From contig JAICMC010000006.1 in NCBI GenBank assembly GCA_025929465.1, positions 1 to 37,568 of the forward strand: 37,568 bases of DNA, given 5' to 3'. Origin of the DNA: Nostocoides sp. (lineage in GTDB: Bacteria; Actinomycetota; Actinomycetes; Actinomycetales; Dermatophilaceae). Each line of letters opens with the position of its first letter. Position 1 is the stretch's first letter. Made by a program: the position numbers and the translations under genes. This document shows positions 1 through 37,568 of the stretch, piece by piece. A model generated the notes under the pieces. It ran no database searches, was not told the DNA's origin, and saw only the letters and a program-made list of their open reading frames with translations.

Positions 1-1652
1 AAGCCGATGGTGCCGGTCGGCGCGAGCACCGAGGCCTGCGCGTTGCGGTAGCCCGACTTCTCGCCCTGCTTGACGACCGCGTCCCACGCCTTGGTGGCGG
101 CGCGGTGCACCGCGGTGTCCATGCTGTCGAGCGGGCGGATCTGGTCGTTGGCGGCCTGGTGCTTGCGCATCACCCGCTTGTGCGCGTCGGCGTTGCGGGC
201 GTACCCGGCATACGGGCCGACGACCGCGGCCAGCTCCGCGGACCGCCTGTAGGCGGCGCCGGTGAGCAGCGAGGTGATCGAGGCGGCGAGCGCGCGGCCG
301 CCATCGGAGTCATAACCGTGGCCGGTCGCCATGAGCAGGGCGCCGAGGTTCGCGTACCCGATGCCGAGCTGGCGGTAGTCGCGGGTGGTGACTGCGATCG
401 GCTCGGTCGGGAAGTCGGCGAAGCAGATCGAGATGTCCATCGCCGTGATGACCAGCTCGACGACCTTGGCGAACGTCTCCGCATCGAAGGTGTCGTCGTC
501 GCGCAGGAACTTCAGCAGGTTGAGCGAGGCAAGGTTGCACGAGGAGTTGTCGAGCGACATGTACTCCGAACAGGGGTTGGATGCGGTGATCCGGCCGGTC
601 TCGGGGTTGGTGTGCCAGTCGTTGATCGTGTCGTCGTACTGGATGCCGGGGTCGGCGCACTCCCAGGCCGCCTTGGCGATCGTGCCCATCAGCTCCCGGG
701 CGTCGATCGTCTCGATGACCGAACCGTCGCCACGGGCGCGCAGGCCGAAGTCGGTGCCGTCCTCGACCGCCTTCATGAACTCGTCGTTGACCCGGACGCT
801 GTTGTTGGCGTTCTGGTACTGGACGGACACGATGTCCTTGCCGCCGAGATCCATGTCGAAGCCGGCGTCACGCAGCGCGCGGATCTTGTCCTCCTCGCGC
901 GCTTTGGTCTCGACGAACTCCACGATGTCGGGGTGGTCCACGTCCAGGACGACCATCTTGGCGGCCCGCCGGGTGGCGCCACCGGACTTGATCGTCCCGG
1001 CGGACGCGTCGGCGCCCCGCATGAAGGAGACCGGGCCGGAGGCGGTGCCACCGGAGGACAGCAGCTCCTTGGACGAGCGGATCCGGGACAGGTTCAGACC
1101 CGCGCCCGAGCCGCCCTTGAAGATGAAGCCCTCCTCCTTGTACCAGTTGAGGATGGAGTCCATCGAGTCCTCGACCGAGAGGATGAAGCAGGCCGAGACC
1201 TGCTGCGGGCTCTTGGTGCCGACGTTGAACCACACCGGGCTGTTGAAGCTGAAGACCTGGTGCAGCAGGGCATGGGTCAGCTCGTGCTCGAACAGCGTGG
1301 CGTCGTCGCCGGACGCGAAGTACCCGTGGTCCTTGCCGGCCTTGGTGTAGGTGAGGACCACCCGGTCGATGAGCTGCTTGAGCCCCGACTCGCGAGCGGG
1401 CGTGCCGAGCGCCCCGCGGAAGTACTTGGTCGTGACGATCGTCGAGGCGTTGACCGACCAGAAGTCCGGGAACTCCACACCGCGCTGCTCGAAGATCGTC
1501 TGCCCCGTCCTCCAGTTCTGCTGGACGACGTCACGCTTCTCCCACGTCACCGCGTCGTAGGGGTGGACACCTGGGGTGGTGAAGATCCGCTCGACCTTGA
1601 CCCCCTTGTCCTTGCCGCTGCGGCGGGCACCTGCACGTGCGGTCTCGGTCAT
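1..1652 (-). CDS. nrdJ: Vitamin B12-dependent (class II) ribonucleotide reductase, C-terminus beyond the window edge
   Basis: Reduces ribonucleotides to deoxyribonucleotides using adenosylcobalamin, so it needs neither oxygen nor an activase. The 550 visible residues start at ATG 1652, preceded by an AGGAG-type ribosome binding site. They include the first active-site cysteine region (VSACFILSVED, Cys155), a glycine-rich KGGSGAGLNLSR loop, and the NPCSE motif near residue 360 that carries the thiyl-radical cysteine. The last visible residues, APTGTIG, belong to the conserved core, so roughly the C-terminal 40% of a family-length protein lies beyond base 1. The gene follows nrdR on the same strand after a 160-base spacer, the nrdRJ arrangement known from Streptomyces, and is probably repressed by NrdR. 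One CGGCATAC copy (206-213) forces TAT-GCC for Tyr-Ala, while a neighbouring Tyr-Ala in the same segment uses TAC-GCC. Confidence 0.96.
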   Translation of the reverse strand, partial: MTETARAGARRSGKDKGVKVERIFTTPGVHPYDAVTWEKRDVVQQNWRTGQTIFEQRGVEFPDFWSVNASTIVTTKYFRGALGTPARESGLKQLIDRVVLTYTKAGKDHGYFASGDDATLFEHELTHALLHQVFSFNSPVWFNVGTKSPQQVSACFILSVEDSMDSILNWYKEEGFIFKGGSGAGLNLSRIRSSKELLSSGGTASGPVSFMRGADASAGTIKSGGATRRAAKMVVLDVDHPDIVEFVETKAREEDKIRALRDAGFDMDLGGKDIVSVQYQNANNSVRVNDEFMKAVEDGTDFGLRARGDGSVIETIDARELMGTIAKAAWECADPGIQYDDTINDWHTNPETGRITASNPCSEYMSLDNSSCNLASLNLLKFLRDDDTFDAETFAKVVELVITAMDISICFADFPTEPIAVTTRDYRQLGIGYANLGALLMATGHGYDSDGGRALAASITSLLTGAAYRRSAELAAVVGPYAGYARNADAHKRVMRKHQAANDQIRPLDSMDTAVHRAATKAWDAVVKQGEKSGYRNAQASVLAPTGTIG

Positions 1653-1696
1653 GTCCTTGCTCCTGTTCCGATGATCACGTCATCAGTTCTATCGGT

Positions 1697-1713
1697 GACC
1701 ACTGACAGTGGTC
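1697..1713. repeat. 17-base near-perfect palindrome upstream of nrdJ
   Basis: GACCACTG-A-CAGTGGTC: two perfect 8-base arms around one central base, 45-61 bases upstream of the nrdJ start. It could be an operator or an RNA hairpin in the nrdR-nrdJ spacer. It does not resemble an NrdR box. Confidence 0.6.
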
Positions 1714-1767
1714 CTTGTCGTGCTCTGGTGCGGTGCAGCCGTCGTCCGGTGCCGCGCGGACGGTGGG

Positions 1768-1807
1768 CGGTCGTATGCCGCGGCGCCGGGCACGCGGCAT
1801 ACGACCG
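1768..1807. terminator. Terminator-like hairpin built from two inverted CGGCATAC copies
   Basis: The arms at 1768-1782 and 1793-1807 are perfectly complementary over 15 bases around a 10-base loop. Each arm contains one copy of the window-wide octamer (1773-1780 and 1795-1802). The hairpin begins five bases after the nrdR stop codon. There is no T-tract, so termination, attenuation before nrdJ or RNA stabilisation are all possible. Inverted DNA uptake sequences of Neisseria and Haemophilus often form terminators in just this position. Confidence 0.6.
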
Positions 1808-1812
1808 GGTCT

Positions 1813-2295
1813 TCAGGTGGTCCGGGCCGCGGGCTCGGTGCCGGTCGGCGTGTGCTCGGCCCGCAGCAGGGTGATGGCGCTCTCGAAGTCCTCGAGGGAC
1901 TCGAAGGCCTGGTAGACGCTGGCGAACCGCAGGTAGGCGACCTCGTCGAGCTCGCGCAGCGGTGCGAGCACCGCCAGGCCGACCTCGTGCGCGTCGATCT
2001 CGGCGCTGCCCTGGCTGCGGATGGTCTCCTCGACCCGCTGGGCGAGCCGGGCCAGGTCGTCCTCGGACACCGGGCGGCCCTGACACGCCTTGCCGACGCC
2101 GACGAGGACCTTCTCCCGGCTGAACGGCTCCGTCGCGCCGGAACGTTTGACGACCGACAGACTGGCCGTCTCGACGGTGGTGAACCGGCGTCCGCACTCA
2201 GGACACTGGCGGCGACGCCGGATCGAGGTGCCGTCCTCGGAGGCGCGGGAGTCCATCACCCGGGAGTCGGTGTGACGGCAGAACGGGCAGTGCAT
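1813..2295 (-). CDS. nrdR: Transcriptional repressor NrdR
   Basis: Zinc-ribbon plus ATP-cone repressor of ribonucleotide reductase genes that senses dATP/ATP. The 160 residues match the family's usual 150-170. The zinc ribbon is CPFC (Cys3, Cys6) with CPEC (Cys31, Cys34), followed by basic residues [15 protein letters not shown]. The ATP-cone runs from about residue 48 to 138 ([16 protein letters not shown] onward). The C-terminal TEPAARTT tail is a low-complexity extension. ATG 2295 puts the first cysteine at residue 3 as in all NrdR proteins and has a purine-rich GAGGGG upstream. It is the first gene of a likely nrdR-nrdJ unit and is probably autoregulated through the two boxes 100-150 bases upstream. 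Confidence 0.97.
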
Positions 2296-2677
2296 CGCAG
2301 GTGGCCCCTCGGCGGCTGGATCGGGTGGATCGCGTCGCCTGGGGACGAGTCCGGGGACGACGTTGTGGAAGGCCTGTGGGTAACCGCTGACGTCTGTGCA
2401 CTAGATGTGGACTAACTACAGCCGTGTAACCACTAGATATAGGAATCTACGCTCCATGTGACCCACACCGCAAGCGCACCGGCCCAACCGTCGGCGAGGA
2501 CTGCGTTTGCGCAGGTCAGCGGGCCGTGCCCAGCCCGGTCCGTCTCCTGCTCGGGCGCGTCGCGCACTACGGCTGGGGCCGGTGTGGCAGGTGGGACGCC
2601 ACATCTGGGTGGCAGCGGCCAGATCCGCTTCTCGATGGCCGCCCGTCGGAGCCACCGCATACGGCAGGATCGACGCC
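2296..2677. other. Divergent intergenic region between nrdR and the winged-helix gene
   Basis: 382 bases without a gene. The nrdR-proximal half holds the tandem NrdR boxes and an AT-richer patch (2400-2455) that must contain the nrdR promoter. The right half has no convincing gene; an in-frame extension of the winged-helix ORF back to 2507 is low-complexity Arg/Pro/Ala and looks untranslated. The last 13 bases hold the -10-like hexamer of the winged-helix gene. Confidence 0.6.
2398..2445. promoter_or_regulatory. Tandem NrdR boxes
   Basis: Two 16-base sites, 2398-2413 and 2430-2445, share the core CACTAGAT and resemble the established NrdR consensus ACACWATATATWGTGT, better in the left half than the right. 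Their spacing is exactly 32 bases, about three helical turns, which is the arrangement NrdR needs for cooperative binding. They lie about 100 and 135 bases upstream of the nrdR start, in the local AT-rich promoter patch. The boxes also face the divergent winged-helix gene, but that gene's own -10 element is over 200 bases away. Confidence 0.8.
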
Positions 2678-3823
2678 GTGGTCCTGCGCACCCTGGATGA
2701 CGTGGTCCGGCGACGCCTGGCGACCCAGCACGTCACCGCAGCCGCGCTGCCCACCGCCACCGACGTGGTCCGGCACCTGCTCTGCGTCCAGGCCCAGGAC
2801 GCACCGCTCGCGGCATGGTCCGTCGGCCTGCGGTCACGGTCGATGACGTATGCCGGTGTGCTGGCCGAGCAGGGACGGGCCGGGTTCGTCCGCCTGCACG
2901 TGTTACGCCCGACCTGGCACTTCGTGGCAGCCGAGGACGTGCGGTGGCTGCTGGACCTGACCTCGGCCAAGGTCGAGTCCTCGATGGCAGCCCGGCACCG
3001 GCAGCTCGGGCTGGACGACGCCCTGATCGGGCGCAGCCTGGACGCCCTCGCTGCCATGCTCGCGGACGGGGAAACCCTCACCCGCAGCCAGGTCGGCTCG
3101 CGCATGGTCCGCCTCGGGCTGCCCGGTCCGGGTGAGCGGATCGGCCACCTGCTCCTCCTCGGCGAGCTCCGCGGCCTGGTCTGCTCCGGCCCCCCGGCGG
3201 GGCCGCGCGGCACCGAGCACACCTACCAGCTGCTCGACGAGAAGGTGCCGTCCTCGCGGTCGGCTCGACCGGCTGACCGGGAGGAGGCGCTGGCCTGGCT
3301 GACCACGAGGTTCTTCGTCGGCCACGGACCGGCGCGCGTCGAGGACCTGGTCCGGTGGGCGGCCGTCACCAGCACCGAGGTGCGCCGGACGATCGGCCTG
3401 CTCGGCGACGCCCTCGACCATGTCGACGTCGGCGGCGAGGACCTGTGGTTCGACCCGCAGGCTCCACCACGCGCCCGCCGAGCCCGCGACGCCCACCTGA
3501 TGCCCACCTTCGACGAGGCCGTCCTGACCTTCGCCGGCGCAAGCCATCCACGCCGGGTCGGCCACCCGCGCGGCAGCCGCCGGCTGTCCCCGGCCGAGGT
3601 CGGCGGGGGTGCGGCGATCGTCGACGGCCGCGACGTCGGAGTCTGGAAGCGCACGGCATCCCCCCACGGTCTGACCGTGGCCATCGACCTCACCCCCGGT
3701 GAGCCCAGCGACACCAGGGCACGGCTGACGGCAGCTGCGGAGCGGTTGGCGGCCTTTGTCGGGGTGCCTCTCACGGCCCTCCGGTGGGGTCCTGGGCACC
3801 GGCGTCCGCCGCCCCCGCCATGA
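2678..3823 (+). CDS. Winged-helix DNA-binding domain-containing protein (HTH_42 type)
   Basis: A 381-residue protein of the crosslink-repair/AlkZ-like winged-helix group (HTH_42, formerly DUF1006). Family features are an N-terminal LRTLDDVVRRRLATQHV segment, VRHLLCVQAQDAPLAAWSVGLR, LRPTWHFVAAEDVRWLLDLT, a central winged-helix block, and a C-terminal DAHLMPTFDEAVLTF segment. Escherichia coli and Streptomyces relatives include DNA glycosylases, but most actinobacterial copies are uncharacterised, so a repair role is inference. GTG 2678 is preferred: homology begins there and CAGGAT sits seven bases upstream, giving a leaderless transcript. It converges on the LysM gene. A CGGCATAC copy lies at 2848-2855. 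Confidence 0.75.
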   Translation: MVLRTLDDVVRRRLATQHVTAAALPTATDVVRHLLCVQAQDAPLAAWSVGLRSRSMTYAGVLAEQGRAGFVRLHVLRPTWHFVAAEDVRWLLDLTSAKVESSMAARHRQLGLDDALIGRSLDALAAMLADGETLTRSQVGSRMVRLGLPGPGERIGHLLLLGELRGLVCSGPPAGPRGTEHTYQLLDEKVPSSRSARPADREEALAWLTTRFFVGHGPARVEDLVRWAAVTSTEVRRTIGLLGDALDHVDVGGEDLWFDPQAPPRARRARDAHLMPTFDEAVLTFAGASHPRRVGHPRGSRRLSPAEVGGGAAIVDGRDVGVWKRTASPHGLTVAIDLTPGEPSDTRARLTAAAERLAAFVGVPLTALRWGPGHRRPPPPP

Positions 3824-3885
3824 CGACGCAACCCGGCTGTCCGGTGGGACCCCAGACCCTGGTGTGGTGAACGGTTGCGGACATA

Positions 3886-4272
3886 TCAGTGGGTGGCCGG
3901 GATGAGAAGGACCTCGCCGGCATCGACCTGACCGGTCGACATCCGGTTGGCCAGCTGGATCCTGGTCACGGCCGCCCCCACCGGAAGGTCGGGGATCTCC
4001 CGGGCAGCGATCTGCGAGAGCGTGTCGCCCGGCTGCACGGTCACGGCATACGACGTCGGCCCCGCCGACCCCCACGACCCGGTCCAGACCGCCAGACCGG
4101 TGGCCAGAGCAAGCGCCACCAGCCCGGTCGCCAGCAGCCGCGCGGCCCTGGTCGGACGCAGGTGGGCTCCCTCGCCGGCGGCCGGCCAGGTCGGCACGAG
4201 AACCAGGGCGGGGCGGGTCGGCAGCCGAACCGAGTCGGGTGCTGCGGCACAGTCCACGGCCAGTGCGCTCAT
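3886..4272 (-). CDS. Small membrane-anchored LysM protein beside lexA (putative SOS cell-division or wall factor)
   Basis: A 128-residue protein with a Pro/Ala-rich N-terminus, one hydrophobic segment (LLATGLVALALATGLAVW, about residues 46-63), and a C-terminal LysM domain (YAVTVQPGDTLSQIAAREIP...IQLANRM...GEVLLIPATH) that would bind peptidoglycan outside the membrane. It lies divergent from lexA, the position of DivS in Corynebacterium, ChiZ/Rv2719c in Mycobacterium and YneA in Bacillus. These are SOS-induced division or cell-wall proteins, so a similar role is likely but inferred from context. ATG 4272 is chosen because GGAGGA lies seven bases upstream; ATG 4284 is in frame but lacks this. 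A LexA box lies 30 bases upstream, over the probable transcription start. Confidence 0.85.
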   Translation of the reverse strand: MSALAVDCAAAPDSVRLPTRPALVLVPTWPAAGEGAHLRPTRAARLLATGLVALALATGLAVWTGSWGSAGPTSYAVTVQPGDTLSQIAAREIPDLPVGAAVTRIQLANRMSTGQVDAGEVLLIPATH

Positions 4273-4301
4273 CGTGTCCTCCATCGGGTCGGCGCCGAAC
4301 A

Positions 4302-4317
4302 TCGAAGAGATGTTCGA
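4302..4317. promoter_or_regulatory. LexA (SOS) box of the LysM gene
   Basis: TCGAAGAGATGTTCGA matches the actinobacterial LexA consensus TCGAAC-N4-GTTCGA at 11 of 12 positions. On the minus strand it directly follows TACTGT (4322-4317), a plausible -10 element, so it would cover the transcription start of the LysM gene. It also sits inside a larger inverted repeat (CGAACATC 4296-4303 / GATGTTCG 4309-4316) and beside another (GTACA-AC-TGTAC, 4320-4331). Confidence 0.8.
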
Positions 4318-4383
4318 CAGTACAACTGTACGTTTTCTAGCACGTGTGTGCGAACAAGGCAAGACACGCATCGAACTGATGTG

Positions 4384-4411
4384 TCGAATCTGTGTCCGAA
4401 CGCGGTAGGCT
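4384..4411 (+). promoter_or_regulatory. lexA promoter with autoregulatory LexA box
   Basis: TCGAATCTGTGTCCGA (4384-4399) matches the LexA consensus at 10 of 12 positions and is followed by TAGGCT (4406-4411), a good -10 hexamer, about 85 bases before the lexA start. The box occupies the -35 region, the usual place for autorepression. A further half-matching TCGAAC at 4371 has the wrong spacing. Confidence 0.7.
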
Positions 4412-4496
4412 TCACTCACGTCGGATAGTCGAGCACCACCCACCGACATCCCCTCTGACCTGCGACATCCACTGCACACCGCGAGCGAGGACAGTC

Positions 4497-5222
4497 ATGG
4501 CTGCCAAGGACAAGCCCACCGTCTCCGAGATGCCGGAGCGCGACCACGGCGACGGCCTGACCGTGCGCCAGCGCCGGGTTCTGGAGGTCATCCGCAACTC
4601 GATCGACCGTCGCGGCTACCCGCCCAGCATGCGCGAGATCGGTGAGGCGGTCGGCCTCACCTCCCCGAGCTCGGTCGCCCACCAGCTGATGACCCTGGAG
4701 CGCAAGGGATACCTGCGACGCGACCCCAACCGGCCTCGCGCCATCGAGGTGCTGTCCCCCGAGCACCCGGACGCCAGAGGCCACCGACCGGCGTCCGCCG
4801 ACTTCGACGCCGGAGTCGACGAGACGGGCATCAACGACCAGCGCCCCGAGGCCAGCTACGTGCCGGTGCTGGGCCGGATCGCGGCCGGGGTGCCGATCCT
4901 GGCCGAGGAGACCGTCGAGGACGTCTTCCCGCTCCCCCGTCAGATCGTCGGCGAGGGCCCGCTGTTCCTCCTGCGTGTCGTCGGCGACTCGATGGTCGAC
5001 GCGGCCATCTGCGACGGCGACTGGGTCGTCGTGCGCCAGCAGCCGACCGCCGACAACGGCGACATCGTCGCGGCCCTGCTCGACAGCGAGGCGACGGTCA
5101 AGACGTTCAGGCGCAAGGACGGCAAGGTGTGGCTGATGCCGCACAACAAGGACTTCAGCCCTATCGACGGCGACCACGCGACGATCCTGGGCAAGGTCAC
5201 TGCGGTCCTGCGGCGCGTCTGA
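4497..5222 (+). CDS. lexA: SOS repressor LexA
   Basis: Repressor of DNA-damage genes and a RecA-stimulated self-cleaving serine protease. It has 241 residues with an N-terminal winged helix-turn-helix ([15 protein letters not shown]...[19 protein letters not shown], residues 22-60) and a C-terminal S24 peptidase domain. The Ala130-Gly131 cleavage bond lies in [11 protein letters not shown]. The catalytic residues are Ser165 (VVGDSMVDA) and Lys202 (SEATVKTF). ATG 4497 has a purine-rich GCGAGGA upstream and gives the usual length; the frame is open to an upstream ATG at 4392, which would place translation before the predicted promoter. Downstream it converges on the acetyltransferase gene. Confidence 0.98.
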
Positions 5223-5247
5223 GGACGCCTGCTTACCGGGTCGGCCG

Positions 5248-5751
5248 TCAGGTGGCCGTCGGTGAGAGGCGCTGGTACCAGACGGTGTCCACCCAGCGGT
5301 CGAACTTGCGGCCGACCTGGCGCATCGTTCCGACGGGCTCGAACCCGCAGCGCCGATGCAGCGCCTCACTGGCCTGGTTCGGTAGGGCGATGACGGCGAG
5401 CTGGGTGTGCGAACCGGCTCGGTCCAACCTGCCCAGCAGCGCGGCATACAGCCCCTGACCGATCCCGCGCCCGCGCGCCGAACGGTGCAGGTAGATGCTC
5501 ACTTCCTGCGTCGCGTCGTACGCCGGACGCGGCCGGTAGGTGCAGGCGTAGGCGTAGCCGGCCACCGTCCCGCCGACCTCCACCACGAGGAACGGGCTGA
5601 GCGGGTCCGGCAGGCCGATCCGCCCCGCGAAGTGCTCCCGGCCGCGCTCGACCGTGTCGAAGGTCGCTAGCAGGGTGCGGACGGCGTCGTTGTAGATGCT
5701 CAGGCAGGCGTCCAGGTCGACCGGCAGACCGTCGCGGACGCCTGGGGTCAC
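5248..5751 (-). CDS. GNAT-family N-acetyltransferase (phosphinothricin acetyltransferase-like)
   Basis: A 167-residue single-domain GNAT enzyme that should transfer acetyl from acetyl-CoA to a small amine. The order of motifs follows the Pat/MddA group: ACLSIYNDAVRTLLATFDTV near the N-terminus, GYAYACTYRPRPAYDATQEVSIYLH, the acetyl-CoA loop RGRGIGQGLYAALL, and the C-terminal RRCGFEPVGTMRQVGRKFDRWVDTVWYQ. The Pat subgroup acetylates phosphinothricin, methionine sulfone or similar amino acids, so the substrate here is unknown. The GTG start overlaps the sirtuin stop by four bases (GTGA), so the two are translated together. A CGGCATAC copy lies at 5442-5449. Confidence 0.9.
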   Translation of the reverse strand: MTPGVRDGLPVDLDACLSIYNDAVRTLLATFDTVERGREHFAGRIGLPDPLSPFLVVEVGGTVAGYAYACTYRPRPAYDATQEVSIYLHRSARGRGIGQGLYAALLGRLDRAGSHTQLAVIALPNQASEALHRRCGFEPVGTMRQVGRKFDRWVDTVWYQRLSPTAT

Positions 5752-6659
5752 GCCGGGACCCCGAGCCGGTCGGCCACGGCCGCGAGGGTGGGCCCGAGCG
5801 GCGCGTCCACCCGCAGGGTCGCCTCACCGTCACCTCGCGTGGGCCCGTGGGTGAGGATCACCACGGGTATGCCGCGCGCGGCCGCCCGCCGGACGAACCG
5901 GTAGCCGCTCATCACGGCCAGCGAGGAGCCCAGGACGAGCAGGGCAGCTGCGGCGTCGGTCAGGTCGTAGCACCGCTCGACCCGGTCCTTGGGGACCGAG
6001 CCGCCGAAGAACACGACGTCCGGTTTGAGGGTGTCGGCTCGACAGACCAGACAGCTCGGCGCGCGGAACTCGGTGACGGCGGAGTCGGCCAGCACGATGT
6101 CGCCATCCGGCCGGATCTGGCTGCTCACCCGCGAACCGTCCTCGGCCAGCCCGGTCACGCGGTCGACGAACCCGGGGTTGGCATCGGCCATCAGGGCCTG
6201 GACGAGGTCGCGGTCCAGGCGTGCGCCGCAGGTCAGGCAGACGACCTCGGCCAGGGTCCCGTGCAGCTCGACCACGCTGCGCGCCCCCGCGCGCTGGTGC
6301 AGCCCGTCGACGTTCTGGGTGATGATCGGGCCGGCCGCACCGGCGGCCTGCAGGCCCGCGACGACGCGGTGCCCGACGTTGGGCTCGGCTGCCGCGAACC
6401 GGTGCCAGCCCACGTAGCTGCGCGCCCAGTAGCGCTGCCGCGCCTGGCTGGCGCCGACGAACTCACCGTGCTGCATGGGCGTCACGCGCCGTCGCCCGTC
6501 CGGACCCCGGTAGTCGGGTATGCCGCTGTCGGTCGAGATCCCGGCACCGGTGAGGATGAGCGGTGGGCGCTGGCGCACGAGCTCCACCAGGGCCTGCACG
6601 GCTGCCTGCGGGACCCGTCCGTGATGGTGGGACGCGGCGACGACCAGGCTCAGGCTCAC
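5748..6659 (-). CDS. NAD-dependent deacylase, class II (SIRT4-like) sirtuin
   Basis: Removes acyl groups from lysines using NAD+. The 303 residues carry GAGIS (38-42), SGIPDYRG, TQNVDGLH (114-121), the catalytic His133 (VELHG), and a zinc site CLTC/CLVC (Cys141, 144, 203, 206). The long insert between the two cysteine pairs is typical of class II, SIRT4-like sirtuins. GSSLAVMSGYRF completes the NAD fold. GTG 6659 is preferred over GTG 6737: the Rossmann core follows at the usual distance and GATACT lies six bases upstream, a -10-like element. It forms an operon with the acetyltransferase and is divergent from lysR. Two CGGCATAC copies (5867 and 6518) each force the rare Ile codon ATA, in RGIPV and SGIPD. 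Confidence 0.95.
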   Translation of the reverse strand: MSLSLVVAASHHHGRVPQAAVQALVELVRQRPPLILTGAGISTDSGIPDYRGPDGRRRVTPMQHGEFVGASQARQRYWARSYVGWHRFAAAEPNVGHRVVAGLQAAGAAGPIITQNVDGLHQRAGARSVVELHGTLAEVVCLTCGARLDRDLVQALMADANPGFVDRVTGLAEDGSRVSSQIRPDGDIVLADSAVTEFRAPSCLVCRADTLKPDVVFFGGSVPKDRVERCYDLTDAAAALLVLGSSLAVMSGYRFVRRAAARGIPVVILTHGPTRGDGEATLRVDAPLGPTLAAVADRLGVPA

Positions 6660-6742
6660 CGACCCAGTATCCCGCGCCACGGGTCCCCATGGCGCGGCAT
6701 GGGTTGCATCCCAACGCGACGTGACGTTTTGCGCCACAAGAG

Positions 6743-6755
6743 TAACTCCTCGTTA
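6743..6755. promoter_or_regulatory. LysR-type operator (T-N11-A)
   Basis: TAAC-TCCTC-GTTA is a perfect inverted repeat with the T-N11-A layout of LysR-family sites. It ends next to and overlaps the lysR -10 (TAGGAT, 6756-6761), fitting autorepression, and lies 84 bases upstream of the sirtuin start, fitting control of the divergent operon. Confidence 0.6.
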
Positions 6756-6761
6756 TAGGAT
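6756..6761 (+). promoter_or_regulatory. -10 element of the lysR transcript
   Basis: TAGGAT, six bases before the ATG at 6768. A transcript starting at the normal distance would begin at or within a base of that ATG, making the upstream mini-ORF leaderless. Confidence 0.6.
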
Positions 6762-6767
6762 GGGTCC

Positions 6768-6797
6768 ATGATCGATCCACTCGAGCGTGTCCCATGA
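6768..6797 (+). CDS. Nine-codon upstream ORF coupled to lysR
   Basis: Encodes MIDPLERVP. It begins with the same nine bases (ATGATCGAT) as the lysR coding sequence, 26 bases further on, and its TGA overlaps the lysR ATG (ATGA, 6794-6797). It starts where the predicted transcript begins. It may be a translated leader that couples or limits lysR translation, or the duplicated start could be a chance direct repeat. Confidence 0.4.
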   Translation: MIDPLERVP

Positions 6798-7723
6798 TCG
6801 ATGCAGCCGGGCTTCGAGTGATGAAGGCCATCTCCGAGGAGGGCAGCTTCACCGCTGCCGCGGTGGCCCTGGGCTACTCCCAGCCGGCCATCTCCCAGAT
6901 GGTGCGCCGCCTGGAGCAGCGAACCGGCACCGTGCTCGTCGAGCGGGTCGGGCGTGCCGTCCGGCTCACCGAGGCCGGGATGGTCCTGGCGCGTCACGCC
7001 GGGCCGGTGCTGTCCGCCCTGGACGCTGCCGAGGAGGAGGTGGCGGCGATCGCCGGGCTGCGCTCCGGACGGGTCCGGCTGATGGCCTTCCCGTCCAGTT
7101 CGGCCACCCTCGTGCCGCGGGCCCTGGCACTGGTCAAGAGGGCGTACCCCGACATCTCGGTGACCTTCGCCGAGGCGGAGCCACCGGAGTCCCTGGCGGC
7201 CCTCCGGGCCGGGGAGTGCGACCTGGCCGTGGCCTTCGCCTACGAGGGCACCGACATCGGTCGGGGTGAGGAGGACATGGACCTCTTCGTGACGACGCCG
7301 CTGCTGGACGACGAGGTGCGGCTCGCGGTCCCGCGCGGTCACCCGCTGGCAACGCGGGAGTCCGTCCAGCTCGAAGAGCTCCAGGGGGAGGACTGGATCG
7401 CGGGCTGTCCCCGGTGCCGGGGGCATCTCCTGCACCTGTCGAGCGTGGCGGGCTTCACCCCGCGGGTGGCCTACGAGACCGAGGACTACGTCGCCGTCCT
7501 GGGACTGGTGGCCGAGGGCCTGGGCGTCTCGCTCATCCCTGACCTGACCCTGCGCACGGCGCACCACAAGGACGTCGCCGCACTGCCCATCGTGCCGACC
7601 TCGCGTCGGCACATCGTGGCGGTCACGACACCGGACCTGCAGCGCGTCCCGGCCGTCAAGGCGACCCTGGAGGCACTCGTGCAGAGCGCGACACCGCTTC
7701 GCCGTTCGCTCGTCACCGTCTGA
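6794..7723 (+). CDS. LysR-family transcriptional regulator
   Basis: A 309-residue regulator. The N-terminal helix-turn-helix is typical (LRVMKAISEEGSFTAAAVALGYSQPAISQMVRRLEQRTGTVLVER, residues 7-52). It is followed by a linker helix and a two-lobed effector domain (VRLMAFPSSSATLVPRALALVKRAYPDI from about residue 95; LGLVAEGLGVSLIPDL near 238-253). The effector is unknown. A CPRCRG stretch near residue 205 is unusual for the family and might bind metal or be redox-active. It is divergent from the sirtuin-acetyltransferase operon with a shared T-N11-A operator, so that operon is the best target candidate. Confidence 0.93.
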   Translation: MIDAAGLRVMKAISEEGSFTAAAVALGYSQPAISQMVRRLEQRTGTVLVERVGRAVRLTEAGMVLARHAGPVLSALDAAEEEVAAIAGLRSGRVRLMAFPSSSATLVPRALALVKRAYPDISVTFAEAEPPESLAALRAGECDLAVAFAYEGTDIGRGEEDMDLFVTTPLLDDEVRLAVPRGHPLATRESVQLEELQGEDWIAGCPRCRGHLLHLSSVAGFTPRVAYETEDYVAVLGLVAEGLGVSLIPDLTLRTAHHKDVAALPIVPTSRRHIVAVTTPDLQRVPAVKATLEALVQSATPLRRSLVTV

Positions 7724-7794
7724 GGTATCAGGTCTGCCCGAAGCCGACTCTTGACGGCATGAGGACATTGACCAGCAGGCGGAGGGGGACGCGC

Positions 7795-7947
7795 ATGCAC
7801 CACCCGCATGTGGCGTGCGACCCCCACGGCCACTGGCGGTGGACCTGCCAGTGCGGTGCCGGTGGCCATGGGCAGACCAGCCACCGCGACTGGCACTGGG
7901 CGCTCGTCGCCGCGCTGGTGCACACGGCCGCCATGCCGGGCGAGTAG
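7795..7947 (+). CDS. Small His/Trp/Cys-rich protein of unknown function
   Basis: A 50-residue protein, MHHPHVACDPHGHWRWTCQC at its start, then GAGGHG and a W-H-W segment, with eight or more histidines, four tryptophans and three cysteines. ATG 7795 is preceded by a strong GGAGGGGG ribosome binding site at the right distance, and the ORF ends just before a long hairpin (7962-8000), so it looks like a real one-gene unit. The CDPHGHWRWTCQCG segment could bind a metal through Cys and His. There is no signal peptide or clear membrane segment. An in-frame ATG at 7759 lacks a ribosome binding site. I do not recognise a family. Confidence 0.6.
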   Translation: MHHPHVACDPHGHWRWTCQCGAGGHGQTSHRDWHWALVAALVHTAAMPGE

Positions 7948-7961
7948 TCCTCCCCCCGACT

Positions 7962-8000
7962 CGCGGCGGTGACGGAGACCAGGGGCCCGTCACCGCCGCG
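7962..8000. terminator. Bidirectional hairpin between the small ORF and comEC
   Basis: Perfect 14-base arms CGCGGCGGTGACGG and CCGTCACCGCCGCG around an 11-base loop, placed between two convergent transcripts. There is no T-tract on either strand, which is common in high-G+C actinobacteria. Confidence 0.65.
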
Positions 8001-8052
8001 ATCTCACCACGTCCCGCGTCGTGCGGGCCGCGGCCTGGCGTCGGCGAGCGGC

Positions 8053-10599
8053 TCACCGGGTCGAGACCACGACCGGTGCTGCCGGTCCCTTCCGCTGCTC
8101 CACGGCGATGGTCCCCCGCTGGTCGGTGCGCCAGACGGCATACCCCTCGCGGCGCAGGCTGGCCACCGTGCTGGGTGCGGGATGGCCGTAGTCGTTGTCC
8201 GCGCCGACGCTGACCAGGGCCACCGGCGCGTGCACGGCGTCGTAGAGGGCCGGATCCACGTTGGCGGACCCGTGGTGGGCCACCTTGAGGACGTCGAAGG
8301 CCAACGGTGCGCCGTCCGGCCCGTCCCGCGAGCCGGTGGCTCCACGTCCGGCCGGGTCCCGAAGCGCGCGAAGGACCTCGCGGCTGGCCTCCCGCTCGAC
8401 GTCGCCGAGCAGGAGGAGGGCAAGTCCGTCGTCGTCGACCGAGAGCACGATGGAGGCGTTGTTGGGGACCGATCCGGCCGCGATCCGACGGGCCGGCCAC
8501 CAGACGTGGGCCCGCATCGACCCGAAGGTCAGCTCGTCGCCGGCCCACACCGGCTGGACGGGTATGCCGCGCCGCCGCGCCAGCCGGTCCACGGCCGCGA
8601 CCCGGTCCGCCGGGTCGGCCACCGGGGAGACGAGGATCCGTCCGACCGGGCGGCCGTCGAGCACACCGGCCAGCCCGTCGACGTGGTCGGCGTGGAAGTG
8701 GGTGAGGACGACGGCGTCGACGCGACGGACGCCGAGCCCGGCCAGGCACCCGTTCATCGACCTGGGGTCCGGCCCGGCGTCCACGACGACGGCCGATACC
8801 GGACCTGACCTGAGGACCAGCCCGTCCCCCTGCCCGATGTCGCACGCGACAAGGACCCAGTCCGACGGTGGCCACGTGACCAGTCGGGTGGGCAGGGATG
8901 CGCCGACGGTGAGCAGGACCAGCAGGAGCGTGAGCCGCGGCCGGGCCCGAGCCAGGCCGACCCACCAACGGCCGCTGACCAGGACCACGACCGAGACCAG
9001 CGCGAGGAGGGCTGCGCCCGGCGGCCCGTCGGGCCAGGGCAGGGTGCCGCCGGGCACCTGGTCGCAGAACCGGGCGACGGCGCTGATCGCCAGGGTCGGG
9101 GCTCCGCCTGCCCAGACGACCATCCCGGCGAGGCGTCCGGAGACAAGGGAGACCACCGCGGTCGCGACCCCGCCGAACGTCGCCGGTGCGACGAAGGGCG
9201 CGACCAACAGGTTGGCTCCGATCCCGATGATGCTGACCGAGCCCTGGAGAAGGACCACGACGGGTGCGCACATGAGCTGGGCTGCTACCGGGATGGCGAG
9301 CACCTGTCCGAGGCCCGCCCACCGGGCGGGGAGACGGCTGTCGATGGCCTCGCCCCACGGCCGGACGAAGACGAGCAGCCCCAGGGTGGCGAGGGTGGAC
9401 AGGACGAACCCGTAGGAGCGGCTCAGCCACGGGTCGGCACAGAGCAGGCCGAGGACCGCGGCGGCCAGCACCGGGAGGCCGCTGCGGTGTCGGGCGAGCA
9501 GCACCCCCACCAGACCCACGCTGCCCATGACCGCGGCCCGCAGGACGCTCGGCTCGGGACGAGCCAGGACGACGAACCCGGCGACGGCCAGCACCCCCAC
9601 CACGGGGCGCCAGCGGACGGGGGTACCGGTGAGGCGGAGCAGGGCGACGACCAGCACGAGGACGGAGGAGACGTTGCTGCCGCTGACGGCAGTCAGGTGG
9701 GTCAGCCCCGTCGCGCGCATGGCGTCGGTCAGGTCCGGTGGGGTCTGGGAGGTGTCGCCGACGACGAGACCGGGAAGCAGGCCGCGCGCGTCGGGCGGGA
9801 GCCGGGCGGCCGCCCTGCGCAGCCCCTCCCGGACGTGGTCGGCCACCCTGCCGGGCCAGCCCGGGGGGCCGACATCGACCGGCGGTCCGAGCGGTCGGAG
9901 GGTGGCCACCTCGGGGTCGGCAGGCTCCGCGAGCGTGAGCCTGCCGTGGGTCGTCACCGAGCTGTGCCAGTGCAGCCCGGCCCAGCGGTCGTCACCGCGG
10001 ACGAGGACCGTCGCCGAGGCGTGCGCGAGGTTCCCCCGCGCCTGCACGTGACGAACCCGCACGGGGACGAGGTAGGCGGCCGCGCCGGGGCGCGTCGAGG
10101 ACACCCGGACCGGGTCGGCCGTCACGATGCCCTCTACCCGGACGACGGCCCCCTGCCTGGCCAGCTGCTTCAGCGGTGAGGCCTCGCGCACGGCGCCGTG
10201 GGCCGCGGAGCTGCCGAGGACCAGGCCGACCAGGCACAGGGTCAGCCCGAGGGCCCCCTGCGTCGTGCGGACCCCGTGTCGGGGTCCTTGCGAACGGGCG
10301 ACCCAGGCGATGACGACGCCCGCTGCGCCGGCCACGCAGCCAGCCGCCAGCCACCCACGGGCGCTCCAGGACAGACCCAGCGTCGCCGCACCGGTGGCCC
10401 AGGCGGCGAGCACCGAACCGAGCAGCCGCAGGTCGAGGGGCCGCCGGGTCTGCCCGTCCCGGTGGCTGGGGGCGGCGTCGAAGGGATGGCTGCGCACCGC
10501 GTCGAGTCGCCGCCGCAGTGGAGCCACCCAGGTAGCCCTGCGCCCCGAGCGGCCGGTCGTCGAACCGGGCTCCGGCGGGCCGTCGGCGAGGCTGGTCAT
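8053..10599 (-). CDS. comEC: DNA uptake channel protein ComEC/Rec2
   Basis: Polytopic membrane channel that carries single-stranded DNA into the cell during natural transformation. It has 848 residues: N-terminal membrane segments (about 50-130), a periplasmic OB-like region, the ComEC core (GLTHLTAVSGSNVSSVLVLVVALLRLTG, then many hydrophobic helices to about residue 580), and a C-terminal metallo-beta-lactamase domain with HFHADHVDG near residue 635 and AHHGS near 800. The metal ligands are intact, so the domain could be an active nuclease. It starts one base into the comEA stop (TGATG), so the genes are translationally coupled. Two octamer copies lie at 8136 and 8562 near its 3' end; the second forces an ATA codon in RRGIPV. 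No copy lies in the following 4.2 kb. Confidence 0.96.
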   Translation of the reverse strand: MTSLADGPPEPGSTTGRSGRRATWVAPLRRRLDAVRSHPFDAAPSHRDGQTRRPLDLRLLGSVLAAWATGAATLGLSWSARGWLAAGCVAGAAGVVIAWVARSQGPRHGVRTTQGALGLTLCLVGLVLGSSAAHGAVREASPLKQLARQGAVVRVEGIVTADPVRVSSTRPGAAAYLVPVRVRHVQARGNLAHASATVLVRGDDRWAGLHWHSSVTTHGRLTLAEPADPEVATLRPLGPPVDVGPPGWPGRVADHVREGLRRAAARLPPDARGLLPGLVVGDTSQTPPDLTDAMRATGLTHLTAVSGSNVSSVLVLVVALLRLTGTPVRWRPVVGVLAVAGFVVLARPEPSVLRAAVMGSVGLVGVLLARHRSGLPVLAAAVLGLLCADPWLSRSYGFVLSTLATLGLLVFVRPWGEAIDSRLPARWAGLGQVLAIPVAAQLMCAPVVVLLQGSVSIIGIGANLLVAPFVAPATFGGVATAVVSLVSGRLAGMVVWAGGAPTLAISAVARFCDQVPGGTLPWPDGPPGAALLALVSVVVLVSGRWWVGLARARPRLTLLLVLLTVGASLPTRLVTWPPSDWVLVACDIGQGDGLVLRSGPVSAVVVDAGPDPRSMNGCLAGLGVRRVDAVVLTHFHADHVDGLAGVLDGRPVGRILVSPVADPADRVAAVDRLARRRGIPVQPVWAGDELTFGSMRAHVWWPARRIAAGSVPNNASIVLSVDDDGLALLLLGDVEREASREVLRALRDPAGRGATGSRDGPDGAPLAFDVLKVAHHGSANVDPALYDAVHAPVALVSVGADNDYGHPAPSTVASLRREGYAVWRTDQRGTIAVEQRKGPAAPVVVSTR

Positions 10600-11618
10600 C
10601 AGACCGTGACCCTCGACCGCAGCTGGCCGAGCAGCTTCTCCCCGATGCCGGACACCTCGCCCAGCTCGTCGACCGTGCTGAACCGGGCATGGGTCGAGCG
10701 CCAGTCCAGGATGCGCTGGGCCAGGACCGGCCCCACCCCGGGAAGCCCGTCGAGGTCGGTCAGGCTCGCCGTGTTCAGGTTGACCACCCCCCCACCTGGC
10801 CCACTCCCCGCCGTCGCGCCGGAGGGCGTCGCCGGCCGGGCCGGCTCACCCGGCCGGGGGACCCGGATCTGTTCGCCGTCGACGACGAGGCGGGCCAGGT
10901 TGACGGCCGCGAGATCGGACGGCGACATCACTCCACCGGCGGCACGGACCGCGTCGTCGACCCGCTGCCCCGTCTGCAGACGGTAGACGCCCGGATGTCG
11001 CACCTGTCCCACGACGTCGACGACCACCACGGCGGAGGTCGCCGCTGCCGGACCGGTCGTCGCGAGCGGGGCGAGGGCGGTCGGGCCGCCGTCGGCGAAC
11101 GAGGACGCGGTGCGTGCCACGACGCCCGCGACCGGGGTGGACCCGCTGGTGACCGGCGCCGGACGGTCGTGGGAGCGCGCCAGCAGGACCCGGCCGCTGT
11201 AGAGCGCCAGGGCAACCAGCACGATGGCGAGCACCAGGGTCGCCGTCCGCATCGGCACCACCACCCGGCCGCCGGCGAGGGCATCGGGGAGTCGCAGCAC
11301 TCGAGAGCGGCCGTCCTGCCGTGGGTCTGCCGGTGTGGGTGGGTCGGCAGCAGGGGGTGGGTCGGCAGGAGGGGGTGGGTCGGCAGGAGGGGGTGGCCGG
11401 CCCCGGGCCGGCCGGGTGGTGGCCGACAACGACGCCGCCGTCGGCAGCCAGTAGTCCAGGCCCAGCTGCACCCGGTCGGGCGGGTCGTCCGGATCGTGCG
11501 GGGCGTCCGGATCGCGGGAGTCCCGGTCCTGCCCGGGTCCGTCCCCGGCCTGGCCATCGGCCAGACCCAGCGCCAGAAGCAGTCGCGGCAGGTCTTCGGG
11601 TCGTCGGGGCCCCCTCAT
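10599..11618 (-). CDS. comEA: DNA receptor protein ComEA
   Basis: Membrane-anchored double-stranded DNA receptor that feeds ComEC. The 339 residues comprise a cytoplasmic-side Asp/Pro-rich N-terminus with a Pro-Ala-Asp hexapeptide repeat (about residues 75-99), a membrane segment (ATLVLAIVLVALALYSGRVLL, about 124-144), an SLBB domain (VVVDVVGQVRHPGVYRLQTGQRVDDAVRAAGG...VDGEQIRVP, about 198-257), and a C-terminal double helix-hairpin-helix DNA-binding domain (LNTASLTDLDGLPGVGPVLAQRI...GIGEKLLGQLRS, 278-337). The long N-terminal extension is characteristic of actinobacterial ComEA. TAGGGT lies seven bases before ATG 11618, so the com mRNA is probably leaderless. Confidence 0.95.
   Translation of the reverse strand: MRGPRRPEDLPRLLLALGLADGQAGDGPGQDRDSRDPDAPHDPDDPPDRVQLGLDYWLPTAASLSATTRPARGRPPPPADPPPPADPPPAADPPTPADPRQDGRSRVLRLPDALAGGRVVVPMRTATLVLAIVLVALALYSGRVLLARSHDRPAPVTSGSTPVAGVVARTASSFADGGPTALAPLATTGPAAATSAVVVVDVVGQVRHPGVYRLQTGQRVDDAVRAAGGVMSPSDLAAVNLARLVVDGEQIRVPRPGEPARPATPSGATAGSGPGGGVVNLNTASLTDLDGLPGVGPVLAQRILDWRSTHARFSTVDELGEVSGIGEKLLGQLRSRVTV
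11323..11394. repeat. Four tandem 18-base repeats in comEA
   Basis: Units start at 11323, 11341, 11359 and 11377. The last two are identical and the first two are diverged. They encode a repeated Pro-rich hexapeptide (PPPPAD type) in the N-terminal region before the membrane segment. The G-rich strand could change copy number by slippage. Confidence 0.85.
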
Positions 11619-11707
11619 GTCTGCGACCCTAGGAACGGCCCGCGGCTCCTCCCAGCCAGGCGGCCGGGCCTGTGGACGACGAAGCCGTTGTCATGGCCCT
11701 GTGGACA

Positions 11708-12352
11708 TCAGGCTCGCGCCAGTCGCCCCCACGCGCGCAGGTTGCGGTGGTGACGAAGCAGCACGATGAGGCCGAGCAGCGCCGACCACGCGCCCGGCCA
11801 GCGCATGGACGGCCACTGCGACGTGGCGGCGACGACGACCCCGACCACGACGAGGACGACCGACGCGAGGATCGACGCCTTCCCGGTCGTGCGCCACGCC
11901 ACGATCCCGACGACGAAGACCACGACGACCACGAGAGCCAGCCACGGTGCCATCGCAAGGAGCGCCCCCAGTGTCGTCGCCACCCCCTTGCCGCCTCGGC
12001 CCCGGAGGAACGGGGACCAGATGTGCCCGAGCACGGCGGCCGCCGCGCAGACCCCGACGAGCGGGCCGGAGGTTCGGGGCGTGAGCAGCAGCGTGGGGAG
12101 GTAGCCCTTGAGCACGTCGAGCAGCCCCACGGCGATCCCCCACCCCGTCCCGAGGACCCGCCCGGCGTTCGTCGCGCCCGGGTTGCCCGAGCCGCTGCCT
12201 CGCAGGTCGCGGCGCAGCAGCCGGGCGATGATCGCGGCCGGGTTGACCGAACCGATGACGAAGCTCGCGAGGATGCACAGGCCGACGGCGACCGGCCCGT
12301 AGGTCGGGTGACCGCGGCCCAGCACCAGGTCGCCGAGGACCTGGGTCCTCAT
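11708..12352 (-). CDS. plsY: Glycerol-3-phosphate acyltransferase, PlsY family
   Basis: Integral membrane enzyme that would acylate glycerol-3-phosphate with acyl-phosphate in the first step of phospholipid synthesis. The 214 residues have the three PlsY cytoplasmic motifs: GSVNPAAIIARLLRRDLRGSGSGNPGATNAGRVLG, KGYLP, and HIWSPFLRGRGGKGVATTLG, among about five hydrophobic helices. The ATG overlaps the degV stop by four bases (ATGA), so the two form an operon. The pairing of degV, a fatty-acid-binding family, with an acyltransferase is suggestive of shared lipid metabolism. Because the genome may also use PlsB- or PlsC-type enzymes, the protein could be a paralogue rather than the only first acyltransferase. 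Confidence 0.88.
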   Translation of the reverse strand: MRTQVLGDLVLGRGHPTYGPVAVGLCILASFVIGSVNPAAIIARLLRRDLRGSGSGNPGATNAGRVLGTGWGIAVGLLDVLKGYLPTLLLTPRTSGPLVGVCAAAAVLGHIWSPFLRGRGGKGVATTLGALLAMAPWLALVVVVVFVVGIVAWRTTGKASILASVVLVVVGVVVAATSQWPSMRWPGAWSALLGLIVLLRHHRNLRAWGRLARA

Positions 12353-13209
12353 GCGAACCGTGGCGAGACGACGACGGCCAGGGTGCCCGGGCCCACGTGC
12401 GCCCCCACGACCGCCCCGAGCTCGACGACCCGAAGGGCCCGCCCCAGCCCCAGGCGGTCGGTGAGGACTCGCGCCAGCGTGCCGGCGCGGTCCGCGGAGT
12501 CGAGGTGGTGCACGGCCAGGTCCACCCCCGTGGCTGCGGTCGGCAGGTGGGTGGCCGCGTCGACCGCCAGTTCGGTGAGCCGCGCGATCGCCTTGCTCGA
12601 CGTCCGCACCCGTTCGAGCGGGACGATGCTCCCGTCCCGCAGCCCGAGGATCGGCTTGATGGCCAGCGCGGAGCCGAGCAGGGCCGAGGCCCCACCGATC
12701 CGCCCGCCGCGTCGCAGGTACTCCAGCGTGTCGACGTAGAAGGCCACCGTGGAGGCGGCACAACGACGTCGGGCCACCTCGGCCACGTCCGCGGTGCTGG
12801 CGCCCGCGGCCGCCGACTCGGCGGCCGAGGCGGCGGCATACGCCATGGCCATGCCCATGACCCGGCTGTCGACCACGGTGACCGGGATCGACGCCTCGGC
12901 GGCGGCCAGCCGTGCCGACCCGATCGTCGAGGACATGTCCGCGCTGATCTGGATCGACACCACGCTCGTCGCGCCACCCGCTGCCGCCGACTCGTAGGCG
13001 TCGAGGAAGGCCTGCGGCGCCGGTCGCGAGGTGGAGACGGGCGTGTAGGCACGCAGGGCCGAAGCCACCTCGGCGGCGCTGATGTCGATGCCCTCGCGGT
13101 ACTCGGTGCCGCCGACCGTGACATGCAGCGGCACGATGCGTATGCCGTGCTCCGCGGCGAGGTCGGGCGGCAGGTAGGACGTCGAGTCCGTGACGATGGC
13201 GATGGTCAC
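12349..13209 (-). CDS. DegV family fatty-acid-binding protein
   Basis: A 286-residue two-domain DegV protein. The start MTIAIVTDSTSYLPPDLA, the VSTSRPAPQAFLDAYE segment (Ser that contacts the fatty-acid carboxylate), TVVDSRVMGMAMAY and FYVDTLEYLRRGGRIG are all family motifs. Relatives bind fatty acids and deliver them to FakA kinases in Firmicutes; the actinobacterial role is less clear. GTG 13209 is chosen over GTG 13215: TAGCCT lies exactly six bases upstream and the protein then starts as DegV proteins usually do. A CGGCATAC copy (13140) forces an ATA codon in HGIRI. It is followed immediately by plsY. Confidence 0.93.
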   Translation of the reverse strand: MTIAIVTDSTSYLPPDLAAEHGIRIVPLHVTVGGTEYREGIDISAAEVASALRAYTPVSTSRPAPQAFLDAYESAAAGGATSVVSIQISADMSSTIGSARLAAAEASIPVTVVDSRVMGMAMAYAAASAAESAAAGASTADVAEVARRRCAASTVAFYVDTLEYLRRGGRIGGASALLGSALAIKPILGLRDGSIVPLERVRTSSKAIARLTELAVDAATHLPTAATGVDLAVHHLDSADRAGTLARVLTDRLGLGRALRVVELGAVVGAHVGPGTLAVVVSPRFA

Positions 13210-13240
13210 CGGCACAGGCTACCGACGCGAGCGGCTCGGG

Positions 13241-16174
13241 TCAGGCGGGGACGACGTTGACCAGCTTGGGCGCTCGGACGACCACGGCCCGGATGCCGTT
13301 GGTCGTGGCCGCCTGGATCTTGGGCAGTGCCAGGACGAGCTCGCGCAGGTCGTCCTCGGTGATGTCGCCGGACACCTCGACCCGGTCCCGCACCTTGCCC
13401 TGGATCTGGACCACGCAGGTCACCCGGTCCTCGACGAGCAGGGCCGGGTCGGCCACCGGGAACGGCTCGTGGGTCAGCGTCTCGGGGTGGCCCAGCCGGC
13501 TCCACAGCTCCTCGGCGATGTGCGGCGCCAGCGGCGCCAGCATGAGGACGAGCGGCTCGACCGCCGCGCGCGGAGCCGTCTGGAGCTTGGTGAGGGCGTT
13601 GTTCAGCTCGGTGAGCCGGGCGATGGCGGTGTTGAAGCCGAGCTCGGAGTAGTCCCGCGCGACCGCGTCGATCGTCCTGTGCAGCAGGCGTTCGGTGGCC
13701 GGATCCATGCCGGCGTCCGAGACGACGAGCGCGCCCGTCTCCTCGTCGACCACGTTTCGCCAGACCCGCTGGAGGAATCGTTGCGGCCCGACGACCGACC
13801 GGGTGTCCCAGGGCTTGGACTGCTCCAGCGGCCCCAGGCCCATCTCGTACAGGCGCAGCGTGTCGGCACCGTAGGCGGCATACATGTCGTCCGGGCTGAC
13901 CATGTTCTTCAGGGACTTGCCGATCTTGCCGAACTCGCGGGTGACCGGCTCGCCCAGCCAGGTGAAGGACGGCTCACCGTGCTCTCCGGGTCTCTCGACG
14001 ACCTCGGACGCCTCCACGTACGTGCCACGGGCATCGGTGAACGCGGGTGCCTGGATGTAGCCCTGGCCGAAGTACCTCCGGAACGGCTCCTCGCTGGAGA
14101 GGTGACCCAGGTCGAAGAGCACCTTGTGCCAGAACCGGGCATAGAGCAGGTGCAGGACGGCGTGCTCGACCCCGCCGACGTAGAGGTCGACGCCGCCGGG
14201 GTCCGTGACGCCGTCCGGCGCTCCCGCGACCGGCACGGCATACGGCCGCATCCAGTACGCCTCGTTGGCCGGGTCGACGAAGGCGCTGTCGTTGGCCGGG
14301 TCGAGGTAGCGAAGGTAGTACCAGCAGGACCCGGCCCAGTTGGGCATCGTGTTGGTCTCCCGGCGGTACGTTCGGACACCCCGGCCGTCGCCCAGGTCGA
14401 GATCCACGTCGACCCACTCGGTCAGCCGGCCGAGCGGCGGCTCCGGCTCGCTGCTGTCGTCCTCGGGGTCGAAGGTTTTCGGCGAGTAGTCGGCGACGTC
14501 GGGCAGCTCCAGCGGCAGCATGGACTCGGGCAGCGCGTGGCTCACGCCGTCGGCGTCGAAGACGATGGGGAACGGCTCGCCCCAGTAGCGCTGCCGGCTG
14601 AACAGCCAGTCCCGCAGCTTGTAGTTGATGGTGCCGTGGCCAAAACCCTTGTCCTGCAACCACTGGATGGTCTTGGCCTTGGCCTCGGCGATCGGCAGGC
14701 CGTTGAGCGACAGCTCGTCGTTGGCCGAGTTGACCGCCGGTCCGTCGCCCGTGAACGCCGTCGCCTCGTCGTGGCCCTCGGGGGGCTGGACGGTGCGGAC
14801 GATGGGCAGCCCGAACGTCGTCGCGAAGTCCCAGTCCCGCTCGTCCTGGCCCGGGACCGCCATGATCGCCCCGGTGCCGTAGCCCATCAGCACGTAGTCC
14901 GCGATGAACACCGGGATCGACTCGCCGCTGGTCGGGTTCGTCGCGAAGGCCCCGGTGAAGACGCCGGTCTTGTCCTTGCCCTCGGACTGCCGCTCGACGT
15001 CGCTCTTGCGCGAGGCTGACCGCCGGTATGCCGCGACCGCCTCGTGGGGAGTCTCGGCGCCGCCCGTCCACGAGTCCTCCGTCGTGAACTCAGGCCAACC
15101 GCCTTGCGGGACAATCGATTCCAGCAGCGGGTGCTCCGGAGCGAGCACCATGAAGGTGGCGCCGAAGAGGGTGTCCGGCCGGGTCGTGAAGACCTCGATC
15201 CGCTGCTTGTGGCCGACGACAGGAAAGCTGATCCGAGCGCCCTGGGACCGGCCGATCCAGTTGCGCTGCATGGTCTTGACCTTCTCCGGCCAGTCGACCC
15301 GGTCCAGGTCGTCGGCCAGCCGGTCGGCATACGCGGTGATCCGCATCTTCCACTGGCGCAGGCTCTTCTTGAAGACGGGGAAGTTGCCGCGCTCGGAGCG
15401 ACCCTCGTTGGTCACCTCCTCGTTGGACAGCACGGTGCCCAGGCCGGGGGCCCAGTTGACCGGCGCCTCGTCGGCGTACGCCAGGCGGTGCGAGTCGATG
15501 ATCCCCGCTTGCTCGACCGCGGTCAGCTCGGCCCACGACCGGACGACGCTGCCGTCCTCGCGGCCGACCATGACCCATCGGGACCCCCCGGCCTCGTACT
15601 CAGCGACGAGCTCGCTGATCGGGCGGGCCCTCCCGCGACCGCCGTCGGGGCGGACCGCCGACTCGTCGTACCAGGCGTTGTAGATCTGCAGGAAGATCCA
15701 CTGCGTCCACCTGTAGTAGGCGGGGTCGATGGTCTGCACCGCGCGGCGGTCGTCGTGGCCCAGACCGAGACGGCGCAGCTGCCGCGCCATGATGACGATG
15801 TTGTCCTCGGTCGTCTTGCGGGGGTGCTGCCCGGTCTGCACCGCATACTGCTCGGCCGGCAGACCGAACGCGTCGTAGCCCAGGCAGTGCAGGACGTTCT
15901 TGCCGAGCATCCGGTGGTAGCGGGCGAACACGTCGGTCGCGATGTAGCCGAGCGGGTGCCCCACGTGCAGCCCCGCGCCGCTGGGGTAGGGGAACATGTC
16001 CAGGACGAGCAGCTTGCCCTTGTCGCCGTATGCCGTCACACCGGCCGGGTCGGCCCAGGGGCCAGCGGGGTTGGGGGCGTGGAAGGTGCCCTCCTCCTCC
16101 CAGCGGTCCTGCCAGGCGACCTCGATCCGGTCGGCCAGCTCGGCGGTGTAGCGGTGCTGCGGCGTATCGGTCAT
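13241..16174 (-). CDS. leuS: Leucyl-tRNA synthetase
   Basis: Charges tRNA-Leu; a class I synthetase of 977 residues, usual length for the bacterial-type enzyme. The HIGH-like motif is HVGH (70-73, in [17 protein letters not shown]). The CP1 editing domain runs from about residue 260 to 480 ([22 protein letters not shown]), and the KMSKS-like motif is GKIGKSLKN near residue 752, a form common in actinobacteria. The C-terminal tRNA-binding domain ends in [16 protein letters not shown] 16174 lies 30 bases after a leader terminator. Five CGGCATAC copies lie inside the gene. Leader-peptide attenuation by leucine is likely (see 16204-16304). Confidence 0.98.
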
Positions 16175-16203
16175 CTCGTCCTCGTGTCGGTGGTCGCTGC
16201 ATC

Positions 16204-16229
16204 AAAAAACCCCACGGGAGGCGTGGGGT
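16204..16229 (-). terminator. Rho-independent attenuator of leuS
   Basis: On the leuS strand ACCCCAC-(7 base loop)-GTGGGGT is followed directly by TTTTTT (16209-16204), the only classical T-tract terminator in the window. It lies 30 bases before the leuS ATG, so uncontrolled it would block leuS transcription. Confidence 0.88.
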
Positions 16230-16232
16230 CTG

Positions 16233-16266
16233 GCCGCGGTGATCGTCCGGGTGCGATCAGCGCGGC
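16233..16266 (-). promoter_or_regulatory. Leader RNA hairpin upstream of the leuS terminator
   Basis: 12-base arms (16255-16266 and 16233-16244, one mismatch) with a 10-base loop. The 5' arm overlaps the last codons and stop of the leader peptide. A ribosome stalled at the leucine codons would cover this arm and free the 3' arm, whose CCGCGG could pair with CCGTGG in the terminator's 3' side (six pairs, one G-U), a possible antiterminator. The alternative pairing is inference. Confidence 0.55.
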
Positions 16267-16292
16267 TCGGCAAGAAGCAGCGAGCGTGCCAT
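16257..16292 (-). CDS. leuS leader peptide MARSLLLAEPR
   Basis: Eleven codons and TGA, with three consecutive leucine codons CTG-CTT-CTT at 16280-16272. CTT is rare in this genome, which would sharpen stalling when charged tRNA-Leu is short. It is placed before a stable hairpin and the T-tract terminator in front of leuS. TAACCT lies six bases before the ATG, so the peptide is probably read from a leaderless mRNA. Together these are the parts of a ribosome-mediated attenuator. Confidence 0.75.
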   Translation of the reverse strand: MARSLLLAEPR

Positions 16293-16298
16293 GGGCCT

Positions 16299-16304
16299 AG
16301 GTTA
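16299..16304 (-). promoter_or_regulatory. -10 element of the leuS transcript
   Basis: TAACCT on the minus strand, six bases upstream of the leader-peptide ATG. I see no convincing -35. The rest of the gap to the protease gene (16305-16486) is G+C-rich and holds nothing else I can name. Confidence 0.6.
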
Positions 16305-16498
16305 GCGCAGCGCCGTGCCGCGCACGATGCCGTTTCGGGCGACGGAGCGGCGACGTCACGAGGGGTCGAGGACGTGGGCGACGAGGGCGCGGAGGGCGCG
16401 GAGGGCGCCCCGGCCGCGACTGCCGGCGCGCCGTCGTCCCCGGCACCCTCGCCGTGTCTGGACAGGCGGTTGTCAGTGCCTGGCCGCAGGATGGTCCC

Positions 16499-17911
16499 AT
16501 GAGCATCTGCCAGATCGTCCCGCCCTACATCCTGCAGGCCATGGCTCGCTGCGAGGACCCCGTCCTCGTCGCCCACGCCCAGCGCTCCCTCCTGCACGGT
16601 GACCAGGTCCGAGCCGGGCGACCGGCGAGTACGGTCGCCTCGCACCCGAGGCCGGCGCACGCGGCACCGGGCGGGACCGCAGCCCCCGACCGCACGATCG
16701 GCGACGCCCAGGGCAAGCAGACCACTCCAGGCACGACGGTCCGGACCGAGGGCGCCCAGCCGACCGGTGACGCGGCCGTCGACGAGGCCTACGACGGTCT
16801 CGGCGACACCTGGACCTTCTACTCCTCGGTCTTCCAGCGGAGCTCCGTGGACGGCCAGGGCCTGCCGCTGCTGGCCACCGTGCACTACGGCGCGAACTAC
16901 GACAACGCGTTCTGGAACGGCGAGCAGATGGTCTTCGGCGACGGAGACGGCGTGGTGTTCGGCCGTTTCACCCACAGCGTCGACGTCATCGGCCACGAGC
17001 TGACGCACGGCGTGACCCAGTACACCGCGGGCCTGAGCTACCAGGACCAGTCCGGCGCCCTCAACGAGTCGGTCTCGGACGTGTTCGGCTCGCTCGTCAA
17101 GCAGTTCCGCCTCGGCCAGAGCGCGGCCGACGCCGACTGGCTGATCGGCGCCGACCTGCTCGAACCGTCGGTCAAGGGTCGCGCGCTGCGCGACATGCTG
17201 CACCCCGGCACCGCATACGACGACCCCCGCCTCGGCAAGGATCCGCAGCCGGCCGACATGGCCGGCTACGTCACCACCACCGACGACAACGGCGGCGTCC
17301 ACATCAACTCCGGGATCCCGAACCGGGCCTTCGCGCTCGCCGCGACGACGCTCGGCGGCAACGCCTGGCAGACCTGCGGGCCGGTCTGGTATGCCGTGCT
17401 GACCGGTGACCAGATCCGTGCGGACTGCGACTTCGCCACCTTCGCCCGGCTCACCGTCACGGCGGCCGGGGCCTCCGGCGTCGATCCGGCCGTCGCTCCT
17501 GCGGTGCAACAGGCTTGGGAGACCGTGGGGGTGCTGGCCGCCACCGGCACCACCAAACCACCCGCCGATGTCCACCCCAAGAGATCCCGCCGTCGGCACA
17601 GGAGGCGCAGCGGCGCGTCAACGCCCACCGGAGCCACGACGACCAGCACCATCACCGTGACCCGCAGCGGGGGTTTCGCCGGGCTGACCACCCAGGCGAC
17701 GGTCCGACTGGCTGACCTGTCCGACGACGACACGAACGCGTGGCAGGCGCTGCTCGCCTCGCCCAGGCTGGAGCAGCTGGCCGACGAGCGCAACCTCCCC
17801 GACGCGTACATCTACACGGTGCGTGCCGACGACGTCGACGTCACTGTGTCCGAGCCGCACCTGCCCCCGGACATCCACGGCCTCTTCGAGCGCACCCTGC
17901 GCTCTGACTGA
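16499..17911 (+). CDS. Protealysin-like M4 metalloprotease fused to a C-terminal emfourin-like domain
   Basis: A 470-residue zinc endopeptidase. The short N-terminus (CQIVPPYILQAMA, residues 4-16) matches the protealysin-type propeptide and there is no signal peptide, as in protealysin. The M4 catalytic region spans about 70-355, with HELTH (166-170), the third zinc ligand Glu190 in GALNESVSDVFG, and a late VHINSGIPNRAF that carries the conserved histidine. A basic linker (KRSRRRHRRR, about 365-374) leads to a C-terminal domain (about 381-470; TITVTRSGGFAGL, DAYIYTVRADDVDVTV) resembling emfourin, the protein inhibitor usually encoded next to protealysin. Fusion implies built-in inhibition or regulated activation. 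ATG 16499 is preceded by CAGGAT six bases upstream. It converges on the FAD oxidase. Confidence 0.88.
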   Translation: MSICQIVPPYILQAMARCEDPVLVAHAQRSLLHGDQVRAGRPASTVASHPRPAHAAPGGTAAPDRTIGDAQGKQTTPGTTVRTEGAQPTGDAAVDEAYDGLGDTWTFYSSVFQRSSVDGQGLPLLATVHYGANYDNAFWNGEQMVFGDGDGVVFGRFTHSVDVIGHELTHGVTQYTAGLSYQDQSGALNESVSDVFGSLVKQFRLGQSAADADWLIGADLLEPSVKGRALRDMLHPGTAYDDPRLGKDPQPADMAGYVTTTDDNGGVHINSGIPNRAFALAATTLGGNAWQTCGPVWYAVLTGDQIRADCDFATFARLTVTAAGASGVDPAVAPAVQQAWETVGVLAATGTTKPPADVHPKRSRRRHRRRSGASTPTGATTTSTITVTRSGGFAGLTTQATVRLADLSDDDTNAWQALLASPRLEQLADERNLPDAYIYTVRADDVDVTVSEPHLPPDIHGLFERTLRSD

Positions 17912-17956
17912 CCAGACGTCGTCCGCCGGGTCCGGGCGCGCCAGCCAACGGCACCG

Positions 17957-19381
17957 TCAGGAGTCGAAGCCCAGGCCGAGCCGGTCCAGGCTGCGCAGCC
18001 ACAGGTTGCGTGCGCCCTGACGGTGGTCGGCACGGTCCAGGGACCACCGAGTCGTCTGGATGCCGAGACTGGCGACCGGCTCGGGAGGGAACGGCAACGG
18101 CAGACGACGCACCATGTCCAGGGCGGTGCGCTCGGTCGGCTCGCCGGACAGCAGGTCGAGCAGGACGTCGGCGGCGAAGCGGGTCGCCCCCACCCCGAGC
18201 CCGGTGAACCCTGCGGCGTGCGCCACCCGACCAGCGTGGGCGGTGCCGTAGAACGCACAGAACCGGGTCGAGGTGTCGATGGGTCCGGCCCACCGATGGC
18301 TCACCCGGATCCCCGCCAGCTGGGGAAAGGTGGTCAGCAGGTGCGACGTGAGCCGGCGGTGCACCTCTGGATGCTGCTCGTGCCGTGGGTCGACCCGTCG
18401 CCCGTAGCGGTAGACGGCGTCGTAGCCGCCGAAGAGGATCCGGTTGTCGGCTGTGAGCCGGTAGTAGTGGAACTGGTTGGCGGCGTCGTCCAGGCCTTGC
18501 CGACCCCTCCAGCCCACCGACTCCAGCTGGTCGGTGCTCAGCGGCTCGGTGACGATGACGAAGTCGTAGACCGGGACGGTGAACGGCCGGTAGCGGCGCA
18601 CGAGGGCCGGGAACACGTTGGTCCCCAGGGCGACCCGGGCGGCGACCACCGAACCGCGGTCGGTCACCAGCGTGACCGGTCCCCGTCGGCCGGTTGCCGA
18701 CAGCCGCCTGACTCGGCTGTTCTCCACGATGGTGACCCCGAGCTCGGCGGCCACCCGGGCCAGCTCGCGGACCATCTTGGCCGGGTGCAGCAGCGCCGTC
18801 CCGGACGAGGCCAGCCCGGCACGGTAGGTCGGGCTGTCGACCTCGGCCCGGACCGCGTCCTGGTCCAGGAAGCGGCCCTCCCCTCTGCCGGCTGCCTCCC
18901 GCAACCAGGCCACCTGGTGCGGCTCGACGGCCACCAGGATGCCGCCGGGACGCTCGAAGTCGACCGCCATCGCGTGCCGGTCGACGGTGTCGGCGATCCC
19001 GGCGAGGTTCGCCTCGCCGAGCTGCTCGAGGCGCTCCAGCTCCTGGGGCCACCGGTTCAGCCCGTTGTCCCGCCCATGGGTCAGCGAGGCGTCGCAGAAG
19101 CCGCCGTTGCGCCCCGAGGCGGCCCAGCCCAGTCGGTGGGCCTCCAGGAGCAGCACCCGCCGGCCGGGGTCGCGCTCCTTGGCCCGGATCGCCGTCCACA
19201 GCCCCGCGTAGCCGCCGCCGACGACCGCCAGGTCGGTCGTGTGTGACCCGCTCAGGGGGTCTTGCGCCGGTCCGGATGGAGCGTCCTCGAGCCAGAAGCA
19301 CGCATCACGCGAGTCCGCCAGGGCGGCGTCCACCAGTGCCGGGGCCGGCGGGTTGCGCTCGAAGACCGTCTGTGTCCGCAC
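17957..19381 (-). CDS. FAD-dependent amine/amino-acid oxidase (DAO family)
   Basis: A 474-residue flavoprotein. It has the N-terminal dinucleotide-binding motif LAVVGGGYAGLWTAIRAKE (about 51-69), an FAD ribose-binding acidic end (LLLEAHRLGWAASGRNGGF), and a C-terminal GFTGLGVGATRFAADVLLDLL typical of the glycine oxidase/gamma-glutamylputrescine oxidase branch. It would oxidise an amine or amino acid to an imine with release of H2O2; the substrate is unknown. GTG 19381 has CAGGCT six bases upstream and no ribosome binding site. No CGGCATAC copy occurs in it, although it is 1.4 kb long. The 102 bases to the ABC gene hold no recognisable element. Confidence 0.9.
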   Translation of the reverse strand: MRTQTVFERNPPAPALVDAALADSRDACFWLEDAPSGPAQDPLSGSHTTDLAVVGGGYAGLWTAIRAKERDPGRRVLLLEAHRLGWAASGRNGGFCDASLTHGRDNGLNRWPQELERLEQLGEANLAGIADTVDRHAMAVDFERPGGILVAVEPHQVAWLREAAGRGEGRFLDQDAVRAEVDSPTYRAGLASSGTALLHPAKMVRELARVAAELGVTIVENSRVRRLSATGRRGPVTLVTDRGSVVAARVALGTNVFPALVRRYRPFTVPVYDFVIVTEPLSTDQLESVGWRGRQGLDDAANQFHYYRLTADNRILFGGYDAVYRYGRRVDPRHEQHPEVHRRLTSHLLTTFPQLAGIRVSHRWAGPIDTSTRFCAFYGTAHAGRVAHAAGFTGLGVGATRFAADVLLDLLSGEPTERTALDMVRRLPLPFPPEPVASLGIQTTRWSLDRADHRQGARNLWLRSLDRLGLGFDS

Positions 19382-19483
19382 CGGGGCAGCCTGCCATGTG
19401 CCGGACGCCGGCGAGCCCGTCGCCCACGGTTACGCGCAGGACCTCGGCGGGCCGCCTTCGGCAAGAAGCGGCTGAGACCCCGG

Positions 19484-20164
19484 TCACCAGGTCGCGAGCT
19501 GGCGGGTCCTGCCGTCGACGATCTCAGTCACCCGGTCAGCGCCCGCGAGGTGGTCCTGGTTGTGGGTGACCATGAGGGTGGTGAGGTTGCGGTCGGCGGT
19601 CAGCTGACGTAGCAAGCGCAGAATCGCTTCGCCGCGCTGGCTGTCCAGGGCGCTGGTCGGTTCGTCGACCAGCAGAAGGGACGGCTGGTTCATCAGGCCG
19701 CGGGCGATGGTGACGCGCTGCCGCTGACCGCCGGAGAGCTGGTGTGGACGTTTGTCGGCCTGGGCAGCCAGACCTACCGCGTCGAGCAGGTCCTTCGCCC
19801 GGCCACGTGCAGCAGCCACGTCGGTGCCGTTCAGGTGGGCGATGACCAGCAGCTGGTCCATGGCGGTCAGGGAGGCGAGCAGGTTCGAGCTCTGGAAGAT
19901 GATGCCGATCTGCTCGCGGCGGACCTTGGCGGTCTCGGCCCGGCCCAGCTGGGCCAGGTCGAGCCCGTCGAGGAGGACCCGTCCGGAGTCGGGGGTGATC
20001 AGGGTCGCGGCGACGGCCAGCAGGCTGGACTTGCCTGAGCCGGACGGTCCGACGATGGCGGTCAGCGTGCCGGGTTCGGCGGTGAGGCTGACGTGGTCGA
20101 GCGCGGTCAGGCGCTGGTCGCCGTCGGGGTAGGTGAGGGTGATGTCGTCCAGGTGCAGGGTCAT
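19484..20164 (-). CDS. ABC exporter ATP-binding protein (MacB/LolD type)
   Basis: A 226-residue ATPase energising the adjacent FtsX-type permease. It has Walker A GPSGSGKSS (39-47), the Q-loop IIFQSSNLLASLT, signature LSGGQRQRV, Walker B LLLVDEPTSALD and the H-loop VTHNQDH. The sequence and the presence of one FtsX-like permease place it in the MacB/LolD/DevA group that expels peptides, antibiotics or lipoproteins rather than importing solutes. Its ATG overlaps the permease stop by four bases. The pair is divergent from a two-component system that probably controls it. Confidence 0.94.
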   Translation of the reverse strand: MTLHLDDITLTYPDGDQRLTALDHVSLTAEPGTLTAIVGPSGSGKSSLLAVAATLITPDSGRVLLDGLDLAQLGRAETAKVRREQIGIIFQSSNLLASLTAMDQLLVIAHLNGTDVAAARGRAKDLLDAVGLAAQADKRPHQLSGGQRQRVTIARGLMNQPSLLLVDEPTSALDSQRGEAILRLLRQLTADRNLTTLMVTHNQDHLAGADRVTEIVDGRTRQLATW

Positions 20165-21234
20165 CGGACACTTCCTAGGGCTGTGAGGGGGTCGACCGTG
20201 GTGACGGTGCGCAGGGAGACGCCGGCACCTGCGAGGCCGAGCACGACCATCACGAGGGCCGGGAACAGCAGGGTGGGCAGGTTCAGCACGAACGGCACGG
20301 CGGTGCCGGCCAGGGCGGTGATGCCGGCCCCGATGCCGGCGGCGATGCCGGTCCCGAGGGCGGTGCCCAGGGCGAGCAGTGCCAGGGCTTGGCCGAGGGC
20401 GTCCTTGAGCAGGTAGCCGGTGGAGGCGCCGAGCGCTTTCAGGATGGCGATCTCGCCGCTGCGTTGCACGGTCCAGACGGTGAAGAACGCGCCGATGACC
20501 AGGGCGGAGATGGCGAACAGCAGGGCCCGCATCAGCTGCAGGGAACCGTTCTCGGAGGTGTACGACCCGATCGCGGACAGCGACTCTCCCGGGGTGAGGG
20601 TCCGTGTCCCCAGCTGCTGGTCGGCTGCGGCGAGGTCGGCGCCGCCGTCGCTGCTCAGCGCGAGGAACGTGGCAGCACCAGGCTGCTGACCGGACGCTGG
20701 GGCGTTGGTGGTCGCCGCCCAGACAACCGGGGCGTGCGAGAACTCCTGGCTGCCGGACACGCGTGCGACGGTGACCGGTTGACCGGCCAGCTCGATGCGG
20801 TCTCCGGCGACGACCTGCAACGCCGTGGCGGCCTTGGTCGACAGGACGACCCGGTCTGCGCCGACCTGGGGCGCCAGGGTTGAGCCGGGCGTGACAGCGA
20901 AGACCGCAACGCCCGCGGTGCGGTCACCGACACTGGCGCGGCTCATGGCGACGGTCACGGGGTCGGCCAGCCGCACCCCGGGGACCCGCGCCCACTGGCC
21001 TTGCACGGACCGGTCGATGGAGGAGTCGGTGAAGGTGAGCTTCTGGCCGGCGGCGGGTGCGGAGAACACCAGGTGGTCGGCCGGCAGGTCCGTGATGGCG
21101 GAGGTGTTGCCGCGCCCGAGGCCGGCCGTGAGACCGGAGAGCAGGACGACGAGCAGGGTGATGAGGGTGACGACGGAGCCCATCAGGGCGAACCGTCCTT
21201 TGGCGAAGCGAAGATCTCGGATGGCGACGAACAC
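20161..21234 (-). CDS. ABC exporter permease (FtsX/MacB type)
   Basis: A 357-residue membrane protein. One N-terminal helix (ALMGSVVTLITLLVVLLSGL, about 16-35) is followed by a large extracytoplasmic domain (about 40-230) and three C-terminal helices (LLFAISALVIGAFFTVW, ALALLALGTALGTGIAAGI, LLFPALVMVVLGLAGAGV) with the FtsX segment RSGEIAILKALGASTGYL between. This is the usual FtsX/MacB topology. GTG 21234 has AAGGAA nine bases upstream. It would pair with the ATPase at 19484 as a dimeric efflux pump, possibly for an envelope-active compound, since such pumps sit beside LiaRS-like systems. Confidence 0.92.
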   Translation of the reverse strand: MFVAIRDLRFAKGRFALMGSVVTLITLLVVLLSGLTAGLGRGNTSAITDLPADHLVFSAPAAGQKLTFTDSSIDRSVQGQWARVPGVRLADPVTVAMSRASVGDRTAGVAVFAVTPGSTLAPQVGADRVVLSTKAATALQVVAGDRIELAGQPVTVARVSGSQEFSHAPVVWAATTNAPASGQQPGAATFLALSSDGGADLAAADQQLGTRTLTPGESLSAIGSYTSENGSLQLMRALLFAISALVIGAFFTVWTVQRSGEIAILKALGASTGYLLKDALGQALALLALGTALGTGIAAGIGAGITALAGTAVPFVLNLPTLLFPALVMVVLGLAGAGVSLRTVTTVDPLTALGSVR

Positions 21235-21407
21235 GCCGGTGGTTTCCTTCCCTAGGTGGCTTGGCTCGCAGCGGTGCTCTCGTGGAGCTCGCGCGCGGCC
21301 GTTGCCGGTTGCGCTGCGGTTGCGGCGCCACTACCTACGGTCCTCTCCTGGGCTCTGTCGGGCATCGAGCCCACGAACGGTTCGCCGGCGTCGAAGGGGG
21401 CACGTCC

Positions 21408-21471
21408 GCGTCAAACTTTCGATGGATGACGCCCCCGGTGGTGCGCCGTAGGGTTGCCCGGGACATGTCCC
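21408..21471. promoter_or_regulatory. Divergent control region of the ABC exporter and two-component system
   Basis: The 290-base gap (21235-21524) holds TAGGGT (21449-21454), a good -10 for the kinase gene. Two palindromes flank it: GCGTCA-N13-TGACGC (21408-21432), centred about 40 bases before the expected transcription start, and GGGACATGTCCC (21460-21471), perfect and overlapping that start. The upstream site fits an activator such as the linked NarL-type response regulator, the downstream one a repressor. No octamer copy is present. Confidence 0.55.
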
Positions 21472-21524
21472 ATCACGCGCCAAGCCAGCCGGCCACCGCT
21501 GGCCCCACACCCGAATAGGCGTCG

Positions 21525-22763
21525 GTGCCCGTTCCGGCTCCTTTGCTATGGGGGGTGCACCTCCTCGTTGCCGCCCTGCTGGCGCTGGGCGCCGGGCGCA
21601 GCGCCCTCGCCTCCCCTCCTGACTGGGCGGCGGTGGCCTGCTCCGGTGTGGTCGCCGCCGTGTACGCCGTCGGGGCACGGTGGAGGGCGGCCGCCACCTC
21701 AGCGCGAGCCGGTGGAGCGTGGCTCACGGTTCTGCTCACCGCGTGGGTTGTCCTTATCGTGCTGACCCCTGACGCCATCTACCTGGCGTTTCCATGGTTC
21801 TTCCTCCTGCTGTACCTGCTGCCCCGTCCAGTCGGGCTCACCGTCGTCCTTCTCACGACCGTGGCCGCGGCCGCCGGGTTCGGCTGGCACCAGGACAGGT
21901 TCACCGCCGCCATGGTCATCGGGCCGGTACTTGGAGCAGCTGCCGCCATCGCCACCGTCTTCGGCTACCAGACGGTGCAGGCCGAGTCCGAGCAGCGCCG
22001 ACGCCTCATCATCGAGCTCGACCGCGCCCGAACCGAACTGGCCGAGGCCCAACACCGGGCCGGTGTCCTGGACGAGCGGGAACGCCTGGCCCGCGAAATC
22101 CACGACACCCTCGCCCAAGGCTTTACCAGCATCCAGCTGCTGCTGGCCGCCGCCAACAGGTCCCTGGCTCCCCCGCAACGACTCAACGCGCACAGGGCGT
22201 CGGAGCTGGTCGAGCAGGCCCGCCTCACCGCGCAGGAGAACCTTCACGAGGCCCGCCGCTTCGTCCGCGCACTGGCCCCGGCCGACCTGGATCAGTCCAC
22301 ACTGCCGGCAGCCCTCCAGAGGCTGTGTGCAACCACCACCACCCGCACCGGCATCCCGGTGTCCTTTCGTCAGGTCGGACACGTGCCGACCCTGCCCACC
22401 CCGGTCGAGGTCGCGCTACTACGCATCGCCCAGGCCGCGCTCGGCAACGTCACCCAACACGCCAACCCCAGTCGTGCCGATGTCACCTTGACCGGCATGG
22501 ACGCGGCGATCACGCTGGATGTCGTCGACGACGGCACCGGGTTCGACACCGACGCGCCGGTCCCGGTGACCGCTGGGTCAGCCGGTCAGGGAGGCTTCGG
22601 CCTGCGCTCGATGCGGTCCAGGGCCGCTGACCTCGGTGGCGTCCTGAGCGTCGAGTCCCAGCCCGGCCGCGGCACCGCGGTGTCGGTTCACTTCGAACAG
22701 ACCCCGGACGTCTCGCCCGCGCCCGCCCGCCCGCCACGTCCAGTCATCAGGTCGTTGCCGTGA
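21525..22763 (+). CDS. NarL-family sensor histidine kinase
   Basis: A 412-residue kinase. About five or six membrane helices fill residues 1-145 with almost no extracytoplasmic loop, as in intramembrane-sensing LiaS or DesK-like kinases. The HisKA_3 dimerisation domain has ERERLAREIHDTLAQGF with phospho-acceptor His193, and the HATPase domain has N-box ALGNVTQHANPSRA, G1 DDGTGFD and G2 GGFGLRSMRSRA. It overlaps the response regulator by four bases (GTGA). GTG 21525 gives a complete first helix but has no clear ribosome binding site. The divergent ABC exporter is the likely target; the signal is unknown. Confidence 0.93.
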   Translation: MPVPAPLLWGVHLLVAALLALGAGRSALASPPDWAAVACSGVVAAVYAVGARWRAAATSARAGGAWLTVLLTAWVVLIVLTPDAIYLAFPWFFLLLYLLPRPVGLTVVLLTTVAAAAGFGWHQDRFTAAMVIGPVLGAAAAIATVFGYQTVQAESEQRRRLIIELDRARTELAEAQHRAGVLDERERLAREIHDTLAQGFTSIQLLLAAANRSLAPPQRLNAHRASELVEQARLTAQENLHEARRFVRALAPADLDQSTLPAALQRLCATTTTRTGIPVSFRQVGHVPTLPTPVEVALLRIAQAALGNVTQHANPSRADVTLTGMDAAITLDVVDDGTGFDTDAPVPVTAGSAGQGGFGLRSMRSRAADLGGVLSVESQPGRGTAVSVHFEQTPDVSPAPARPPRPVIRSLP

Positions 22764-23398
22764 CCCCTATCCGGCTGCTCCTGGCGGACGACCATCCCGT
22801 CGTGCGCGCAGGGCTCCGGGCGGTTCTCGAGTCCGAGCCCGACATCGTCGTGGTTCATGACGTCGCTACCGCCGAGGCCGCCATCGAACGCGCCCAGACC
22901 GGTGACGTTGACGTCGTCCTGATGGACCTGCAGTTCGGGGCGGGCCAGGGTGGGATTGCAGCCACTGGGCAGATCGCCGGCCTGGCCGCGGCCCCGCGGG
23001 TCGTGGTCCTGACCACCTACGACACCGAAGCGGACATCATCGCCGCCGTCGAGGCCGGTGCCGCCGGATACCTGCTCAAGGACGCCCCAGCGGGCGACCT
23101 CGTCGCGGCCGTGCGCGCTGCGGCTGCCGGGCAGTCCGCACTCGCTCCAGCTGTCACCGGCCGCCTCATGGACCGCATGCGCGCCCCGGCAACGTCACTC
23201 AGCGGCAGGGAGAGCGAAGTGCTGACGTTGGTGGCCGACGGCCTGTCCAACGAGCAGATCGCGCAGCGCCTGTTCGTCTCCCAAGCCACCATCAAGTCCC
23301 ACTTGGTGCACATCTTCGCCAAGCTCGACGCCGACTCCCGCACCGCCGCCGTGGCCACCGCGGTCCAACGGGGGCTCATTCGACGAACCGGCCGATGA
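22760..23398 (+). CDS. NarL/LuxR-family response regulator
   Basis: A 212-residue regulator. The receiver domain (1-120) has acidic Asp10/Asp11, phospho-acceptor Asp56 (VVLMDLQFG), a switch Thr in VVLTTYD and Lys in GYLLKDAP. The C-terminal LuxR helix-turn-helix (LSGRESEVLTLVADGLSNEQIAQRLFVSQATIKSHLVHIFAKL, about 146-188) is complete. GTG start within the kinase stop. It should bind the palindromes in the gap between the kinase and the ABC exporter. Confidence 0.95.
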   Translation: MTPIRLLLADDHPVVRAGLRAVLESEPDIVVVHDVATAEAAIERAQTGDVDVVLMDLQFGAGQGGIAATGQIAGLAAAPRVVVLTTYDTEADIIAAVEAGAAGYLLKDAPAGDLVAAVRAAAAGQSALAPAVTGRLMDRMRAPATSLSGRESEVLTLVADGLSNEQIAQRLFVSQATIKSHLVHIFAKLDADSRTAAVATAVQRGLIRRTGR

Positions 23399-23741
23399 GG
23401 TGGAAGAGCCCAGCCAAACCCGCCGTCTGTGTGCTCGACAAGGGTGGCGCCGCCCGACCTCGCGAGTGCGCCGAAGGAGGCACCATGGACGAACCCGAGC
23501 CGGGGCCCGGTCGTTGTGATCTCCTTCGAGAGTTCGGCCGCGTGCTGATCCACACCATCGTCGTCGCCCTGCCGAGTCATCTTCACCGCCACCGTCGTGA
23601 AGCGCCCGAAGGCCAAGAGGTCGGGACTGCCCAGCAGCGCCCGGCAGCGCCGCATCCACGATCGTCCTGCCGGCTCCTCGTCCACCCGCGATGACCTGTA
23701 AGCGTGAGGGGCTTCGTCCTTCGTTCTTCGGACCATCGGTC
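23399..23741. other. Gap between the response regulator and tRNA-Ala with possible gene remnant
   Basis: About 340 bases with no gene I can support. On the minus strand an open frame reads through this stretch with near-normal composition (for example ELSKEITTTGPRLGFVHGAS), but it runs on antisense into the response regulator and has no start signal. It may be the remains of a decayed gene, consistent with the position at the 3' side of a tRNA gene. A plus-strand frame (23395-23694) looks random. Confidence 0.35.
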
Positions 23742-23757
23742 GGCCAGTGAACTGGCC
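23742..23757 (-). terminator. Hairpin downstream of tRNA-Ala
   Basis: GGCCAGT-GA-ACTGGCC, a perfect 7-base stem with a 2-base spacer (a larger loop in RNA), about 20 bases after the tRNA 3' end. Probably terminates the tRNA transcript. Confidence 0.5.
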
Positions 23758-23776
23758 ATCGGCCAGCCACTGCGGG

Positions 23777-23849
23777 TGGAGCTGAGGGGACTCGAACCCC
23801 TGACCCCCTCCATGCCATGGAGGTGCGCTACCAGCTGCGCCACAGCCCC
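23777..23849 (-). tRNA. tRNA-Ala (anticodon GGC)
   Basis: A 73-base cloverleaf. Acceptor stem GGGGCTG pairs with CAGCTCC (one G-U) with discriminator A; the D-arm is GCGC-AGCTGGTA-GCGC; the anticodon stem is CCTCC/GGAGG around loop ATGGCAT, giving anticodon GGC for alanine GCC codons; the T-loop is GTTCGAGTC. The CCA end is not encoded. TAAACT (23894-23889), 40 bases upstream, is a fitting -10. It lies on the same strand as the histidine-phosphatase operon. Confidence 0.97.
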
Positions 23850-23888
23850 GAGTCGCCTCGGTGGGACACCCCTTGCGGGGACCGGGCG

Positions 23889-23894
23889 AGTTTA
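23889..23894 (-). promoter_or_regulatory. -10 element of tRNA-Ala
   Basis: TAAACT on the minus strand, 40 bases before the mature tRNA 5' end, within an AT-richer patch. A TTTGG-like -35 lies upstream at a rather long spacing. A GCGCC-ATCG-GGCGC hairpin (near 23936) between this and the phosphatase gene may end the upstream operon. Confidence 0.5.
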
Positions 23895-23954
23895 CCCAGC
23901 GGAACACCCAAACCACCAAATCGAGGGCCAGGCATGCGCCATCGGGCGCGTCGG

Positions 23955-24596
23955 TCAGGCCGAGGCGTTCCACGCGGCCAGCCGCCAGCCGTTGCCGCCC
24001 TCGACGACCTCCGCCCAGTGGCAGTTGGACATCCCGGCCAGACGCTGCCAGGCAACGTCCTGGGGCAGCTCGAGCAGCTCGGCGACGATCGCCCGGCCAG
24101 CGACGCCGTGCGTCGCGACGACGACGGTCTCCCCCGGGGCCATCGAGCCCACGAGGTCGTGCAGTGCCTCCCGAACCCGCTTGGCCACGTCGGAGATCGA
24201 CTCGCCGTCCACGCCCCGGGGGAAGTCCTCGCCACGGTCGTGCCGCGCACGCTCCTCGGGGAACCGGGCACGAACCTCCTCGTTGGTCAGGCCCTGCCAC
24301 TGCCCCGCGTGGATCTCACGCCACCGGGCGTCCAGGGAGAGGGGTATGCCGCAGGCCCGCGCGACGTCGGCACCGGTGGCTGCGGCCCGCACGAGGTCGG
24401 ACGCCACCACCCGTGCAGGGGCGAACCGGACCAGCGCGGCCGCTGCCGCCAGGGCCTGGGCATGGCCCTTGGCCGACAGTGCTGCGTCCAGCTGGCCCTG
24501 CCAGATCCCCTTGGCGTTGTGGTCGGTCTGGCCGTGCCGCAGCACGATGACCCGACGCAGCCGGTGGCTGGACTGCGCCGCGGAGACGGGGTTCAC
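23955..24596 (-). CDS. Histidine phosphatase family protein (phosphoglycerate mutase-like)
   Basis: A 213-residue cytoplasmic phosphatase. The catalytic RHG is at 20-22 (VIVLRHGQTDHN), followed by SDLVRAAATGADVA, the acidic region ARWREIHAGQWQGLTNEEV, and the second catalytic histidine in VVVATHGVAGRAI. In mycobacteria the equivalent gene beside rsfS and nadD encodes a glucosyl-3-phosphoglycerate phosphatase, so that activity is a reasonable but unproven guess. The GTG start overlaps the rsfS stop by four bases (GTGA). An octamer copy at 24344 forces Gly-Ile as GGC-ATA. Confidence 0.92.
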   Translation of the reverse strand: MNPVSAAQSSHRLRRVIVLRHGQTDHNAKGIWQGQLDAALSAKGHAQALAAAAALVRFAPARVVASDLVRAAATGADVARACGIPLSLDARWREIHAGQWQGLTNEEVRARFPEERARHDRGEDFPRGVDGESISDVAKRVREALHDLVGSMAPGETVVVATHGVAGRAIVAELLELPQDVAWQRLAGMSNCHWAEVVEGGNGWRLAAWNASA

Positions 24597-24970
24597 GCCT
24601 CCGCGCGCCGGCGCTGGATGCCCAGGTCGACGGCGGGACAGTCGCGCCAGAGCCGTTCGAGGTCGTAGAAGTGCCGTTCGTCCTCGTGCTGGACGTGGAC
24701 GACGATGTCGCCGAAGTCGATGAGCACCCACCGGCCTTCCCGTTCGCCCTCGCGGCGCAGGGGCTTGGACCCGACCGCCCGCAGCGCATCCTCGACGGCG
24801 TCGACGATGGCCCCGACCTGCCGCTCGTTGGAGGCCGAGGCGATGAGGAAGAGATCGGTAAGGGGCAGGTGGTCGCTCACGTCGATACCGGTGACCTCGA
24901 TGGCCTTCTTGTCATCGGCGGCCGTCGCCGCGATCCGGGCGAGCTCCAACGAACGTTCAGCGGCTGGCAC
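24593..24970 (-). CDS. rsfS: Ribosomal silencing factor RsfS
   Basis: Binds ribosomal protein L14 and blocks joining of ribosomal subunits when nutrients run short. The 125 residues have the family core [42 protein letters not shown], then [13 protein letters not shown] and [12 protein letters not shown] 24970 is preferred because GAGGAG lies four bases upstream; ATG 24985 is in frame but lacks a site. Either start overlaps the 3' end of nadD, the standard actinobacterial order nadD-rsfS-phosphatase. Confidence 0.96.
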
Positions 24971-25607
24971 TGGTCTCCTCGACATGGGGGTGATGGGAGT
25001 GGGTGCGCGGCTCGGCCGGGTCAGGGACGGGCCGCGCGTACAGGTCGTACTTGTTGATGTACTGGACGACTCCGTCGGGCACGAGATACCACACGGGTTC
25101 GTCGTCCTCGACTCGGGCCCGGCAGTCGGTCGAGCTGATCGACATGGCGGGCACCTCGAGCAGGGTCACCCGGTCCTCGGGGAGGCCCTTGTCGGTCAGC
25201 AGGTGACCGGGACGGGTGACGCCGATGAACAGGGCGAGCTCGAAGAGCTGCTCCGCGTCCTTCCAGGACAGGATCTCGGCCAGCGCGTCGGCGCCGGTGA
25301 TGAAGAACAGGTCCGCCTCGGGCCGCTCGGCCCGCAGGTCCCGCAGGGTGTCGATGGTGTAGGTCGGTCCATGCCGGTCGATGTCGACCCGGCTGACCGT
25401 GAAGCGGGGGTTGGACGCCGTGGCGATGACCGTCATGAGGTACCGGTGCTCGGCCGGGCTGACCGCCTCGTCGGCCTTCTGCCAGGGCTGGCCGGTCGGG
25501 ACGAAGACGACCTCGTCGAGACCGAACCGGGCCTGGACCTCGCTGGCGGCGACGAGGTGACCGTGGTGGATGGGGTCGAAGGTGCCACCCATGACCCCCA
25601 GGCGCAT
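24957..25607 (-). CDS. nadD: Nicotinate-nucleotide adenylyltransferase
   Basis: Converts nicotinate mononucleotide and ATP to deamido-NAD in NAD synthesis. The 216 residues contain [12 protein letters not shown] (8-19), the nucleotidyltransferase HxGH-type motif, [26 protein letters not shown] and the [11 protein letters not shown] segment (usually ISSTxIR; the Cys is a mild variant). The C-terminus is a His-rich tail ([10 protein letters not shown]). ATG 25607 follows two bases after the stop of the small membrane protein, so they are one operon. Confidence 0.97.
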
Positions 25608-25609
25608 GG

Positions 25610-25807
25610 TCAGTGGTGGTCGTGCCGCTCGGACGGCCCGGGTCGCGAGCTCGCGCGGACCTTCTGGACCGTCCCGCGGAAAGACCAGAGCACCGCCAGC
25701 CCGGCTCCGAACAGCGCGAGGGCGATGATGCCGAAGACCACGGGAGGCATGGGCATCTCACGAAGCTTCTCGCCCTCGGAGACCAAACGCGCTAGCGATG
25801 TCGTCAT
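25610..25807 (-). CDS. Small single-span membrane protein upstream of nadD
   Basis: A 65-residue protein with an N-terminal [19 protein letters not shown], one membrane helix ([20 protein letters not shown], about 21-40) and a basic, His-ending tail (ERHDHH). Similar short membrane proteins are common just before nadD in actinobacteria; function unknown. ATG 25807 is supported by TAGGCT seven bases upstream, a leaderless arrangement. It leads the nadD-rsfS-phosphatase operon. Confidence 0.8.
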
Positions 25808-25820
25808 GCCGGACAGCCTA

Positions 25821-26539
25821 CAAGCCGTACGGGCCGCACCGTCGTCGTCGACGGGGGTGGTCCCTTCGGCAGAGGCTGTCCACCACTTTTGTGCACAGGG
25901 ATGTGCACAACCCCCGAGGCGACCGGGGCGGCCTGTGGACGGGCCTGTGGGGATCCGGTGGACGAGGATCAGGTCCCCGGAACCCGTTGCGGGACGTCGC
26001 CGACACCCAGTAGACATCTCCTACGCACTCCGACGGGGAGTGGCCCGGGAGACCGGACCGCCGACCTGAGGAGAGCAGGCAGACCGGATAACGGGAGCGC
26101 CACCCACCTGGCCCGGCCACGTGGGACGCCGAGGGGTCGAACCCGAAGGCACCGCGGGCGACGACGCGGGGCGCCCCGAGACCCAGATGCCTGGGCTGCG
26201 GCCGATCCACTGGCTTGCCGGAGGAGAGGCACCCACCGTCGTCGTGGAAGCCCGGACCGTCCGCTCGCCGGGCGGCCGGCCAAGGCAGCCCGCCGGGAAG
26301 GACCAGGGCCCCCTGGGGTCCGGGACACCGCCCACCGTGGACGGCACCGGCTTGCGGGTCGGCGCCGACCGCAGTCGCGCCGGCTCTCGCAGCCGACGCA
26401 CCCCGTGAGCGCAGCGACCCCGGTCGCCAGCGACGCACCGCTGAGGCGGCCTCGGGTCGCCGAGGCACCGGTCGCGGCTTCGCCGCTGACCAGCAGGGCC
26501 CCCCGATCTCATACGTCGGGGGGCTCCTTGCGTTCGGCT
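25821..26539. other. Long structured non-coding region
   Basis: About 720 bases between divergent promoters. All frames here look random (Arg/Pro/Gly/Ala-rich). Contents: an inverted pair TTGTGCACA/TGTGCACAA (25889-25910), then at least six strong hairpins: 26167-26178, 26182-26195, 26303-26316, 26357-26370 (GGTCGGCGCCGACC), 26449-26466 and 26470-26491, ending with a 9-base-stem hairpin at 26498-26524 just before the glycosyltransferase promoter. It could encode a structured RNA on the plus strand. I compared it by eye with RNase P RNA, tmRNA, SRP RNA, 6C RNA and cobalamin riboswitches and found no match. Confidence 0.5.
25889..25910. repeat. Inverted pair of DnaA-box-like nonamers
   Basis: TTGTGCACA-GGGA-TGTGCACAA is a perfect 9-base inverted repeat. 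Each arm differs by one base from the DnaA box TTGTCCACA, and CCTGTGGAC follows nearby (about 25931). It might bind DnaA or another dimeric regulator upstream of the nadD operon. No origin features such as dnaA, dnaN or an AT-rich unwinding region are present. Confidence 0.55.
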
Positions 26540-26551
26540 TAGGCTCTGTCC

Positions 26552-27607
26552 ATGTCCGCCATCCCTCAGACACCGAGCCCTCGGGTGCCGGAGCTGAGCA
26601 TCGTCGTCCCGATGTACAACGAGGAAGCCGTCCTACCTCTCTTCGTAGACCGGCTCCGGCCGGTGCTCGACGGTCTGGGCGCGGCATACGAGGTGCTCGC
26701 CGTCGATGACGGCAGCGGCGACAGCACCCCGGCGATCCTGCAGCGTTACGGCCGGCAGTGGACCCAGCTGAGGGTGGTCCGGCTGCGCGCGAACGCCGGT
26801 CACCAGGCGGCCATCAGCGCGGGCCTGGCACGGGCCCGCGGCAGCTACGTCGTGACCCTCGACGCCGACCTGCAGGACCCACCGGAGGTCATCGCGCCGA
26901 TGCTGGACGCGGCACGGGACCAGCAGGTCGACGTCGTCTACGGGGTCCGGGAGGACCGTTCCCTCGACTCGGCCTTCAAGCGGCTGTCGGCCCGAGCGTT
27001 CTACTGGCTGATCCGCAAGCTCTCCGGCATGCACGCCCACACCGATGCTGGCGACTTCCGGCTCATGTCGCGAGCGACCGTCGATGCCGTCAACGTCCTG
27101 CCCGAGCACGGCCGGGTGCTCCGTTTCGTCGTTCCCGCCCTCGGCTTCCCCTCCACCAGGGTCGGCTACCGGCGCGAGGAGCGAGCCGCGGGCCGCTCCA
27201 AGTACCCGCTGAGCAAGATGGTCCGCCTCTCGCTCGACAGCGTGACCGGCTTCTCGATCGCCCCGCTGCGCGTCGCCACCTGGCTCGGGGTCCTGGGCGG
27301 GGTCGCGGCCCTGGCCGTCCTCGTGTTCGCCCTGGTCGCCCGGGCCTTCGGGCAGGTCGCACCTGGCTGGACCTCGACCGTCGTCGCGGTGGCCGCCATG
27401 GGCGCGGTGCAGCTGCTCTGCCTGGGCATCCTCGGGGAGTACGTCGGACGGACCTACTCCGCACTCCAGGCCCGGCCGGCCTACTTCGTCGCCTACGACT
27501 CCCTCGAGGGCTCGCTGCCCGGCAGCGGCAGCGGGCTCGCCTCCGCTGCGAGCGAGGTCACCCGCGACGGGCACGCACGAGCAGCGAGACACCCCGAAGG
27601 CGCTTGA
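26552..27607 (+). CDS. GT2-family glycosyltransferase (dolichol-phosphate mannosyltransferase-like, membrane-anchored)
   Basis: A 351-residue enzyme that would transfer a sugar from a nucleotide donor to a polyprenyl phosphate. The GT-A catalytic domain (about 14-235) has LSIVVPMYNEEAVLP, VDDGSGDST, the metal-binding DxD-type TLDADLQDPPE (about 105-115) and the ALGFPSTRVGYRREERAAGRSKYP motif. Two C-terminal helices (about 248-275 and 283-300) match the DPM1/ArnC/GtrB topology. TAGGCT lies six bases before ATG 26552, so the mRNA is leaderless. Its 3' end overlaps the convergent methyltransferase by 50 bases. Confidence 0.92.
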   Translation: MSAIPQTPSPRVPELSIVVPMYNEEAVLPLFVDRLRPVLDGLGAAYEVLAVDDGSGDSTPAILQRYGRQWTQLRVVRLRANAGHQAAISAGLARARGSYVVTLDADLQDPPEVIAPMLDAARDQQVDVVYGVREDRSLDSAFKRLSARAFYWLIRKLSGMHAHTDAGDFRLMSRATVDAVNVLPEHGRVLRFVVPALGFPSTRVGYRREERAAGRSKYPLSKMVRLSLDSVTGFSIAPLRVATWLGVLGGVAALAVLVFALVARAFGQVAPGWTSTVVAVAAMGAVQLLCLGILGEYVGRTYSALQARPAYFVAYDSLEGSLPGSGSGLASAASEVTRDGHARAARHPEGA

Positions 27608-28250
27608 CCGGCAGGAACCGCTCGAGGATGATCACGGTCCGCAGACCCGCGTTGAGGACCGGGTGGACGTCCTCCAGGTCGCTTCCGGAGCTGGTCCGTC
27701 GCCGCAGGGCCACCACCGGGCGGAGCAGGACGTTCCAGGAGTCCATCGACTGCACGGTGAACCCGCCGCGCTCGAGCACACCGGTGAGGGTCGGACGGGT
27801 GTAGCGCCGCACGTGGTCGACCGCGACGTCGTGCTCGGACCAGAGACTGGGGTCCGCCGGCACGGCGACGAGGAAGGTGCCGCCGGGCCGCAGGACCCGA
27901 TGGACCTCACGCACCGCCTCGTCGTGGTCGAGGATGTGCTCCAGCACGTCGAACGCGACGACGAGGTCGAGTGCACCCTCCTCGACGGGGAGCCGGGTCG
28001 CGTCGGCGCGCAGCACGGGCAGCCCGCGCTCGCCGGCCACCTGCGCACCCTCGACGCCGTACTCGAGGGCGGCGGCCTGCCAGCCGTGACGGGCCAGGAC
28101 CCGGGTGTTCCCACCGCCCGCCGCGCCGATGTCCAGGGCCCGGCCGGGCGGCATACCGGCGACCGCCCGAGCAAGGAGGTGGCGACGCTCCCGATACCAC
28201 CAGTGGGCGTCCTCCAGGGCGGCCAGCTTGCGGACCTCGGTGCCTTCCAC
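27558..28250 (-). CDS. Class I SAM-dependent methyltransferase
   Basis: A 230-residue methyltransferase. The N-terminal LEDAHWWYRERRHLLARAV is typical of a group often linked to glycan genes. The SAM-binding motif is ALDIGAAGGGNTRVLA (about 38-53), with the acidic LEYG and motif IV LDLVVAFDVLEHILDHDE. The substrate is unknown; convergence with a glycosyltransferase, with a 50-base tail overlap, suggests glycan or lipid-linked sugar modification. GTG 28250 has TAGGAT exactly six bases upstream, one of the clearest leaderless starts in the window. A CGGCATAC copy lies at 28149. Confidence 0.9.
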   Translation of the reverse strand: MEGTEVRKLAALEDAHWWYRERRHLLARAVAGMPPGRALDIGAAGGGNTRVLARHGWQAAALEYGVEGAQVAGERGLPVLRADATRLPVEEGALDLVVAFDVLEHILDHDEAVREVHRVLRPGGTFLVAVPADPSLWSEHDVAVDHVRRYTRPTLTGVLERGGFTVQSMDSWNVLLRPVVALRRRTSSGSDLEDVHPVLNAGLRTVIILERFLPVKRLRGVSLLVRARRG

Positions 28251-28285
28251 GCCCGAATCCTATGCGTCGCCGGGGACGCGGGCGG

Positions 28286-29578
28286 TCACCCGCGGATCTG
28301 GCCGTCGCCCTCGACGACCCACTTGGTCGTCGTGAGCTCCGGCAGCGCCATCGGACCGCGGGCGTGCAGCTTCTGGGTCGAGATCCCGATCTCGGCGCCG
28401 AAGCCGAACTCGCCACCGTCGGTGAACCGGGTCGAGGCGTTGACCATGACGACCGCGGCGTCGACCTCGCTCGTCCACCGTCGTGCGGCCGCCCGGTCCT
28501 CGGTGACGATCGCCTCGGTGTGGCCGGTCCCGTGGGCCCGGACGTGCTCGAGCGCGGCGTCGAGGTCGTCGACGACGGCGACGCTCATCGCCAGCGCGTG
28601 CCACTCGGTGTCGAAGTCCGTGTCGGTAGCCTCGGTCGTCGCGACCCCGGCGTCCTGCGCGTATGCGGCGGTCCTGGCGTCGGTGTGCAGCTCCACCCCC
28701 CCGCTGGCCAGCGCGGCCAGCGCCTTGGGCACGAAGTCGGCGGCCACGTCGCGGTGGACGAGCAGGGTCTCGGCGGCGTTGCAGACGCTGGGCCGCTGGG
28801 TCTTGGCGTTGACCGCGATGGCGAGGGCCTTGCCGAGGTCGGCGGCAGCATCGACGTAGACGTGGCAGATGCCGATCCCCGTCTCGATCACCGGGACCGT
28901 GGAGTTGAGGACGACCGAGGAGATCAGCTCGGCACCACCGCGCGGGATGAGCAGGTCGACCAGGCCGCGGGCCGTCATGAGCGCCCGCACCGCGTCGTGG
29001 CCCCCGCCGTCGAGGAGGGTGACCGCATCGGCCGGCAGCCCGTGCCCGTCGAGCGCGGCACGCAGGACGTCGACGAGCGCCCGGTTGGTCGAGGCGGCGG
29101 CGGACCCGCCGCGCAGGATGACCGCGTTGCCGGACTTCAGGCCGAGCCCGGCCGCGTCGACGGTGACGTTGGGCCGCGCCTCGTAGATCATCCCGACGAC
29201 GCCCATCGGCACCCGGACCTGGCGGATCTGCAGTCCGTTGGCCAGCGTCGAGCCGCGGACGATCTCACCGACCGGGTCGGGTAGGGCCGCGATGTCGCGC
29301 AGGGCATCCGCCACGGCGCACACCCGGTCGGCGTCGAGGGTCAGCCGGTCCAGCAGACCCTGGGCCATCCCACCGTCCCGGCCACGAGCCAGGTCCTCGG
29401 CGTTGGCTGCGACGATGCGCTCGGTCGCCTCGTCCAACGCGCCCGCGAGCGCGCGCAGGGCGGCGTCCTTCTCGGCGCGCGGCAGCAGGGCCAGGGTGCG
29501 GGAGGCCACCCGGGCACGACCGGCGAGGTCGGTCACCTGGGTGCGGGCAGCGTCGCTGATCGAGTCCGTGGACGGCAT
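28286..29578 (-). CDS. proA: Gamma-glutamyl phosphate reductase
   Basis: Second step of proline synthesis: NADPH reduction of glutamyl-5-phosphate to the semialdehyde. The 430 residues match the family. Key segments are [36 protein letters not shown], the catalytic cysteine in [14 protein letters not shown] (about 263), and the C-terminal [32 protein letters not shown] 29578 is embedded in a CGGCATAC copy and in a 23-base hairpin, with TACCCT six bases upstream. The frame is open further up but those residues are low-complexity. proA is separated from proB, 5 kb away. Confidence 0.97.
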
Positions 29579-29595
29579 ACCGAAAGGGTATGCCG
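29573..29595. repeat. Inverted CGGCATAC pair over the proA start codon
   Basis: CGGCATACC-GAAAG-GGTATGCCG: perfect 9-base arms with a 5-base spacer. It spans the proA start codon and overlaps its -10 hexamer (29585-29590), so it could act as an operator or, at the mRNA 5' end, affect initiation. It is not in a terminator position, since it lies between divergent genes. Confidence 0.75.
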
Positions 29596-29690
29596 GGTAC
29601 TCGGCCTCCTGGGACGCAGCGTGGGCCGACCGGCTGGCGGGCCGGGGTCTGGGCCCCCGGGGTCTGGACCCCCGGTGCGAGGATGGGCCG

Positions 29691-30545
29691 GTGACCACGA
29701 TCCTGTCGATCCAGAGCCATGTCGCCTACGGGCACGTGGGCAACGCCGCCGCTGTCTTCCCGCTCCAGCGGCTCGGGGTCGAGGTGTGGGCCGTGCCGAC
29801 CGTGAACTTCAGCAACCACACCGGCTACGGCACCTGGCGTGGCCCGCTCGTCCCGGCCGACGTCGTGGCGGAGGTGATCACCGGTGTCGAGGAGCGCGGA
29901 GCCTTCACCGAGGTCGACGCGGTGCTGTCCGGGTACCAGGGCGGCCCGGACATCGGCGGCGTCATCCTCGATGCTGTGGCAGCGGTCAAGGTCGCCAACC
30001 CGGCGGCGATCTATGCCTGCGACCCGGTCATGGGCAACGCGAGGAGCGGCTGCTTCGTCGCTCCCGAGATCCCCGTCCTGCTCCGCGAGCGGGTCGTGCC
30101 ACGGGCCGACCTGATCACCCCCAACCAGTTCGAGCTCGGCTTCCTCACCGGCACCGAGCCACGCTCGGTCGCCGAGACGATGGTGGCGGTGGCCGCGGTC
30201 CGCGCCATGGGGCCGGAGATGGTGCTCGTCACCTCGGTCGAGCGGCCGGACGCCCCGGCCGACACGATCGAGATGATGGCATGCACGCCGGACGGCGCCT
30301 GGCTGGTGCAGACCCCGCGCCTGCCGCTCAAGGCCAACGGCTCCGGCGACGTGACGGCCGCTCTGTTCACCGCGCACCTGCTCCGGACGAACGACCCGGC
30401 CCTGGCCCTGGGCCGGACCGCGAGCAGCGTCTTCGACCTGCTGGCGAACACCCTGGCCTCCGGTCGCCGCGAGCTGCAGCTCGTCCAGAGCCAGGACGCC
30501 ATCGCCAGCCCCCGGATGCAGTTCGACGTCACCCGCCTCGACTGA
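29691..30545 (+). CDS. pdxY: Pyridoxal kinase PdxY
   Basis: Phosphorylates pyridoxal with ATP in vitamin B6 salvage. The 284 residues follow Pdx[47 protein letters not shown] at the N-terminus, [18 protein letters not shown], and the ribokinase-fold anion hole [14 protein letters not shown] with catalytic Asp near 222. GTG 29691 is preferred because the family N-terminus starts there and GAGGAT lies six bases upstream. It is divergent from proA; the 110-base gap holds both promoters and the inverted octamer pair. Confidence 0.95.
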
Positions 30546-30554
30546 CCCGTGGGG

Positions 30555-31526
30555 TCAGCGCTGGGACTGGTAGATCCGCCGCACGACGTCCTCGATGTCG
30601 GGCTCCTCGATGGTCAGGTCGCGGATCTCCGCCCGACGGCCGACCTCGGCGAGCACCGAGCCGGCCGTCGTCGCCTCGGCGTCGAACGCCAGCCGCTGCC
30701 GTATGCCGTTCCCCTCGCTGCCGAGGTGCCGCGTCCGTGGGACGTCGGTGAGGTCGGCGACGGGCTCGGCCAGGTCGACCGTGAGCACGCGCTCGGCGCC
30801 GACCGTCCGGGCCAGCCCGTCCAGCGAACCCTGGTAGGCGAGCCGGCCGTGGTCGACGACGAGCACCCGGTCGCACAGCCGCTCGATGTCGCCCATGTCG
30901 TGGGTGGTGAGGAGCAGCGTCGTGCCGTGCACCCGGCGCTCGGCGAGCAGGAAGTCGCGGAGCCGCTGCTTGGACAGGACGTCCAGGCCGATCGTCGGCT
31001 CGTCGAGGATGACCAGCCGGGGGGTGTGCAGCAGGGCGGCGGCCACCTCGGCCCGCATCCGCTGGCCGAGCGACAGCTGGCGACCCGGGGTGTCCAGGTA
31101 GTCCGCCATCTCCAGGTGCTCGACCAGCTCGGCTTCTCGTTCGCGGGCACGTGCCCGCGCGAGCCGGTGGATCGCGGCCAGGATCGAGAACGACTCGCGC
31201 ACCGGCAGGTCCCACCACAGCTGCGAGCGCTGCCCGAAGACGACGCCGACCTCGTGGGCCAGCTGCCGTCGCTGGCGCAGTGGGTCCAGCCCGCAGGTCC
31301 GCACCTCTCCGGCGGTCGGCACCAGGATGCCGACGAGCATCTTGATCGTCGTGGACTTCCCGGCGCCGTTGGCCCCGATGTAGCCGACCGACTCCCCCGC
31401 CGAGATGGTGACGGTCAGCTCGTCGACGGCGCGCACGACGGTCCTGTCCCGCAGCAACCGTCCGCTGCGCGTGCGACGGACGAAGTCGCGGGTCAGCCCC
31501 CGGGTGGCGATGACCGCCTCGTTCAT
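30555..31526 (-). CDS. ABC-2 type exporter ATP-binding protein
   Basis: A 323-residue ATPase for the two permeases that precede it. Walker A is GANGAGKST (about 51-59), the Q-loop is VVFGQRSQLWWDLP, the signature LSLGQRMRAE replaces LSGGQ, Walker B is LVILDEPTIGLD and the H-loop is THDMGD. The Q-loop FGQRSQLWWDLP and variant signature are typical of the group paired with DUF990-type permeases. About 80 C-terminal residues form an accessory domain. ATG overlaps the permease stop by four bases and has GGGAGG upstream. An octamer copy at 30701 forces an ATA codon. Confidence 0.93.
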   Translation of the reverse strand: MNEAVIATRGLTRDFVRRTRSGRLLRDRTVVRAVDELTVTISAGESVGYIGANGAGKSTTIKMLVGILVPTAGEVRTCGLDPLRQRRQLAHEVGVVFGQRSQLWWDLPVRESFSILAAIHRLARARAREREAELVEHLEMADYLDTPGRQLSLGQRMRAEVAAALLHTPRLVILDEPTIGLDVLSKQRLRDFLLAERRVHGTTLLLTTHDMGDIERLCDRVLVVDHGRLAYQGSLDGLARTVGAERVLTVDLAEPVADLTDVPRTRHLGSEGNGIRQRLAFDAEATTAGSVLAEVGRRAEIRDLTIEEPDIEDVVRRIYQSQR

Positions 31527-32371
31527 CCGCCACCTCCCTGGTAGTGCCTGATCCCCTGGCGCCAGGTGAACAGCGCCAAGCCCCACATCCAGAGCGCGAA
31601 CACAGGTGTCCACCATGCCAGCCAGGTCGGCAACCACGCCGGCCCCGGCAGGCCGAGCAGGTGCAGGGCGGGGACGTAGGCGGTGACGGCCATCGGGAAG
31701 ACGAACCCGAACAGGACCTTGAGCGGGGCCGACCACACCGACGCGACCTGCGTTGCGGCATACCGCCCTCCGTAGACGAAGGCGTTGGTCATCTCCGCCC
31801 CGTTGACGAGGAAGAACTGCACACCACCGGCCCAGACGAGCATCGCCGAGTGCACGGCGGTAGCGCTCAGGATGGTCACGAGAAGCAGGACCGCGTTGGC
31901 CCAGCTCCAGTGGATCTGGTTGAGCGACAGGCCGACAGCGAGCGATCCGAGGCCCACGAGGGCACGAGCCAGGCGGCGCAGGCCGATCTCGCTCGTGATC
32001 ACCTGGAGGAGCACCGGCTGGGGCCGCAGGTAGAAGACGTCGAGCGTCCCGGCCCGCAGGAAGGTCGGCATCCGGTCGACGTGCCCGAAGACCATCTGGG
32101 CGACCGAGAACGCGAGATCGGCGATCCCGAAGACGAGCAGGATGTTGCGGAAGGTGAGCCCGCCGAGCGCGTGGACGTTGTGGAAGAGGATCCACACCTC
32201 GGCCAGCTCGATGAAGCCGATGAGGAACGAGCCGGCGAGGTCGGTGTAGAAGTTCGCGCGGTAGGAACGTTGCGCGCGGATCCTGGAGGAGAGCACGGCG
32301 CGGTATGCCGCGAGCCGGGTCGGCGGCATACCGGCGCCCTGGTCCAGGGCCGGGGCGAGGGACTCAGCCAC
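31523..32371 (-). CDS. ABC-2 type permease, subunit 1 (DUF990 family)
   Basis: A 282-residue membrane protein with about six helices (for example ILLVFGIADLAFSVAQMVFG, ANAVLLLVTILSATAVHSAMLVW, VLFGFVFPMAVTAYVPALHLLGLPG). The N-terminal YRAVLSSRIRAQRSYRANFYTDLAGSFLIG and the motif LDVFYLRPQPVLLQVI are shared with ABC2_membrane_6 (DUF990) proteins. GTG 32371 overlaps the upstream permease by eight bases. The substrate is unknown. Octamer copies lie at 31756 and as an inverted pair near its 5' end. Confidence 0.88.
   Translation of the reverse strand: MAESLAPALDQGAGMPPTRLAAYRAVLSSRIRAQRSYRANFYTDLAGSFLIGFIELAEVWILFHNVHALGGLTFRNILLVFGIADLAFSVAQMVFGHVDRMPTFLRAGTLDVFYLRPQPVLLQVITSEIGLRRLARALVGLGSLAVGLSLNQIHWSWANAVLLLVTILSATAVHSAMLVWAGGVQFFLVNGAEMTNAFVYGGRYAATQVASVWSAPLKVLFGFVFPMAVTAYVPALHLLGLPGPAWLPTWLAWWTPVFALWMWGLALFTWRQGIRHYQGGGG
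32301..32333. repeat. Inverted CGGCATAC pair inside permease 1
   Basis: CGGTATGCCGC and GCGGCATACCG, perfect 11-base arms with an 11-base spacer, within codons for GMPPTRLAAYRA. An inverted pair inside a coding region cannot be a terminator for an upstream gene here, so selection is more likely for the octamers themselves. Confidence 0.75.
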
Positions 32372-33230
32372 CCTGGACCTCCAGCGTGCGTCGTCCGGCG
32401 CGGGTCAGGACCAGGCCGGCCGTCACCGTCGCGGCCAGCCAGACGACCTGGATCCCCAACAGCGCCGACGACCTGGCAACGGTGACCCGGCCGGTGAGGA
32501 TGTCGATGGGAGACATCATCATCGAGGGGAACGGCGTGGCCGACGCCATCGCCGCCAGCCAGCCGGGGAAGAGTGCGATGGGCACGAAGAGGCCGGCGAA
32601 GAACCCGGACACGACCATGTAGAGGACCTGCACGCCACGGGTCTCGATGAGCCAGAAGCCTGCCGTCGCCAGCGCGTAGACGAGGGCGGCGGACAGGGTG
32701 ATGCCGACTGCCAGGCTCGGCACTCCGAGCAGGTAGGGCCAGGCCGTCGTGGGCATGGTCATCCCCACGACGAGGACCCCGATCGCGACGCTGGGCACGC
32801 CTCGCGGACCCAGGGCGGCAACCGCCTTGCCGACGTCGCGCGCGACGGCGGCCCCCTGCGGGCTGACCGGCCGGGAGAAGTCGACGGCGACGTCGCCGGT
32901 CTTGATCCGCTCGGCGAAGTCGCTGACACCGTTGAGGTTGACCGAGCCGAGCAGCCCCTGGGACAACCAGATGTAGGCGCTCATCGAGCCGATGTCGTAG
33001 CCGCGCAGGGTGCCGCCCGCCGCCCTGACCGTCGCGAACAGCATGGCCACCTTGAGGAACCCGAAGGTGGCGTTGGCGACCAGCCCACCGAGCATGGCCA
33101 GCCGGTAGGTGGACTGCTCGTGCACGCCGGCGAGGAAGAGCCGCCAGTAGGGCAGCAGGCGGACGGGCACAAGCGCAGGACGATACTCCGTCCTCGAGCC
33201 GAGACCGGTTCGTGCCGACGACGCGCCCAT
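32364..33230 (-). CDS. ABC-2 type permease, subunit 2 (DUF990-like)
   Basis: A 288-residue membrane protein with about six helices (LAMLGGLVANATFGFLKVAMLFATV, SVAIGVLVVGMTM, LAVGITLSAALVYALATAGFWLI, VLYMVVSGFFAGLFVPIALFPGWL). It shares with its partner the layout of the DUF990 pair and the motif DVAVDFSRPVSPQ. Two starts are possible: ATG 33230 and ATG 33248, each inside a CCATGG palindrome and 18 bases apart; both overlap or abut the divergent EamA gene. GAAGGA lies before 33230 and GGTGGAG before 33248. First gene of the permease-permease-ATPase operon. Confidence 0.88.
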   Translation of the reverse strand: MGASSARTGLGSRTEYRPALVPVRLLPYWRLFLAGVHEQSTYRLAMLGGLVANATFGFLKVAMLFATVRAAGGTLRGYDIGSMSAYIWLSQGLLGSVNLNGVSDFAERIKTGDVAVDFSRPVSPQGAAVARDVGKAVAALGPRGVPSVAIGVLVVGMTMPTTAWPYLLGVPSLAVGITLSAALVYALATAGFWLIETRGVQVLYMVVSGFFAGLFVPIALFPGWLAAMASATPFPSMMMSPIDILTGRVTVARSSALLGIQVVWLAATVTAGLVLTRAGRRTLEVQGG

Positions 33231-34161
33231 GGCATCCTTCGCGTCCATGGGCTCCACCGACCGCGCTGCCCGGATCGGCCTGGTCCAGGTCTGCCTGGCC
33301 GGCGTCCTGTGGGGAACCGGCGGACTCGCGGTGCAGGTCATCCGGCGGCACGTGGCCATGTCGCCCCTCACCATCAGCGCCTGGCGGATGGGCCTGGCTG
33401 CGGTGGTCCTGATCCTCGCCCTGCTCGCCACCCGCCAGGTGGCCGGCGTGCGTACCCTCCTGCGGACACGTCCCGCGTATGCCGTGGCCGTGGGGCTGGC
33501 GACCGCCTGCTACCAGGCGCTGTACTTCGGTGCGGTCGTGCAGGTCGGTGTCACCGTGTCGACCGTCGTCAGCCTCGGGCTGGCGCCGGTCCTGCTCACC
33601 GTGGGCGAGGCAGTCGTCGCCAGGCGGCGACCGGCGACCGCGGCGCTCGTCGTCCTCGGCCTCGCGCTCGCCGGCCTGGTGCTGGTGAGCGGTTCGGCCG
33701 GGCTGCACGCCACCGGCCCGCACCCGGCGCTCGGCTTGCTCATGTCGGCGGGCTCCGGCACGGCATACGCCGTCACGACGGTGGTCGGACGACGTGTCGC
33801 GCAGGTGACCAGCCCTCTCGCCCTCACGACGACGACCACGACGGTCGGCGCGATCGGGCTGCTTCCGCTCGGCCTGCTCGCGCACGGCCCTCGCACGACG
33901 GCCGACCCGGTCGCGATGGTGACCCTGCTCTACCTCGGGGTCATGACGATGGCGCTGGCCTACGGCCTGCTGTATGCCGGCCTGCGGACGACCACGGGAA
34001 GTGCGGCGGTCGTGGCGACCCTGCTCGAGCCCGTGACGGCGGCTACCGTCGCGGCCCTGTGGCTGGGCGAACGCGTCGGGGTGCTCGGGCTGGTCGGCGG
34101 CGCCCTGATCCTCGCCGCCGTCGGTGGGCTGGCGATCCGTCCGGCCGTCCCGCCGAACTGA
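33229..34161 (+). CDS. EamA/DMT-family transporter
   Basis: A 310-residue drug/metabolite transporter superfamily protein with ten predicted helices in two EamA repeats (first about 15-145, second about 160-300). Typical features are LAGVLWGTGGLAVQVIRR in helix 1, the QALYFGAVVQVGVTVSTVVSLGLAPVLLTVGE segment, and the final LEPVTAATVAALWLGERVGVLGLVGGALILAAVGG. Substrate unknown; relatives move amino acids or metabolites outward. ATG 33229 and ATG 33247 are both possible, and both lie in CCATGG sites that also hold the start codons of the divergent permease. Three octamer copies. Confidence 0.9.
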   Translation: MASFASMGSTDRAARIGLVQVCLAGVLWGTGGLAVQVIRRHVAMSPLTISAWRMGLAAVVLILALLATRQVAGVRTLLRTRPAYAVAVGLATACYQALYFGAVVQVGVTVSTVVSLGLAPVLLTVGEAVVARRRPATAALVVLGLALAGLVLVSGSAGLHATGPHPALGLLMSAGSGTAYAVTTVVGRRVAQVTSPLALTTTTTTVGAIGLLPLGLLAHGPRTTADPVAMVTLLYLGVMTMALAYGLLYAGLRTTTGSAAVVATLLEPVTAATVAALWLGERVGVLGLVGGALILAAVGGLAIRPAVPPN

Positions 34162-34215
34162 GGTCGCGTGTTCGGGTCCGCCGACCGTGGGGACCGGCGT
34201 CCGGGCTGCTCCACC

Positions 34216-34281
34216 GCACCGGACACCCGACATGCGGCATACCGACCTCATCGCCCGGACCCCCTGCCGCGTGTCCGGTGC
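34216..34281. terminator. Long-loop inverted repeat between convergent EamA and proB genes
   Basis: GCACCGGACAC (34216-34226) and GTGTCCGGTGC (34271-34281) are perfect 11-base arms around a 44-base loop that contains a CGGCATAC copy (34235-34242). The position between convergent genes suggests a bidirectional terminator. The rest of the 223-base gap holds nothing else I recognise. Confidence 0.5.
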
Positions 34282-34384
34282 TCGGTGCCCAGCCGCAGCC
34301 GCCGACCGTGGCCGCGCGATCCGCCCGGGCCGTCCCGCCGGACCACCCCGCCCAGCCCGACCAGGGCCGAGGACCAGCCGGGTA

Positions 34385-35644
34385 CTAGCCGAGAACCAGG
34401 ACGACGAGGTCGTCGCGGTGGATGACCTCGCGCTCGTAGCCCGGCCCGTGCAGCGCAGCCAGCTGGCTGGTGGTGCGGCCGATCAGGTACGGGAGCTCGA
34501 TGGCGTTGTAGTTGACCAGTCCACGAGCGATGACCGCCCCGTCCGGGCCGACGACGTCGACGGCGTCGCCGTCGCCGAAGGTTCCCTCGACGCCCACGAC
34601 GCCGGCGGGCAGCAGCGACTTGCGGCCCTCGACGACGGCCCGGACGGCACCGGCGTCGATGAGCAACCGGCCGCGTGCTGTCGTCGCGTGGGCGAGCCAC
34701 AACTTGCGCAGCGCCCGACGCGAGCCGTTCGGGGCGAAGATCGTCCCGACGTCGTCCCCGCGCAGCGCCCGGGCAACCTGCAGGGTGGAGGTCAGCAGCG
34801 TGGGGATGCCGGCGGCGTTGGCGATACTCGCGGCCTCGACCTTGGTCACCATCCCGCCGCTGCCGATCGAGGAGCCGGTGCCGCCGATCTGGACGTGGTC
34901 CAGGCCGTGGGGCCCCTCGACGAGCGGGACCCGCCGGGAGCCGGCCCGCGACGGCGGTCCGTCGTAGAGTGCGTCGACGTCGGTGAGCAGGAGCAGGGCG
35001 TCGGCGCTGACCAGGTGGGAGACGAGCGCGGCGAGCCGGTCGTTGTCGCCGAACCGGATCTCCTGGGTGGCCACCGTGTCGTTCTCGTTGACGACTGGGA
35101 CGATGCCCAGGTCGAGCAACCGGTCCAGGGTCCGCTTGGCGTTGGTGTAGTGCGTGCGGCGGGTCACGTCGTCGGCAGTGAGGAGAACCTGGCCCACGGT
35201 GAGGCCGTGGCGGTCGAAGGCTCGTTGGTATGCCGCGATGAGGGCGCCCTGACCGACGCTGGCCGCGGCCTGCTGGGTGGCCAGGTCGAGCGGCCGCCGG
35301 GCGAGCCCGATCGGGCCCAGGCCGGCCGCGATGGCGCCGGAGGAGACCAGGACCAGATGCGAACCGGCCAGCCGCCGGGCCGCGATGGCGTCGACGAGGG
35401 TGTCGATGACCGACGGGTCGAGCGTGCCCCCGGCGGCACCGGTGAGCGAGGAGGACCCGACCTTGACCACGATGCGCTGGGCGGTGGCGATCCGCTGACG
35501 GTGACCGGTCCCGCTCGGGGCCGGCTGGACAGGCTCGACGGGCTCGACGGGCACGACCGGCTCGACGGGCTCGACTGGCGCGTCGGAGCGTCCGACCCCA
35601 GGCAGGGGCGCAGCGCCGGCCGAAGCCGCACAGCCGTCAGTCAT
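34385..35644 (-). CDS. proB: Glutamate 5-kinase
   Basis: First step of proline synthesis: phosphorylates glutamate and is feedback-inhibited by proline. The 419 residues comprise a non-conserved N-terminal extension of about 50 residues with EPV/VEP repeats, the amino-acid kinase domain ([12 protein letters not shown] at about 54, [68 protein letters not shown]), and a C-terminal PUA domain (about 330-410). Homology starts at RIVVKVG, so the true start may be later than ATG 35644; a shorter start at an internal codon would remove the repeats. It overlaps obg by eight bases. The order rpmA-obg-proB is standard for actinobacteria. Confidence 0.95.
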
Positions 35645-37160
35645 CGTCGGCGTCACCCGCCGTCGCCCAGTGGCCGGCCTTGCGCTCGGCGGCCAGCTCC
35701 TCACGCGCTGTGGTGGCCGCGTCCTTGCGGTCGTGGAAGTCGCGCCGCTTGTCCAGGCGGGTCGGGCGCTCGTTGTCGGCGAGGCGCTGGTCGGTGCCGC
35801 GTGGCCCGGTGAGCAGCTCGGCACCTGCGCTCATCGTCGGCTGCCAGTCGAAGACGACGGCGTTGTCGACCGGGCCGATGAGGATGGTGTCCCCTGCGAC
35901 CGCGCCCGCGGCATACAGCTTGTCCTCGACACCGAGGCGGTTGAGCCGGTCCGCGAGGTAGCCGACCGCCTCGTCGTTGCTGAAGTCGGTCTGCCGGATC
36001 CAGCGGGTCGGCCGGTCGCCGAGGACCCGGAACACCTCGCCGTCGGCGCCGGACTCGCGAACGACGGAGAACCCGGTGTCGTCGACGGCCTTGGGGCGGA
36101 TGACCACACGCGGTGGCTCGACGACCAGGAGCTCGGCGCGCGCTTCGGCGACGTGCCTGGCCAGGGCGAAGGTCAGCTCGCGCAGGCCCATGTGGGCGAC
36201 CGCCGAGACGACATGGACCTCCAAGCCGCGCGCCTCCAGGTCGGGACGGACCAGCTCGGCGAGCTCCTGGGCCTCCGGGACATCGGCCTTGTTCAGGACG
36301 ACAACCCGGGTGCGGTCCGCCAGCGGCCGTCCGCCGAGGGTGGCGTCGGGGACGTATGCCGCGAGCTCGGCCTCGATGACGTCCAGGTCGGTGAGCGGGT
36401 CCCGGCCGGGCTCCAGGGTGGCGCAGTCGATGACGTGGACCAGGACCGAGCAGCGTTCGACGTGACGGAGGAACTCCAGCCCGAGGCCCTTGCCCTCGCT
36501 CGCACCGGGGATCAGACCGGGCACGTCGGCGATCGTGTAGCGCTCCGAACCGGCAGTGACCACGCCCAGGTTCGGAACGAGGGTCGTGAAGGGGTAGTCG
36601 GCGATCTTGGGCCTGGCCGCGGAGACCACCGAGACGAGCGAGGACTTGCCCGCGCTCGGGAACCCGATGAGGGCGACGTCGGCGAGCGACTTCAGCTCCA
36701 GGACGACGTCCAGGCTCTCGCCCGGCTCACCGAGCAGGGCGAAGCCGGGGGCCTTGCGGCGCGGGCTGGCCAGGGCCTTGTTGCCCAGGCCGCCGCGTCC
36801 GCCGCGCGCCACGACCAAGGTCGCGCCCTGGCCGACGAGGTCGGCGAGCACCTCGCCGGCCGGGCTGGACACGACGGTGCCTTCGGGCACCGGCAGGACG
36901 AGGTCGCCGCCGTCGCCGCCGTTGCGCTCGTCCCCGGCACCCGGGCGTCCGTTCGCGGCGCGCCGGTGCGGCGTGTGGTGGTAGTCGAGCAGCGTGGTGG
37001 CCTGCGGGTCGACCACGAAGACGACCGAGCCGCCCTTGCCGCCGTTGCCGCCGTCGGGGCCGCCGAGCGGCTTGAACTTCTCCCGCTTGACCGACGCGAC
37101 GCCGTGGCCGCCGTCGCCAGCGGCCACGTGCAGGACGACGCGGTCGACGAAGGTGGTCAT
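35637..37160 (-). CDS. obg: GTPase Obg/CgtA
   Basis: Essential GTPase for ribosome large-subunit maturation and stress signalling. The 507 residues have the glycine-rich Obg fold ([41 protein letters not shown], 4-43), the G domain (G1 GFPSAGKSS about 167, G3 [10 protein letters not shown]4 NKADV, G5 SAVAHMG), and an actinobacterial C-terminal OCT domain plus a charged tail ([21 protein letters not shown]). ATG 37160 aligns with the family start; the frame is open a little upstream. Preceded by rpmA, overlapped by proB. Octamer copies at 35909 and 36354. Confidence 0.97.
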
Positions 37161-37204
37161 CAGGCTCAGCTTTCGGGTGGTTGAGGGACGTGGCACCAAC
37201 GGCA

Positions 37205-37270
37205 AGGGGCGGGCCGTATGCCGGACCCGCCCCTGTCGTGCCGTGGTGCCGGGTGAGCAGCACCCGGCAC
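37205..37270. terminator. Two consecutive hairpins in the rpmA-obg spacer
   Basis: GTGCCGGGTG-AGCAG-CACCCGGCAC (37246-37270), a perfect 10-base stem six bases after the rpmA stop, and AGGGGCGGG...CCCGCCCCT (37205-37234), a 9-base stem whose apex carries a CGGCATAC copy (37216-37223). They may cause partial termination, setting ribosomal protein output above obg. Confidence 0.6.
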
Positions 37271-37275
37271 GGGTG

Positions 37276-37542
37276 TCACTGGCCGGCGGTCTCCGCCGGG
37301 ACGATGTTGACGACGCGGCGACGACCGCTCGTGCCGAACTCGACCGCCCCCGCCACCAGCGCGAACAGCGTGTCGTCGCCCCCGCGACCGACGCCGTCGC
37401 CGGGGTGGAAGTGCGTGCCGCGCTGGCGGACGATGATCTCCCCGGCGTTGACGGCCTGACCGCCGAAGCGCTTCACGCCGAGCCGCTGGGAGTTGGAGTC
37501 GCGTCCGTTCCGGGTCGAGGACGCACCCTTCTTGTGTGCCAT
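37276..37542 (-). CDS. rpmA: 50S ribosomal protein L27
   Basis: Component of the large ribosomal subunit whose N-terminus reaches the peptidyl transferase centre. The 88 residues start [25 protein letters not shown], with no cleavable N-terminal extension, and continue [41 protein letters not shown] lies upstream of ATG 37542. rplU (L21) is expected just beyond the window's right edge on the same strand. Confidence 0.99.
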
Positions 37543-37568
37543 GGTTCTGTGCTCCTTGGTGAGAAGTC

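Follow-up and report, generated by a model that had tools for sequence, protein, structure and literature searches.

Among the closest described systems to the locus reported here is the leuL2 leader of Streptomyces lividans TK24, in which a 12-residue peptide, MRAVRLLLSEPR, is followed by a hairpin and a U stretch before leuS and for which RNA-seq indicated leaderless transcription (accessible part of PMC8079986). Leaderless leuL1, metL and thrL are also named there. ‘Classical’ attenuators were predicted before leuS of S. coelicolor and S. avermitilis, and reported for some Streptomyces, in the accessible part of PMC1262725. The same part of that paper describes the LEU element of actinobacterial leuA, whose published model combines a pseudoknot with pairing of Leu codons to the leuA Shine-Dalgarno box. 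Because leuS leaders have already been published in Streptomyces, the finding presented below is not new in kind. A literature search, with subscription journals mostly uncovered, gave no further title pointing to leuS leaders.

The element lies on the minus strand of a 37,568-nucleotide stretch of Nostocoides sp. DNA (contig JAICMC010000006.1), which is referred to in its entirety as the window. It precedes leuS (13241..16174, minus strand), identified as leucine--tRNA ligase by TIGR00396 (847 bits versus a cut-off of 548). The upstream neighbor, an M4 (thermolysin-type) metallopeptidase with an emfourin domain (16499-17911, plus strand), is divergent, so the terminator discussed here is not that of a same-strand upstream gene. 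Reading toward leuS, the -10 promoter hexamer TAACCT (16299..16304) is found 6 nt upstream of the ATG of a predicted leaderless ORF (16257..16292) encoding the 11-residue peptide MARSLLLAEPR (ATGGCACGCTCGCTGCTTCTTGCCGAGCCGCGCTGA), to which relatives have similar leaders. Its candidate sensor codons, CTG-CTT-CTT (16272..16280), are marked as such by the CTT bias of the last Leu codon. The 5’ arm of a hairpin, GCCGCGCTGATCG (GCCGCG-C-TGATCG; 16254..16266), begins 5 nt past the last Leu codon and contains the stop codon, and the 3’ arm, CGATCACCGCGGC (CGATCA-C-CGCGGC; 16233..16245), ends 3 nt upstream of the terminator stem. Together they form 12 pairs around one C-C mismatch, across the leader stop codon. 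The terminator hairpin, ACCCCACG-CCTCC-CGTGGGGT (16209..16229; arms 16229-16222 and 16216-16209), runs into a T6 tract (16204..16209), the first T doubling as the last terminator-stem base as drawn, and the leuS ATG at 16174 lies 29 nt downstream of T6. TTTTTT is found only once in the window with both strands counted, and shuffles give 0.12. The first-pass annotation had named these same parts, namely the -10 hexamer, the leucine leader ORF, a 12-bp hairpin that overlaps the stop of this ORF and, before leuS, the window’s only terminator made of a hairpin plus T6, and each of them is present.

Compared with S. lividans leuL2, the window likewise has a leucine-rich peptide ORF with consecutive Leu codons directly before leuS and a hairpin and U-tract after the leader. 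The 6 nt between the -10 box and the ATG, a conserved spacing, fit the leaderless transcription described for leuL2. The window’s element is homologous to the Streptomyces one, with which it shares an alignment (A1, below), and it scores 72.2 bits (E 3.8e-17) with the covariance model R1, the window being among R1’s own sequences. It differs from leuL2 in coming from another family and in the sequence of its peptide, hairpin loop and terminator stem; how closely hairpin and terminator abut is not discussed for leuL2 in the accessible part of PMC8079986. The S. coelicolor and S. avermitilis candidates, as described in the accessible part of PMC1262725, share with the window a leader peptide, a second hairpin and a terminator before leuS, but they were labeled classical, and the overlap expected of that class was not found here. 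Control codons, a ribosome-gated hairpin and an intrinsic terminator are also found in the E. coli leuL, thrL, trpL, hisL, pheM and pheL attenuators, where the gated structure occupies the terminator 5’ arm, whereas in the leuS elements the hairpin ends beside the arm. Measured against the classical trp-type attenuator, the window has a leucine-codon-rich peptide and an intrinsic terminator before the gene, and folding found no antiterminator occupying the terminator 5’ arm on stalling. The leuA LEU element, as far as it is described in the accessible part of PMC1262725, resembles the leuS leaders in its Leu run and similar hairpin core, and weak R1 matches occur upstream of leuA and leuC. Leaders resembling the LEU element, each combining a Leu run and a CCGCG hairpin, were seen at L250 and L254 (leuC) and L255-L257 (leuA); no intrinsic terminator was seen in the five loci examined, unlike in the window.

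Scans of the window itself gave limited information. A generic terminator scan reported two sites, the other one with a poor tail, and since this number is no higher than in shuffles the scan alone proves nothing. The leader promoter was not reported by a generic sigma-70 scan of the window; its recognizable part is the -10 box only. The 91-nt leader RNA folds with -42.3 kcal/mol (z -3.64), and 1 of 200 shuffles was equally good. What tells decisively against chance is the comparison, in which R1 finds the same element in many other genomes.

For this comparison, 116 leuS upstream regions were examined, made up of 27 named loci (L004-L030) and sets of 30 and 59. Scanning them for leaders that have a -10 box turned up candidates in 62 of the 116 regions, 58 of them distinct; the four duplicates were dropped before leaders were counted. 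Forty-one leaders, including that of the window, were aligned (A1) and used to build R1. Among these 41 sequences, compensatory changes affect 5 of the 11 pairs in the hairpin and 4 of the 7 in the terminator. Pairing is preserved in 94.8% of alignment cells, compared to 91.1% in shuffles, and 37 cells changed on both sides, compared to 11.9 in shuffles and 2–8 in slid controls. The weakest covariation measure, the number of further pair types, was 19 versus 16.5 and was reached by 14 of 500 shuffles. The clearest covariation is a change from C-G to U-A in nine sequences, Micromonospora loci among them. All 41 aligned sequences keep the four basal hairpin pairs intact, with one G-U.

Within the class, R1 found the element or its relatives in 216 of 394 genomes and 88 of 138 genera (E up to 0.01), a count that overstates leuS elements because weak matches also occur at cimA, leuC and leuA, and that includes matches by construction because 30 of R1’s 41 sequences come from genomes of this sample. 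Matches were found in 39 of 39 genomes of one family (f26) and in 0 of 35 of another (f11), as counted by eye. Family f26 is probably Streptomycetaceae, since some of its leaders equal the S. lividans peptide; the leuL2 peptide is identical to the leaders of L141, L155 and L161. With E limited to 1e-4, a phylum sample gave matches in 17 of 296 genomes, of which one lies outside the class. Thirteen of 80 named loci matched at E up to 2.5e-6, all actinobacterial and 11 of them among R1’s own sequences. These were from Plantactinospora, Amycolatopsis, Micromonospora (3), Streptomyces, Actinophytocola, Hamadaea, Geodermatophilus, Catellatospora (2), Actinoallomurus and an unplaced Actinomycetes MAG. 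A fourteenth match, with an E of 0.77, was discarded as noise, and the two Nocardia loci, Janibacter (L004) and Frankia gave no R1 match. Within the window’s own family, six of eight genomes have a match and two have none. One genome (G209) carries two high-scoring elements, on contigs C30 and C5, with the C5 copy preceding leuS.

Five leuS leaders (L106, L126, L127, L134 and L140) have no terminator by the rule applied and were dropped before counting; in L127 the U-tract is present and the stem is mismatched. L106, L126 and L140 have mostly CTC Leu codons and a GC hairpin with no U-tract, and are possibly attenuators without an ordinary intrinsic terminator.

The genes behind the element were identified in two sets of loci. 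Among 20 regions picked from R1 matches, 18 lead into leuS, one into cimA and one into a contig end. Only one of the 18 leuS genes is of the window type; the other 17 encode a second type of LeuRS, which is ~35–51% identical to the window protein over separate stretches, as compared to 63–73% for the first type (eight compared). The second set, 30 loci from 40 genomes picked for weak or double matches, contained 15 leuS (eight window type, seven second type), 10 cimA, 2 leuC and 3 leuA. Family models confirm one cimA, two leuC, one leuA and two second-type leuS, and the others were assigned by tblastn with those proteins. Both LeuRS types carry the element, which indicates that it stayed in place across two divergent gene versions. 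At the cimA (citramalate synthase) loci (L207, L241, L242, L244-L248 and L251-L253) the same architecture is found with Ile/Val-rich leaders, such as MPSQVLIIVRRAG and VLHASIIIA, and the -10 box is often CANNNT.

The spacing between the parts is narrowly fixed. The last control codon is 4–5 nt from the hairpin arm in 51 of 53 window-type leuS elements, 2–5 nt in 23 second-type leuS elements and 1–5 nt in 11 cimA elements. The hairpin-terminator gap is -1 to 3 nt in 85 of 87 elements and -2 in the remaining two; uniform placement would give 17.8 of 87, with a maximum of 31 in 2000 draws. In the cimA elements the gap is 0 nt in 11 of 11. L195, L199 and repeats of elements counted elsewhere were left out of the 87. 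The helix search used for this geometry reached at most 3 nt into the terminator, and deep overlap was tested by folding instead. The hairpin loop ranges from 4 to 47 nt (misread L014 excluded). The stop codon lies anywhere from -2 to +23 nt relative to the arm start across the three gene groups, and the shortened peptides MARFLLLT, MARQLLLR and MTRRLLLP leave the position of the arm relative to the Leu codons unchanged. It is the RNA arm, at its set spacing behind the Leu codons, that is under selection, and not the end of the peptide. Sensing of the peptide sequence was considered and rejected, as C-terminal residues are variable or absent while the RNA arm stays. A TGTCCGG/TGCCCGG-like motif after the U-tract was seen in 31 of 85 elements (e.g., L145, L156 and L193) versus 4.3% in shuffles, a pattern picked after viewing the sequences and absent from the window.

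Because the earlier leader scan had required a -10 box, the promoter was counted in elements found independently of it. TANNNT is present 6–7 nt before an in-frame ATG or GTG in 51 of 51 such elements, against a background of 106 of 1715 start codons in the same regions with a box 4–9 nt upstream. No -35 consensus stands out in these promoter regions. The first-pass annotation had proposed looking for the Leu codons in the leuS upstream regions of relatives. They are conserved widely, although some close relatives are without the element, and 70 of 76 leuS leaders have CTT as their last Leu codon, whereas CTT makes up 0.6% of the 346 Leu codons counted in stretches of leuS coding sequence from ten loci. 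At the penultimate position, 58 of the 76 have CTC or CTT. In a complete genome of the same family (G048), the Leu anticodons among at least 40 of 45 tRNA genes are TAG, CAA, GAG and CAG, with one tRNA-Leu(GAG) and no AAG. With these anticodons and standard wobble rules, CTC and CTT would share tRNA-Leu(GAG).

For the folding tests, bases under the ribosome footprint were masked and the transcript was ended ahead of the terminator 3’ arm; occupancy of the terminator 5’ arm was then computed at footprint edges of 6, 9 and 12. Three elements with a misread leader or terminator (L006, L014 and L138) were excluded, leaving 84 leuS/cimA elements. All six E. coli controls sequester the terminator 5’ arm on stalling, with values of 0.62–1.00 at the control-run codons as against 0.02–0.23 at the stop; over the three footprint widths, medians were 0.74–1.00 on stalling and 0.02–0.32 at the stop codon. 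An isolated Leu codon of E. coli leuL gave a sequestration of 0.04. When the A site was occupied by the penultimate control codon, none of the 84 leuS/cimA elements exceeded 0.6 at edges 6 and 9, and four did so at edge 12. Among the 53 leuS elements, six exceeded 0.5 at some Leu codon and a single one, whose terminator was misread, rose above its stop state by more than 0.3. In seven trpL-like leaders of family f26, an overlapping helix between leader GGCGGCC and the terminator arm formed on stalling (0.60–0.90), but their stop values were also high (0.34–0.77, one above stalling), and they serve as a control for overlap and not for a switch. Equilibrium folding of the full leader, in which hairpin and terminator scarcely compete for bases and the terminator is near 1 in both states for most elements, was rejected as a switch test because it is not diagnostic; four of six E. 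coli controls fail to switch. The idea that the Leu codons pair with the terminator 3’ arm was also rejected. By eye such pairing does not seem to be retained in the window or in f26, and a stalled ribosome would cover the codons.

The hairpin itself responded to ribosome position in these calculations. With the penultimate control codon in the A site, gene-group medians for the formed hairpin were 0.98–0.99 at edge 6, 0.81–0.86 at edge 9 and 0.46–0.53 at edge 12; with the last control codon, they were 0.44–0.53 at edge 9 and 0.00–0.02 at edge 12. With the stop codon in the A site the median was 0.00. The calculated hairpin is off at the stop codon and, with the narrower footprints, on at the penultimate Leu codon. 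Since the ribosome gates the hairpin but the terminator arm is not occupied, the sensing half is attenuator-like and the output half is not base-pair exchange.

We think it probable, with some reserve, that the element is a ribosome-mediated, leucine-responsive transcription attenuator of leuS in which the hairpin acts as a steric block; the transcription start, the stalling, the direction and the steric block are steps that we infer. Transcription would start at or beside the leader ATG, and a ribosome would translate the leaderless ORF of 11 codons. With ample leucyl-tRNA, this ribosome would reach the stop codon and cover the 5’ arm, no hairpin would form and transcription would terminate before leuS. 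When leucyl-tRNA is short, the ribosome would stall on CTN-CTY-CTT, 4–5 nt before the arm, and the GC-rich hairpin would be able to form. The shortage may be sensed above all through the GAG isoacceptor that reads CTC and CTT. With the hairpin foot no more than ~3 nt from the terminator foot, the terminator stem could not enter the RNA polymerase exit channel, and read-through into leuS would follow. Points against this reading are the near-constant terminator in equilibrium folding, a weak test, the freer terminator 5’ arm on stalling, the partial or lost hairpin under a wide footprint, the close relatives that lack the element and the five leuS leaders in which no terminator was recognized. 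A phage P7 protein that plugs the exit channel and thereby causes antitermination is described in the accessible part of PMC6624301. A literature search by title recognized no precedent for an RNA hairpin blocking the exit channel.

Several other readings were weighed against the steric block. Synthetase genes are often under T-box control, which is the general reason to consider a T-box or other known leader RNA family at this locus. An Rfam search of the leader region gave no family at the gathering threshold, nor at E up to 1, and we find such an assignment scarcely credible. The attenuator published for Streptomyces leuS would, on stalling, form an antiterminator that shares bases with the terminator. 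It has in its favor the published label (accessible part of PMC1262725), the presence of a leader peptide and terminator, and the 1–2 nt that hairpin and terminator share, as parsed, in 10 of 87 elements. In the folding model, though, the label fails its key test, because the hairpin abuts the terminator and hardly ever sequesters its arm, unlike in the six E. coli controls. We therefore regard a classical attenuator as unlikely. The leucine attenuator proposed by the first-pass annotation holds up as to leader peptide, leaderless spacing, hairpin and terminator, all widely conserved, but its description as ‘complete’ in the classical sense does not, since no antiterminator occupying the terminator arm was found by folding.

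A switch of opposite polarity is also conceivable, in which the hairpin would hold its own 3’ arm off the terminator, so that stalling would lead to termination and plentiful leucine to read-through. Before the terminator 3’ arm is made, mean pairing of its 5’ arm is 0.169 in the stalled state versus 0.411 at the stop codon (n=84). In this model the arm is freer on stalling than at stop, contrary to what a classical attenuator shows, and taken by themselves these values would sooner suggest the opposite polarity. When terminators were swapped among elements, the stop value was unchanged (0.411 real versus 0.414 swapped), which suggests that no specific pairing is conserved, although the swap has limited power as the terminators are alike; the stalled value was slightly lower in the real set (0.169 versus 0.186) in 12 of 12 swaps. 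The physiology would also be backward for a synthetase. Because of the swap, a weak test, and the backward physiology, this reading is ranked below the steric block and seems to us fairly unlikely. It could also be that the hairpin merely paces RNA polymerase or the ribosome and that the terminator acts as a constant throttle unresponsive to leucine, as a codon substitution at S. coelicolor ilvB was without effect on regulation (accessible part of PMC1262725). However, the fixed spacing between Leu codons and hairpin, the CTT bias and the Ile/Val re-use at cimA point to amino-acid-specific sensing, and pacing alone is quite unlikely.

To the published accounts cited above, the present analysis adds the class-wide spread, the fixed geometry, the CTT bias, the re-use at cimA and the failed classical test. 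In the textbook account, attenuation selects one of two hairpins that exclude each other. The leuS element is a conserved leader-peptide switch whose two hairpins are able to coexist, yet across many actinobacterial families no more than ~3 nt separates them. This leaves two options, a mistaken ‘classical’ label together with steric antitermination by RNA alone, or a reversed polarity. Retention at two divergent LeuRS types, together with the re-tuned cimA form, suggests a movable regulatory cassette. Our tentative view, held at less than even confidence, is that the element represents a class-wide ribosome-mediated attenuator without base-pair exchange, in which a gated hairpin would act at the terminator foot inside the exit channel, and which is modular, kept across two LeuRS types and re-tuned to Ile/Val at cimA. 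If this is true, the leaderless leader would let the ribosome act from the first nucleotide.
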